Shown piece after piece: positions 1-42,409 of a stretch of DNA of 42,409 nucleotides. The notes beneath the pieces were generated by a model that was not told the origin of the DNA, ran no database searches, and saw only the letters and a list, made by a program, of their open reading frames with translations. A program made the translations under genes and the position numbers. The DNA comes from Candidatus Oceanisphaera merdipullorum (GTDB taxonomy: Bacteria > Pseudomonadota > Gammaproteobacteria > Enterobacterales > Aeromonadaceae). Where the stretch lies: NCBI GenBank assembly GCA_018883865.1, contig JAHLFI010000035.1:1-42409 (forward strand). Direction: 5' to 3'. The first letter of the stretch is position 1; each line of letters starts with the position of its first letter.

Positions 1-354
1 GGGGACGGCATTAACGATGCACCGGCTTTGGCCGAAGCGGATGTGGGCTTGGCCATAGGTACCGGCACCGACATTGCCATAGAAGCCGCCGCCGTGGTGC
101 TGATGGGGGGCGACTTACGCGCCGTGCCCAATGCCCTGGCCATTAGTCATGCCACCTTACGCAATATTCGCCAAAACTTATTCTGGGCCTTCGCCTATAA
201 CGCCTGTTTAATACCGGTGGCGGCCGGCGTGTTATATCCGGCGTTTGGTATCTTGCTCTCGCCTATGCTGGCCGCCGCGGCCATGGCGCTGTCGAGTGTA
301 TTTGTGGTGACTAACGCCTTACGATTGAAGCGCTTTAAGCCAGTCAGCTTGTAA
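1..354 (+). CDS. copA: Heavy-metal (copper-type) P1B ATPase, C-terminal fragment
   Basis: This is the 3' end of a gene that starts before the window; reading frame 1 is open from base 1 to the TAA at 352-354. The first residues, [10 protein letters not shown], are the hinge motif that closes the P-domain of heavy-metal P-type ATPases. They are followed by the typical [20 protein letters not shown] stretch and the final two membrane helices, with the [16 protein letters not shown] segment found in copper exporters. The product would pump Cu(I) or a similar soft metal out of the cytoplasm at the cost of ATP. CopA is the most likely identity from the last helix ([15 protein letters not shown]). 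The metal-binding N-terminus and CPC motif lie outside the window, so silver or another metal cannot be excluded. Confidence 0.85.
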
Positions 355-662
355 TTAAATTATGAGTGCACAGAGGCAGCAGGGCTGCCTCCACCGGCAC
401 GCTAAACTACATCCCTGTGACGCTCGGAAAATGCCATCCTTGGCATTTAACGGCCGGCTCCGATCATCCCTGCTGTCTCTTTTCATGCTCTAATTACTGG
501 GGCACCTAAGGTCATTCGTTAGCCCGCTAGAGGATAAAGGGTGACTGCTCTGCCGACCATCCACGTCATGGACGACGTGGCTGAGCCTACAGGGATGTAT
601 TTACGGCGAGTCGGCAGAACAGTGCTCTTTGTCCGATTTTTCGGGACATAAGTTGTCGAAAA
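355..662. repeat. Intergenic region rich in nested inverted repeats (REP/BIME-like)
   Basis: No gene is visible between the ATPase and the chromate transporter. The stretch holds several stems. AAATGCCA (429-436) pairs with TGGCATTT (441-448) over a 4-base loop. ACATCCCTGT (409-418) is the inverted copy of ACAGGGATGT (589-598). GTGACTGCTCTGCCGAC (541-557) pairs imperfectly with 610-623. Inside that lies CCACGTC (561-567) with GACGTGG (574-580). A last small stem, TGTCC...GGACA, lies at about 630-648. This nested symmetry suggests a dispersed palindromic element that may also end transcripts from both flanking genes. No copy number can be judged from one window. Confidence 0.6.
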
Positions 663-1796
663 CTACAGCCAAAATCCCAACAGCATAAAGAGCGGGATCA
701 GTATCCATATCGGACAACGCAAGGTGCGCAGGGCTAACAAGCCCACTGCGGCTGCGGCCAACGCTGGCGCGCCAGTGACACTGCTGATAAACACTGGCTG
801 ATATAAGGCAGAAAGTAACAATCCCACCACGGCGGCGTTAATGCCGCGGGCGGCGCCCGCCATTAATGGCCGTGCCGCCAAGCCATGCCAGCTGTTTTGT
901 AAGGCTAACACCAGTAAAAAACCCGGTAAGAAGATCCCAAAGGTCGCCGCCAAGGCGCCGAGTACGGGCGCGCTTGGGTGCAACTCGGCACCTAAGAAAC
1001 TGGCCAAACTGAACATGGGGCCGGGCATAGCTTGGGCGGCACCGTAACCGGTGAGAAAAGTATTGGTCGATAAAGACTCAGATAAGGTGTCTTGCAACAG
1101 CGGTAGCACTACATGGCCACCCCCAAACACTAGGCTGCCGGCGCGGTAGAAATCGGCAAAAATAGCGGCGGTATCGGTGAGGCTCAATAACGGCATCAGC
1201 AATAACAAGCCAAAAAATACCACCATAAAAGGCCAGTTGATGCCCAGCGGCTGAGTCGGTGCTGTGGCTTCGACTTTCAACAACCAAGCGCCCACTAAGG
1301 CGGCGGCCACTAACACCACCAACTGGGTGCTAAAGCTCGGCACCAGCCATAATAAGGCCGCACTCAGCACGGCTATCACCAGCGTGCTTTGTTGGCGGCA
1401 AAATTGCTTGGCCATGGTCAATACGGCATCGGCCACAACCACCAGTGCAAACAGCTTAAGGCCGGTGACGATAGCCAAGGTCGCCGGTTGATTCGCCCAC
1501 GTATTGCCGGCGAGCGCCAAGCCCAGCATCAGTAAAAAGGAGGGCAGGGTGAAGCCAATAAAGGCGGCGATGGCGCCAAATAGACCTGCACGTTGATACC
1601 CCAGCGCAAAGCCTAATTGGCTAGAGGCAGGTCCCGGCAAAAACTGGCATAAGGCTAAGGTAGACGCGAATCTGTCTTGGGGCATCCAACCCAACTTGTG
1701 CACGAAATGGCGCTGAAAATAGCCAATGTGGGCCGCCGGCCCGCCAAAGCTTATCCAGCCTAATTTAAAAAACTGCCAAAACACCTCTAACATCAT
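663..1796 (-). CDS. chrA: Chromate transporter, CHR family, two-domain form
   Basis: A 377-residue polytopic membrane protein with the two homologous halves of long CHR-family transporters. The N-terminal half carries SFGGPAAHIGYF near residue 17, and the second half repeats the signature as VFGGGHVVLPLL around residue 225. Between and after these are many hydrophobic helices. CHR proteins export chromate from the cytoplasm, or act as chromate/sulfate antiporters. The gene reads away from fliM, and its stop codon faces the repeat-rich intergenic region. It starts with ATG-ATG at 1796/1793. It is not related to flagella and marks the left border of the flagellar cluster. Family assignment is firm; substrate specificity is inferred. 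Confidence 0.88.
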   Translation of the reverse strand: MMLEVFWQFFKLGWISFGGPAAHIGYFQRHFVHKLGWMPQDRFASTLALCQFLPGPASSQLGFALGYQRAGLFGAIAAFIGFTLPSFLLMLGLALAGNTWANQPATLAIVTGLKLFALVVVADAVLTMAKQFCRQQSTLVIAVLSAALLWLVPSFSTQLVVLVAAALVGAWLLKVEATAPTQPLGINWPFMVVFFGLLLLMPLLSLTDTAAIFADFYRAGSLVFGGGHVVLPLLQDTLSESLSTNTFLTGYGAAQAMPGPMFSLASFLGAELHPSAPVLGALAATFGIFLPGFLLVLALQNSWHGLAARPLMAGAARGINAAVVGLLLSALYQPVFISSVTGAPALAAAAVGLLALRTLRCPIWILIPLFMLLGFWL

Positions 1797-1883
1797 CTGC
1801 CCCTTAGCATTATTTATCTGTGCCCATCATAACCGCGCTTTAAGGCAATGTTGAATGTGCATGATGAATGTTTAATTAAAATC

Positions 1884-1991
1884 AGCGCTCAGCCAGTCAT
1901 ATGTCTTTTGCAGGCGGCCGTCTTTTAAGCAAAGGGGGCTTAGCCGCGTTTTTTAGGTTTGTGTAACAAACTGGCTGCTACGCTGAGCGCT
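1884..1991. repeat. 108-bp element bounded by inverted repeats, upstream of fliM
   Basis: AGCGCTCAGCCAGT (1884-1897) recurs as its reverse complement at 1970-1991, interrupted by seven bases (ACTGGCTG, 1970-1977; GAGCGCT, 1985-1991). The interior contains a TAAGC/GCTTA stem followed by GCCGCGTTTTTT (about 1926-1955) and a palindrome, GTTTGT-gta-ACAAAC (1957-1971). The stretch 1797-2072 has no supported gene. It could hold a terminator, an operator or a small structured RNA. Confidence 0.4.
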
Positions 1992-2072
1992 TACCTCGGT
2001 CTTCCATTCAACATTAAGCTTTAAAAGCCCATCATCGCCTGCCGTACCTACCTTTAGCGGCTCTTTACAAAT

Positions 2073-2088
2073 CGGCACGTAATTTGCA
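2073..2088 (+). promoter_or_regulatory. Sigma-54 type promoter for fliM operon
   Basis: CGGCACGTAATTTGCA matches the -24/-12 consensus TGGCACG-N4-TTGCA in all but the first base, with the required 12-base distance between the GG (2074) and GC (2086) elements. The predicted start near 2099 gives a leader of about 58 bases before fliM. The LafK activator encoded at 9882-11297 is the natural partner. Confidence 0.8.
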
Positions 2089-2156
2089 GTAAGCTGCCTC
2101 AGTTGCGTTTTATTGATAACGAATTTTTAGGTTAATCCCTAGCGGAGAGGTAACGG

Positions 2157-3149
2157 GTGGCAGTAAATAAGCAACCGCAGCGGGCCATGGGTCCTTTAAG
2201 CGGAAAAGTGCATCCGGTGGGGGCGGAAATTGAGTTTCCTCGTTATGACTTTTTTCAGCAGGAAGACCTGCTATTGCGCCAAGAGCAACAAGTGGCGGCG
2301 AGTTTAGAAACCAATCTGCGCAACTGGCAGGCGCGCCTTGAGTCTATGTTTTACCGCGCCGAATTAACGTTAAGTTGCGAGTTAGTTGAATCAAACACGC
2401 CAGCGGAAGGGCGCCTGTGCTTTGTGATGGAAGGTCATCACTTAGCGGACAATCAGTTAACCGGCTCTCCGTTAACAGACAAGCAGCCCTTGGCGTGGCT
2501 GTTTATCGAACAGGACAGTTTGTATCAGTTAGCCGAAATGTCCTTTGGTGGCGAGCCTAATCCGGCGCGTCCCCAGGCATCACGCACATTGTCAGAAACC
2601 GAGCGTCGCTTAGGAGCAAATTTACTGAGCCTATTGGCCAATGAGCTGCTGGCACAGCTTTTGCTTAGCCCTAGCGTCAGTGGTGGCGTAAGCACAGCCG
2701 TGAGTTCTCTGAGCACAGATCAGAGCACAGATTCGGCTAGCCGCCGGGTGCTACTCGCACAAGCACTTCCCAACTTAACGACCGTGACTTGGCTGTCCTT
2801 TAATTTAAGTTGTGGCGAGCACAGCTTAAATTGGCAGTTAGCCATGCCGGTGCTAGTGAAACTGCCGGCGCCAGCGTCGGTGTCACCAGTGGTAAGTGCG
2901 GCGCTGGCGCAGGCGTTAAATGAGGCCTTAAAGGCGCGTTTGCCGCAATTAAGCACCCGCTTAACTGTGCCGCTGGCGGAGTTCGATTTGCCATTAGGCC
3001 AGTTAGCCGAGCTAGCAGTGGGCGATATTTTGCCGATTCACTTGTTACAAGAAACCCGCGCCCGCGTGGGCCAGCAACCTGTGTTAAAGGGCCACGTGGC
3101 TGAGTTGCAAGGCAGATTGGTGTTCGCCAGCCACGGCTTTGTCGAATAA
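2157..3149 (+). CDS. fliM: Flagellar motor switch protein FliM (lateral type)
   Basis: A 330-residue C-ring protein. It starts with GTG at 2157, six bases after the strong ribosome site GGAGAGG (2144-2150). The C-terminal 70 residues form a SpoA domain (AVGDILPIHL...VLKGHVAELQGRLVFASHGF) that pairs with FliN. The central part, SETERRLGANLLSLLANELL, fits the FliM middle domain that contacts FliG. The N-terminus lacks the LSQxEIDALL motif that binds phosphorylated CheY in polar or peritrichous FliM proteins. The gene opens the fliM-N-P-Q-R-flhB-flhA operon behind a sigma-54 promoter, the arrangement of lateral clusters. Similarity is weaker than for the downstream genes, but position and SpoA domain make the call safe. 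Confidence 0.85.
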   Translation: MAVNKQPQRAMGPLSGKVHPVGAEIEFPRYDFFQQEDLLLRQEQQVAASLETNLRNWQARLESMFYRAELTLSCELVESNTPAEGRLCFVMEGHHLADNQLTGSPLTDKQPLAWLFIEQDSLYQLAEMSFGGEPNPARPQASRTLSETERRLGANLLSLLANELLAQLLLSPSVSGGVSTAVSSLSTDQSTDSASRRVLLAQALPNLTTVTWLSFNLSCGEHSLNWQLAMPVLVKLPAPASVSPVVSAALAQALNEALKARLPQLSTRLTVPLAEFDLPLGQLAELAVGDILPIHLLQETRARVGQQPVLKGHVAELQGRLVFASHGFVE

Positions 3150-3221
3150 ACAGGTCGAATAACTTTTTCGTTTAGATTTTTTGCTTAACTTTTTTGCTTA
3201 AGTATTTTTATGAGGTAATGC

Positions 3222-3596
3222 ATGGCCGAACAAGACATAGACAGCAGCCTGTTGTTGGGCGAAGGCCTAGATAGCCTGTTTCAAGAAGTGGCCGTTGAGC
3301 CTGAAGATAGCGAATCAAATCAAACCAGCGGTCGAGGCTTGGATTATTTTCAGCAGCTGCCGGTGCGCGTCTCGCTCGAAGTGGCCAGTGCCGAAATTAG
3401 TCTAGGCGAGCTGATGCAAGCCGGTGAGGGCGCCGTGATTGAATTGGATAAAATGGCCGGCGAGCCGCTGGATGTCAGAGTAAACGGCACCTTGCTCGCT
3501 CAAGGCGAAGTGGTGTTGGCCAACGGCCGCTACGGTGTGCGCTTAACGCGAGTGTTTAATCAAGCGACGAGTAAAGACACGGTCGATGAAGCCTAG
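3222..3596 (+). CDS. fliN: Flagellar motor switch protein FliN
   Basis: A 124-residue protein with an acidic variable N-terminus and a textbook SpoA domain from about residue 42 to 115 ([19 protein letters not shown], then [15 protein letters not shown] and a VRLTRV end). FliN forms the base of the C-ring with FliM and docks FliH during export. The ATG at 3222 follows TGAGGTAA. The gene ends inside the first codons of fliP, an 11-base overlap that suggests translational coupling. A 72-base AT-rich gap separates it from fliM. Confidence 0.93.
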
Positions 3597-4332
3597 TATT
3601 CACAGTCAACTTTTGGTCTTGTTGGGATTAGGGCTATTAATGCCTAATTTTGCTTGGGCGGACATTCCCTTGTTGTCGGTATTAGGGCCCGACGGCGAAA
3701 GCGAATACAGCGTTAAGTTGCAAATTTTGCTGCTGATGACGGCGCTCGGCATGCTGCCCTCGTTCTTGCTGATGCTGACCAGTTTTACGCGTATTATCGT
3801 GGTGTTGGCGGTGTTGCGCCAGGCGCTTGGCTTACAGCAAAGCCCGCCCAACCGAGTATTAATTGGTATCGCCTTGGCGCTGACCATGTTGATCATGCGC
3901 CCCGTCTGGCAAGACATTTATCACAATGCCTTTGTGCCCTACGATCAAAACGAAATAGGCCTAGAGCAAGCCTTGCTTACCGCCAAGGCACCGCTGCAAA
4001 AATTTATGCTCAGCCAAACCCGCGAAACGGATCTGGAGCAAATCTTAAACATCGCCCAAGAAGACACCACAATGGCGCCAGAAAATGTGCCATTCGATAT
4101 CTTGATCCCTTCGTTTGTGTTGAGTGAGCTAAAAACTGCCTTTCAAATTGGCTTCATGCTGTTTATTCCCTTCTTAGTGATCGACTTGGTGGTGGCCAGC
4201 GTGCTGATGGCCATGGGTATGATGATGCTCTCGCCCTTGGTTATCTCCTTACCCTTTAAGCTGATGATCTTCGTGTTGGTGGATGGCTGGGGCATGACGG
4301 TTGGCACACTTGCGCGCAGTTTTGGAGGCTAG
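3586..4332 (+). CDS. fliP: Flagellar export gate protein FliP
   Basis: 248 residues, the usual length. It begins with a cleavable signal peptide (hydrophobic 8-22, cleavage expected near WA-D, residues 25-27). Family hallmarks follow: [20 protein letters not shown], a large periplasmic loop, and the C-terminal helices [20 protein letters not shown] and [20 protein letters not shown]. Five FliP subunits form the core of the type III export gate with FliQ and FliR. No fliO precedes it: fliN runs directly into fliP, as in lateral systems. Confidence 0.96.
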
Positions 4333-4602
4333 GTGAGCCCAGAGCAAAGCGTAGATTTTATCGGCAATGCGGTGCTGACCATCATAGTGATGGTCAGCGT
4401 ACTGATCGTGCCCGGCATGTTGGTGGGGTTAGTGGTGAGCATTATTCAATCGGCCACCCAAATTCAAGAGCAAACCTTAAGCTTCTTCCCGCGCTTACTG
4501 GTGACTTTGCTGATGCTGATTTTTGCCGGCCACTGGCTGATCCGCACCCTCACAGAGCTGTTCGACCAACTGTTTTTGATCATTCCCGGCAGCCTAGGTT
4601 GA
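4333..4602 (+). CDS. fliQ: Flagellar export gate protein FliQ
   Basis: 89 residues with two membrane helices (about 12-40 and 52-74) and the family segment SIIQSATQIQEQTLSFFPRL. It starts with GTG at 4333, immediately after the TAG of fliP, and its stop overlaps the TTG start of fliR. Length and sequence are typical. FliQ packs around FliP and FliR in the export gate. Confidence 0.95.
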   Translation: MSPEQSVDFIGNAVLTIIVMVSVLIVPGMLVGLVVSIIQSATQIQEQTLSFFPRLLVTLLMLIFAGHWLIRTLTELFDQLFLIIPGSLG

Positions 4603-5378
4603 CGGTACTTGGCAGCATCACAGCGCCTGAATTAATGGCGTGGATCGGCAAAGGGTGGTGGCCATTTTGCCGGCTGGCGGCGTTTTTTTGGGTACTGCCC
4701 TTGTTTGGCGATGGCTACCTGCAGCCACAAATTCGGCTACTGTTTGCCTTTATGTTGAGCTTAATGTTGATGCCGATCTTGCCTCAAGGGCCGGCGGTGG
4801 ATCCGTTTTCGCTGACCAGCGCCGTGCTGTCTCTGGAGCAAGTTTTGTTTGGCGCTTTCTTGGCGCTAATGCTGCAAATGCTGTTCACTACCGTCACCAT
4901 GGCGGGGCAAATTTTGTCTATGCAAATGGGCTTGTCGATGGCGGTGATGAACGATCCGGTGAACGGCGGTTCGGCCCCCTTATTGAGCCAGCTGTTGTGG
5001 ATATTCGTGGCCATGCTGTTTTTATCTTGGAATGGCCATCTGCTGGCGCTCGATATTATCGTGGAAAGCTTTCGCACTTGGCCCGCGGGCCACAGCCTGT
5101 ATCAGCTGGACTTTAATGTTTTTATTCAGCTGTTTGCTTGGATGTTTGGCGCCGCTTTATTGCTGGCGCTGCCGGCGGTGATCGCCATGTTGTTGGTGAA
5201 CATTACTTTCGGTGTGATGAACCGCAGCGCGCCCTCATTAAATATTTTTGCCTTGGGTTTTCCCATGACCATGTTGCTGGGCTTGGTGTCCTTGTTATTG
5301 ATGCTGGCCAATATTCCTGGCCGTTATCTGGAATTTAGCCAAGACGTGTTTACGCTTATGCGCGACTGGATCCAGTAA
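4599..5378 (+). CDS. fliR: Flagellar export gate protein FliR
   Basis: 259 residues with about six membrane segments. PVNGGSAPLLSQLL around residue 130 is the FliR loop after the MGLSMAVMNDP segment, and the C-terminus has FALGFPMTMLLGLVSLLLML. The start is taken as TTG at 4599, which overlaps the fliQ stop (TTGA); the next in-frame ATG at 4635 would remove part of the conserved N-terminus. FliR seals the FliP pentamer of the export gate. Its stop lies in the first unit of a 17-bp tandem repeat that leads into flhB. Confidence 0.94.
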   Translation: MTVLGSITAPELMAWIGKGWWPFCRLAAFFWVLPLFGDGYLQPQIRLLFAFMLSLMLMPILPQGPAVDPFSLTSAVLSLEQVLFGAFLALMLQMLFTTVTMAGQILSMQMGLSMAVMNDPVNGGSAPLLSQLLWIFVAMLFLSWNGHLLALDIIVESFRTWPAGHSLYQLDFNVFIQLFAWMFGAALLLALPAVIAMLLVNITFGVMNRSAPSLNIFALGFPMTMLLGLVSLLLMLANIPGRYLEFSQDVFTLMRDWIQ

Positions 5379-5426
5379 CTATGGCTGAACAATAACTATG
5401 GTTAAACAGTAACTATGGCTGAGCAA
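5376..5426 (+). repeat. Three tandem 17-bp repeats carrying the flhB start codon
   Basis: Units TAACTATGGCTGAACAA (5376-5392), TAACTATGGTTAAACAG (5393-5409) and TAACTATGGCTGAGCAA (5410-5426) follow one another without gaps. Each contains an ATG in the same context. The first two are closed by the TAA of the next unit, giving mini-ORFs MAEQ and MVKQ. The third ATG is the flhB start. The first TAA is the fliR stop codon. Confidence 0.85.
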
Positions 5427-6548
5427 AGCAGCGCCCAAGATAAGAGCGAACAACCTACCGAGCAGAAGAAGCGCAAGGCTAGACGCGAGGGGCAAATTGC
5501 CCGTTCTAAGGATCTTAACAGCGCCGTGCTCTTGCTGCTGGGCGGCATGATGATTTGGTGGCAGGTAAGCGCACTGAGTCAGTTTTTTAAAGAAATTTTT
5601 ATCTTAAATATGGAACTGCCGGTCGAAGCCACCCGCGAGCCAGAATTAATGCTGCGCTATTTAGAGCAATCCTTGCTGGCGGCCATGTGGGCCTTAATGC
5701 CGTTATTTTTAACGCTGTCGCTCTTGTTGCTGGCCTCTGGCTTGCTGCCGGGCGGGCTTATTTTGTCGCTTGATAACCTGCAGTTTAAGGCCTCGCGCCT
5801 AAATCCCTTGTCCGGCTTAAAGCGCATGTTCTCCAAGCAGACCTTGGTCGAGCTGCTTAAATCCATGCTAAAAGTCGGTTTGCTGGGCGGTGCGCTGGCC
5901 GGCATCTTAAACAGCCAATGGGAGCGCTTGGTGTTCTTGGGCCGCCAACCTTTGTATATCGGCTTTAGCCAAGGCTTAGGTATGTTGGTGTTGGCGATTT
6001 TGGTGTTGGCCGGCGTTTTGGCCTTGGTGGCGGCCATCGATGTGCCGTTTCAGCGTTGGTCCATGCTGCAAAAGCTAAAGATGACCAAGCAAGAAGTGAA
6101 AGAAGAGCACAAAAATAGCGAAGGCCGCCCCGAGATCAAACAGCGCATTCGCCAAATTCAATTTCAAATGGCTCAAAGCCGTATCGAGCAGCGCGTGCCC
6201 GAGGCGGACGTGATCATCCTCAATCCAACCCACTATGCGGTGGCCATTAAATACGATGCCAACCGTGCCGAGGCGCCGTTTGTGGTGGCCAAGGGCTGTG
6301 ATGCTTTGGCGCTGCGTATTCGTGACTTGGGCTATAAACACGGCTGCGAGGTGATCACCTTACCCGCGCTCACCCGTGCTATTTATTATTCGACTCGGGT
6401 CGACCAGCAAGTGCCGGCGGGCCTCTACAGCGCCGTGGCTTATGTGCTGACCTACGTCTTGCAACTAAGAGCGCATCGCGATGGCCGAGGCCGCGCGCCA
6501 GGCGACTTGCCCGAATTTACTATTCCTAAAAAATACCAACATGAATGA
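5415..6548 (+). CDS. flhB: Flagellar export switch protein FlhB
   Basis: 377 residues. A basic N-terminus (DKSEQPTEQKKRKARREGQI) is followed by four membrane helices between residues 35 and 215. The cytoplasmic domain carries the self-cleavage motif NPTH at 270-273. FlhB switches export specificity from hook to filament substrates after cleavage between N270 and P271. The linker has the usual MTKQEVKEEHKNSEGRPEIK segment. The start at 5415 is the third ATG of a tandem repeat; I see no convincing ribosome site, so re-initiation after fliR is likely. The stop overlaps the flhA start (ATGA). Confidence 0.95.
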   Translation: MAEQSSAQDKSEQPTEQKKRKARREGQIARSKDLNSAVLLLLGGMMIWWQVSALSQFFKEIFILNMELPVEATREPELMLRYLEQSLLAAMWALMPLFLTLSLLLLASGLLPGGLILSLDNLQFKASRLNPLSGLKRMFSKQTLVELLKSMLKVGLLGGALAGILNSQWERLVFLGRQPLYIGFSQGLGMLVLAILVLAGVLALVAAIDVPFQRWSMLQKLKMTKQEVKEEHKNSEGRPEIKQRIRQIQFQMAQSRIEQRVPEADVIILNPTHYAVAIKYDANRAEAPFVVAKGCDALALRIRDLGYKHGCEVITLPALTRAIYYSTRVDQQVPAGLYSAVAYVLTYVLQLRAHRDGRGRAPGDLPEFTIPKKYQHE

Positions 6549-8635
6549 GGTTCACAGTGAATTTTAAAAGCCTTAGCCGACCTTATCTAGCGGTGCCGCT
6601 GCTGCTGCTAGCGGTGCTGGCCATGGTTATCTTGCCGCTGCCACCTTGGCTGCTCGATGGCCTGTTTACCTTCAATATAGTGTTGGCGATCTTAGTGCTG
6701 CTGGTGGCCGTATCGGCTCGCCGCCCGTTGGATTTCTCGGTGTTCCCGACTGTCTTGCTGGTTGCCACCTTGTTGCGCTTAACGCTGAACGTCGCCTCTA
6801 CGCGAGTGGTGTTATTGCACGGCCATGAAGGCCCAGGTGCCGCGGGTAAAGTAATAGAGTCGTTCGGTGAGGTGGTGATCGGCGGCAACTATGTGGTGGG
6901 CATGGTGGTGTTTGTGATCTTGATGATCATCAACTTCGTGGTGATCACCAAAGGCGGCGAACGCATCTCTGAAGTGGGTGCACGCTTTACGCTGGATGCA
7001 CTGCCCGGCAAGCAAATGGCCATTGATGCGGACTTAAATGCCGGCGCCTTAACTCAAGAGCAAGCGCGGGTGCGCCGCCAAGAAGTGGCCAGCGAAGCCG
7101 ACTTTTATGGCTCCATGGACGGTGCCTCTAAGTTTGTACGCGGTGACGCTATTGCCGGCCTGTTGATCCTGTTTATCAACTTGGTCGGCGGTTTTAGTAT
7201 TGGTATATTCCAATATGACTTAAGTGCCGGTGAAGCCTTTCAGCTCTATGCCTTGCTGACTATCGGTGATGGTTTAGTCGCGCAAATTCCTTCCTTGTTG
7301 TTGGCCACCGCCGCCGCCATTATCGTGACTCGCGTAAACGACGCCAATGACATGTCGACGCTAGTGGGCCAGCAATTATTGGCCTCGCCACGCGTTGTTT
7401 ATACCAGCGCGGCCGTGATGCTGATCCTAGGTCTCGTGCCTGGCATGCCGACCTTGGTGTTCTTATTATTTGCCGCGGTATTAGGCTATGTAGCCTGGCG
7501 ACTCAAGCCCGCCGAGGGCACGCCAGACACCGCGCTTGAACAAGCTGAACTGCTGCTGGCCGAAGATAAGGCAGCAGAATCCACTCTCAGCTGGCAAGAC
7601 TTACCCTATGTGGACTTGCTAACGGTAGAGCTGGGTTATCGCTTGGTGAGCTTGGTGGACGATGCGCAAGGCGCTCCGTTATTAGGGCGCATTCGTGGGG
7701 TGCGCAAGAGCTTGTCGGAGCAAGCGGGCTTCTTACTGCCCGAGGTGCGAGTGCGCGATAATTTACAGCTGGCGCCCCAAGAATATCGGGTGAAGCTCGC
7801 CGGCGTAGTGATGGCCTCGGGCCAAGCCGACAGCGAGCGCATGCTGGCCATCAATAAAGGCCAAACGTATGGCGTGATTGACGGTGAATTGACCCAAGAT
7901 CCCGCCTATGGCATGCCGGCGGTGTGGATTGCCACCACCAACAAACCTAAGGCACTCAACCTCGGCTATGCGGTGGTGGATGCGGCTACTGTGATGGCCA
8001 CCCATGTCAGTAAATTAATGCGTGAGCACTTGGCCGAACTGCTGGTGCTGGATGATGTGTCTCAGCTTAGCGAGCGCTTACACAGTCAAGCCCCTAAGCT
8101 TGCCGAAGCCTTGAGTGGTGCCGTGCCGAGCGTGTTGCAGCTGAAAATTTATCGCTACTTACTGAAAGAACAAATCAGCTTGTCGGATGTGCAAACCATA
8201 GCCACCGCCTTGGTCGAGGGCGCGGAAATTACTCAAGACCCTGTATTGCTGGCGGCGGATGTGCGCTGTGCACTGAAGCGCGTGATAGTGCGCCAAATTA
8301 TGGGTGAGCGCGGTGTGCTTAGCGCCTTTACGTTGGTGGATACTTTAGAGCAAACACTGCTCAACGCCTTAAACCAAGCTCAGCAGCAAAACCCGAAAAC
8401 CAGTATTGACAGCTTCCCCGTTGAGCCGACGCTCTTGTCACAATTACAGCAAAAAATGCCGTCTGTGGTGGAGAATTTACAGGAGCAGGGTTTACCGGCT
8501 GTGCTGTTGGTGATGCCGCAATTAAGGCCCTTATTGGCTCGCTACGGCGCCGTGTTTGCTAAGGGCTTAAAAGTGCTGTCGTACAATGAAATCCCCGAGC
8601 ATATTCAAATCGATGTGGTGGGGACGCTGGGTTAG
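6545..8635 (+). CDS. flhA: Flagellar export apparatus protein FlhA
   Basis: 696 residues, normal for FlhA. The first 330 residues hold about eight membrane helices and the strongly conserved FHIPEP block (DFSVFPTVLLVATLLRLTLN, then GDAIAGLLILFINLVGG). The rest is the cytoplasmic nonameric ring that receives chaperone-substrate complexes (for example MATHVSKLMREHLAELL). FlhA uses the proton motive force to drive export. The start ATG at 6545 overlaps the flhB stop. It is the last gene of the fliM operon; a 400-base regulatory region follows. Confidence 0.96.
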   Translation: MRFTVNFKSLSRPYLAVPLLLLAVLAMVILPLPPWLLDGLFTFNIVLAILVLLVAVSARRPLDFSVFPTVLLVATLLRLTLNVASTRVVLLHGHEGPGAAGKVIESFGEVVIGGNYVVGMVVFVILMIINFVVITKGGERISEVGARFTLDALPGKQMAIDADLNAGALTQEQARVRRQEVASEADFYGSMDGASKFVRGDAIAGLLILFINLVGGFSIGIFQYDLSAGEAFQLYALLTIGDGLVAQIPSLLLATAAAIIVTRVNDANDMSTLVGQQLLASPRVVYTSAAVMLILGLVPGMPTLVFLLFAAVLGYVAWRLKPAEGTPDTALEQAELLLAEDKAAESTLSWQDLPYVDLLTVELGYRLVSLVDDAQGAPLLGRIRGVRKSLSEQAGFLLPEVRVRDNLQLAPQEYRVKLAGVVMASGQADSERMLAINKGQTYGVIDGELTQDPAYGMPAVWIATTNKPKALNLGYAVVDAATVMATHVSKLMREHLAELLVLDDVSQLSERLHSQAPKLAEALSGAVPSVLQLKIYRYLLKEQISLSDVQTIATALVEGAEITQDPVLLAADVRCALKRVIVRQIMGERGVLSAFTLVDTLEQTLLNALNQAQQQNPKTSIDSFPVEPTLLSQLQQKMPSVVENLQEQGLPAVLLVMPQLRPLLARYGAVFAKGLKVLSYNEIPEHIQIDVVGTLG

Positions 8636-8728
8636 GTTACGGAACGGCACCCAAAAAAAATTGGTGTTCACTTGGAGCTATTCATACAGATTCGCAAGTG
8701 CTTTATGTTAAGAAAACAGGGGTTTATG

Positions 8729-8760
8729 GTGGTTATTTAAACGTTTAAGCGAATAACCAC
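8729..8760. promoter_or_regulatory. Nested palindrome, possible operator upstream of the riboswitch
   Basis: GTGGTTATT (8729-8737) and AATAACCAC (8752-8760) are perfect 9-bp inverted arms around a second perfect palindrome, TTAAACGTTTAA (8737-8748). There is no T-tract after it, so a terminator is unlikely. The site lies about 100 bases before the riboswitch and could bind a dimeric regulator of the motY-lafK transcript. No regulator is identified. Confidence 0.45.
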
Positions 8761-8834
8761 TGTAAATGTATGTTTATAGTTGAAAATAGAGCGTTTTTTT
8801 TAGTCAAATACTGTCGCACCAAAATACTGTTGCT

Positions 8835-8918
8835 GATGACAAGGGCAAACTGAGTGAAAATTCAGGACGCAAAGCTTCCGGTCTAAGGGATAAATAATCC
8901 TACGACAGCGGGGCCGCC
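8835..8918 (+). promoter_or_regulatory. Cyclic di-GMP-I (GEMM-I) riboswitch
   Basis: The stretch follows the conserved plan of class I c-di-GMP riboswitches. GGGCAAAC (8843-8850) leads into stem P2, CTGAGT-GAAA-ATTCAG (8850-8865), with a GAAA tetraloop. Next come GGACGCAAAGC (8865-8875), CCGG-tCTAA (8878-8885) and a second hairpin, GGAT...ATCC (8888-8900). It ends with CAGCGGGG (8907-8914). The GCAAA and GACGCAAAGC blocks and the CTAA receptor resemble the Vibrio cholerae Vc2 aptamer closely. It lies on the coding strand about 120 bases ahead of motY-lafK, so it should sense c-di-GMP and control the lateral motility regulator. Whether ligand turns expression on or off cannot be told. Confidence 0.9.
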
Positions 8919-8922
8919 AAAG

Positions 8923-8951
8923 CAGGTAATCCCTTCGGCTTACGCCACCTG
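8923..8951 (+). other. Stem-loop between riboswitch and motY
   Basis: CAGGT (8923-8927) pairs with ACCTG (8947-8951), and GTAA (8926-8929) can pair with TTAC (8940-8943) over a loop containing CTTCGG. It directly follows the aptamer and may be part of the expression platform. Confidence 0.5.
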
Positions 8952-8997
8952 TACATCCTTTCTCAGCGTTACCCAAATTGCTTGGCCTTGAGCCGAG

Positions 8998-9019
8998 TCG
9001 GCATCGTTTTGCCGATTTT
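8998..9019 (+). terminator. Putative intrinsic terminator in the riboswitch expression platform
   Basis: TCGGCA (8998-9003) pairs with TGCCGA (9010-9015) over a six-base loop and is followed by TTTT. It ends 20 bases before the motY start. A hairpin plus T-run at this place fits a transcriptional on/off switch governed by the aptamer. The stem is short, so it may instead act on translation. Confidence 0.5.
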
Positions 9020-9039
9020 AAAAATTAAGTTGAATCTTG

Positions 9040-9885
9040 ATGTTGTTTACAAAATTCCGCGCAAGCTTTGCGATAGGGATGTTATTGGTCAGCGCGCAGG
9101 TATGCGCGACGACCATGACCGCTATCGATGAAGCTAAGTGGCAGTTCCACCAAGCGCAAAATCTATGTGTGCTTGAGCATCAGGTGGCTGAGTTAGCCCT
9201 AGCACGCTTTAGTAGCGCCCAAGGGGGCAGCTTGGCCTTTGAGCTTAAGTGGCTAACAGCCAGCAACCAAGTTGGCCAAGCGGTGTTGAATTCACGTAGC
9301 GCGCCGTGGCGAGGCGTCGAAACCGCACGTTTAGCCCAAGGAGCGTGGCAACAACAGGTATTGCGCTTTAATGGCGCAGCAGATGCGGCACTTAATGCGT
9401 TAGTGACAGGCCGTTGGCTAGACGTGACTGAGCTTGGCGATGGCCGCCAATTAGTGCTGCCCAGCGTCTATCTTCAGCAGCCTTATCAAGACTTTCGGTT
9501 GTGCCGTGGCGAAACAGGCATTGAGCGCTCGGCGGACGGCACTCAGTTCACACTGCATTTTCAAACCGGCGCCAAACACCTCACCCAAAACCAAGCTCAG
9601 CAACTAAACCAATTGGCCAAGCAGGTCAGCCAACAGCCGCAGGTTAACCGATTACAGATTGACGCCTACACAGATAACAGAGGGGGGGCTGAGCTCAATT
9701 TACGTGTGTCGCAAAACCGCGCCCTGCAAGTGGCCAACCAACTGCGTCGCACCCTTCCCGTATTGCCGATGGACATGCATGCCCACGGTCAAGCTTCGTC
9801 CGTAAGCGATAACAACACCCCAGCTGGGCGTTATCAGAATCGACGGGTCACCATAACGTTACTTCAAGTGGAACAAGCATTATGA
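9040..9885 (+). CDS. motY: Flagellar stator-associated protein MotY (OmpA-type C-terminus)
   Basis: 281 residues from ATG 9040 (a TTG one codon upstream is possible). The N-terminus is a signal peptide (KFRAS, then hydrophobic to VCA). The N-terminal MotY domain contains SLAFELKW, APWRG and the YQDFRLC end. The C-terminal OmpA-like peptidoglycan-binding domain (about residues 170-275) shows IDAYTDNRGGAELNLRVSQN and NNTPAGRYQNRRVTI. MotY forms the T-ring that holds stators around the rod in Vibrio-type motors. In lateral systems it stands beside lafK, as here, where the genes overlap by four bases. The leader carries a c-di-GMP riboswitch; there is no clear ribosome site. Confidence 0.85.
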   Translation: MLFTKFRASFAIGMLLVSAQVCATTMTAIDEAKWQFHQAQNLCVLEHQVAELALARFSSAQGGSLAFELKWLTASNQVGQAVLNSRSAPWRGVETARLAQGAWQQQVLRFNGAADAALNALVTGRWLDVTELGDGRQLVLPSVYLQQPYQDFRLCRGETGIERSADGTQFTLHFQTGAKHLTQNQAQQLNQLAKQVSQQPQVNRLQIDAYTDNRGGAELNLRVSQNRALQVANQLRRTLPVLPMDMHAHGQASSVSDNNTPAGRYQNRRVTITLLQVEQAL

Positions 9886-11297
9886 AAACTGATCCCCAGT
9901 CTCCCCAGCTGTGGTTGATATCTCGTGATGGCGTATCGGATCTTTGTTATGGCGCCTTATTGGGTGCGGGTTATCAGCTCAAACAAATGGCCACGTTCAC
10001 CGCTCCCGAGCACGGCTTGCCTCGCGTTATTTTAATAGATAGCGACCTCGGCTCGTCGTTTCTTGAACAAATTCGTTATGCGACTACTCGCTTCCCTAAG
10101 GCGGTGGTGATGGCGATAGTGGATCACGGTGAAAGTGCCCTCACCAGTGAGGCGCTGCGTGCCGGTGCCTGTGATTACGTGCTTAAGCCTTATCAACCCC
10201 GCCAATTGCTGCGCATCTTAGGCCAAAGTCTGGCGCTCACCCAAAGTACCGGCAACATGGTGGTGCGCTCGCGCGCCGGCTTGCAAGTGCTGCAACTGGC
10301 GTACCGCGCTGCACAAACCAATGCGGCGGTATTAATTGGCGGCGAGTCAGGCACCGGCAAAGAGTGCTTAGCGCAATATATTCATCAGGTTTCAGACCGC
10401 GTAAAGGGGCCGTTTGTGGCAGTTAACTGCGCGGCCATTCCAGAAAGTATGTTGGAAGCCGTGCTCTTTGGTTACAACAAGGGCGCCTTTACTGGTGCTA
10501 GCCAAAGCCAGCCCGGCAAGTTTGAGTTGGCTAACGGCGGCACCTTATTGCTCGACGAAATCGCCGACATGCCGCTGAACTTGCAAGCTAAGCTGTTGCG
10601 GGTGTTGCAAGAAAAAGAAGTGGAGCGCTTAGGCAGCCACCAAAAAGTGGCGTTAAACGTGCGTATCGTCGCGGCCTGCAATAAAGACCTGCGTGAAGCC
10701 GTTAATGCCGGTGAGTTTCGTGAAGATTTGTTTTATCGCCTCGATGTATTGCCCTTAAACTGGCCACCACTGCGTGAGCGGTTAGAAGATATCTTGCCGC
10801 TGGCGCAGCATTTTTTAACGCGCTATGGCCAAGGCGAGCAGTTCCACCTTAGCGCTCAGGCTGAGCGCAGCCTGCTGGCCTATGCTTGGCCGGGTAATAT
10901 TCGCGAGTTAGAAAACGTCATTCAGCGAGCCCTGATCTTAGCCCGTGGCGCCATTATCGATGTGGTCGATCTTATGCTGCCGCAAACCGAGTCCTGTGTG
11001 GTGGCCACGCCTTTGGTGCCTGCTCATACTGCTGCAACACATACAGCTACTCCCCCTACCGGAGTGGGTCACACGGCCAATGCCGCCCCCATGCCAACCC
11101 AAATGCCAGCAGGCCAAGGTTTGCAAGCCAGCCGCCAGCGCGCCGAATTTGATTATGTGTTGCACATTTTACAGCAACATCAAGGCCACAGAACCCGCAC
11201 CGCCGAAGCGCTAGGCGTCACTACCCGCGCCTTGCGTTACAAACTAGCGACCATGCGCGAGCAGGGTATCGACATCGACCGAGTAATAGGAAACTAA
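9882..11297 (+). CDS. lafK: Sigma-54 dependent lateral flagellar regulator LafK
   Basis: 471 residues. The N-terminal part (1-120) looks like a receiver domain with an aspartate at 53 (VILIDSD) and a lysine at 102 (VLKPY), though the pocket is not canonical. The AAA+ domain has Walker A GGESGTGK (153-160), the sigma-54 contacting GAFTGA (201-206) and Walker B TLLLDEI (221-227). A proline- and threonine-rich linker leads to a Fis-type helix-turn-helix (HRTRTAEALGVTTRALRYKL). LafK is the class II activator of lateral flagellar genes in Vibrio. It is co-transcribed with motY (ATGA overlap) and followed after one base by fliE. Its likely targets are the -24/-12 sites at 2073 and 23427. Confidence 0.9.
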   Translation: MKTDPQSPQLWLISRDGVSDLCYGALLGAGYQLKQMATFTAPEHGLPRVILIDSDLGSSFLEQIRYATTRFPKAVVMAIVDHGESALTSEALRAGACDYVLKPYQPRQLLRILGQSLALTQSTGNMVVRSRAGLQVLQLAYRAAQTNAAVLIGGESGTGKECLAQYIHQVSDRVKGPFVAVNCAAIPESMLEAVLFGYNKGAFTGASQSQPGKFELANGGTLLLDEIADMPLNLQAKLLRVLQEKEVERLGSHQKVALNVRIVAACNKDLREAVNAGEFREDLFYRLDVLPLNWPPLRERLEDILPLAQHFLTRYGQGEQFHLSAQAERSLLAYAWPGNIRELENVIQRALILARGAIIDVVDLMLPQTESCVVATPLVPAHTAATHTATPPTGVGHTANAAPMPTQMPAGQGLQASRQRAEFDYVLHILQQHQGHRTRTAEALGVTTRALRYKLATMREQGIDIDRVIGN

Positions 11298-11298
11298 T

Positions 11299-11619
11299 AT
11301 GACCGCCTCTATCGCACATCAACAACAGGCCATGTTGGTCAAACTAGACCAAATGCAACATCAAGCCAGCAGCGGCGACATAGCGCCCGCCGCCGATCAA
11401 GGCTCGTTTGGCGAGTTAATGAAAAGCACGGTGCAAAGTATTAACAGCGAGCAGGTGCAGGCCTCAAATTTAATGGCGGCGGTAGAAACCGGTGCCAGTG
11501 ACGATTTAGTGGGCGCCATGTTGGCCAGTCAAAAAGCCGGTTTAAGTTTTTCCGCATTAGTACAGGTGCGTAATAAGTTAGCCAGTGCCTTCGATGACAT
11601 AATGCGCATGCCGCTGTAA
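11299..11619 (+). CDS. fliE: Flagellar hook-basal body protein FliE
   Basis: 106 residues. FliE joins the MS ring to the rod and is the first rod subunit exported. The C-terminal FliE signature is clear: SINSEQVQASNLMAAVETG, LVGAMLASQKAGLSFSALVQ and a final VRNKLASAFDDIMRMPL. It starts one base after lafK, so it is expressed with the regulator. Confidence 0.94.
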   Translation: MTASIAHQQQAMLVKLDQMQHQASSGDIAPAADQGSFGELMKSTVQSINSEQVQASNLMAAVETGASDDLVGAMLASQKAGLSFSALVQVRNKLASAFDDIMRMPL

Positions 11620-11628
11620 GGAACCCAG

Positions 11629-11664
11629 ATGGCTGAAGTAAACAAGATGGCTGAAGTAAATGGA
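11629..11664 (+). repeat. 18-bp tandem duplication at the fliF start
   Basis: ATGGCTGAAGTAAACAAG (11629-11646) is followed by ATGGCTGAAGTAAATGGA (11647-11664): 15 of 18 bases agree. It gives FliF a doubled MAEVN leader and two in-frame start codons. Confidence 0.85.
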
Positions 11665-13362
11665 ATAAGTACGGCAAGTTTGCCGCTGCGTGCAGGCTTA
11701 AATCAGAGCAAAGCACGTTGGCAGCGTTTGTCGGCACACCATAAGCAAGTAATAGTGCTGAGCAGCTTAGCGGTGGTGATCGCCCTAGTAGTGGTTAATC
11801 TTTTGTGGCAGAGCGGGCGCAGCTATGTGCCTTTATATGGCAAGCAAGAAGTGTATGACCAAGGTCAAATAGTGGCGGCATTGGAGCAGGGTGAAGTGGC
11901 CTTTCGCTTAGACCCCCACAGCGGTCAAATCTTGGTGGAGCAAGAGCAGTTAGGCGCGGTGCGTATGATGATGGCAGCCCGCGGCGTTAAGGCCCAGCTG
12001 CCGTCTGGCTTAGAAGATTTAAGCCTAAATACCGGCATGGGCACCAGTCAGTTTATGGAAACCCGCCGCTATCGCCATGCATTAGAAGGCGAGCTGGCGC
12101 GCACCATAATGGCGTTGAACTGGGTGCGCCAAGCGCGGGTGCATTTGGCCATGCCAGAGCGCACCTTATTTATTGGCCGCGCCGAGCAAACCCCGACCGC
12201 GTCTGTGATGTTAGAAGTGGCGATGGGCCATGATCCTGACTTGGCTCAAGTGGAAGGCATAGTGAACTTGGTGGCCGGCAGCGTGCCCGGCATGACCAAT
12301 GACAAGGTCTCCGTCATCGACCAAAACGGCCAATTACTCAGCGATCAATTATCCAGTAGCGGCATGAGCAAAGGCCTCAGCCAACGCCAAGTTGAATATG
12401 GCCGCCAGCTTGAGCAGCAATTAGCTCAACGGGCTAAAGACATGCTGTATCCCATTTTAGGCGCCAATAACTTTCGGGTGCAGGTCACCGCCGAGCTGGA
12501 CTTTAATGCGGTGGAAGAAACACGCGAAAGCCTAGATCAAACCCCGACCTTGCTGCGTGAAACAGGCAGTGAGCGCAACAGCAGCGACAACTTAGGGATA
12601 GGTATTCCCGGCGCCCTGACCAATACGCCGCCGCAAGCCAATGCGGAGGGAGAACCAAACAAAGACACCCCCATCAATAAAAATAACCGTGAGCAACACG
12701 AATTTCAGCGCCAGTATGAAAGTGGCCGCTCCGTGGTGCATACCCGTTATCAAACGGGTCGAGTGAGCCAATTAAGCGTATCAGTGCTGCTCAACAATGC
12801 CATGGCACCCGAAGGCGGCTGGCCCGAAGTGCAATTAACCAACATGGGCCAGATGGTACAAGGTGCGGTGGGCTTTAACGGTGAGCGAGGTGATCAGTTT
12901 TCGCTCACCAGTTTCGATTTTAGCCCACAAGCACTGCCCAGCGAATTTGCCAGTGAGCTGGCCTGGTGGCAAGTACCCGAATGGCAGGCTTATGCCCGTT
13001 ATTTGTTAGGCGCGCTCATGGTGCTGGCGTTGCTAATTTTTGGCGTGCGCCCCCTTATTCGCCATCTCAACACCAATCAAAAAGCTGCCGCCTTGCGTGA
13101 ACTGCAGGCCGAGGGTGTTGCGGTGAGCGGCGCCCTTGGCGACAAGGCCGCGCTGTTAGATAGTGCGGCTCAGGCACTGAAAGCGCCGGAGCGAGTGGGC
13201 CCGCATACGGTATTGCCTTGGGATCAAGACGAACAAGAATGGCAATTGCCCCCACCGGGCAGTGAGCTAAAAGTGCAAGTTACCCATCTGCAATTATTGG
13301 CCGAGCGGGAAACCGAGCGGGTAGCGGAAGTTATTAAACACTGGATTAAAGACCATGACTGA
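11629..13362 (+). CDS. fliF: Flagellar MS-ring protein FliF
   Basis: 577 residues. The first membrane helix (VIVLSSLAVVIALVVVNLLW, about 42-61) is followed by ring-building motifs, including VPLYGKQEVYDQGQIVAALE and the conserved HLAMPERTLF. A low-complexity middle precedes the second helix (RYLLGALMVLALLIFGV, about 450) and a cytoplasmic tail that binds FliG. ATG 11629 has AAGGAA (11618-11623) six bases upstream. The first 18 bases are a tandem duplication (MAEVNK-MAEVNG), so a second in-frame ATG exists at 11647. It overlaps fliG by eight bases. Confidence 0.96.
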   Translation: MAEVNKMAEVNGISTASLPLRAGLNQSKARWQRLSAHHKQVIVLSSLAVVIALVVVNLLWQSGRSYVPLYGKQEVYDQGQIVAALEQGEVAFRLDPHSGQILVEQEQLGAVRMMMAARGVKAQLPSGLEDLSLNTGMGTSQFMETRRYRHALEGELARTIMALNWVRQARVHLAMPERTLFIGRAEQTPTASVMLEVAMGHDPDLAQVEGIVNLVAGSVPGMTNDKVSVIDQNGQLLSDQLSSSGMSKGLSQRQVEYGRQLEQQLAQRAKDMLYPILGANNFRVQVTAELDFNAVEETRESLDQTPTLLRETGSERNSSDNLGIGIPGALTNTPPQANAEGEPNKDTPINKNNREQHEFQRQYESGRSVVHTRYQTGRVSQLSVSVLLNNAMAPEGGWPEVQLTNMGQMVQGAVGFNGERGDQFSLTSFDFSPQALPSEFASELAWWQVPEWQAYARYLLGALMVLALLIFGVRPLIRHLNTNQKAAALRELQAEGVAVSGALGDKAALLDSAAQALKAPERVGPHTVLPWDQDEQEWQLPPPGSELKVQVTHLQLLAERETERVAEVIKHWIKDHD

Positions 13363-14383
13363 GTCCTCTACGGCGCCCACAAGCAGCGCCCTTACCTTAG
13401 CGCAAACTGAAAAAGCCGCCGTGGTGCTCTTAAGCATGGGCGAAGGGGCGGCGGCTCAAGTATTGCAACGCCTAGACCGCGACGACGTGCGTAAAGTCAC
13501 TAGCGCCATGGCGGCACTGGCCGGCGTGTCGGCAGATGCGGCGCGCGGCACCTTACAGGAATTTTTTGAACTCTATCGTCAGCAAAGTGGCATACATTCC
13601 GCCTCTCGCGAATATCTAGAGCGCACGCTGGACTTAGCACTGGGCGATAAACTTGCCCGTGGTTTGCTGGACTCCATGTATGGCGACGTAGTGCGCCGCG
13701 AAATTCAGCGTCTGCAATGGGTACAACCCGAGATCTTGGCGCGTTTCTTACAACAAGAGCACCCACAGATGCAGGCGGTGATCTTGGCCTTCTTGCCTGC
13801 AGACTCCGCCGCCGCCGTGTTGTCGCTGCTACCGAACGACAGCCACGATGAGCTGTTATTGCGGGTGGCCAACCTCAGCGAAGTCAGCGAGTTTGTGGTG
13901 GTGGAATTAAAAGCCGCACTGACTCGCTGCCTCGATTTTGTGGCCCATAACGCCGGTGCGCGGGTGGATGGCGTGCGCCAAGTGGCCGATATTGTTAACC
14001 GTTATCAGGGTAATCGTGGTCAGTTAATGGAACTGCTGAAGTTGCACAATGCCCACACCGCCGGTGAAATTGAACGCAACATGTATGACTTCACAAGCCT
14101 TGCTCGCCAGAGCGAAGAAACCTTGCAGCGCATAGTGCAAGAGCTGCCGATAGAGGTGCTGGGCTTGGCGCTAAAAGGCGCAGAAAGCCAAGTGCGCCGC
14201 GTGATGCTGGAAGCCATGCCCAAGCGCATGGCTCAGCAGATGGAGCAAGATATGCTGCGCCAAGGCGCGGTGGCGGTAAGTAAGGTTGAAAATGCCCGCC
14301 TTGAGGTGATGACCTTAGTGCGCGAGCTGGTCGAGCAGGGCGAGCTGGAGTTCCAGCTTTATGAAGAACAGGTGGTGAGTTAA
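13355..14383 (+). CDS. fliG: Flagellar motor switch protein FliG
   Basis: 342 residues, all helical, with the three-domain layout of FliG. The N-domain starts with EKAAVVLLSMGEGAAAQVL. The middle domain has the EHPQ motif (FLQQEHPQMQAVILAFLP, about residue 130). The C-terminal torque domain includes MYDFTSLARQSEETLQRIVQ and the charged ALKGAESQVRRVML ridge. FliG couples stator force to the rotor and binds FliF and FliM. It overlaps fliF at its start and touches fliH at its end (TAATG). Confidence 0.95.
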   Translation: MTESSTAPTSSALTLAQTEKAAVVLLSMGEGAAAQVLQRLDRDDVRKVTSAMAALAGVSADAARGTLQEFFELYRQQSGIHSASREYLERTLDLALGDKLARGLLDSMYGDVVRREIQRLQWVQPEILARFLQQEHPQMQAVILAFLPADSAAAVLSLLPNDSHDELLLRVANLSEVSEFVVVELKAALTRCLDFVAHNAGARVDGVRQVADIVNRYQGNRGQLMELLKLHNAHTAGEIERNMYDFTSLARQSEETLQRIVQELPIEVLGLALKGAESQVRRVMLEAMPKRMAQQMEQDMLRQGAVAVSKVENARLEVMTLVRELVEQGELEFQLYEEQVVS

Positions 14384-15186
14384 TGAAGTCTGAATTCTCT
14401 CATAATGGCCCCGTCGCCCACCGCCCCACTGCGGATCGACCCGCAACCAGCCGTCTGGCTTCTCCCAACGTGCGCCGTTATCGTTTTCCGTCTTTATATG
14501 GTGAAGAGGGGGCGCCTGAGTCGCCCAGTGATGAGCTGCAAGAGCAGCAATATCAGCACAATCTTGAGCAAGGTTTTCAAGAAGGCTTAGAGCAAGGCCG
14601 CGAAGCTGGCTTTCAAAAAGGCCTTGAACAAGGCCGCCAGCAAGGGTTGACCGAAGGCTTAGAGCAAGGACGACTGCAAGGACGACTGCAAGGACAAGCC
14701 CAGTTGCGCGAGCTGCAAAGCAGTTTGGCCGACGAATTACGCCACTGGCAAGCCAGCGCCGAGCAACAATGGCAACAGCTGTCCATGTCGGCGCTCAACC
14801 AACAACAACAGCATATTTGCCAACTGGTTGAGCAAGTGGCGCGCCGCGTTATTCGCTCCGAGCTGACCATGAATCCCCAGCAAGTGTTGGCCATAGTCGA
14901 AGAGGCGCTGCAAGGCATTGACGCCCGCGTAAGCGAGCTGCAGCTGTTTATTAGCCCTGAGGATAAGCAGCGCTTAGCCGACATTGGCATCACCGAATGT
15001 CGTGGTTGGGCCTTGCACTTGGATGCCAAACTCGCGCCCGGCGATTGCCGAATTGAGACCGAAACCTTAACGCTGGAAGCACTCACCGAAGAGCGGTTGC
15101 AAAAAGGTATCGCTAAGGTGAGTCAGAGCTTAAGCGAGCAAGAGCTTAAACCAGAATTTAAACCAGAGCTTAAGCAAACGCCATGA
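14383..15186 (+). CDS. fliH: Flagellar assembly protein FliH
   Basis: 267 residues. Residues about 60-105 form the EQGxxxGxxxG repeat helix typical of FliH (LEQGREAGFQKGLEQGRQQG and so on), which dimerises and links the FliI ATPase to the C-ring. A 12-bp unit, GGACGACTGCAA, is duplicated at 14668-14691 within this helix. The C-terminal half is the FliI-binding domain (VARRVIRSELTMNPQQVLAI, ITECRGWALHLDAKLAPGDC). The end has a small KPE-rich repeat. The stop overlaps fliI by four bases. Confidence 0.9.
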   Translation: MKSEFSHNGPVAHRPTADRPATSRLASPNVRRYRFPSLYGEEGAPESPSDELQEQQYQHNLEQGFQEGLEQGREAGFQKGLEQGRQQGLTEGLEQGRLQGRLQGQAQLRELQSSLADELRHWQASAEQQWQQLSMSALNQQQQHICQLVEQVARRVIRSELTMNPQQVLAIVEEALQGIDARVSELQLFISPEDKQRLADIGITECRGWALHLDAKLAPGDCRIETETLTLEALTEERLQKGIAKVSQSLSEQELKPEFKPELKQTP

Positions 15187-16556
15187 GCCAACTTGAGCAG
15201 CGCTTACAACAGGCGGGCCAAGCTCTTTCTGAGGAGCCAGAATCCGGCTTTGGCCAGATTTATGGTCGCCTGCTTAAAGTTACCGGCAGCCTGCTCGAAG
15301 TCTCAGGTTGCCGGCTGGGTATGGGCCAGCGTTGTTTTATCGAAACCGTTGACGGGAGCGATCAAGGCGCAAAGCGCGGCGAGCTCGAAGCCGAAGTGGT
15401 GGCGCTGGATCGCGAGCAAGCCCTGTTATTACCGCTCACCACGGCGCAGGGTTTATTTACTGGCGCTCGGGTGCGACCTTGCTTAAATGGCTCCCAGCTT
15501 AAGGTCTCTGATCAACTGTTGGGCCGCATCGTGGATGGCTTATTACGCCCACTGGATGGTGGCCCTCTGCCAGATGGCCAGCCGCTGCCTTGGCACACGC
15601 CCATTCCTAATCCCTTATATCGCCGTCGCGTGAATGAACCGCTAGACGTAGGCGTGCGCGCCATTAATGCGCTGCTCACGCCGGGCAAAGGCCAGCGTTT
15701 AGGTCTGTTTGCCGGCCCGGGTGTGGGCAAAAGTGTGCTGCTCGGTATGATGGCGCGCTACACCCAAGCGGACGTAGTGGTGGTGGGCTTAATCGGTGAG
15801 CGGGGGCGTGAGGTACGCGAATTTATCGACGACTGCTTAGGCGAAGCGGGGCGTGCCAAGGCGGTGGTGATTGCGGCTCCTGCCGATCAAAGCCCGCTGC
15901 TGCGTGCCCGCGCCGCTCAAGCTTGCCACAGAGTGGCGGAGCATTTTCGCGACCAAGGTAAAGACGTACTCTTGCTGATGGACTCGCTCACCCGCTTTGT
16001 GCAGGCGCGGCGCGAAATTGGTCTCGCGGTCGGCGAGCCACCGGTGGCGCGCGGCTATCCACCCTCTGCTTTCAGTGCATTAACCGAATTGGTGGAGCGC
16101 GCCGGCAATGGCGTGCAAACACAGGGCAGCTTAACCGCCTTTTATACGGTATTAGCGGAAGGTGACGATCAACAAGATCCGGTGGCGGATGCGGCGCGCG
16201 CCATTCTCGATGGTCACGTGGTATTAAGCCGCCAATTGGCCGAGCAAGGCCATTATCCGGCCATCGATATCGGCGCTTCTATTAGCCGCGTGATGAGCAA
16301 GGTGACCAGCCCTGAGCATTTAGCGCAAGCGGGTATCTGTAAACGCTGGTTTAGTCACTATCAACAAGTGCGTGAACTGTTACCGCTGGGCGGTATTCAG
16401 TCCGGCAAGAGTGCGGAAACTGACGAAGCCATCGCCCGCTACCCAGACTTACAGCTGTTTTTACAACAATCAGAACACGAGCCGGTGAGCTTTGAACAAA
16501 GCTTGAGCGATCTCGCCGCTGTCACCGGAAGCCCTTCGGGCAGCCATACGCTTTAA
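15183..16556 (+). CDS. fliI: Flagellum-specific ATPase FliI
   Basis: 457 residues, homologous to the F1 beta subunit. Walker A is AGPGVGKS (177-184), followed by VVVGLIGERGREVREFIDD and Walker B VLLLMDSLTR. The SRVMSKVTSPEHL end is typical. The hexamer unfolds and dispatches export substrates and is held by FliH. The final codons contain the repeated element GCCCTTCGGGCAGC (16531-16544), so the C-terminal SPSGSHTL may be shaped by that repeat. It ends the motY-lafK-fliE-F-G-H-I operon. Confidence 0.96.
   Translation: MSQLEQRLQQAGQALSEEPESGFGQIYGRLLKVTGSLLEVSGCRLGMGQRCFIETVDGSDQGAKRGELEAEVVALDREQALLLPLTTAQGLFTGARVRPCLNGSQLKVSDQLLGRIVDGLLRPLDGGPLPDGQPLPWHTPIPNPLYRRRVNEPLDVGVRAINALLTPGKGQRLGLFAGPGVGKSVLLGMMARYTQADVVVVGLIGERGREVREFIDDCLGEAGRAKAVVIAAPADQSPLLRARAAQACHRVAEHFRDQGKDVLLLMDSLTRFVQARREIGLAVGEPPVARGYPPSAFSALTELVERAGNGVQTQGSLTAFYTVLAEGDDQQDPVADAARAILDGHVVLSRQLAEQGHYPAIDIGASISRVMSKVTSPEHLAQAGICKRWFSHYQQVRELLPLGGIQSGKSAETDEAIARYPDLQLFLQQSEHEPVSFEQSLSDLAAVTGSPSGSHTL
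16531..16544 (+). repeat. Dispersed GCCCTTCGGGCAGC element, copy 1 (end of fliI)
   Basis: A GCCC-ttc-GGGC mini-hairpin followed by AGC lies just before the fliI stop. The same sequence occurs after flgF, and a one-base variant occurs after flgI. Confidence 0.6.
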
Positions 16557-16769
16557 GCCGAACGCTGTCAGCTAAAAAATAAAGACGAGTGACTTTTTGC
16601 CACCACTTTGTATTACGAGAAGCACGGAACGCACAGCAAAATAAAGATAAGAGCGAAAAGAACCAAAGTTTTCCGAGTGTAAGGTCTGAATTTTATAAAT
16701 ATTGTTCACTTTTCGCCTTTGAACAGCCTCTTGTCAGTGTTTTTCTGTGACTCTCGGAACAAAGAAGCG

Positions 16770-16785
16770 TGGCAAAAATATTGTT
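16770..16785 (+). promoter_or_regulatory. Possible sigma-54 promoter for fliJ
   Basis: TGGCAAAAATATTGTT keeps the GG (16771) to TG (16783) distance of 12 and most of the -24/-12 consensus, but has TTGT rather than TTGC. A start near 16795 would leave about 33 bases before fliJ. The 271-base gap between fliI and fliJ (16557-16827) is AT-rich and otherwise shows nothing I can name. Confidence 0.45.
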
Positions 16786-16827
16786 AGATTTTGCTCTACT
16801 TTGTTTTTTACTTCAGCGGAGTCTTGC

Positions 16828-17253
16828 ATGCGTAAGCACTTGATAAAATTGCAATATCAGCAGCTGCAAGGCTTGATTGGCCAACGAGATAAGTTGCAGA
16901 TTAAAACCGACGAATTGCGCCGCCAGCAATTAGCATTAGAACAGGCGCGGGCGAAACTGGTCGCGCCACCGCAGCATATCTCGGCCATGAACCTGCTTAA
17001 CCAAGGTCATATTCGCCAGCAACTGGACCGGGTCTTAGTGGGGCATCTGCAACAAGTGCAGATAGCTGAGCAGGATCAGGCCCGCCTCACCCGTTTAAGC
17101 CAAGTACAAGCCGGCAAGGTGAAAGGCTTGGAATTACTGGAGCTAAAACGCGAGCAAGAAGCTCGCCACAAACAACAGCGCCAAGAATGGGAGCAACAAC
17201 TGGAATGGTGCTTGAATTCGAGCCGTAAGCGTAAGCTGGAAGCGATCAGATAA
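16828..17253 (+). CDS. fliJ: Flagellar export chaperone-like protein FliJ
   Basis: 141 residues from ATG 16828, which has GGAG (16818-16821) seven bases upstream; longer in-frame starts lack a ribosome site. The protein is a long charged coiled coil rich in Q, L and R (LQGLIGQRDKLQIKTDELRR), like FliJ, which sits in the FliI hexamer. Sequence alone is weakly diagnostic; the place directly after fliI and the length support it. It faces flgN tail to tail across 31 bases without an evident terminator. Confidence 0.8.
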   Translation: MRKHLIKLQYQQLQGLIGQRDKLQIKTDELRRQQLALEQARAKLVAPPQHISAMNLLNQGHIRQQLDRVLVGHLQQVQIAEQDQARLTRLSQVQAGKVKGLELLELKREQEARHKQQRQEWEQQLEWCLNSSRKRKLEAIR

Positions 17254-17284
17254 AAACGCCACCCCTCTCGCCCCTGCTAAAGGC

Positions 17285-17773
17285 TTACAGCTGAGCGTTG
17301 AACGCTTGAGGAAGGTATTCACTGGGCGTGACGCCCAATCTTTGCTCTAACCATTCTTTCTGGCTGGCCAATAAGCGGCCATTGCTGTCGTTGAGTGCGC
17401 GGCACTGGCGAGCCTGAGTTTGTACTTGTTGCCAGCAGGCCAATAAAGTTTGCGCTAAAGCGGCAGGTAGGCGCTGGCATAAGGCTTCTAGGTTGCTCAT
17501 GCCCAACTCTTGTAGCAACCCATCACGCAACGTGGCCTTATCGGCTAACTCTTCTGTTGTTTGTAATTGGCGCGGGTTATGCGCCAATAAGCCTTGATGA
17601 TCTTGATGGGTCAGCAGGCGCGCCTGTGCCTGCAACAAACGGTGTAAATCCTCATAACCGGCGGCTTCTTGCTCCAATCCTTGCTTAAGGGCCATTAACT
17701 GTTGGCGGATCTGTTGCTGGCGTAATTGTTGCTGGTTGGTTGCTTGGCCGGCCGTAGGCGCTACTTTGCTCAT
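17285..17773 (-). CDS. flgN: Flagellar chaperone FlgN
   Basis: 162 residues, largely alpha-helical and glutamine/leucine rich, with no membrane segment. FlgN is the cytoplasmic chaperone for the hook-filament junction proteins FlgK and FlgL. The C-terminal RALNDSNGRLLASQKEWLEQ is the FlgN-like helix that ends with a hydrophobic-basic tail. It overlaps flgM by four bases (ATGA), the normal flgM-flgN pairing, which strengthens an otherwise low-similarity call. Confidence 0.85.
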   Translation of the reverse strand: MSKVAPTAGQATNQQQLRQQQIRQQLMALKQGLEQEAAGYEDLHRLLQAQARLLTHQDHQGLLAHNPRQLQTTEELADKATLRDGLLQELGMSNLEALCQRLPAALAQTLLACWQQVQTQARQCRALNDSNGRLLASQKEWLEQRLGVTPSEYLPQAFNAQL

Positions 17774-18057
17774 GAACGGTGCAATTCAAGCACGGCTTGA
17801 GAAAGCGCCGCCATATCGAGCGGCAACTCGCCCGCTGCTATGGCTTGGCGCAGGGCCGCTACTTTATCCAGATCCACATCGGGCAGGGCATTGAGTTGCA
17901 GGCTAGCCGCTTGCACTAACCCCAGCTCAGCGCTGAGCTGAGTTTGTGGTGCTGCCGCCGTTTTAACCTGGGGTTTACTGGCCAAGTTTGAGGTGTCTGA
18001 GCTGGTTTTAGTGCTCACCGCGCTGAGCGCTGCCGTTGGCTGCGAGGTAATTTTCAT
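17770..18057 (-). CDS. flgM: Anti-sigma-28 factor FlgM
   Basis: 95 residues from ATG 18057, the usual FlgM size. AAGGCG lies about ten bases upstream. The N-terminal half is disordered (S/T/A/Q/K rich). The C-terminal half is the sigma-28 binding segment: LPDVDLDKVAALRQAIAAGE followed by LPLDMAALSQAVLEL. FlgM holds the lateral sigma factor LafS inactive until the hook is finished and FlgM is exported. It would normally follow flgA, but here 4.3 kb of foreign DNA lies between. A sigma-28 type promoter at 18152-18179 can drive flgM-flgN on its own. Confidence 0.9.
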   Translation of the reverse strand: MKITSQPTAALSAVSTKTSSDTSNLASKPQVKTAAAPQTQLSAELGLVQAASLQLNALPDVDLDKVAALRQAIAAGELPLDMAALSQAVLELHRS

Positions 18058-18089
18058 AATGAGTTCGCCTTCATTTATCTTGTCTGGTG

Positions 18090-18138
18090 ACTGGCGGTGC
18101 GAGCCCCGCAGCACAAGAGTGCGATGCGGGTGGCCAGT
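18090..18138 (-). other. Long stem-loop in the flgM leader
   Basis: ACTGGC (18090-18095) pairs with GCCAGT (18133-18138), CCCGCA (18105-18110) with TGCGGG (18125-18130), and GCAC (18111-18114) with GTGC (18119-18122). The nested stem occupies the 5' leader between the predicted flgM promoter and the flgM start, so it would fold at the head of the mRNA. Confidence 0.55.
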
Positions 18139-18151
18139 GCGTTATTACTGT

Positions 18152-18179
18152 ATAACGACCCTCTTGGCGCTTTACTTTA
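18152..18179 (-). promoter_or_regulatory. Sigma-28 (LafS) type promoter for flgM-flgN
   Basis: Read on the minus strand: TAAAGTAA (18179-18172), 12 bases, GTCGTTAT (18159-18152). The spacing and the CGTTAT core are the same as in four other late promoters in this window. The start of flgM is about 95 bases downstream. Confidence 0.65.
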
Positions 18180-18282
18180 ATGTTATTGCGCAGTGTGAGG
18201 CAAGTTCTCGCATCGCTAAAAAATACCATAACATAAATAGCAGAGCTTGATGAGGGAAACAGTAATGACTGAAATTAAAAAA

Positions 18283-18325
18283 GACTAAAAACCCTGCAAA
18301 CATGCAGATTTTTTAGTCTTCATCA
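18283..18325 (-). terminator. Intrinsic terminator of the ABC transporter operon
   Basis: On the minus strand, GACTAAAAAATCTGC, loop ATGTTT, then GCAGGGTTTTTAGTC form a long stem, followed by TTTTTTAA. It lies between the binding-protein gene stop (18406) and the flgM leader, so it should insulate flgM-flgN from the transporter operon. Confidence 0.8.
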
Positions 18326-18405
18326 GCGTTTATTTTTTAAGGTTATCTTGTCAAAGCCCCAGTCAGTAAGGGCTTAGGCTATTGGCATTGTTAGTTCTAG
18401 ATGGA

Positions 18406-19269
18406 TTACTTTTCCTTAACACCCGTTACCACAATATCCTTCGCTTTTACATCATCACCAAAGGTTGGTTTTAACGTTTTTTCATATGCATCATGGAAGA
18501 AGTTTTCTTTCCCTAGTTTTTCTAATTCATCATTTAACCAATTTAATAATTCCTTGTTTCCTTTTTTTACAGCTGGAGCAATAAAGTCAAGTTCTCCAAT
18601 CTCCTTAATGCCTATAGTGAAATCTGGGTTTTCTTTTCCCCAAGCAAAAAGTAAAGTATTATCATGTGCTAATGCAGCACCCCTACCGTCTTTTAAAGAC
18701 TCGAATGCTTCTGTATTTTGGTCGTATTTTACTTGCTCAATTTCAGGATGATTTTTTGTAAAATAAGCTTCAGCAGTTGTTCCTTTGTTAACCAGCAATT
18801 TCTTGTCTTTTAATTGATCGGTTGATGTGATTTCACCACTTTTAGGTGACACAACACCTATTGACACTTTCATGTAAGGATTGGCAAAGTCTACTTGCTC
18901 AGCTCTTTCTGGTGTTACTGTGAAGTTTGCTAATGTAATATCGACTTTTCCCGCTTTTAGAACATCAACACGACTTTGCGCTTCAGTCAAAACGAATTCT
19001 ACTTTTGATTCATCGCCTAGTAAATCCTTTGCAATTCTTTTCCCTAGCAAAATATCATAACCTTGATTGTCGCCATTTTCATCAATATAACCAAATGGTG
19101 GTTTATCACTGAATACGGCGATACGTAACTTACCTCGCTCTTTAATTTCTTCAATTGTCGATTTAGTTTTCTCTTTTTCTACAATATCATTGCCTGCAGT
19201 ACTTTCACCGCATGCAGCTAAAGCCAATGTTAAAATAAATACACTGGCCATTGATATAGTTTTTTTCAT
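18406..19269 (-). CDS. CjaA-like amino-acid (probably cysteine) ABC transporter binding lipoprotein
   Basis: 287 residues from ATG 19269, which has GGAG eight bases upstream; ATG 19275 is also possible. A lipoprotein signal ends in LALAAC with the lipidated cysteine at 20. The rest is a family 3 solute-binding protein: KRGKLRIAVFSDKPPFGYID, VDITLANFTVTPERAEQVDF, LLVNKGTTAEAYF and ALAHDNTLLFAW. These blocks closely recall Campylobacter CjaA, a cysteine-binding protein, so cysteine uptake is the best guess; another polar amino acid is possible. It is last in a minus-strand operon and clearly more AT-rich than the flagellar genes, which suggests transfer from a low-GC donor. Confidence 0.85.
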   Translation of the reverse strand: MKKTISMASVFILTLALAACGESTAGNDIVEKEKTKSTIEEIKERGKLRIAVFSDKPPFGYIDENGDNQGYDILLGKRIAKDLLGDESKVEFVLTEAQSRVDVLKAGKVDITLANFTVTPERAEQVDFANPYMKVSIGVVSPKSGEITSTDQLKDKKLLVNKGTTAEAYFTKNHPEIEQVKYDQNTEAFESLKDGRGAALAHDNTLLFAWGKENPDFTIGIKEIGELDFIAPAVKKGNKELLNWLNDELEKLGKENFFHDAYEKTLKPTFGDDVKAKDIVVTGVKEK

Positions 19270-19284
19270 TTTCATTACTCCGTC

Positions 19285-20028
19285 TTAATATTTTAATATG
19301 TTTAAAAATTGTTTCGCACGTTCTGTTTTTGGATGGTTAAAAAACTCATCAGGTGTTCCTGTTTCACATGTTTTACCTTTATCCAAAAAAATAATTTCAT
19401 CTGCAACTAACTTTGCAAAATTCATTTCATGCGTAACAATAATCATCGTCATCCCTTGCTCAGCGAGCTGTTGAATAACCTCTAATACTTCTCGAACCAT
19501 CTCTGGATCCAAGGATGCTGTTACTTCGTCGAATAACATAATCTCCGGATTCATACACAAGGCCCTAACGATCGCAATTCTTTGTTTTTGTCCGCCAGAG
19601 AGCTGCCTTGGATAATCATTTTCTCTGTCGGATAGGCCAATTCGTGCAAGTAATTGTCTAGCTTGAATTAAAACTTCTTCTTTAGCTCTTCTTTGTACCT
19701 TGAGTGGGCCTAACAGTATATTGTCAAGTACCGTCATATTAGGAAATAGATCATAACTTTGGAATACCATACCTATCTTTTGACGTACAGTTGCCCAATC
19801 TACCTTTTTATCTGATAAAATCTGCCCATCAAAAATAATATTTCCACCTTGAATATTTTCCAAGCCATTTAAGCACCTTAAAAGTGTACTCTTCCCACAG
19901 CCAGAAGGGCCTAAGATAACGATTACTTTTCCTTTTGGAACTGTTAGGGTAATGTCATTTAAAATTGACTTATCACCATAACTCTTCACTAAATTATTTA
20001 CCTCTAGTAATGAAGGTTGATCAATCAT
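19285..20028 (-). CDS. Amino-acid ABC transporter ATP-binding protein
   Basis: 247 residues, the usual size for a polar amino-acid importer ATPase (GlnQ class). Walker A is GPSGCGKST (40-48), the Q-loop is [16 protein letters not shown], the signature is LSGGQKQR, and Walker B is IMLFDEV with TASLDPE following. The switch histidine is in IIVTHEM. A GGGG-type ribosome site precedes the ATG at 20028. It stands 13 bases after the second permease gene and nine or more before the binding-protein gene. It shares the AT-rich composition of the operon. Confidence 0.93.
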
Positions 20029-20041
20029 TTAAACAAGCCCC

Positions 20042-20719
20042 CTAGGTTTCCCATTTAATTTCCAATTTTTTCGAAATTTTTGATAGTGGATAACAAATAA
20101 TGAAATACAATAAAATTATAAAACCATACACAAAAAAAGATGCTGTTGGATTTTTCAAGCTTGAGTGTTCGATTATTTGTTGGGAAACCTTAATCACCTC
20201 TATTACACCAATCATCACCAGTAAAGCCGTTGTTTTAACCATTCTCGTCGCTAAGTTGATTGCTCCTGGTATAGTTCTTTTTATTGCTTGCGGAATTAAA
20301 ATGTACCAATATAGTTGCATGCTGTTTAAGCCAATCGTTTTTCCAGATTCAAGCTGATGTCTTGGCAGTGAGATCAACGCTCCACGGACAATATCGCTCA
20401 TTTCCGCGGCCCCCCATAAACTGAAGACAAGAATAGACACCGTTTCTGCATCTAAGTTAATTTTAAAATTCACAGGGAAAACGTAATAAAAAACAAATAG
20501 CCATACTAAGATTGGTATGACTCTAAATAACTCTAAATAAATTCTGAGAGATATTTTAACTACTTTTGATTTGGATGTGCGAATTGCACCTATTGCAACA
20601 CCTAACGAACAACCTATTAAAATTGAAAATGCAGAAATTCTAGCTGTAACTAGTAACCCTCCCAATAATCGTTGTATATTTGCTCCTTCGAAAAGAACAC
20701 TAATTCCCGAATTCAGCAT
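20042..20719 (-). CDS. Amino-acid ABC transporter permease 2
   Basis: 225 residues with about five membrane helices. The HisM/GlnP-type loop that contacts the ATPase is visible: ESGKTIGLNSMQLYWYILIP followed by QAIKRTIPGA. An N-terminal LLGGLLVTARISAFSILIG helix and ELFRVIPILVWLFVFYYVFP match the family. Its start overlaps the end of the first permease gene by 20 bases, so the two are probably translated together and form a heterodimer. Confidence 0.92.
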   Translation of the reverse strand: MLNSGISVLFEGANIQRLLGGLLVTARISAFSILIGCSLGVAIGAIRTSKSKVVKISLRIYLELFRVIPILVWLFVFYYVFPVNFKINLDAETVSILVFSLWGAAEMSDIVRGALISLPRHQLESGKTIGLNSMQLYWYILIPQAIKRTIPGAINLATRMVKTTALLVMIGVIEVIKVSQQIIEHSSLKNPTASFFVYGFIILLYFIICYPLSKISKKLEIKWET

Positions 20720-21365
20720 AACGTACTCTCCTCTCTAACCAATTTAGAATCAGCGAGATAGGTAACAAAATTATGATGTAACCAATCACAAGCATCAAAA
20801 GTGACTCATTTGTCTTGTAATACATACCTATTAAGTATTTTGTCGTGTTCGTCAGTTCCAATAATGCAATTCCACTAAAAATTGATGTTTCTTTTAATAG
20901 GAAAAGACAGTTCGCTCCTAACGCTGGAATGCTAAAAGAGACAGCCTGCGGTAGGGTAATATAACGAGTTAGCTGTATTTTACTTAAACCAATGGATTTT
21001 CCTGATTCAATTTGGCTGATAGGAACAGCCTCAATTCCTGATCTGAATGCCTCTGACATATAACTTCCTCCCAGAAATGCAAGACCAACAATTGCACATG
21101 TTTCGGCTTCCATAGTTATTCCAATCTTAGGTAGCCCGTAATATAGAAAGAATAACTGAATAAGTAATGGCGTGTTCCTCGATATTTCAATATACCATTT
21201 TATAATGTGCCTTATCACTTTTACTCGATAGTGCTGAATAATGCTACAAGCCAAGCCAATAATGAGGGATAGCAGAATTCCCCATAGTCCAATTTTCAAT
21301 GTTAATAATAATGCCTTTTTATATAAGGGCATCTGCTCAATCATGTAATGCCAATCAAAGTTCAT
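20700..21365 (-). CDS. Amino-acid ABC transporter permease 1
   Basis: 221 residues from ATG 21365; AAAGGA lies ten bases upstream, and a TTG two codons earlier is possible. It contains the LLLTLKIGLWGILLSLIIGL helix, EISRNTPLLIQLFFLYYGLP, and the EAA loop ESGKSIGLSKIQLTRYITLP followed by QAVSFSIPALG. It is the first gene of the four-gene operon permease-permease-ATPase-binding protein. The region upstream, 21366-21500 on the minus strand, is AT-rich and should hold the promoter, but I see no clear -35/-10 pair. Confidence 0.92.
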   Translation of the reverse strand: MNFDWHYMIEQMPLYKKALLLTLKIGLWGILLSLIIGLACSIIQHYRVKVIRHIIKWYIEISRNTPLLIQLFFLYYGLPKIGITMEAETCAIVGLAFLGGSYMSEAFRSGIEAVPISQIESGKSIGLSKIQLTRYITLPQAVSFSIPALGANCLFLLKETSIFSGIALLELTNTTKYLIGMYYKTNESLLMLVIGYIIILLPISLILNWLERRVRYAEFGN

Positions 21366-21371
21366 AAACAA

Positions 21372-22176
21372 CCATTCCTTTAATTGCTCAAGGTTTCCCT
21401 TAAACTTTAAAGTCAGGTCAACCTACTGAACGTTTTTCAATAAAATAAAGAATAAAATCCCTAGTTTATTGACTTTATCTATTGCTTAGGTTTTTGAAGC
21501 TTGGATCAATTAGTAAGCTCACCTAACGCTCAGAAAAAACTCATCCGCTAGCTCTGTCTTTAATGGTGCGGATGCATAATAAACTAAGCTAGCATTGTAC
21601 GACCGAGTTACCCTTCAAAAAGTTCTGTTTTATTATTTCTTAAGCCATGCCCGACATAAAACTATCATCATCTGCTTACAGCTTGAGCAATCTTGAATGA
21701 AATTCGTAGCTGAGTATTGCACTAGTCTGAGCTTGTACCGCAGAAGTTAATGTTAATTAGTATTTTTTATTAGATTGCCTATTGACACTAACTATACTTA
21801 GGCTTGGTGCAACTTAAAAACAACAAATAAATATTTGCATAGCTTTTAAGTGCATATGGAGGAAAAATAAAAAATTAAAATTAACGTTCATTTGAATAAT
21901 AAGTAACACATAAAAATACACGCCACATAAAAAGCACAAAAATCATAATGTGCAATTTAGATGCGTGGGGGTGTTTAACCTTATGGCAAGCCGCGCTAAG
22001 GCTACTGAAACTGCATCTAGTGGTGTTAGCGGCGAACGTCATCCTCTTGCGAGCTGTATTAGCGGGTCGTCATGTTGGATCATTTATTCACATCCAATTA
22101 AACTTTAATATATTCACAATAGCTCCGAGTGCTGATTGATCATCAGCCCTATTAATAGGCGACCTATGATTAGTGG
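21372..22176. other. AT-rich intergenic flank of the ABC operon, no supported gene
   Basis: No convincing coding region. From 21366 to about 21945 the DNA is strongly AT-rich like the transporter operon. It includes an inverted repeat, CATCCGC (21542-21548) with GCGGATG (21568-21574). From about 21950 the composition returns towards that of the flagellar genes. This change marks the likely right-hand edge of the foreign segment. I find no transposase, integrase, tRNA or clear flanking duplication. Confidence 0.55.
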
Positions 22177-22344
22177 ATGCTCAGCACCAGCCACTGGCAC
22201 GCCAAAGCCGCCGCACACCACATTATTGATGGTAAGCGTCATACCCTAATCGCAAACAAAGAGCGGGTATCTGCTGGGCAAGAAATTGACTTATTTATCG
22301 GTAAAAATCGTCTTGGAAGCCAGAGTCGCGCTGCTCGTAAATAA
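22177..22344 (+). pseudogene. Short orphan ORF, possible gene remnant
   Basis: An open frame of 55 codons (ATG 22177, TAA 22342-22344) with a basic, histidine-rich beginning (HWHAKAAAHHIIDGK) and a basic end (GSQSRAARK). It lacks a ribosome site and follows an in-frame TAG at 22171. Its composition is like the host DNA rather than the AT-rich transporter. It may be the 3' end of a gene destroyed when the region was rearranged. I do not recognise the family, and chance is possible. Confidence 0.25.
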
Positions 22345-22398
22345 GAGTCGTGGCTTTCGTGGCTGATATATTTTTAATCTCTTTGATTAGCTCGGCAC

Positions 22399-23403
22399 TT
22401 ATCGCAGCGTCTGCACCTTATTTTTTCCCACTACGCGGGCTTGTATGCGCTTACCGGAGTCGAGGTTTTGCACCGACACCAGCTGGCCTTTACTGGCGTT
22501 GCTTAGCGCCAAACCTTGGGTGCTAACGGCAAAGTTTTCGCCGAGCGCTTCTATGACCACTTGTTCATTTTTTTGTACCAGCCAAAGCGGTGCCAAAATA
22601 GCCGGGTACAAGTGCTGATCCTTGCTCAAGTTACGCAGCAATCGCCGTTTGGGTGGCTGCGGGCTACTGATAAAACCGCGATGCAATTGACTCAGGTTTG
22701 TACTTTGTAGTCGTAGCAGATCGACATTCAACGCTTGATCGCGCTTTAACGACTCAGCCGCCACCCACACCGGCAAACTCACCTTAACCGTTACGCGACC
22801 CCGCAGCGTCCAACCTGACTCATCAATACACGTTAACAAGTAGGGAATGCGCCCCCACGGCTTGGCGTCGGCTTGCGCTACTTCATAGCGCACGGTTTTT
22901 TGGCAGACGGGTAAATGCTCAACACTCGCAGGCAGCCAAGCGCTGAACTCGGCCTGATAAGGCTGCCAGCGCTGTAAAGCCGCATATTCGGTTAGTCGCT
23001 GAGTTGCGGCGGCGATCAATTGGCGACTCAGCATATCCGCCGATCCGGGCTTATGCTCCGGCTTATTCTCTGGTGGCTGTGTCGACGAATGTTGCGCCAC
23101 TGGTTCAGGCTCGCGCTTGGCCGCCAGTTGCGGTTCAGCGGCGATGTCTATGTCCGCTGTGGTTTCGGCTGGTGCCACTGCGTGTGCCTGCTCTTGTGAA
23201 AATTCTTGTGGTAACTCTTTGGCCAACGTTTGTGCTAACTCTTTTGCTAAGAGTGGCGGCGCGCCGAGCAGCATAACGGCCACGAATGTGTACCGTACCC
23301 ACTGGGCGAGGCTGGTGTTTAGGGCTGTAAAATACGCGCTTCCGTGCGGAAAGTGCTGTTCCCTTATTCGGGCGGAAGCAGGCAGGGGTAATTTGTATTT
23401 CAT
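22399..23403 (-). CDS. flgA: Flagellar P-ring assembly chaperone FlgA
   Basis: 334 residues, longer than the usual 220-240. The C-terminal half is the FlgA/SAF-type domain: VKVSLPVWVAAESLKRDQAL, the LLRLQ segment, and LSNASKGQLVSVQNLDSGKRIQARVVG. The N-terminal hydrophobic stretch TFVAVMLLGAPPLLA (about 40-54) looks like a signal peptide with a long leader, so a later non-ATG start is possible. An A/E/P-rich insert lies between 60 and 115. FlgA acts in the periplasm to help FlgI form the P ring. It diverges from flgB across 79 bases. In lateral clusters flgM and flgN follow it; here the ABC operon separates them. Confidence 0.85.
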   Translation of the reverse strand: MKYKLPLPASARIREQHFPHGSAYFTALNTSLAQWVRYTFVAVMLLGAPPLLAKELAQTLAKELPQEFSQEQAHAVAPAETTADIDIAAEPQLAAKREPEPVAQHSSTQPPENKPEHKPGSADMLSRQLIAAATQRLTEYAALQRWQPYQAEFSAWLPASVEHLPVCQKTVRYEVAQADAKPWGRIPYLLTCIDESGWTLRGRVTVKVSLPVWVAAESLKRDQALNVDLLRLQSTNLSQLHRGFISSPQPPKRRLLRNLSKDQHLYPAILAPLWLVQKNEQVVIEALGENFAVSTQGLALSNASKGQLVSVQNLDSGKRIQARVVGKNKVQTLR

Positions 23404-23426
23404 TGATAAATAACAACTTTAATTAG

Positions 23427-23442
23427 TGGCACGGATCTTGAG
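23427..23442 (+). promoter_or_regulatory. Sigma-54 type promoter for flgB operon
   Basis: TGGCACGGATCTTGAG keeps all of TGGCACG and the TTG of the -12 element, with GG (23428) and G (23440) 12 bases apart. The start expected near 23453 lies 30 bases before flgB. It fits LafK control of the rod and hook genes. Confidence 0.78.
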
Positions 23443-23482
23443 TATCGAAGGTGAAGACACACATGGCGTTTAAGGAAATCAC

Positions 23483-23845
23483 ATGGCATTGGGGCTGGAA
23501 AATGCACTGGGCATACATCCGCATGCATTATCGCTCAGGATGGACAGAACACAATTACTGACCAGTAATTTGGCTAATGTCGATACCCCAGGTTATCAGG
23601 CGCGCGACATCGATTATGCGACAGTGTTGCAACAAACAGCGCGCTCACTCGAGCAAGGCGGTCAGGGTGGTCCCAAAGCTGAGTCCTTATATCGTACGCC
23701 TTACCAGCCGTCGCAAGATGGTAACACGGTGGAACTGTCGGTGGAGCAAACGGCCTTTGCCGAAAATGCCATGGACTTTCAAACTAGCCTGACTTTTTTG
23801 AACATTAAATTACGTGGCCTAAATCAAGCCATAGAAGGACGTTGA
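23483..23845 (+). CDS. flgB: Flagellar proximal rod protein FlgB
   Basis: 120 residues. It has the rod signature LTSNLANVDTPGYQARDIDY near residue 30 and the C-terminal NAMDFQTSLTFLNIKLRGLN helix. AAGGA lies six bases before ATG 23483. It begins the flgB-to-flgJ operon behind a sigma-54 promoter. Confidence 0.95.
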   Translation: MALGLENALGIHPHALSLRMDRTQLLTSNLANVDTPGYQARDIDYATVLQQTARSLEQGGQGGPKAESLYRTPYQPSQDGNTVELSVEQTAFAENAMDFQTSLTFLNIKLRGLNQAIEGR

Positions 23846-23846
23846 T

Positions 23847-24266
23847 ATGTCGTTTAGCGCAATTTATGACATAGCCGGCAGTGCGCTGCAGGCGCAAACC
23901 AGCCGCATGAATACCGTGGCTTCTAACCTAGCCAACGCCGGCTCGGTGGCGGCCAGCGAAGAAGAAGCTTATCGCGCCATTAAGCCGGTGTTTGCCACCG
24001 TCTATCAACATACCCAAGCCGGAGAGCTGAGCGGCGCTCAGGTGAGTATTGCCGGTGTGGTGCCCTCCGATCGCCAGCCCGATCAACGCTATCAGCCGGA
24101 ACATCCGTTAGCTAATGAAGAAGGCTATGTGTATTACGCCGGTGTAAACGTGATGGAAGAAATGGCCGACATGATGTCGGCATCTCGCAGTTTTGAGTCG
24201 GCCATCGAAGTGGTCGGTCGCGTGAATAGCATGCAGCAAGGGCTGCTCAATTTAGGGCAGCGTTAA
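23847..24266 (+). CDS. flgC: Flagellar proximal rod protein FlgC
   Basis: 139 residues with the N-terminal rod motif QTSRMNTVASNLANAGSVAA and the C-terminal GVNVMEEMADMMSASRSFES block. It starts one base after the flgB stop and follows GAAGGACG. Length and motifs are standard. Confidence 0.95.
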   Translation: MSFSAIYDIAGSALQAQTSRMNTVASNLANAGSVAASEEEAYRAIKPVFATVYQHTQAGELSGAQVSIAGVVPSDRQPDQRYQPEHPLANEEGYVYYAGVNVMEEMADMMSASRSFESAIEVVGRVNSMQQGLLNLGQR

Positions 24267-24267
24267 G

Positions 24268-24924
24268 ATGACTATCGCAACCGTTAATGGTTTGGATCGC
24301 GCCTCGGGCGCTCAGCAAAAGGGCATAGCGCCGGGTAACGATGTCAACAACTTGCGCAGCGAGTTTTTGCAGATGATGGTGGCGCAAATTAATAACCAAG
24401 ACCCGCTTAATCCGCTCGATGGCACCGAATATGTGTCTCAATTGGCGCAGTTCAGCATGGTAGAAGGCATAGAGCAGATGAAGATGCAGGGGCAGCAGCA
24501 AGCGACCTTGCTCGACACCCTGCAGGTGCTGAGCAGTACTTCTTTAATGGGCAAGCAAGTGTCTGTGCCCACCCAGTCAATCACGCTCGATAAACCGGAA
24601 GCGCTGCACGGCAAAATCATGGTACCGGCCGGTACCGAAAAGCTGACCCTGCAGGTGTATGACCAAAATGGCACCTTGGTAGACGAGCAAGAGTGGTTTA
24701 ACCCTAAGGGCGAGCAAGCTTTTGATTTACCTGAATTAGCCAGTGGTGAGTACGACTTTAAGGTATTGGCGGAGCGCGAAGGCAATGTTTCGCCGTTGGC
24801 GCCCACACTGACGCGCACCGTAGAAAAAGTCACCCTGCCCGGTGGCGGTGGCGACATCATGCTCAGCATTGCGGGTATTGGCCAAGTGTCATTATTTCAG
24901 GTGACTGAGTTCAGTCAGCCTTAA
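24268..24924 (+). CDS. flgD: Flagellar hook capping protein FlgD
   Basis: 218 residues. The FlgD N-terminal signature is clear: LRSEFLQMMVAQINNQDPLN, then GTEYVSQLAQFSMVEGIEQM. The FlgD-type fibronectin-like domain follows (TLQVYDQNGTLVDEQ). FlgD caps the growing hook and is shed when the hook is finished. It starts one base after flgC. Confidence 0.94.
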   Translation: MTIATVNGLDRASGAQQKGIAPGNDVNNLRSEFLQMMVAQINNQDPLNPLDGTEYVSQLAQFSMVEGIEQMKMQGQQQATLLDTLQVLSSTSLMGKQVSVPTQSITLDKPEALHGKIMVPAGTEKLTLQVYDQNGTLVDEQEWFNPKGEQAFDLPELASGEYDFKVLAEREGNVSPLAPTLTRTVEKVTLPGGGGDIMLSIAGIGQVSLFQVTEFSQP

Positions 24925-24956
24925 GTTTAAAATATTAAGCATCAAGGGATTTTATT

Positions 24957-26138
24957 ATGTCGTTAACTATTGGATTAAGCGGCCTGCGTGCCACCAACGA
25001 ATCGTTAGGTGTGATCAGCCACAACATTGCCAACGTCTCTACCGCCGGTTTTAAGAGTGCCCGCGCCGAGTTTGCCGCCGTCTACGGTGGCGGCCAAGCG
25101 GGTGGTGTGGGCGTTAGTAATGTCTCCCAAGACTTTGGTCGAGACGGCGATGTGGTTAACACCGGTCGTGCGTTGGACTTGGCCATTTCCGGTAACGGCT
25201 TCTTCATGACCCAGCATAACGGGCAAATGAGTTACACCCGCGCCGGCACCTTTAACCGCGACGCAGACAACTTCATCGTTTCAGGCAACGGCTCGCGGCT
25301 GCAAGGCTATATGACCAACGAGGCAGGCCAGTTGGAACAGGGCGTGCTCGGTGACTTGCGCATCGACGGCGGCAGCCTGCCCGCCAAAGCCAGCACCAAG
25401 CTGGACTTTACCGCCAATTTAAAAGCGGACGCCGTCGCTCCCACCAGCGTGTTCGATGTGGCCGATGCCACTAGCTATAACTTTTCGCAGTCTAGCGAAG
25501 TGTATGACTCGCTTGGCAGTCGCCACGTAGTGACCCAGTACTTTGTGAAAACCGGTGATAATAAGTGGAATGTGCATTCTCAGGTGGATGGCGCGGCCGT
25601 GGGTGTAGCACAAGCCATGGAATTTAATACCGACGGCACCCTGCTAGCGCCTGCGGGCAGCATGACGCTGAACTTTGCTCCGGCCGGCGCTAATGCCATG
25701 ACCCTCAGCATAGATCCCACCAAGATGACGCAATACGCTTCTGACTTTAGCGTGTCGCGTAATCAAGCTGACGGTTATACCGCAGGTGAATTAGCAGGCG
25801 TGCGCTTTGAGTCTAACGGCGACATGTATGCGGTATTTACCAACGGCCAAGACCAATTAAAGGGCAAGGTGGTGATGGCCAATTTCGCCAATCCTAATGG
25901 CCTACGCCAAGGCAACGACACAACGTGGCAGCAAAGTTTTGCCTCGGGTGCGCCTACGCTGGGCGAGCCGGGTACCGGCACCTTGGGCAGCTTAACGGCG
26001 GGTGCCTATGAGGGCTCAAACGTCGAGCTAACCGGCGAGCTGGTGAATCTCATGACCGCCCAGCGCAACTATCAGGCTAACTCCAAAACCATTAGTACCG
26101 CAGACAAGATGACCCAAATCTTGTTCAGCTCCTTTTAA
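24957..26138 (+). CDS. flgE: Flagellar hook protein FlgE
   Basis: 393 residues. The N-terminal GLSGLRATNESLGVISHNIA and NVSTAGFKSAR, and the C-terminal SNVELTGELVNLMTAQRNYQ and KTISTADKMTQILF, form the D0 coiled coils. The middle carries the hook D1/D2 domain. AAGGGA precedes the ATG. FlgE polymerises into the lateral hook. Confidence 0.95.
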   Translation: MSLTIGLSGLRATNESLGVISHNIANVSTAGFKSARAEFAAVYGGGQAGGVGVSNVSQDFGRDGDVVNTGRALDLAISGNGFFMTQHNGQMSYTRAGTFNRDADNFIVSGNGSRLQGYMTNEAGQLEQGVLGDLRIDGGSLPAKASTKLDFTANLKADAVAPTSVFDVADATSYNFSQSSEVYDSLGSRHVVTQYFVKTGDNKWNVHSQVDGAAVGVAQAMEFNTDGTLLAPAGSMTLNFAPAGANAMTLSIDPTKMTQYASDFSVSRNQADGYTAGELAGVRFESNGDMYAVFTNGQDQLKGKVVMANFANPNGLRQGNDTTWQQSFASGAPTLGEPGTGTLGSLTAGAYEGSNVELTGELVNLMTAQRNYQANSKTISTADKMTQILFSSF

Positions 26139-26148
26139 GGGCCGTTAA

Positions 26149-26886
26149 ATGGACAAGCTGCTTTATACCGCCATGTCTGGCGCCCAGCACGCCCTCATGG
26201 CGCAAGGCATACGGGCCAACAACTTGGCCAACGCCAACACCCAAGGTTTTAGAGCTGATTATGAACAGGCGTCGGCACACACCTTAAATGGCGACGGCTT
26301 TCACACTCGCGTCTTGGCGCAAAGCCAGCAGGCGGGCAGTAATTTGGCCGCCGCACCGTTGCAAGAAACTGGGCGCGAGCTCGACATAGCGATACAAGGC
26401 GACGGCTTTATCGCGCTGCAAAGCGGCCAAGAAGGTGGTCAAGAAGGCTATACCCGCGCCGGTAACATGTTAATTAGCCCAGACGGCGAGCTGACCATTA
26501 ATGGCCATGTGGTGATGGGCGAGGGTGGTCCCTTGCAATTGCCGGAATTTAGCACACTCGAAATTGGTGCCGATGGCACCATCAGCCTAACGCCGCCGGG
26601 CGGTGGTGCTCAGGTGGAAGGTGGGCGCATTAAGTTGGTGCAGCCGGGTCAAGGCGAGCTGCAAAAAGGCCTAGATGGTTTGTTTTATGCAGTGGAACCT
26701 GGGGCGCTGGCACAAGCGGAAGACGTGCAACTTAAGCAGGGGCATCTTGAGGGTGCCAACGTCAACGTGGTGGAAGAAATGGTGCAAAACATGGCGCTGA
26801 GTCGCCAGTTTGAACTGCAAGTGCGCGCCATGAAAACCGCCGACGACCAAGCTCGCGCCGGTGCCCGCTTAATACGCGGCAGCTAA
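26149..26886 (+). CDS. flgF: Flagellar rod protein FlgF
   Basis: 245 residues. N-terminal LLYTAMSGAQHALMAQGIRA, NNLANANTQGFRADYEQ, and the C-terminal EGANVNVVEEMVQNMALSRQ segment are typical of the proximal rod protein FlgF. AAGGG lies upstream. A copy of the dispersed GCCCTTCGGGCAGC element follows its stop, and an 89-base gap precedes flgG. Confidence 0.93.
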   Translation: MDKLLYTAMSGAQHALMAQGIRANNLANANTQGFRADYEQASAHTLNGDGFHTRVLAQSQQAGSNLAAAPLQETGRELDIAIQGDGFIALQSGQEGGQEGYTRAGNMLISPDGELTINGHVVMGEGGPLQLPEFSTLEIGADGTISLTPPGGGAQVEGGRIKLVQPGQGELQKGLDGLFYAVEPGALAQAEDVQLKQGHLEGANVNVVEEMVQNMALSRQFELQVRAMKTADDQARAGARLIRGS

Positions 26887-26892
26887 GCCGGA

Positions 26893-26906
26893 GCCCTTCG
26901 GGCAGC
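26893..26906 (+). repeat. Dispersed GCCCTTCGGGCAGC element, copy 2 (after flgF)
   Basis: Same 14 bases as at the end of fliI, seven bases after the flgF stop. Similar GATAAGCTTGACGCTG follows it. No T-run, so termination is doubtful. Confidence 0.6.
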
Positions 26907-26975
26907 GATAAGCTTGACGCTGTAAGTGGTAAGTTAACGCTGAATACTATTTAAATGACCTTTAGGTGAACAGAC

Positions 26976-27761
26976 ATGCACGCAGCATTATGGGTAAGTA
27001 AAACCGGACTAAGTGCACAAGATGCACGCATGACCGCCATTTCTAATAACTTGGCCAACGTAAATACCGTGGGCTTTAAGCGCGATCGCGTGGCCTTTGA
27101 AGATTTATTCTATCAAGTGCAGCGCCAACCTGGGGCGGCGGCGGATCAACAAAACCAGATCCCATCCGGCATTCAAATGGGTAACGGCGTTAAGGTCGTG
27201 GGCACCCAAAAAGTGTTTACCACAGGTAGCTTTCAAAACACCGGCCAAGAGATGGACCTTGCCATCGTCGGCCAAGGCTTCTTTCAAATTGAGCGCCCCA
27301 ACGGCGAGATGGCCTATACCCGCAATGGCCAATTTCATCGCAACAGCGAAGGCACCATGGTGAATGCCGAAGGCTTGCCATTAGTGCCACAAATCGAAAT
27401 TCCTGAAAGTGCCATCGGCGTTACTATCGGTAGCAATGGCACAGTGAGCGCTACCTTAGCAGGCCAAGCGGACGTGCAAGAACTGGGCATGATCACCTTG
27501 GCCAACTTTACTAATCCGGCCGGATTAGAAGCCATGGGTGGCAACTTATATCGCCAAACCGGTGCTTCCGGTGAGCCGATAGAAGGCCAAGCCGGTGATG
27601 AATCATTAGGCATGCTCAAGCAAGGCACGCTTGAGGGCTCAAATGTGAACGTGGTAGAAGAAATGGTCGACATGATCACCACCCAGCGCGCCTATGAAAT
27701 GAACGCCAAGGTGGTATCGGCGGCGGATCAAATGCTGAAGTTTGTGAGCCAAGCGCTGTGA
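26976..27761 (+). CDS. flgG: Flagellar distal rod protein FlgG
   Basis: 261 residues, the normal length. It has KTGLSAQDARMTAISNNLAN, NVNTVGFKRDRVAFEDLFYQ and the C-terminal SNVNVVEEMVDMITTQRAYE. AGGTG lies before the ATG. The stop overlaps the GTG start of flgH by four bases (GTGA). Confidence 0.96.
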   Translation: MHAALWVSKTGLSAQDARMTAISNNLANVNTVGFKRDRVAFEDLFYQVQRQPGAAADQQNQIPSGIQMGNGVKVVGTQKVFTTGSFQNTGQEMDLAIVGQGFFQIERPNGEMAYTRNGQFHRNSEGTMVNAEGLPLVPQIEIPESAIGVTIGSNGTVSATLAGQADVQELGMITLANFTNPAGLEAMGGNLYRQTGASGEPIEGQAGDESLGMLKQGTLEGSNVNVVEEMVDMITTQRAYEMNAKVVSAADQMLKFVSQAL

Positions 27762-28438
27762 TCAAAACCGTTTTAATCATTGCCTTGTTGGGCGCTGGCA
27801 CCATATTGCTGGCTGGCTGTTCTACTTACGAGCTAGTGCCACCTAAGCCTGGTGAAGATGACTGGGCGCCGACGCCGGCGCTGCAGTTGCCCAGTAACCA
27901 AACTAAAGATGGCAGTGCCTTTACTCAGCACTCCATGATCAGCCTGTTTCAAGACAGACGCGCCTATCGCGTGGGCGATATTCTCACCGTGATGCTCGAA
28001 GAGCGAACTCAGTCGAGCAAGAAGGCCGATACCAGTCTAGATAAAAGCAGTGGCTTCGATATGCCAGTGCCCATTATTGGCCGCACCGCCAGAACAAACC
28101 TCACTGCCTCAGGCTCCGTGGACCGAGACTTTAAAGGCTCGGCTAAAACCAGCCAGCAAAATACCTTATCCGGCTATATAACGGTGACGGTAGCCGAAGT
28201 CTTGCCCAATGGCGTGTTACTGGTGCGCGGTGAAAAGTGGATCAAGCTCAACCAAGGCGATGAATATGTACGCCTGCAAGGCTTAGTGCGCATCGACGAT
28301 ATTGACCAACAAAACCGGGTACCCTCGCAACGCCTCGCCGATGCGCGCATCACTTATGCCGGTCGCGGTGCGCTGGCCGACACCAATCAAGCTGGTTGGC
28401 TGAGCCGCCTGTTAAATGGCAGCTTGTTTCCGCTCTAG
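27758..28438 (+). CDS. flgH: Flagellar L-ring lipoprotein FlgH
   Basis: 226 residues with a GTG start. The lipoprotein signal ends LLAGC (cysteine at about 21). FlgH motifs follow: [40 protein letters not shown] and [20 protein letters not shown]. It forms the outer-membrane L ring. The GTG overlaps the flgG stop. Confidence 0.95.
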
Positions 28439-28446
28439 GAGTAATG

Positions 28447-29565
28447 ATGAAATTTTTGACGTGGCCATTACTCACTTTGTGCTTAAGCCTTTGGCTTGGC
28501 GTTATGCCGCAGGCTGCAAGCCGCGAGCGGCCTTTGCTCGATGTGGTGGATATTCAAGGCATACGAGATAACCAACTGGTGGGCTACGGCCTAGTGGTGG
28601 GTTTGTCGGGCACGGGTGATAAGGCGCAGGTGAAATTTACTGGCCAGTCTATGACCAATATGCTGCGCCAATTTGGCGTGCAATTATCCGATGATACCGA
28701 CTCTCGCCTAAAAAACGTGGCGGCGGTGGCGGTGCATGCCGCTTTGCCAGCACAGGCAGGGCGCGGCCAAAGTTTGGATGTGACTGTGTCCTCCATTGGT
28801 GATGCGCGCAGCCTTCGCGGTGGCACCTTGCTGCTTACACCCCTGCGCGGTGTAGACGGCCAAGTGTATGCGGTAGCCCAAGGCAACTTAGTGGTGGGCG
28901 GCTTGCAAGCGGAAGGCAATAGCGGATCTTCGGTCACGGTGAACGTACCGACCGTGGGCACTATCCCTAATGGGGCACTGATAGAGCAAGAAATTGAATC
29001 CAACTTTGCCAGCGAGCCCAAGGTCACGCTGCAGTTAAAATACGCCAACTTTCGCACCGCCCGTAACGTGGAACTGGCCATCAATCAAGTATTTGGCCCC
29101 GATGTGGCGCAAGCCCTAGGCCCGCGCGCCATAGAGCTGACCGCTCCGGCCAACAGTCGCCAGCGCGTGACCTTTATGTCGATGCTGCAAGATGTACGCG
29201 TCGAGATGGGTGTGGATCGACCCAAAGTGGTGTTTAACAGTCGTACCGGCACTGTGGTTGTAGGCAAAGACGTAAAAGTGCAGGCCGCCGCGGTGAGCCA
29301 TGGCAGCCTAACCGTGACCATTAGTGAGCGCTTCAACGTCAGCCAACCCAATGCGTTGTCTCAGGGGCAAACCACAGTGACGCCCGAGTCGGACTTAAAA
29401 GTGGAGCAAGAGCCCGGCCAGATGTTTGTGTGGCCAGAAGGCACGTCTTTGGATGAAATCGTGCAGGCGGTCAACAGCCTAGGCGCTAAGCCGGCAGACT
29501 TAATGTCGATATTGCAGGCGCTGGATGAAGCCGGTGCGTTGGATGCAGATCTGGTGGTGCTTTAG
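28447..29565 (+). CDS. flgI: Flagellar P-ring protein FlgI
   Basis: 372 residues from ATG 28447, which has AGGAG (28437-28441) five bases upstream and begins a good signal peptide ([19 protein letters not shown]). FlgI motifs include [40 protein letters not shown] and the end [20 protein letters not shown]. It forms the periplasmic P ring with help from FlgA. A variant GCCCTGCGGGCAGC element follows directly. Confidence 0.95.
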
Positions 29566-29579
29566 GCCCTGCGGGCAGC
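29566..29579 (+). repeat. Dispersed GCCCTGCGGGCAGC element, copy 3 (after flgI)
   Basis: A one-base variant of the two other copies, starting at the base after the flgI stop. The 200-base gap to flgJ also has a GGCGTTAAGAACGCC hairpin near 29646-29660. Confidence 0.55.
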
Positions 29580-29765
29580 GGTTAGCGAAAGAAAAGTACC
29601 GCAATCTGTAGTCCAGCGCTTTAGCCGATGGTCCTGCGTAGTAGGAGGCGTTAAGAACGCCCAGCATCAAACTCAAAGATAAAATAGGTTTAGGTTTTAG
29701 CGTTAAGTGTCGTCCTTACCTATCACGCAGTACTACTTAACCAACATAAGCTGGCAGGATAAATC

Positions 29766-30152
29766 ATGAAAACAGAGACCAGTCAGTATTTAAACTGGCA
29801 AGGATTAGAGCAAGTGAAGCGCCAAGCACCCGAGAAGGGGTTAGATCAGGCGGCCGAGCAGTTTGAAGGCCTGTTTTTGCAGATGGTATTAAAAAATATG
29901 CGCTCGGCTGGTGACGTATTGCGTGATGAAGACGGCCCTTTTGCCGGCGGTCCCCAGCAAGACATGATGCGCGATTGGTATGACGGACAGATGGCCATGA
30001 ACATGGCATCGCAGCGCCAAACCGGATTAAGTGAGCTGATGGTGGGCCAATTGAGCGGCATATTAAAGAATTCTCAAACCAGTGCCGTTATGCCTAAAGA
30101 AGCACCCATTGCTGCCTTCAGCCAACCGCTGCGAGTAGCCAAGAACGGATAA
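29766..30152 (+). CDS. flgJ: Flagellar rod-binding protein FlgJ, single-domain form
   Basis: 128 residues. Only the N-terminal rod-cap domain is present (AAEQFEGLFLQMVLKNMRSA, then DMMRDWYDGQMAMNMASQRQ). The C-terminal peptidoglycan hydrolase domain of the approximately 300-residue FlgJ of many gammaproteobacteria is absent, so another muramidase must open the wall for the rod. Its 3' end contains a sigma-28 type promoter for flgK (30064-30091). Confidence 0.9.
   Translation: MKTETSQYLNWQGLEQVKRQAPEKGLDQAAEQFEGLFLQMVLKNMRSAGDVLRDEDGPFAGGPQQDMMRDWYDGQMAMNMASQRQTGLSELMVGQLSGILKNSQTSAVMPKEAPIAAFSQPLRVAKNG
30064..30091 (+). promoter_or_regulatory. Sigma-28 (LafS) type promoter inside flgJ, for flgK-flgL
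   Basis: TAAAGAAT (30064-30071), 12 bases, GCCGTTAT (30084-30091), 66 bases before flgK. Spacing and core equal the other late sites of this window. A late promoter for the hook-associated genes is known in enteric flagellar systems. Confidence 0.65.
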
Positions 30153-30157
30153 CAAAG

Positions 30158-31477
30158 ATGGCAATGATCAACAACGGTTTGTCGGGTTTACTGGCCTCGC
30201 AAACTGCGCTCAATACCATGAGCCAAAACGTGGCCAATGTGAATGTGCCCGGTTACAGCCGCCAAGAAGTACAGCTCACCGCTCGCCAAACCGGTTTTGG
30301 CGTGATGGGCGGCAGTGGCGTGCAGGTGACGGGCTTGCGCCGCGTGGCCGACGACTTTTTAACGGGCCAGCTATGGCGCGCCGAGTCTGAGGCCGGCCGC
30401 CATGGGCAAGTAAGCGACTATTTAGGCCAGCTGGAAACCCTGCTTGGCAGCAAAGACAGCAGTCTGTTGCCCGGTCTAAATCAGTTTTTTGCGGCCCTGC
30501 ATAGTGCCGCTGAAACACCGCAAAGCATAGCGCCCCGCCAACAGATCATTGCCGCCAGTGAGGCCTTGTCCCAACGCTTTAATCATTTGGGTAATCAGAT
30601 AGATGCCCAAGAGCGCCGCGTGTTGGATCAGTTAGATGCCAGCAATAGCCAAGCCAATAGCCTGCTTGAGCAAGTAGCGACGTTAAACGACAAAATCAAA
30701 GCCATAGGTGCCCAAGGTGGCAGCGTGGGCATCTTGGAAGACAAGCGCGATGAAACCGTGCGCCAGTTATCGCAACTGGTCGAAGTGCGCAGCACTCGCC
30801 AACAAGATGGCACCTTAAACGTGACCTTGCCTCAAGGTCAGCCTTTGGTGCTGGGTAATCAGGCGGGCGTTATTCAACGTGACGACACCGAATTGTCGGT
30901 GCAGTTTGGCACGCAAAACTTTTCCTTAGACGGTGAGATTGGCGGCAGCTTAGGTGGCTTACTGCTGCACCGCGAGCAGCAATTATTACCTGCCCGTGCC
31001 GAGCTTAACGCCATCGCCGAACAACTGGCAGAAAAAGTGAATGCCCAGCTTGGCGCCGGCTTTGATTTAAATAATGCAGCCGGCAAGCCCCTGTTTAGCT
31101 TTGCCCCAGGGGACGCCGCCGGCAGCTTGCGAGTGAGCGCCAATTTTACCGCCGAAGACTTAGCTTTATCTGGCCAAACCGATGCGCCGGGCAACAACGA
31201 TAACTTGCAGGCCTTACTGGGCTTACAAGACGACAGCTATGAAGCCTTTCGCGGTTTGGTAGGCAAGCTTGCCATCAGCAGCGCCCAGTGGCAGGCGGAT
31301 GCGGATGCATCTACCAATATTCTCAGCCAAGCCCAAGCGCGGCGCGACAGCGTGAGTGGCGTGAATTTGGATGAAGAAGCGATGAACATGATGAACTATG
31401 TGCAAAATTATCAAGCCAACGCCAAAGTCATCGGCACCGCCGATCAGCTGTTCAATACCTTGCTGAACATGATTTAA
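30158..31477 (+). CDS. flgK: Hook-associated protein 1, FlgK
   Basis: 439 residues. N-terminal NNGLSGLLASQTALNTMSQN and NVANVNVPGYSRQEV, the conserved QFFAALHSAAETPQSIAPRQ, and C-terminal SGVNLDEEAMNMMNYVQNYQ are diagnostic. It forms the first ring of the hook-filament junction; FlgN is its chaperone. It starts five bases after flgJ. Confidence 0.95.
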   Translation: MAMINNGLSGLLASQTALNTMSQNVANVNVPGYSRQEVQLTARQTGFGVMGGSGVQVTGLRRVADDFLTGQLWRAESEAGRHGQVSDYLGQLETLLGSKDSSLLPGLNQFFAALHSAAETPQSIAPRQQIIAASEALSQRFNHLGNQIDAQERRVLDQLDASNSQANSLLEQVATLNDKIKAIGAQGGSVGILEDKRDETVRQLSQLVEVRSTRQQDGTLNVTLPQGQPLVLGNQAGVIQRDDTELSVQFGTQNFSLDGEIGGSLGGLLLHREQQLLPARAELNAIAEQLAEKVNAQLGAGFDLNNAAGKPLFSFAPGDAAGSLRVSANFTAEDLALSGQTDAPGNNDNLQALLGLQDDSYEAFRGLVGKLAISSAQWQADADASTNILSQAQARRDSVSGVNLDEEAMNMMNYVQNYQANAKVIGTADQLFNTLLNMI

Positions 31478-31573
31478 GTCGCTGCGAGCTGCGGTAAGTT
31501 TGAAACCCTAAGCCGTGAGCTAAAGATTGGCACTGAGATAAAAAGACGAAGCTCGTCATATTAAGGAATTCGC

Positions 31574-32461
31574 ATGCGGGTAAGTACCGGACAAATTCAA
31601 CGCGTCATGATCCAAAGCATGGAGCAAAGCGGCGCCGACTACGGCAAGTTGTTACAACAGATGGCCACGGGCAATCGGTTACTTAAACCGTCAGACGATC
31701 CGCTTGCCACCGTGCGCTTGCAAGGCATAGATAAAGAGCTGAGTGCGCTTAGCCAATATGAAAAAAACGCCGAGCAGGTAAAAAGCCGCCTCGGTCAGGA
31801 AGAAACGCAAATTGACGCGATGAAAGATACACTGCTGCGCCTGCGTGACATGACGGTGCAAGCAGGTAACGGCGCTTACAGCCAAGCCGATCGCCAAGCG
31901 TTAACCCAAGAGATGGAATCGTTAAAAGATACCCTGCTCAGTTTGGCCAATGGCCGTAACGAAGAAGGTCATTATCTGTTTTCTGGCTCCAAAACTGACA
32001 CCCCCGCGATAGTCGAAGATCCACCCGGTACCTTTACCTATCAGGGCGATGATTATCAGCGCCAAGTGGCCATCGCCAATGGCGTGACCATAGCGGCCAA
32101 CGACAGCGCCGAAAAATTACTCGGCAACACATTGCAAGAAGTGCACGACTTTATTCATGTACTAAAAACCGAATCGGGCGATATTAGTGCCCAAGTGGGC
32201 AAGATGCTCACGGCCATGGACACAGGCATCGGCAACGTCACCCGAACGCTGACCGACTTGGGTGGGCGCATTAACGGCCTAGAACAAGTAGTGGCGGCCC
32301 ACGGCGAAATGCAGGTGTTTGGCCAAGGCTTACACAATGATTTATCGGCACTGGATTACGGCGAAGCCGCCATGAACATGCAGCAAATGCTGCTGGCGCT
32401 ACAAAGCACCCAACAAGCCTACGTAAACGTGAATAAGCTGTCTTTGTTTACTCAAATATAA
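31574..32461 (+). CDS. flgL: Hook-associated protein 3, FlgL
   Basis: 295 residues with flagellin-like termini: N-terminal MATGNRLLKPSDDPLATVRL, then the VKSRLGQEETQIDAMKDTLL helix, and C-terminal DYGEAAMNMQQMLLALQSTQ. It is the second junction ring between FlgK and the filament. TAAGGA lies upstream. The 96-base gap after flgK carries no promoter that I can name. Confidence 0.93.
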   Translation: MRVSTGQIQRVMIQSMEQSGADYGKLLQQMATGNRLLKPSDDPLATVRLQGIDKELSALSQYEKNAEQVKSRLGQEETQIDAMKDTLLRLRDMTVQAGNGAYSQADRQALTQEMESLKDTLLSLANGRNEEGHYLFSGSKTDTPAIVEDPPGTFTYQGDDYQRQVAIANGVTIAANDSAEKLLGNTLQEVHDFIHVLKTESGDISAQVGKMLTAMDTGIGNVTRTLTDLGGRINGLEQVVAAHGEMQVFGQGLHNDLSALDYGEAAMNMQQMLLALQSTQQAYVNVNKLSLFTQI

Positions 32462-32496
32462 GTACTTAAACTTAAAGACAGCTGTAAGCCATAAGT

Positions 32497-32538
32497 TGTA
32501 CGCCAAAGAAGGGACTCGGCCTTAACGTAAGGCGTACA
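32497..32538. repeat. Inverted repeat between flgL and the next gene
   Basis: TGTACGCC (32497-32504) and GGCGTACA (32531-32538) are perfect 8-bp inverted arms 26 bases apart. Without a T-run this may be a regulatory or repeat-derived stem. Confidence 0.4.
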
Positions 32539-32561
32539 GCGTTTAACTAAGGAATTCACCC

Positions 32562-33575
32562 ATGCAGGTGATTAGCCCACGGGTTGGGTCGTTATCCACG
32601 CAGCTGGACGCGGCACCCGGTATTATTGGCACCAGTGCCGCCGATTTAAGTCTTAATTTAAGCTCTCCAACGGCACCCATTAAAGCGATCGCGGGCAACA
32701 GCACGCCCGCTCGTTATCAACAGTGGGGACGCTTGAGCGAGGCGCAAAATCAAATTGCCCAGCTGCAAGCCGCCGAGCAGGCGCTAACTCAGGCTTATCA
32801 GCAACTGCGCCCATTAGCGCAGCGCTTGCAAGCCTCTGCCATGAGCACAGAGCAGCAACAGCGGTGGGGCGAGCAACTGTCATTGTTATCACAACATGTG
32901 CAGCAGCAAGGCCGACTCGATGCCCGCTTGCAGCCAGTGGCACTGGAGGGTGACGCGGCGCGCCATCGTTATCAGCTGGATAAAGTCGACTTGCTCAGCC
33001 CGCGCTCGGTGCGTGAGCGGGTGACCTTATTGTTGGCCGGTCAGCAGCAGGCGATGGGCATTACCATAGCGCCAGGCCAGCGGCCTGCCGTGACGCTTTC
33101 GCAGCTGAATCGGCATTTAGCGCCGCTGGGCATTACCGCCGAGTCGGAGCAGGGCAAGTTGCAGTTAGTGGCCAAAGAGCGCGCCGATGCTATTTTGCGC
33201 CAACCGATCTTGATGCAAGGCGAGGGCGTGCGGGTGCCCGCCGGCGAACCGGTACTCATTAAAGCCAAGCCCGAGCCCGATGCGCTGGCACCCTTACAAG
33301 CCGCCGCGCAAAAAGGCGAGTTAATGAGCGAGCGAGAGCACCTTAATCGGGTGATGAATCGTATTCAGGATTACTCGCAGCGTTTGCAAGAACAGCGCCA
33401 AATTATCTTGCAGCAAACCGCCAAAGCGTGGCCAGTCGTCACTAAGGAAACAGGAACGAAAGAACCCGCCGCGCCTTTGCCTGCCACCGCCAGCAAGTTC
33501 GAAAAACTGGTCTCGGCCCTGCTTGCCCAGGCCCATGTATCCCGCCATAGTGCCGTGGCCTTGCTTCGTAAGTGA
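32562..33575 (+). CDS. Unassigned lateral flagellar cluster protein (lafW position)
   Basis: 337 residues with no signal peptide or membrane helix. The N-terminus is low in complexity. Residues about 45-125 form a Q/A/L-rich coiled coil (EAQNQIAQLQAAEQALTQAY). A central region around 175-250 looks globular (VTLSQLNRHLAPLGITAESE), and a second coiled coil lies at about 255-290. It stands between flgL and flagellin, where other lateral (Flag-2) clusters carry lafW, called a hook-associated protein. I cannot confirm homology from sequence. It shares its TAAGGAATTC ribosome-site context with flgL, so it is probably co-expressed. Confidence 0.7.
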   Translation: MQVISPRVGSLSTQLDAAPGIIGTSAADLSLNLSSPTAPIKAIAGNSTPARYQQWGRLSEAQNQIAQLQAAEQALTQAYQQLRPLAQRLQASAMSTEQQQRWGEQLSLLSQHVQQQGRLDARLQPVALEGDAARHRYQLDKVDLLSPRSVRERVTLLLAGQQQAMGITIAPGQRPAVTLSQLNRHLAPLGITAESEQGKLQLVAKERADAILRQPILMQGEGVRVPAGEPVLIKAKPEPDALAPLQAAAQKGELMSEREHLNRVMNRIQDYSQRLQEQRQIILQQTAKAWPVVTKETGTKEPAAPLPATASKFEKLVSALLAQAHVSRHSAVALLRK

Positions 33576-33954
33576 GGTGCTTTGCGCGCGCCGGTTTTGC
33601 GTGCAAAACGCCTAAACATAACGTCCTGTCTAAAGAGGCTGCAGGATGCTCGGTTAGGCTGAAATGATCCGTCACGGCGAGATAGCCTAGCCTCATACGC
33701 GCCCGTCAAATACCGTCCATCGCATTTGACGGTTGGCTACGATAATTTTTCCTGCTTCTTTGCTCGATAGTCGCTATCTGCTGTTTTTTTGTTCCACGCC
33801 ACGCAATAGCAGCATAACTAATGGCTCTGCGAAAAAACCAAACTGACCGCAGAGTCGTTGAGCTAAATTCAAATACCGATATAAACGTGAGTTGCTGTTT
33901 TTCTTAGAGCGTACAGCGTAAGGCCATCTCTTCAGCGCTTTTTTCAAATAAAAC
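33576..33954. other. Intergenic region with stem-loops before the flagellin genes
   Basis: No gene is supported. GTTTTGC-gt-GCAAAAC lies near 33593-33608. A perfect 9-bp inverted repeat, CCGTCAAAT (33703-33711) with ATTTGACGG (33724-33732), is followed after 13 bases by ATTTTT and may end the flg transcript. The rest is AT-rich leader DNA. Confidence 0.45.
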
Positions 33955-33982
33955 TCAAGTTCCTCTAATTCTTTGCCGTTTT
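33955..33982 (+). promoter_or_regulatory. Sigma-28 (LafS) type promoter of flagellin gene 1
   Basis: TCAAGTTC (33955-33962), 12 bases, GCCGTTTT (33975-33982). It lies 50 bases before the start of the first flagellin gene and closely resembles the site in front of the second. Confidence 0.75.
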
Positions 33983-34032
33983 ATCTTTTTGAGTCCAAAC
34001 ACCCTATTCAAAAAGATAAAAGGAACACCATT

Positions 34033-34887
34033 ATGAGCATGTCTATTCATACCAACTACACCTCTCTGGTAACGCAGAACACTCTGAACAGCACCAATAA
34101 AATGCTGGGTACCGCCATGGAGCGCTTGGGTACCGGTTTTCGCATTAACTCGGCAGCCGACGATGCCGCTGGCCTGCAAATTGCCGTGCGCCTGCAAGCA
34201 CAAACCAACGGTCAGGGTGTGGCCATGCGTAACTCGCAAGATGCCATCTCTATGATGCAGACTGCCGAAAGCGCGTTTGACGAGATGACCAACATCACTC
34301 AGCGTATGAAAGATCTTGCCACTCAAGGTGCGAACGGCACTAACTCCACCGCCGAAAACACGGCTTTGAATTCAGAATACCAACAGTTGGGTGCAGAACT
34401 GGCCAACATCGTGGAAAACACCAGCTACGGTGCCGGAACTAAACTACTGAATACCGGTGGTAAATTTCAGGCTGCTGCGGGTGTAAAGTTCCAAATCGGT
34501 GCTAGCACAGCGGAAACCTTGACCGTTAGTGTTGGCGCTAAAATTGACACTGTTACTGCTCTCATTGGTGCCGCGGGTGCAAGTGTTGGCGCTCTGGATA
34601 CTCAGGCTAATTCAACGTTGGCCATCACGGCTATGAACAGTTTACTTGATGGAGTGAGTGCCGTACGTGGTGATTTAGGCGCCAACATCAACCGCCTTGA
34701 GCACACTATTACTAACTTGGGCAACATGCGTGAGAACGGTGAGCAAGCTAAAGGCCGCATCATGGATGCCGACTTTGCTCAAGAAGCGTCGAACATGTCT
34801 AAAAACCAGATGCTGATGCAGTCTGGTATGTCAGTGCTGAGCAACGCCAACCAGATGAGCGGCTTGGTAATGTCACTGCTGCGTTAA
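34033..34887 (+). CDS. lafA: Lateral flagellin LafA, copy 1
   Basis: 284 residues from ATG 34033, which has AAAAGGAA upstream; an earlier in-frame ATG at 33973 falls in the promoter and is not credible. N-terminal [20 protein letters not shown] and [20 protein letters not shown], and C-terminal [20 protein letters not shown] with the final VMSLLR, are the flagellin D0/D1 coils. The central part (about 115-205) is short and variable. It has its own late promoter and is followed by a strong hairpin at 34957-34977. It is the main candidate filament subunit with its neighbour. Confidence 0.95.
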
Positions 34888-34956
34888 TAGAAAGCAGCGT
34901 TAATCACTGAATAAATAAAAATTAAAACAGCCTAGCTTGCTGAATATGCTTACGAC

Positions 34957-34977
34957 AAGGGCCCTATTAGGGCCCTT
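34957..34977 (+). terminator. Terminator-like hairpin after flagellin gene 1
   Basis: AAGGGCCC (34957-34964), loop TATTA, GGGCCCTT (34970-34977), perfect 8-bp stem, followed by TCTCGATC. The weak T-run suggests partial termination or 3'-end protection of the flagellin mRNA. Confidence 0.65.
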
Positions 34978-35083
34978 TCTCGATCTAAAAATAAAGATTT
35001 TTTGCTCTTCAGTTGGGACTTGCCCATATATTCGGTGTTCTTCTGAGGCAAAAATTCCTTCGCCACTTTTTTGGGGCGTACAT

Positions 35084-35111
35084 TTAAGTTTCTCCCAATG
35101 GCTGCCGTTTT
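35084..35111 (+). promoter_or_regulatory. Sigma-28 (LafS) type promoter of flagellin gene 2
   Basis: TTAAGTTT (35084-35091), 12 bases, GCCGTTTT (35104-35111), 63 bases before the start. The leader after it also resembles that of flagellin 1, so promoter and gene were duplicated together. Confidence 0.75.
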
Positions 35112-35174
35112 ACTCTTTTGAATCAAAACCCCTTATTCAGTAAGTAACAGTCAAAAGCTAAAAGGAACATCATT

Positions 35175-36035
35175 ATGAGCATGTCTATTCATACCAACTA
35201 CACCTCACTGGTAACGCAAAATACCCTGAACAGCACCAACAAAATGTTGGGCACCGCCATGGAGCGTTTGGGTACCGGCTTTCGTATCAACTCTGCCGCC
35301 GACGATGCTGCCGGCCTGCAAATTGCCGTACGCCTGCAAGCACAAACCAACGGTCAGGGTGTTGCCATGCGTAACTCGCAAGATGCCATCTCCATGATGC
35401 AAACCGCTGAAAGCGCGTTTGACGAGATGACCAATATTGCCCAGCGTATGAAAGACTTAGCCACTCAGGGTGCGAACGGTACTAACTCTACCGCCGAAAA
35501 CACGGCAATGAACGCCGAGTTCCAGCAGTTGGGCGCTGAGCTGGAAAACATTATGAAAAATACTAGCTACGGTGCTGGGACTAATTTATTTGCCACGGGT
35601 GGTAAATTTGAAGACGCCACTGGTGTTACATTCCAAATTGGTGCTAGCACAGCTGAAACCTTAAAGGTTGATATCAACGCTAAAGTAAAAACGTTGAATA
35701 CCAGTACTACCTTGACAGCGGGTGTTACGGCTTTGGGAGCCCTGACTGATCAAACTACTTCTTCTACAGCTATCGGTACACTTAATACTTTTTTAGGTAA
35801 CGTTAGCTCTGTGCGTGGTGATTTAGGTGCCAACATCAACCGCCTTGAGCATACCATTACTAACTTGGGTAATATGCGTGAGAACGGTGAGCAAGCTAAA
35901 GGCCGCATCATGGATGCCGACTTCGCTCAAGAAGCCTCTAACATGTCTAAAAACCAGATGCTGATGCAGTCTGGTATGTCAGTGCTGAGCAACGCCAACC
36001 AGATGAGCGGCTTGGTAATGTCTCTGCTTCGTTAA
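35175..36035 (+). CDS. lafA2: Lateral flagellin LafA, copy 2
   Basis: 286 residues. The first 114 residues agree with copy 1 except for a few changes, and the last 74 (from [14 protein letters not shown]) are identical. The region between about 115 and 210 differs strongly. AAAAGGAACATCATT precedes the ATG as in copy 1. The pair probably arose by tandem duplication, with ends kept alike by selection or gene conversion. Two terminators follow. Confidence 0.95.
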
Positions 36036-36104
36036 TAAAAACAGCGTTAATAGTGCGGCGTTAATTCAGCGGCCTTAATAGTAAAGTCTCCTTCTTTTTA
36101 TCAG

Positions 36105-36128
36105 CTAGGGCCTCTGGTCAGGCCCTAG
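36105..36128 (+). terminator. Intrinsic terminator after flagellin gene 2
   Basis: CTAGGGCCT (36105-36113) and AGGCCCTAG (36120-36128) form a perfect 9-bp stem with a six-base loop, followed by TTGCTTTGTTTT. Confidence 0.8.
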
Positions 36129-36204
36129 TTGCTTTGTTTTATGTTGTCTGTCTTATTTAACGGTTGTGCGTTACGCGTATGAAGGTATGTAAGGTAGATT
36201 TTTT

Positions 36205-36231
36205 GCGGCTCATCTTGAGCCGCTTTTTTTT
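36205..36231 (+). terminator. Second strong intrinsic terminator before fliD
   Basis: GCGGCTCA (36205-36212), loop TCT, TGAGCCGC (36216-36223), then eight T. With the hairpin at 36105 it isolates fliD from flagellin transcription. The 77 bases between the two hairpins hold no gene that I can support. Confidence 0.9.
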
Positions 36232-36301
36232 GCCTGTGTTCCTCCCCATAGCTTAACGCTCTTCGTCGTAAAGAGGCGGGACAAGAAAAGTCTCTAGGTC
36301 C

Positions 36302-36329
36302 TCAAGTTCTTCATTTTCTGGGTCGTTAT
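36302..36329 (+). promoter_or_regulatory. Sigma-28 (LafS) type promoter of fliD operon
   Basis: TCAAGTTC (36302-36309), 12 bases, GTCGTTAT (36322-36329), 64 bases before fliD. The -35 equals that of flagellin 1 and the -10 equals that of flgM. Confidence 0.72.
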
Positions 36330-36393
36330 CCCTAGCTAACAGTTTTTACTCTTAGCTTTAATTCTTACTCATCCATCACTTAAGGGCACAGTC

Positions 36394-37710
36394 ATGTTTG
36401 GAATGGGCAGTATGGATCCCTCGTCTATGGCGCAGATGCTGACATCCGCGGATCGCACGCCATTAGACCGTTTGCTACAAAATCAGCAGAGCCAGTTGAG
36501 CAGCCAAAAGGCCGCTTACGGCAAAATTAAAGACAAACTGCAGAGTCTGCAAGACAGCATAAAAGCGCTAACCAGCGGCAAAGGTCTGCAAAGTCAGTCG
36601 GCTACTTTTTCTGATGACGGCATTATGACTGCTACCGTAAAAACCGGTGCTGCCAATGCCAATTATCAGCTTTATGTAAAGCAACTGGCCCTGTCGGATC
36701 AGCAGGCGTTTACCTTGGCAGAAGACTGGGCGGCGCCAAGTAGCGGCACGCTGAACATCAGCATTGCGGGCGTTGATGGCACCAACTTAAATGTGGACTT
36801 AGCCAGCCTAAACGGCGGTGGCTTAACTGAGTTGCGCGATGCCATTAACAAATCACCGGATAATAAAGGCGTGACCGCTTCGTTAATCCGCAGCAATGGC
36901 CAAACTCAGCTGCTGTTAACCAGTGCTAAAACCGGTGCCAGCCAAGCCATGACCGTTAGCGCAAGCGGCGATGCGGCGCTAGAAGGCGCCGTTACCGATA
37001 AAATCCAACTGAGCATGGCGCAAGATGCGGTGATTAAACTGGGCAGCGGTACGGGCGGCGTCGGCGGCTTAGAGCTTTCCAGCAGCACCAATAATTTCGA
37101 TGGCCAAATCGACGGCTTAAACCTCACTGTGACTAAGGTTCATGGCGCAACCGACTCACCGTTAAGCTTAACGGTAGCGACGGATCAATCGGCGATTGAA
37201 AGCTCGCTTGAGGGCATAGTGTCGGCTTATAACGCCTTGGTCAGCGAAGTGGAATTGCAAACCCGTAGTAAGGAGGGCAAAACTGCCGTCTTAAGTGGCG
37301 ACAGCATGAGCCGAGGTTTGTTAGATAAGTTACGCAGTACCTTATCTAATCCGGGGGCTGGCACCAGCTTAGCGGAGCTGGGCATTAAAACCGATAAAAA
37401 TGGCAAGTTGTCACTCGACACCGCCGCCATGGCTAAGTTGCAACAAGATAAACCCGGCGCATTAGAAGCGGCGTTAACCGGCGTTGATGGCTTGTTTACG
37501 CGGTTAGAAGCCGATACCAAACCCTATTTAGAACGCAACGGTGCCCTAGTGCAGCGTGAGCAAAGTCTGAAAGCCGGGCTGGATCGTATTACCGATCGTC
37601 AAGAGGCGCTGGATCTGCGGATGGACAAAACCTATCAGCGTTATTTGAGTCAATTCACGCGCATGAATACCTTGGCACAACAAATGCAACAGACTATGGG
37701 CATGTTTTAA
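36394..37710 (+). CDS. fliD: Filament cap protein FliD (LafB)
   Basis: 438 residues. The FliD N-domain is visible (MLTSADRTPLDRLLQNQQSQ, LQDSIKALTSGKGLQSQSAT), as is the C-domain (IVSAYNALVSEVELQTRSKE, ERNGALVQREQSLKAGLDRI, and the final LSQFTRMNTLAQQMQQTMGM). FliD caps the filament and adds flagellin. AAGGG lies upstream. It is the first gene of a late operon running through motB. Confidence 0.93.
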   Translation: MFGMGSMDPSSMAQMLTSADRTPLDRLLQNQQSQLSSQKAAYGKIKDKLQSLQDSIKALTSGKGLQSQSATFSDDGIMTATVKTGAANANYQLYVKQLALSDQQAFTLAEDWAAPSSGTLNISIAGVDGTNLNVDLASLNGGGLTELRDAINKSPDNKGVTASLIRSNGQTQLLLTSAKTGASQAMTVSASGDAALEGAVTDKIQLSMAQDAVIKLGSGTGGVGGLELSSSTNNFDGQIDGLNLTVTKVHGATDSPLSLTVATDQSAIESSLEGIVSAYNALVSEVELQTRSKEGKTAVLSGDSMSRGLLDKLRSTLSNPGAGTSLAELGIKTDKNGKLSLDTAAMAKLQQDKPGALEAALTGVDGLFTRLEADTKPYLERNGALVQREQSLKAGLDRITDRQEALDLRMDKTYQRYLSQFTRMNTLAQQMQQTMGMF

Positions 37711-37729
37711 TTGAGGGAGGCGCAGACCC

Positions 37730-38125
37730 ATGTTTGATGCCGATTCTGGCTTTGATGTTTATCAACACACCCAAACTGACGCGCGGGCGGCGCAAGCTTC
37801 GCCGCGCGAATTGGTGTTGATGTTGATGGATGGACTATTAGATGAAATTGCCCGCGCCGAGGGCCATATGTTGGCTGGCCGCTTAGCCGAAAAAGGCCAG
37901 AGTGTAGCCAAAGCTATTGATATTATTGGTGGTTTAGACAGTGCGCTCGATTTGCAGCAAGGCGGCGTCTTGGCTGAAAATCTACATCAGCTGTACGACT
38001 ATTGTGGCCGCCAGCTGTTTAGTGCCAGCGTTAATAATGATGCCAGCCAGTTATTACCCGTGTTGAAGGTGTTGGCAGACTTGCGCGCCGGTTGGCACGG
38101 CTTGGGCACAGAGGTTGATGCCTAA
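37730..38125 (+). CDS. fliS: Flagellin chaperone FliS (LafC)
   Basis: 131 residues, helical, with the FliS plan: YQHTQTDARAAQASPRELVL near the start, LMDGLLDEIARAEGHMLAGR, and KAIDIIGGLDSALDLQQGGV. It binds newly made flagellin in the cytoplasm. GAGGGAGG precedes the ATG. Confidence 0.93.
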   Translation: MFDADSGFDVYQHTQTDARAAQASPRELVLMLMDGLLDEIARAEGHMLAGRLAEKGQSVAKAIDIIGGLDSALDLQQGGVLAENLHQLYDYCGRQLFSASVNNDASQLLPVLKVLADLRAGWHGLGTEVDA

Positions 38126-38182
38126 TGTGGGAACAACCTATTCTCAAGCGGAACCTTTTAGTTCGGAACTTAAGTGGCCGCT

Positions 38183-38206
38183 GCGGAATGCCAGATTCCG
38201 CCTTTT
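38183..38206 (+). terminator. Terminator-like hairpin between fliS and the fliT-like gene
   Basis: GCGGAAT (38183-38189), loop GCCAG, ATTCCGC (38195-38201), then CTTTT. It lies in the 97-base gap and ends 16 bases before the next start, so it could attenuate the distal genes. Confidence 0.55.
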
Positions 38207-38222
38207 ATCTGCGAGGGCGGCC

Positions 38223-38552
38223 ATGAATCGCTCCGTATTAGCGCCTTTATTTGGCCGCTTGCTGATGTTGCAACAGCAGATTAGCCAAGCGGTGCAAGCC
38301 AAAAATTGGGACTCGCTTACCCAGTTAGACGCTCAGCTGCGGCTGTGTTTGCAAGAGTTGGCGCCCCATAAGCCGAAATTGACCCCACAGCAGCAACAGG
38401 TGTTGGCGCAATTTGCCGAACAGTATCGCCAGCTGTGGCAGCAGGTATGCGAGCAAGCCAGTGAGTTGGATCAGCAGTTGTTGGGCTTGCGTGAACAACG
38501 CGAGGGCGAGCTGGCCTACGACTGGGTTGAGCAATTAGGTGAAACCTCATGA
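38223..38552 (+). CDS. fliT: FliT/LafX-like flagellar chaperone
   Basis: 109 residues from ATG 38223, with GAGGGCGG just upstream; a longer frame from 38115 would run through the hairpin and is less likely. The protein is all helical and Q/L rich (FGRLLMLQQQISQAVQAKNW, QLLGLREQREGELAYDWVEQ), as in FliT chaperones, and sits between fliS and fliK, where lateral clusters carry fliT (lafD) or lafX. Sequence is weakly diagnostic. The stop overlaps fliK by four bases. Confidence 0.6.
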   Translation: MNRSVLAPLFGRLLMLQQQISQAVQAKNWDSLTQLDAQLRLCLQELAPHKPKLTPQQQQVLAQFAEQYRQLWQQVCEQASELDQQLLGLREQREGELAYDWVEQLGETS

Positions 38553-39931
38553 TGGGCTTGCCTGCCAGCACCAGCCCGCAAACAGCCTCTTCGACAAGTG
38601 TTCGCAATACTCAGGTAGCCTCGCAAGCCAGTGTTGCCCATGGTCCTGCTGGTTCTGCGGAAAAAGCCGGCGTTAGCCATGAATCCGACTTTGCCGAATC
38701 GCTCGCTGAATCGGCGCAACAGGCCAGCACTAATCAATCTAAAGCACAGCTTGAATCATCCGCGCCAGCCTCTACTGGCGTTAATGAGTTGCCGGAGAGT
38801 GCAGGCTTAGGTTCGCTTAGCGAAGAGTCGCCAGATGCCGAGCTCAGTTCAGAACCCAATACGGGCTCGAATACTGAGCCTAATGTGGACTTGGATGCAG
38901 GCGTAAGTGTAGAGCCGCCGGTATTAGTAACGGACAGCGAGCCCGATGTATTAACCGGCATTGATGCACTGGCGGAGCCGGCAACTCAGTTATGGCATTG
39001 GCATTACAGTCGCGGTGCGGGCAGTGAGAACATTGGATCGACGGCGTTTGGGGAAATGGCGGCTATGGCCGATGCCATGGCCAGCAAAACGAGCGCCAAA
39101 ACGAACGGCGAAGCTGGCCAGATGCCAACAGTGAATGCACAAACCACAGCGAGCCAAACTGCATCGCATCCAGGCGTAGCTGCCCCAGGCCAAGTCGTTT
39201 CAGCAGCCGATGCGACAGGCCAAGCAGAGGGCGCTCTTTTACAGGTAGCCAGGGCGGTGACTACCTCAGCCCGCAGTGATGCTGCGGCTGAGCGGCGTGT
39301 CAGTTTTTCATCCACCTTTACTGAGTCAGGCCAAGCGCCGATAACCCAGTTGGCGGCTAATAAAGTTCTATTGCAACAATTAGCCAGCGGTTCTACATCT
39401 GCAGTCACGGCCACCGTTAACGTGGAAGAATCCAGCCATAGTCTCACCACGAGTGGGGCTCAGCTTACGTCAACGCCAGGGCGAGCCAGTGTGCCGGTGC
39501 ACGAGTGGGCGCCAGTGGTGGTGGACTCGACCAACAAGGCGCAGCTAGGCGCGCAGTTATTACACACCCTAAAAGAAAAAGTCGAATTGCAGCTCAATCA
39601 AGAGGTGCAACAGGCGCGGATCAAGCTAGATCCACCAGAAATGGGCCGCCTAGAGCTGAGTATTCGCCTCGAAGGCGACAAGCTGCATATTCACATTGCG
39701 GCAAGCCAAGGTGCGGTACGGGATGCGCTCAACGCCCATGCGGATCGATTACGCAATGACTTATTGCCACACCACAGTGGCGGGGTAGAGGTGAGCGTGG
39801 GCCAAGAAGGCCAGCCGCAAAAATCGTCGTCGTCGCACCTTGAGAATGCCATTTTGATGGCTGAGCAGGGGAGCGCAGAGCTTGAGCAAAAGCAGCAGGC
39901 TGGCGCAGGTTGGATTAATGCCTTGGTCTAG
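38549..39931 (+). CDS. fliK: Hook-length control protein, FliK type (LafE)
   Basis: 460 residues. The first 310 are low in complexity and rich in S, T, A, E and Q, as expected of the ruler part. The C-terminal domain (about 330-430) has the FliK signature: VELQLNQEVQQARIKLDPPE, MGRLELSIRLEGDKLHIHIA and ALNAHADRLRNDLLP. FliK measures the hook and triggers the FlhB specificity switch. ATG 38549 overlaps the preceding stop. Confidence 0.9.
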   Translation: MMGLPASTSPQTASSTSVRNTQVASQASVAHGPAGSAEKAGVSHESDFAESLAESAQQASTNQSKAQLESSAPASTGVNELPESAGLGSLSEESPDAELSSEPNTGSNTEPNVDLDAGVSVEPPVLVTDSEPDVLTGIDALAEPATQLWHWHYSRGAGSENIGSTAFGEMAAMADAMASKTSAKTNGEAGQMPTVNAQTTASQTASHPGVAAPGQVVSAADATGQAEGALLQVARAVTTSARSDAAAERRVSFSSTFTESGQAPITQLAANKVLLQQLASGSTSAVTATVNVEESSHSLTTSGAQLTSTPGRASVPVHEWAPVVVDSTNKAQLGAQLLHTLKEKVELQLNQEVQQARIKLDPPEMGRLELSIRLEGDKLHIHIAASQGAVRDALNAHADRLRNDLLPHHSGGVEVSVGQEGQPQKSSSSHLENAILMAEQGSAELEQKQQAGAGWINALV

Positions 39932-39937
39932 CGCTTT

Positions 39938-39989
39938 GGTTACGAACTTAGGTTACGAACTTAGGTTTTGAGCTTAGATTCTGAGCTTA
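39938..39989 (+). repeat. Four imperfect 13-bp tandem repeats before fliL
   Basis: GGTTACGAACTTA twice (39938-39950, 39951-39963), then GGTTTTGAGCTTA (39964-39976) and GATTCTGAGCTTA (39977-39989). They begin six bases after the fliK stop. A CTAGGCG-aag-CGCCTAG hairpin (40012-40028) follows. Confidence 0.8.
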
Positions 39990-40057
39990 GTCCAATGTCT
40001 TAAATTTACGGCTAGGCGAAGCGCCTAGATCTCATGAATCAAGTAAGGGAACAACAA

Positions 40058-40552
40058 ATGGCAGAAGAAAAAGCAGCTAAAAAATCGCGCAGTAAGTTGG
40101 GCTTAGTCTGGCTGGTGTTAGTGACGTTATTGGTCGGCATGGGCGTGGGCACCTTTGTGCTAGCGGATTATAAAGCCCGTTTTATAGATGGAGGCATGGC
40201 CGCTTGGTTTGCGCCAGAGCCCGTCGTCGCAGTCGAGCCGCAATTTAAACCGCTGGAGCAATTTGTGATTGGCCTACCAAGCCTAGAGCGCAATCATTAT
40301 ATGGTGTTGGAGTTGGCGCTGATGAGCCGCTATCCCGATCAGTTGGTGCTCTGGGACACGGTACTACCGGCGCTGCGTAATACTACGCTCAGTTATTTCA
40401 GCAGTTTTGATCACCAGCAGGTGCAAGAGCATTTGCAAGACTTGAGTCATTTTGAGCAAGAGCTGCAAACCGCCCTGAATGATCGCTTGTCCAGCTATCA
40501 ATATGATCCTTCGGTAGAAGCCGTACTGATCACAAAGCTGGTTATTCAATAG
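40058..40552 (+). CDS. fliL: Flagellar basal body-associated protein FliL (LafF)
   Basis: 164 residues from ATG 40058, with AAGGGA seven bases upstream; an ATG at 40034 lacks a ribosome site. A charged N-terminus (AEEKAAKKSRSK) is followed by one membrane helix (LGLVWLVLVTLLVGMGVGTF) and the periplasmic FliL domain (FKPLEQFVIGLPSLERNHYM, then the ITKLVIQ end). FliL encircles stator units. It lies in the late operon two bases before fliA. Confidence 0.9.
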   Translation: MAEEKAAKKSRSKLGLVWLVLVTLLVGMGVGTFVLADYKARFIDGGMAAWFAPEPVVAVEPQFKPLEQFVIGLPSLERNHYMVLELALMSRYPDQLVLWDTVLPALRNTTLSYFSSFDHQQVQEHLQDLSHFEQELQTALNDRLSSYQYDPSVEAVLITKLVIQ

Positions 40553-40554
40553 TC

Positions 40555-41277
40555 ATGCTGCAACAGCAAGACTGGTTGTTAGAAGAGCCACCGCTCGCGG
40601 CTGTGCCGGCCAAAAATGAACAATTTTGGCTGAATCAATATCTGCCGTTGGTGAAGCGGGTGCTGGGTCAGTTGCGCCATCAAACCAATACCCTGATCGA
40701 TGCCGATGATCTAGCGCAAATCGGCATCATGGGTTTGTTAGAAGCGTTGCGCCGTTATGGCGGCGAGCCCGATGCCAGTTTTGGTAGCTTCGCCTATAAA
40801 CGGGTGCGCGGTGCCATTTTAGATGAGTTACGCCGCCACGATTGGCGGCCGCGCCAGTTGCGGCAAAAGACCCACCAATGCGCTCAAGCTGAGCGCGACT
40901 TGATGCGTACGCTTGGCCGGCGGCCCACCGAAGCCGAGCTGGCGCAGGCGTTGGGCATTAACCAAAGTGAGTTACACGAAATTTTGTGTGCCGGCGAGAT
41001 GGCCGAGATGGACAGCTTGCAAGTGTTGTTGGAGCAAGGCGTTGAGCCCACGCAAGACGAGAGTCATGCACCACAAGAACAAGCGCAGCTGATACAGAGC
41101 CTACTGGTACGGCTGCCTGAGCGGGAGCAGCATTTAATGTCTTTGTATTATCAGCATGAGCTGAATATGAAAGAAATCGCCTTAGTTTTGGATTTAACTG
41201 AATCCAGAGTGTGTCAATTACATAAACAGTGTTTGGCGTTATTAAATCGCACACTGGCAGCAAACGGAGCAATATAA
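40555..41277 (+). CDS. fliA: Lateral flagellar sigma-28 factor LafS (FliA type)
   Basis: 240 residues. Region 2 is DADDLAQIGIMGLLEALRRY followed by FGSFAYKRVRGAILDELRRH and DWRPRQLRQ, region 3 is LGRRPTEAELAQALGINQSE, and region 4 is LPEREQHLMSLYYQHELNMK with LDLTESRVCQLHKQC. It should read the five TNAAGNNN-N12-GYCGTTWT promoters and be held by the FlgM encoded at 17770-18057. It starts two bases after fliL; its stop overlaps the motA start. Confidence 0.94.
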   Translation: MLQQQDWLLEEPPLAAVPAKNEQFWLNQYLPLVKRVLGQLRHQTNTLIDADDLAQIGIMGLLEALRRYGGEPDASFGSFAYKRVRGAILDELRRHDWRPRQLRQKTHQCAQAERDLMRTLGRRPTEAELAQALGINQSELHEILCAGEMAEMDSLQVLLEQGVEPTQDESHAPQEQAQLIQSLLVRLPEREQHLMSLYYQHELNMKEIALVLDLTESRVCQLHKQCLALLNRTLAANGAI

Positions 41278-42137
41278 TGCAAAAGCTGTTGGGTCTCATG
41301 GTTATCTTAATTTGTGTGTTTGGCGGCTTTTTAATGGCCAATGGCCAGCTGATGGCACTGTGGCAACCGGCTGAAATGGTCATCATCTTAGGTGCCGGTT
41401 TAGGCTCCTTGATCGTGGGTAACTCCACCGCCGTGCTTAAGGGCATTTGGCAACAGCTTAAAGCGATTTGCCGTGGCCAAAAAGACGATGCCGCCTTGTA
41501 TGAACAGCTGTTGCCACTCATGCATCAGCTATTACAAGAAACCCGCCTCAAAGGCTTAAAGGCCTTGGATGGCCATGTGGAAGCACCACAAAACAGCCCT
41601 TTATTCAGCCAAGCCCCTTTGGTGTTGGCGCATCCCGAATTACTGGGCTTTATTATTGATAACTTACGCATGTTAGGCATGGGTAAGTTGAGCGCTCATG
41701 AGTTGGAAGCGCTGCTGGAGCTAGAAGTAGAAGCGCTAGAAGAGTGCATGCTCAAGCCCTCGCATGCGCTTGCCAAAGCCGCAGATGCCATGCCGGGCTT
41801 TGGTATTTTAGCGGCGGTAATGGGCATTATTATTACCATGCAGCATTTGGACGGCCCGCTAACATACATTGGCGTGCACGTGGCGGCGGCCTTGGTGGGC
41901 ACCTTCTTGGGTATCTTCGTGTGTTATTGCCTGTTTAGCCCGGCCAGCCATGCCATGGAGCAATGGGTAGGGCGACGCATTACCGCATTAGAATGCGTGT
42001 GCGCTATTTTGGTGTCGCACATTAGTGGCAAGTCGCCGCTGCTGGCGGTGGATGCGGGGCGCAAAATTATCGAGCAAGATATTAAGCCGAGCTTTATTGC
42101 CATGGAGTCTTGGATGACGGATTTGGAAGCTAACTAA
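41277..42137 (+). CDS. motA: Lateral flagellar stator protein MotA (LafT)
   Basis: 286 residues from ATG 41277. Four membrane helices are seen: two at the N-terminus (LGLMVILICVFGGFLMANGQ, EMVIILGAGLGSLIVGNSTA) and two near 180-230 (PGFGILAAVMGIIITMQHLD, ALVGTFLGIFVCYCLFSPAS), with a long cytoplasmic loop between. The layout matches proton-type MotA. The stop overlaps the motB start. Confidence 0.94.
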   Translation: MQKLLGLMVILICVFGGFLMANGQLMALWQPAEMVIILGAGLGSLIVGNSTAVLKGIWQQLKAICRGQKDDAALYEQLLPLMHQLLQETRLKGLKALDGHVEAPQNSPLFSQAPLVLAHPELLGFIIDNLRMLGMGKLSAHELEALLELEVEALEECMLKPSHALAKAADAMPGFGILAAVMGIIITMQHLDGPLTYIGVHVAAALVGTFLGIFVCYCLFSPASHAMEQWVGRRITALECVCAILVSHISGKSPLLAVDAGRKIIEQDIKPSFIAMESWMTDLEAN

Positions 42138-42409
42138 TGCGCGAGCAAGGAACCGTAATCGTAAAGCGCAAGTCGCGGGCGCGGGCCGAAGCCAGCCACG
42201 GCGGCGCCTGGAAGGTGGCTTTTGCCGACTTTGCCTTGGCCATGATGGCTTTATTTATGGTGCTGTGGCTGTTGGCGGTGTCGAGCGAGCAAGAGCGTGA
42301 AGAAGTGGCCACTAAGCTGCGGGATTATTCGGTGTTAGACGGCCAAGGCAGCCCCTATTTATTGGGTGGCACACCGTTTCCTGCCGACTTAAAAGGCCAG
42401 CCGCTGGCG
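42137..42409 (+). CDS. motB: Lateral flagellar stator protein MotB (LafU), 5' part
   Basis: The first 91 codons of a gene cut by the window end. Basic N-terminus VKRKSRARAEASHGGAWKVA, then the membrane helix FADFALAMMALFMVLWLLAV with the ion-carrying aspartate at 31. This context (WKVAFADF, MVLWL) is like the proton-type MotB of E. coli. The peptidoglycan-binding OmpA domain lies outside the window. Confidence 0.92.
   Translation, partial: MREQGTVIVKRKSRARAEASHGGAWKVAFADFALAMMALFMVLWLLAVSSEQEREEVATKLRDYSVLDGQGSPYLLGGTPFPADLKGQPLA

Follow-up and report, generated by a model that had tools for sequence, protein, structure and literature searches.

A predicted class I c-di-GMP riboswitch before motY-lafK in Candidatus Oceanisphaera merdipullorum is conserved with the lateral flagellar regulator gene lafK

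We found that the leader of the motY-lafK genes of Candidatus Oceanisphaera merdipullorum contains an aptamer of the c-di-GMP-I (GEMM-I) class, and that an aptamer of this class stands at the same place in most of the related LafK-type loci examined. The DNA analysed, which we call the window, is a whole stretch of 42,409 nucleotides. The match to Rfam family RF01051 lies at 8834-8921 of the forward strand and covers the full length of the model, 1-87 of 87 (cmscan, 81.9 bits, E 9.3e-15), against a gathering score (GA) of 35 bits. At the curated Rfam thresholds, which we used, it is the sole match in the window, cmscan having dropped one overlapping match of the same clan at the same site; it is also the sole RF01051 match in the organism's own genome assembly (2.89 Mb, 165 contigs, 93% complete). 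The core of the class is present in the model alignment: GGCAAAC, the GAAA tetraloop, GACGCAAAGC, the tetraloop receptor and GCGGGG...GCC. An earlier note on this DNA, made from the letters alone, had proposed a class I c-di-GMP riboswitch before motY-lafK and suggested a covariance search with RF01051. The score, the Pfam domains and the reading frames bear this out in class, place and target; the blocks that it had named (GGGCAAAC, the GAAA loop, GACGCAAAGC and CCGGTCTAAG) are all there, and its coordinates place the aptamer rightly except for the start, 8835, which is one base off. We concluded that this element is very likely a c-di-GMP-I riboswitch acting on motY-lafK, and we infer that it binds c-di-GMP. 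The aptamer class is already well known; the lafK target is new and conserved. Compared with the RF01051 class, the window aptamer fits the model throughout, while its target is here motY-lafK and its expression platform is, in the organism's own genus, without a recognisable terminator.

The leader is 404 bases long (8636..9039, forward strand) and extends from the end of flhA at 8635 to the motY ATG at 9040. The genes around it are the following:

6545-8635: flhA, directly upstream of the leader (list of open reading frames)
9040..9885, + strand: motY, lateral flagellar T-ring protein (PF18393 MotY_N and PF00691 OmpA, both above cut-off)
9882..11297, + strand: lafK, sigma-54-dependent activator of lateral flagellar genes (PF00158, 231 bits; protein tree)
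11299..16556, + strand: fliE, fliF, fliG, fliH and fliI (Pfam, close spacing)

The motY start is taken at ATG 9040, the mechanical open reading frame opening at TTG 9037. motY and lafK overlap at their stop and start (9882-9885), and fliE begins at 11299, right after lafK. From their close spacing, fliEFGHI are likely in one transcription unit with motY-lafK. We assigned the activator to LafK from its position beside motY and fliEFG of a second flagellar system and from its place apart from FlrC in the tree described below. The 5' part of the window holds fliM/fliN-like genes and genes of the fliP, fliQ, fliR and flhB types, and the 3' part holds genes of the FlgN, FlgA, rod, hook, flagellin, FliD, FliK, FliL, sigma and MotA types. 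Another contig of the same genome carries a second flhA, 52% identical to that of the window, and a contig end carries an FlrC-like fragment with 77% identity to the polar-type protein of a same-genus genome. This means that the cell very likely has two flagellar systems, the window holding the lateral one. The genome encodes 27 GGDEF domains, which could supply the c-di-GMP signal. Inside the lateral cluster, between the FlgN- and FlgA-type genes, there is a gene for a solute-binding protein of amino-acid transporter type (18406-19275, minus strand), adjoined by three more minus-strand reading frames that continue to 21371.

The earlier note had suggested a search for the same leader in relatives with lafK, and such a leader does recur: of the 49 LafK-type loci examined that have DNA upstream of (motY-)lafK, 43 carry an aptamer there that scores above the curated cut-off. 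Loci were sorted by the genes behind the regulator: in the loci counted as LafK-type, FliE has about 42% identity or more and FliF 44% or more to those of the window, and in the FlrC-type loci scanned FliE has 30-39% and FliF, where it is in the locus, 28-33%. The aptamer precedes (motY-)lafK in all seven loci of the genus of the window (g1) and in all those of the groups f16 (4/4), f6 (1/1), f7 (9/9) and f2 (3/3); it precedes lafK in 18 of the 19 Aeromonas loci and in the one g5 locus, and is found before lafK in neither of the two g3 loci and in none of the three loci of f22, which is probably the genus Vibrio. In one f7 locus (L171) and two f2 loci (L154, L157) the family found at this place is c-di-GMP-I-GGC, RF03167; unlike these, the window copy is best matched by RF01051. 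In Aeromonas, motY was not found at this place and the aptamer is directly before lafK, which ties it to lafK and not to motY. Two g4 leaders (L128, L126) match the leaders of Aeromonas lacus (L031) and Aeromonas taiwanensis (L035) without a difference over 618 bases, which identifies f1, the group that holds g4, as the Aeromonas family; the organism of the window is a member of this family too. A locus of the Aeromonas genus, L136, has a decayed aptamer before lafK at 1051-1141 (28.3 bits, below the cut-off, with changes in the core), the sole sub-threshold aptamer in a permissive search over eight negative or truncated loci. The g5 locus L124 carries tandem c-di-GMP-I aptamers before lafK, at 828-919 and 1057-1149, 137 bases apart.

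The aptamer was found in none of the ten FlrC-type (polar) loci scanned (L040-L042, L044, L046, L048, L179-L182), and in none of four lateral loci of Shewanella (three) and Parashewanella (one), which are counted apart from the 49. Six of ten named loci scanned were positive (two Aeromonas, three Rheinheimera and one metagenome bin), and the negatives were three Shewanella lateral loci and one FlrC-type locus. L113 and L158 do not count among the 49, as the contig stops short of the leader in both; the aptamer of L113 lies on another contig, L002. From one LafK search the best 30 of 45 matches were made into loci; the other 15 comprise 14 matches at 45-54% identity and one from the Aeromonas genus (G065) at 60%, and a genome-wide search of three genomes among them gave no RF01051 match in G005 and G018 and none near the lafK place in G023. 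A wider LafK search retained 23 of 247 genomes at a strict threshold, which weaker LafK copies would escape, and the larger groups were sampled; 16 (10 + 6) of the 80 loci in another listing were scanned.

We then compared this distribution with a LafK/FlrC protein tree of 51 chosen rows, where the FlrC rows make up one side of a fully supported branch. LafK splits into a clade of seven rows lacking the aptamer (f22 with Shewanella and Parashewanella) and a clade of 38 rows, 35 of them with the aptamer and three without it, namely L136, where it has decayed, and the two g3 loci. Presence of the aptamer changes three times over the tree, against 13.8 times in shuffles. With a support of 90/64 for the branch holding all rows with the aptamer, it is likely rather than proven that the aptamer was gained a single time (or lost at the root of the clade that lacks it). 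The likely history would be one gain, or one basal loss, followed by later losses, and this lineage pattern, with its decayed and tandem copies, would make a good case of a riboswitch kept and lost with its target.

For the expression platform, we aligned eight same-genus leaders from eight species, including that of the window. The features discussed below are, in window coordinates:

8780..8816, + strand: block TTG...TTTTTTTTAGTCAA, candidate promoter or operator (same-genus alignment)
8830..8834, + strand: predicted 5' strand of P1, TTGCT, complementary to 8921-8925
8832..8844, + strand: 5' strand of the anti-aptamer helix, GCTGATGACAAGG, which holds the last bases before the aptamer core (invariant in the eight leaders)
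8921..8925, + strand: predicted 3' strand of P1, AGCAG, overlapping the next hairpin (complementarity)
8922..8952, + strand: hairpin of GCAGG (8922-8926) with CCTGT (8948-8952), exclusive with P1 (pairs invariant in 8/8)
8957..8967, + strand: anti-aptamer strand CCTTTCTCAGC (invariance, complementarity tests, forced-state energies)
8981..8997, + strand: hairpin H1, CTTGGC/GCCGAG (one pair kept through two-sided changes, others through one-sided changes)
8998..9015, + strand: hairpin H2, TCGGCA/TGCCGA, 8998-9003 with 9010-9015 (one pair kept through two-sided changes)

The strand CCTTTCTCAGC is the longest invariant run between the aptamer and the ATG (11 columns, the next longest having 6, with 45 of 130 columns invariant), and it can pair with the 5' flank GCTGATGACAAGG, which is invariant as well. 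The RNAalifold consensus of the eight leaders pairs nine bases of 8834-8844 with CCTTTCTCA at 8957-8965, and the anti-aptamer helix formed in this way encloses P2, P3 and the GCAGG/CCTGT hairpin. The CAGGT/ACCTG stem that the earlier note had pointed out is present here, at 8923-8927/8947-8951. P1, predicted as TTGCT/AGCAG in the window, has equivalent stems with differing pairs in the leaders of other lineages, as read by eye rather than counted formally. Because GCAGG overlaps the 3' strand of P1, the leader can adopt only one of two sets of pairs at a time: one combines P1 and the ligand-binding fold, the other the anti-aptamer helix and the GCAGG/CCTGT hairpin. As sequence features, these invariant exclusive pairings were observed just as the aptamer, its place and its conservation with lafK were. 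The pairs of the anti-aptamer helix never vary in the genus and thus display no covariation there; three leaders of f16 retain this helix through two-sided changes, GATAAGG/CCTTATC against GAAAAAGGC/GCCTTTTC.

When the anti-aptamer helix was forced, the energy lay 0-5 kcal/mol above the free minimum in 8/8 leaders, and 6.1-12.7 kcal/mol below that of the forced state with P1 and aptamer, again in 8/8, the P1 state being penalised by the bases kept unpaired. The affinity for c-di-GMP is such that ligand binding could cover a gap of this size. Folded without constraints, the window leader has a minimum-energy structure that gives neither state cleanly. Over 23 representative leaders, a helix score points to an excess of downstream complements to the aptamer 5' strand (z 3.8, reached in 0 of 200 dinucleotide shuffles); taken singly, four of the 23 leaders reach p<0.05 and those of the own genus lie at 0.095-0.13. 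When 11 segments were compared across 27 leaders, the aptamer 5' strand came first (z 2.9), the other segments ranging from -2.4 to +1.9, which shows that the segment test is noisy. The plain duplex energy of the aptamer 5' strand against the leader was significant in two of 35 leaders (L034, L138) and not in the other 33. A pyrimidine block, CCTTTCTC (CCTTTCTT in L149), recurs in L146-L149 and in the same-genus leaders; in the L146-L149 family it is not the best-scoring anti-aptamer strand, and it may bind a protein.

The hairpin TCGGCA/TGCCGA followed by TTTT had been put forward in the earlier note with a hint at a terminator. The hairpin, our H2, does exist and covaries in the eight species, but the hint did not hold: the TTTT after H2 does not recur across the eight same-genus leaders, and a scan for hairpins followed by a T-run found none in seven of these leaders, that of the window included; the single match, in the eighth, is around H1, not H2. 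A pattern scan of 8600-9100 for terminators gave one minus-strand site only. As the T-run does not recur and the terminator scan is negative, H2 was rejected as an intrinsic terminator for the own genus. Some Aeromonas leaders have a hairpin with a T-rich tail, which is not uniform over the group; we therefore claim no terminator there, one being possible in some of these leaders. At the other end of the leader, TTG and most of TTTTTTTAGTCAA are invariant in 8/8 same-genus leaders, and in several of the eight species the block 8780-8816 reads as an inverted repeat, GTTGA...TCAAC. The pattern scan gave no match to the sigma-70 consensus in 8600-9100, and no sigma-54-like site was found in the motY leader at up to two mismatches.

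On balance, we favour the following account: the riboswitch sets the expression of motY-lafK-fliEFGHI, likely OFF at high c-di-GMP, through an exchange between P1 and the anti-aptamer helix. At high c-di-GMP the aptamer would bind its ligand and P1 (TTGCT/AGCAG) would form, while at low c-di-GMP 8832-8844 would pair with CCTTTCTCAGC (8957-8967), enclosing the GCAGG/CCTGT hairpin. The bound state would free the C-rich, G-poor stretch CCTGTA...CCTTTCTCAGC, which has 10-14 C and 5-7 G in about 40 bases. Such a strand freed ahead of the start codon suggests Rho loading, and Rho-dependent termination is our first guess for the output step, a tentative one. We know of no description of a Rho-loading site exposed by an anti-aptamer strand for the c-di-GMP-I class. 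It can also be speculated, with considerable doubt, that the aptamer was gained once, atop the lateral hierarchy, by an ancestor common to most LafK systems of the order, and that it has been kept from then on as the main control over the change from swarming to sessile life and back; its anti-aptamer strand would make a Rho-loading site accessible once the ligand is bound.

We are fairly confident of the OFF direction, which we prefer because of two precedents. The phosphodiesterase PdeB of S. putrefaciens stimulates lateral flagella, partly via lateral flagellar gene expression (PMC8203827, PMC9061725), so that lower c-di-GMP goes with more lateral flagella, and the best studied flagellar case, Cd1 before the C. 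difficile flgB operon, is an OFF switch (PMC6366702). Both speak against an ON switch, by which c-di-GMP would raise motY-lafK expression, for example for lateral flagella at first surface contact; such a switch seems unlikely to us, although ON switches of this class exist (Bc3-5, PMC4759541) and the anti-aptamer state could be the repressed one, no terminator fixing the direction. A translational switch would fit either direction: the ligand would alter access to the motY start, with lafK coupled to it through their overlap (9882-9885). The short A/T-rich start region near the covarying H1 and H2 is in keeping with this, as is the overlap itself. However, H2 ends 24 bases before the ATG, the consensus has no conserved pairing to the start region, single-sequence folds vary from leader to leader, and the first gene differs in Aeromonas, whose leaders have no motY in that place; a search of the leader for clear occlusion of a Shine-Dalgarno sequence found none. 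We regard translational control as possible, on the doubtful side.

FleQ has the motif KExxxRN after Walker A, and LFRS; the LafK sequences examined show instead KExLA(Q/R)(Y/F/H) after Walker A and no LFRS. The RNA may thus be the main c-di-GMP input at this point. It seems improbable, accordingly, that c-di-GMP acts on LafK itself as it does on FleQ and FlrA, the riboswitch being a minor or extra input, even though LafK falls, among solved structures, into the FleQ/FlrA/FlrC group and the authors of the S. putrefaciens work credited FlrA2 (PMC9061725). Finally, the aptamer could be a relic which still folds and no longer matters in this organism, as the decayed copy of L136 (28.3 bits) and the two g3 loci without aptamer might lead one to think. 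This is very hard to reconcile with the 81.9 bits of the window copy and with a flank and an anti-aptamer strand that lie outside the core and are nevertheless invariant in eight species, and we give it hardly any credence.

Under the OFF switch through P1 and anti-aptamer exchange, the motY-lafK-fliEFGHI operon would be the entry point of the lateral-flagellum hierarchy, set by the riboswitch. High c-di-GMP would lead to less LafK and hence to less sigma-54-driven transcription of the later operons, and sessile cells would lack both LafS and lateral flagella. Swarming is lost in a lafK mutant of A. hydrophila, in which the fliM, flgB and lafA promoters are also less active; the same paper describes the fliM promoter as class I and not activated by LafK (PMC5013049). 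Two sites of the window are of interest in this respect:

2073..2088, + strand: sigma-54-like -24/-12 site before the fliM-like gene (2157), one mismatch
23427..23442, + strand: sigma-54-like site ahead of the rod-protein gene at 23483, which is flgB judging from its place, two mismatches

The window contains 53 sigma-54-like sites for 40.3 expected, which is barely above chance, so that single sites mean little. The chain from riboswitch to LafK, to the later operons and to LafS, that is, the gating of the whole cascade, is plausible, and the part of it that we observed is the anatomy of the first link. One RNA probably helps to decide whether lateral flagella are built. If it works, it ties the second messenger directly to the first swarming regulator and provides a c-di-GMP input independent of the polar-flagellum regulators.

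Work on c-di-GMP and lateral flagella has mainly been done where this RNA is missing or, in the texts accessible to us, unmentioned, as in Shewanella, and the same holds for Vibrio; Aeromonas, a main LafK model, carries the RNA. Like the window element, Cd1 is a c-di-GMP riboswitch of class I placed before an early flagellar operon with a regulator gene, sigD in C. difficile and lafK here. Cd1, however, has a terminator at its end and serves peritrichous flagella (PMC6366702); the regulator under the window element is a sigma-54 activator, and of the two systems of a dual-flagellum cell the element covers only the lateral one. MotL and FlrA2 of S. putrefaciens involve the same signal and the same organelle, but they are protein receptors (PMC8203827, PMC9061725), as is FilZ of Pseudoalteromonas, which acts through the polar flagellum (PMC10304486). 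The effect of c-di-GMP on the lateral flagella of S. putrefaciens was credited to FlrA2 and MotL (PMC9061725), which means that c-di-GMP control of laf needs no riboswitch.

In their accessible text, PMC8203827 and PMC10304486 do not contain the word "riboswitch", and PMC9061725 uses it for a reporter plasmid only. In V. parahaemolyticus, lafK lies within an operon repressed by OpaR, for which the accessible text names no riboswitch, and a class II c-di-GMP riboswitch, strongly repressed by OpaR, lies on chromosome 2 at a locus other than lafK (PMC4406679). No riboswitch at a lateral flagellar gene is named in the accessible parts of PMC9061725, PMC4406679, PMC10269520, PMC8506656, PMC10653909 and PMC6618264. 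The literature searched, which included few subscription papers, gave no report of a riboswitch linked to lafK; the first description of GEMM (2007) could list the site in its gene tables. For A. hydrophila, a 2019 review mentions riboswitches that precede putative fimbrial and chitinase genes (PMC6366702). Among the relatives, other c-di-GMP-I aptamers precede genes whose products, judged from their N-terminal letters only, are a chitin-binding-like secreted protein (L024), membrane sensory proteins (L019, L020) and secreted proteins of no recognised type (L012, L016).
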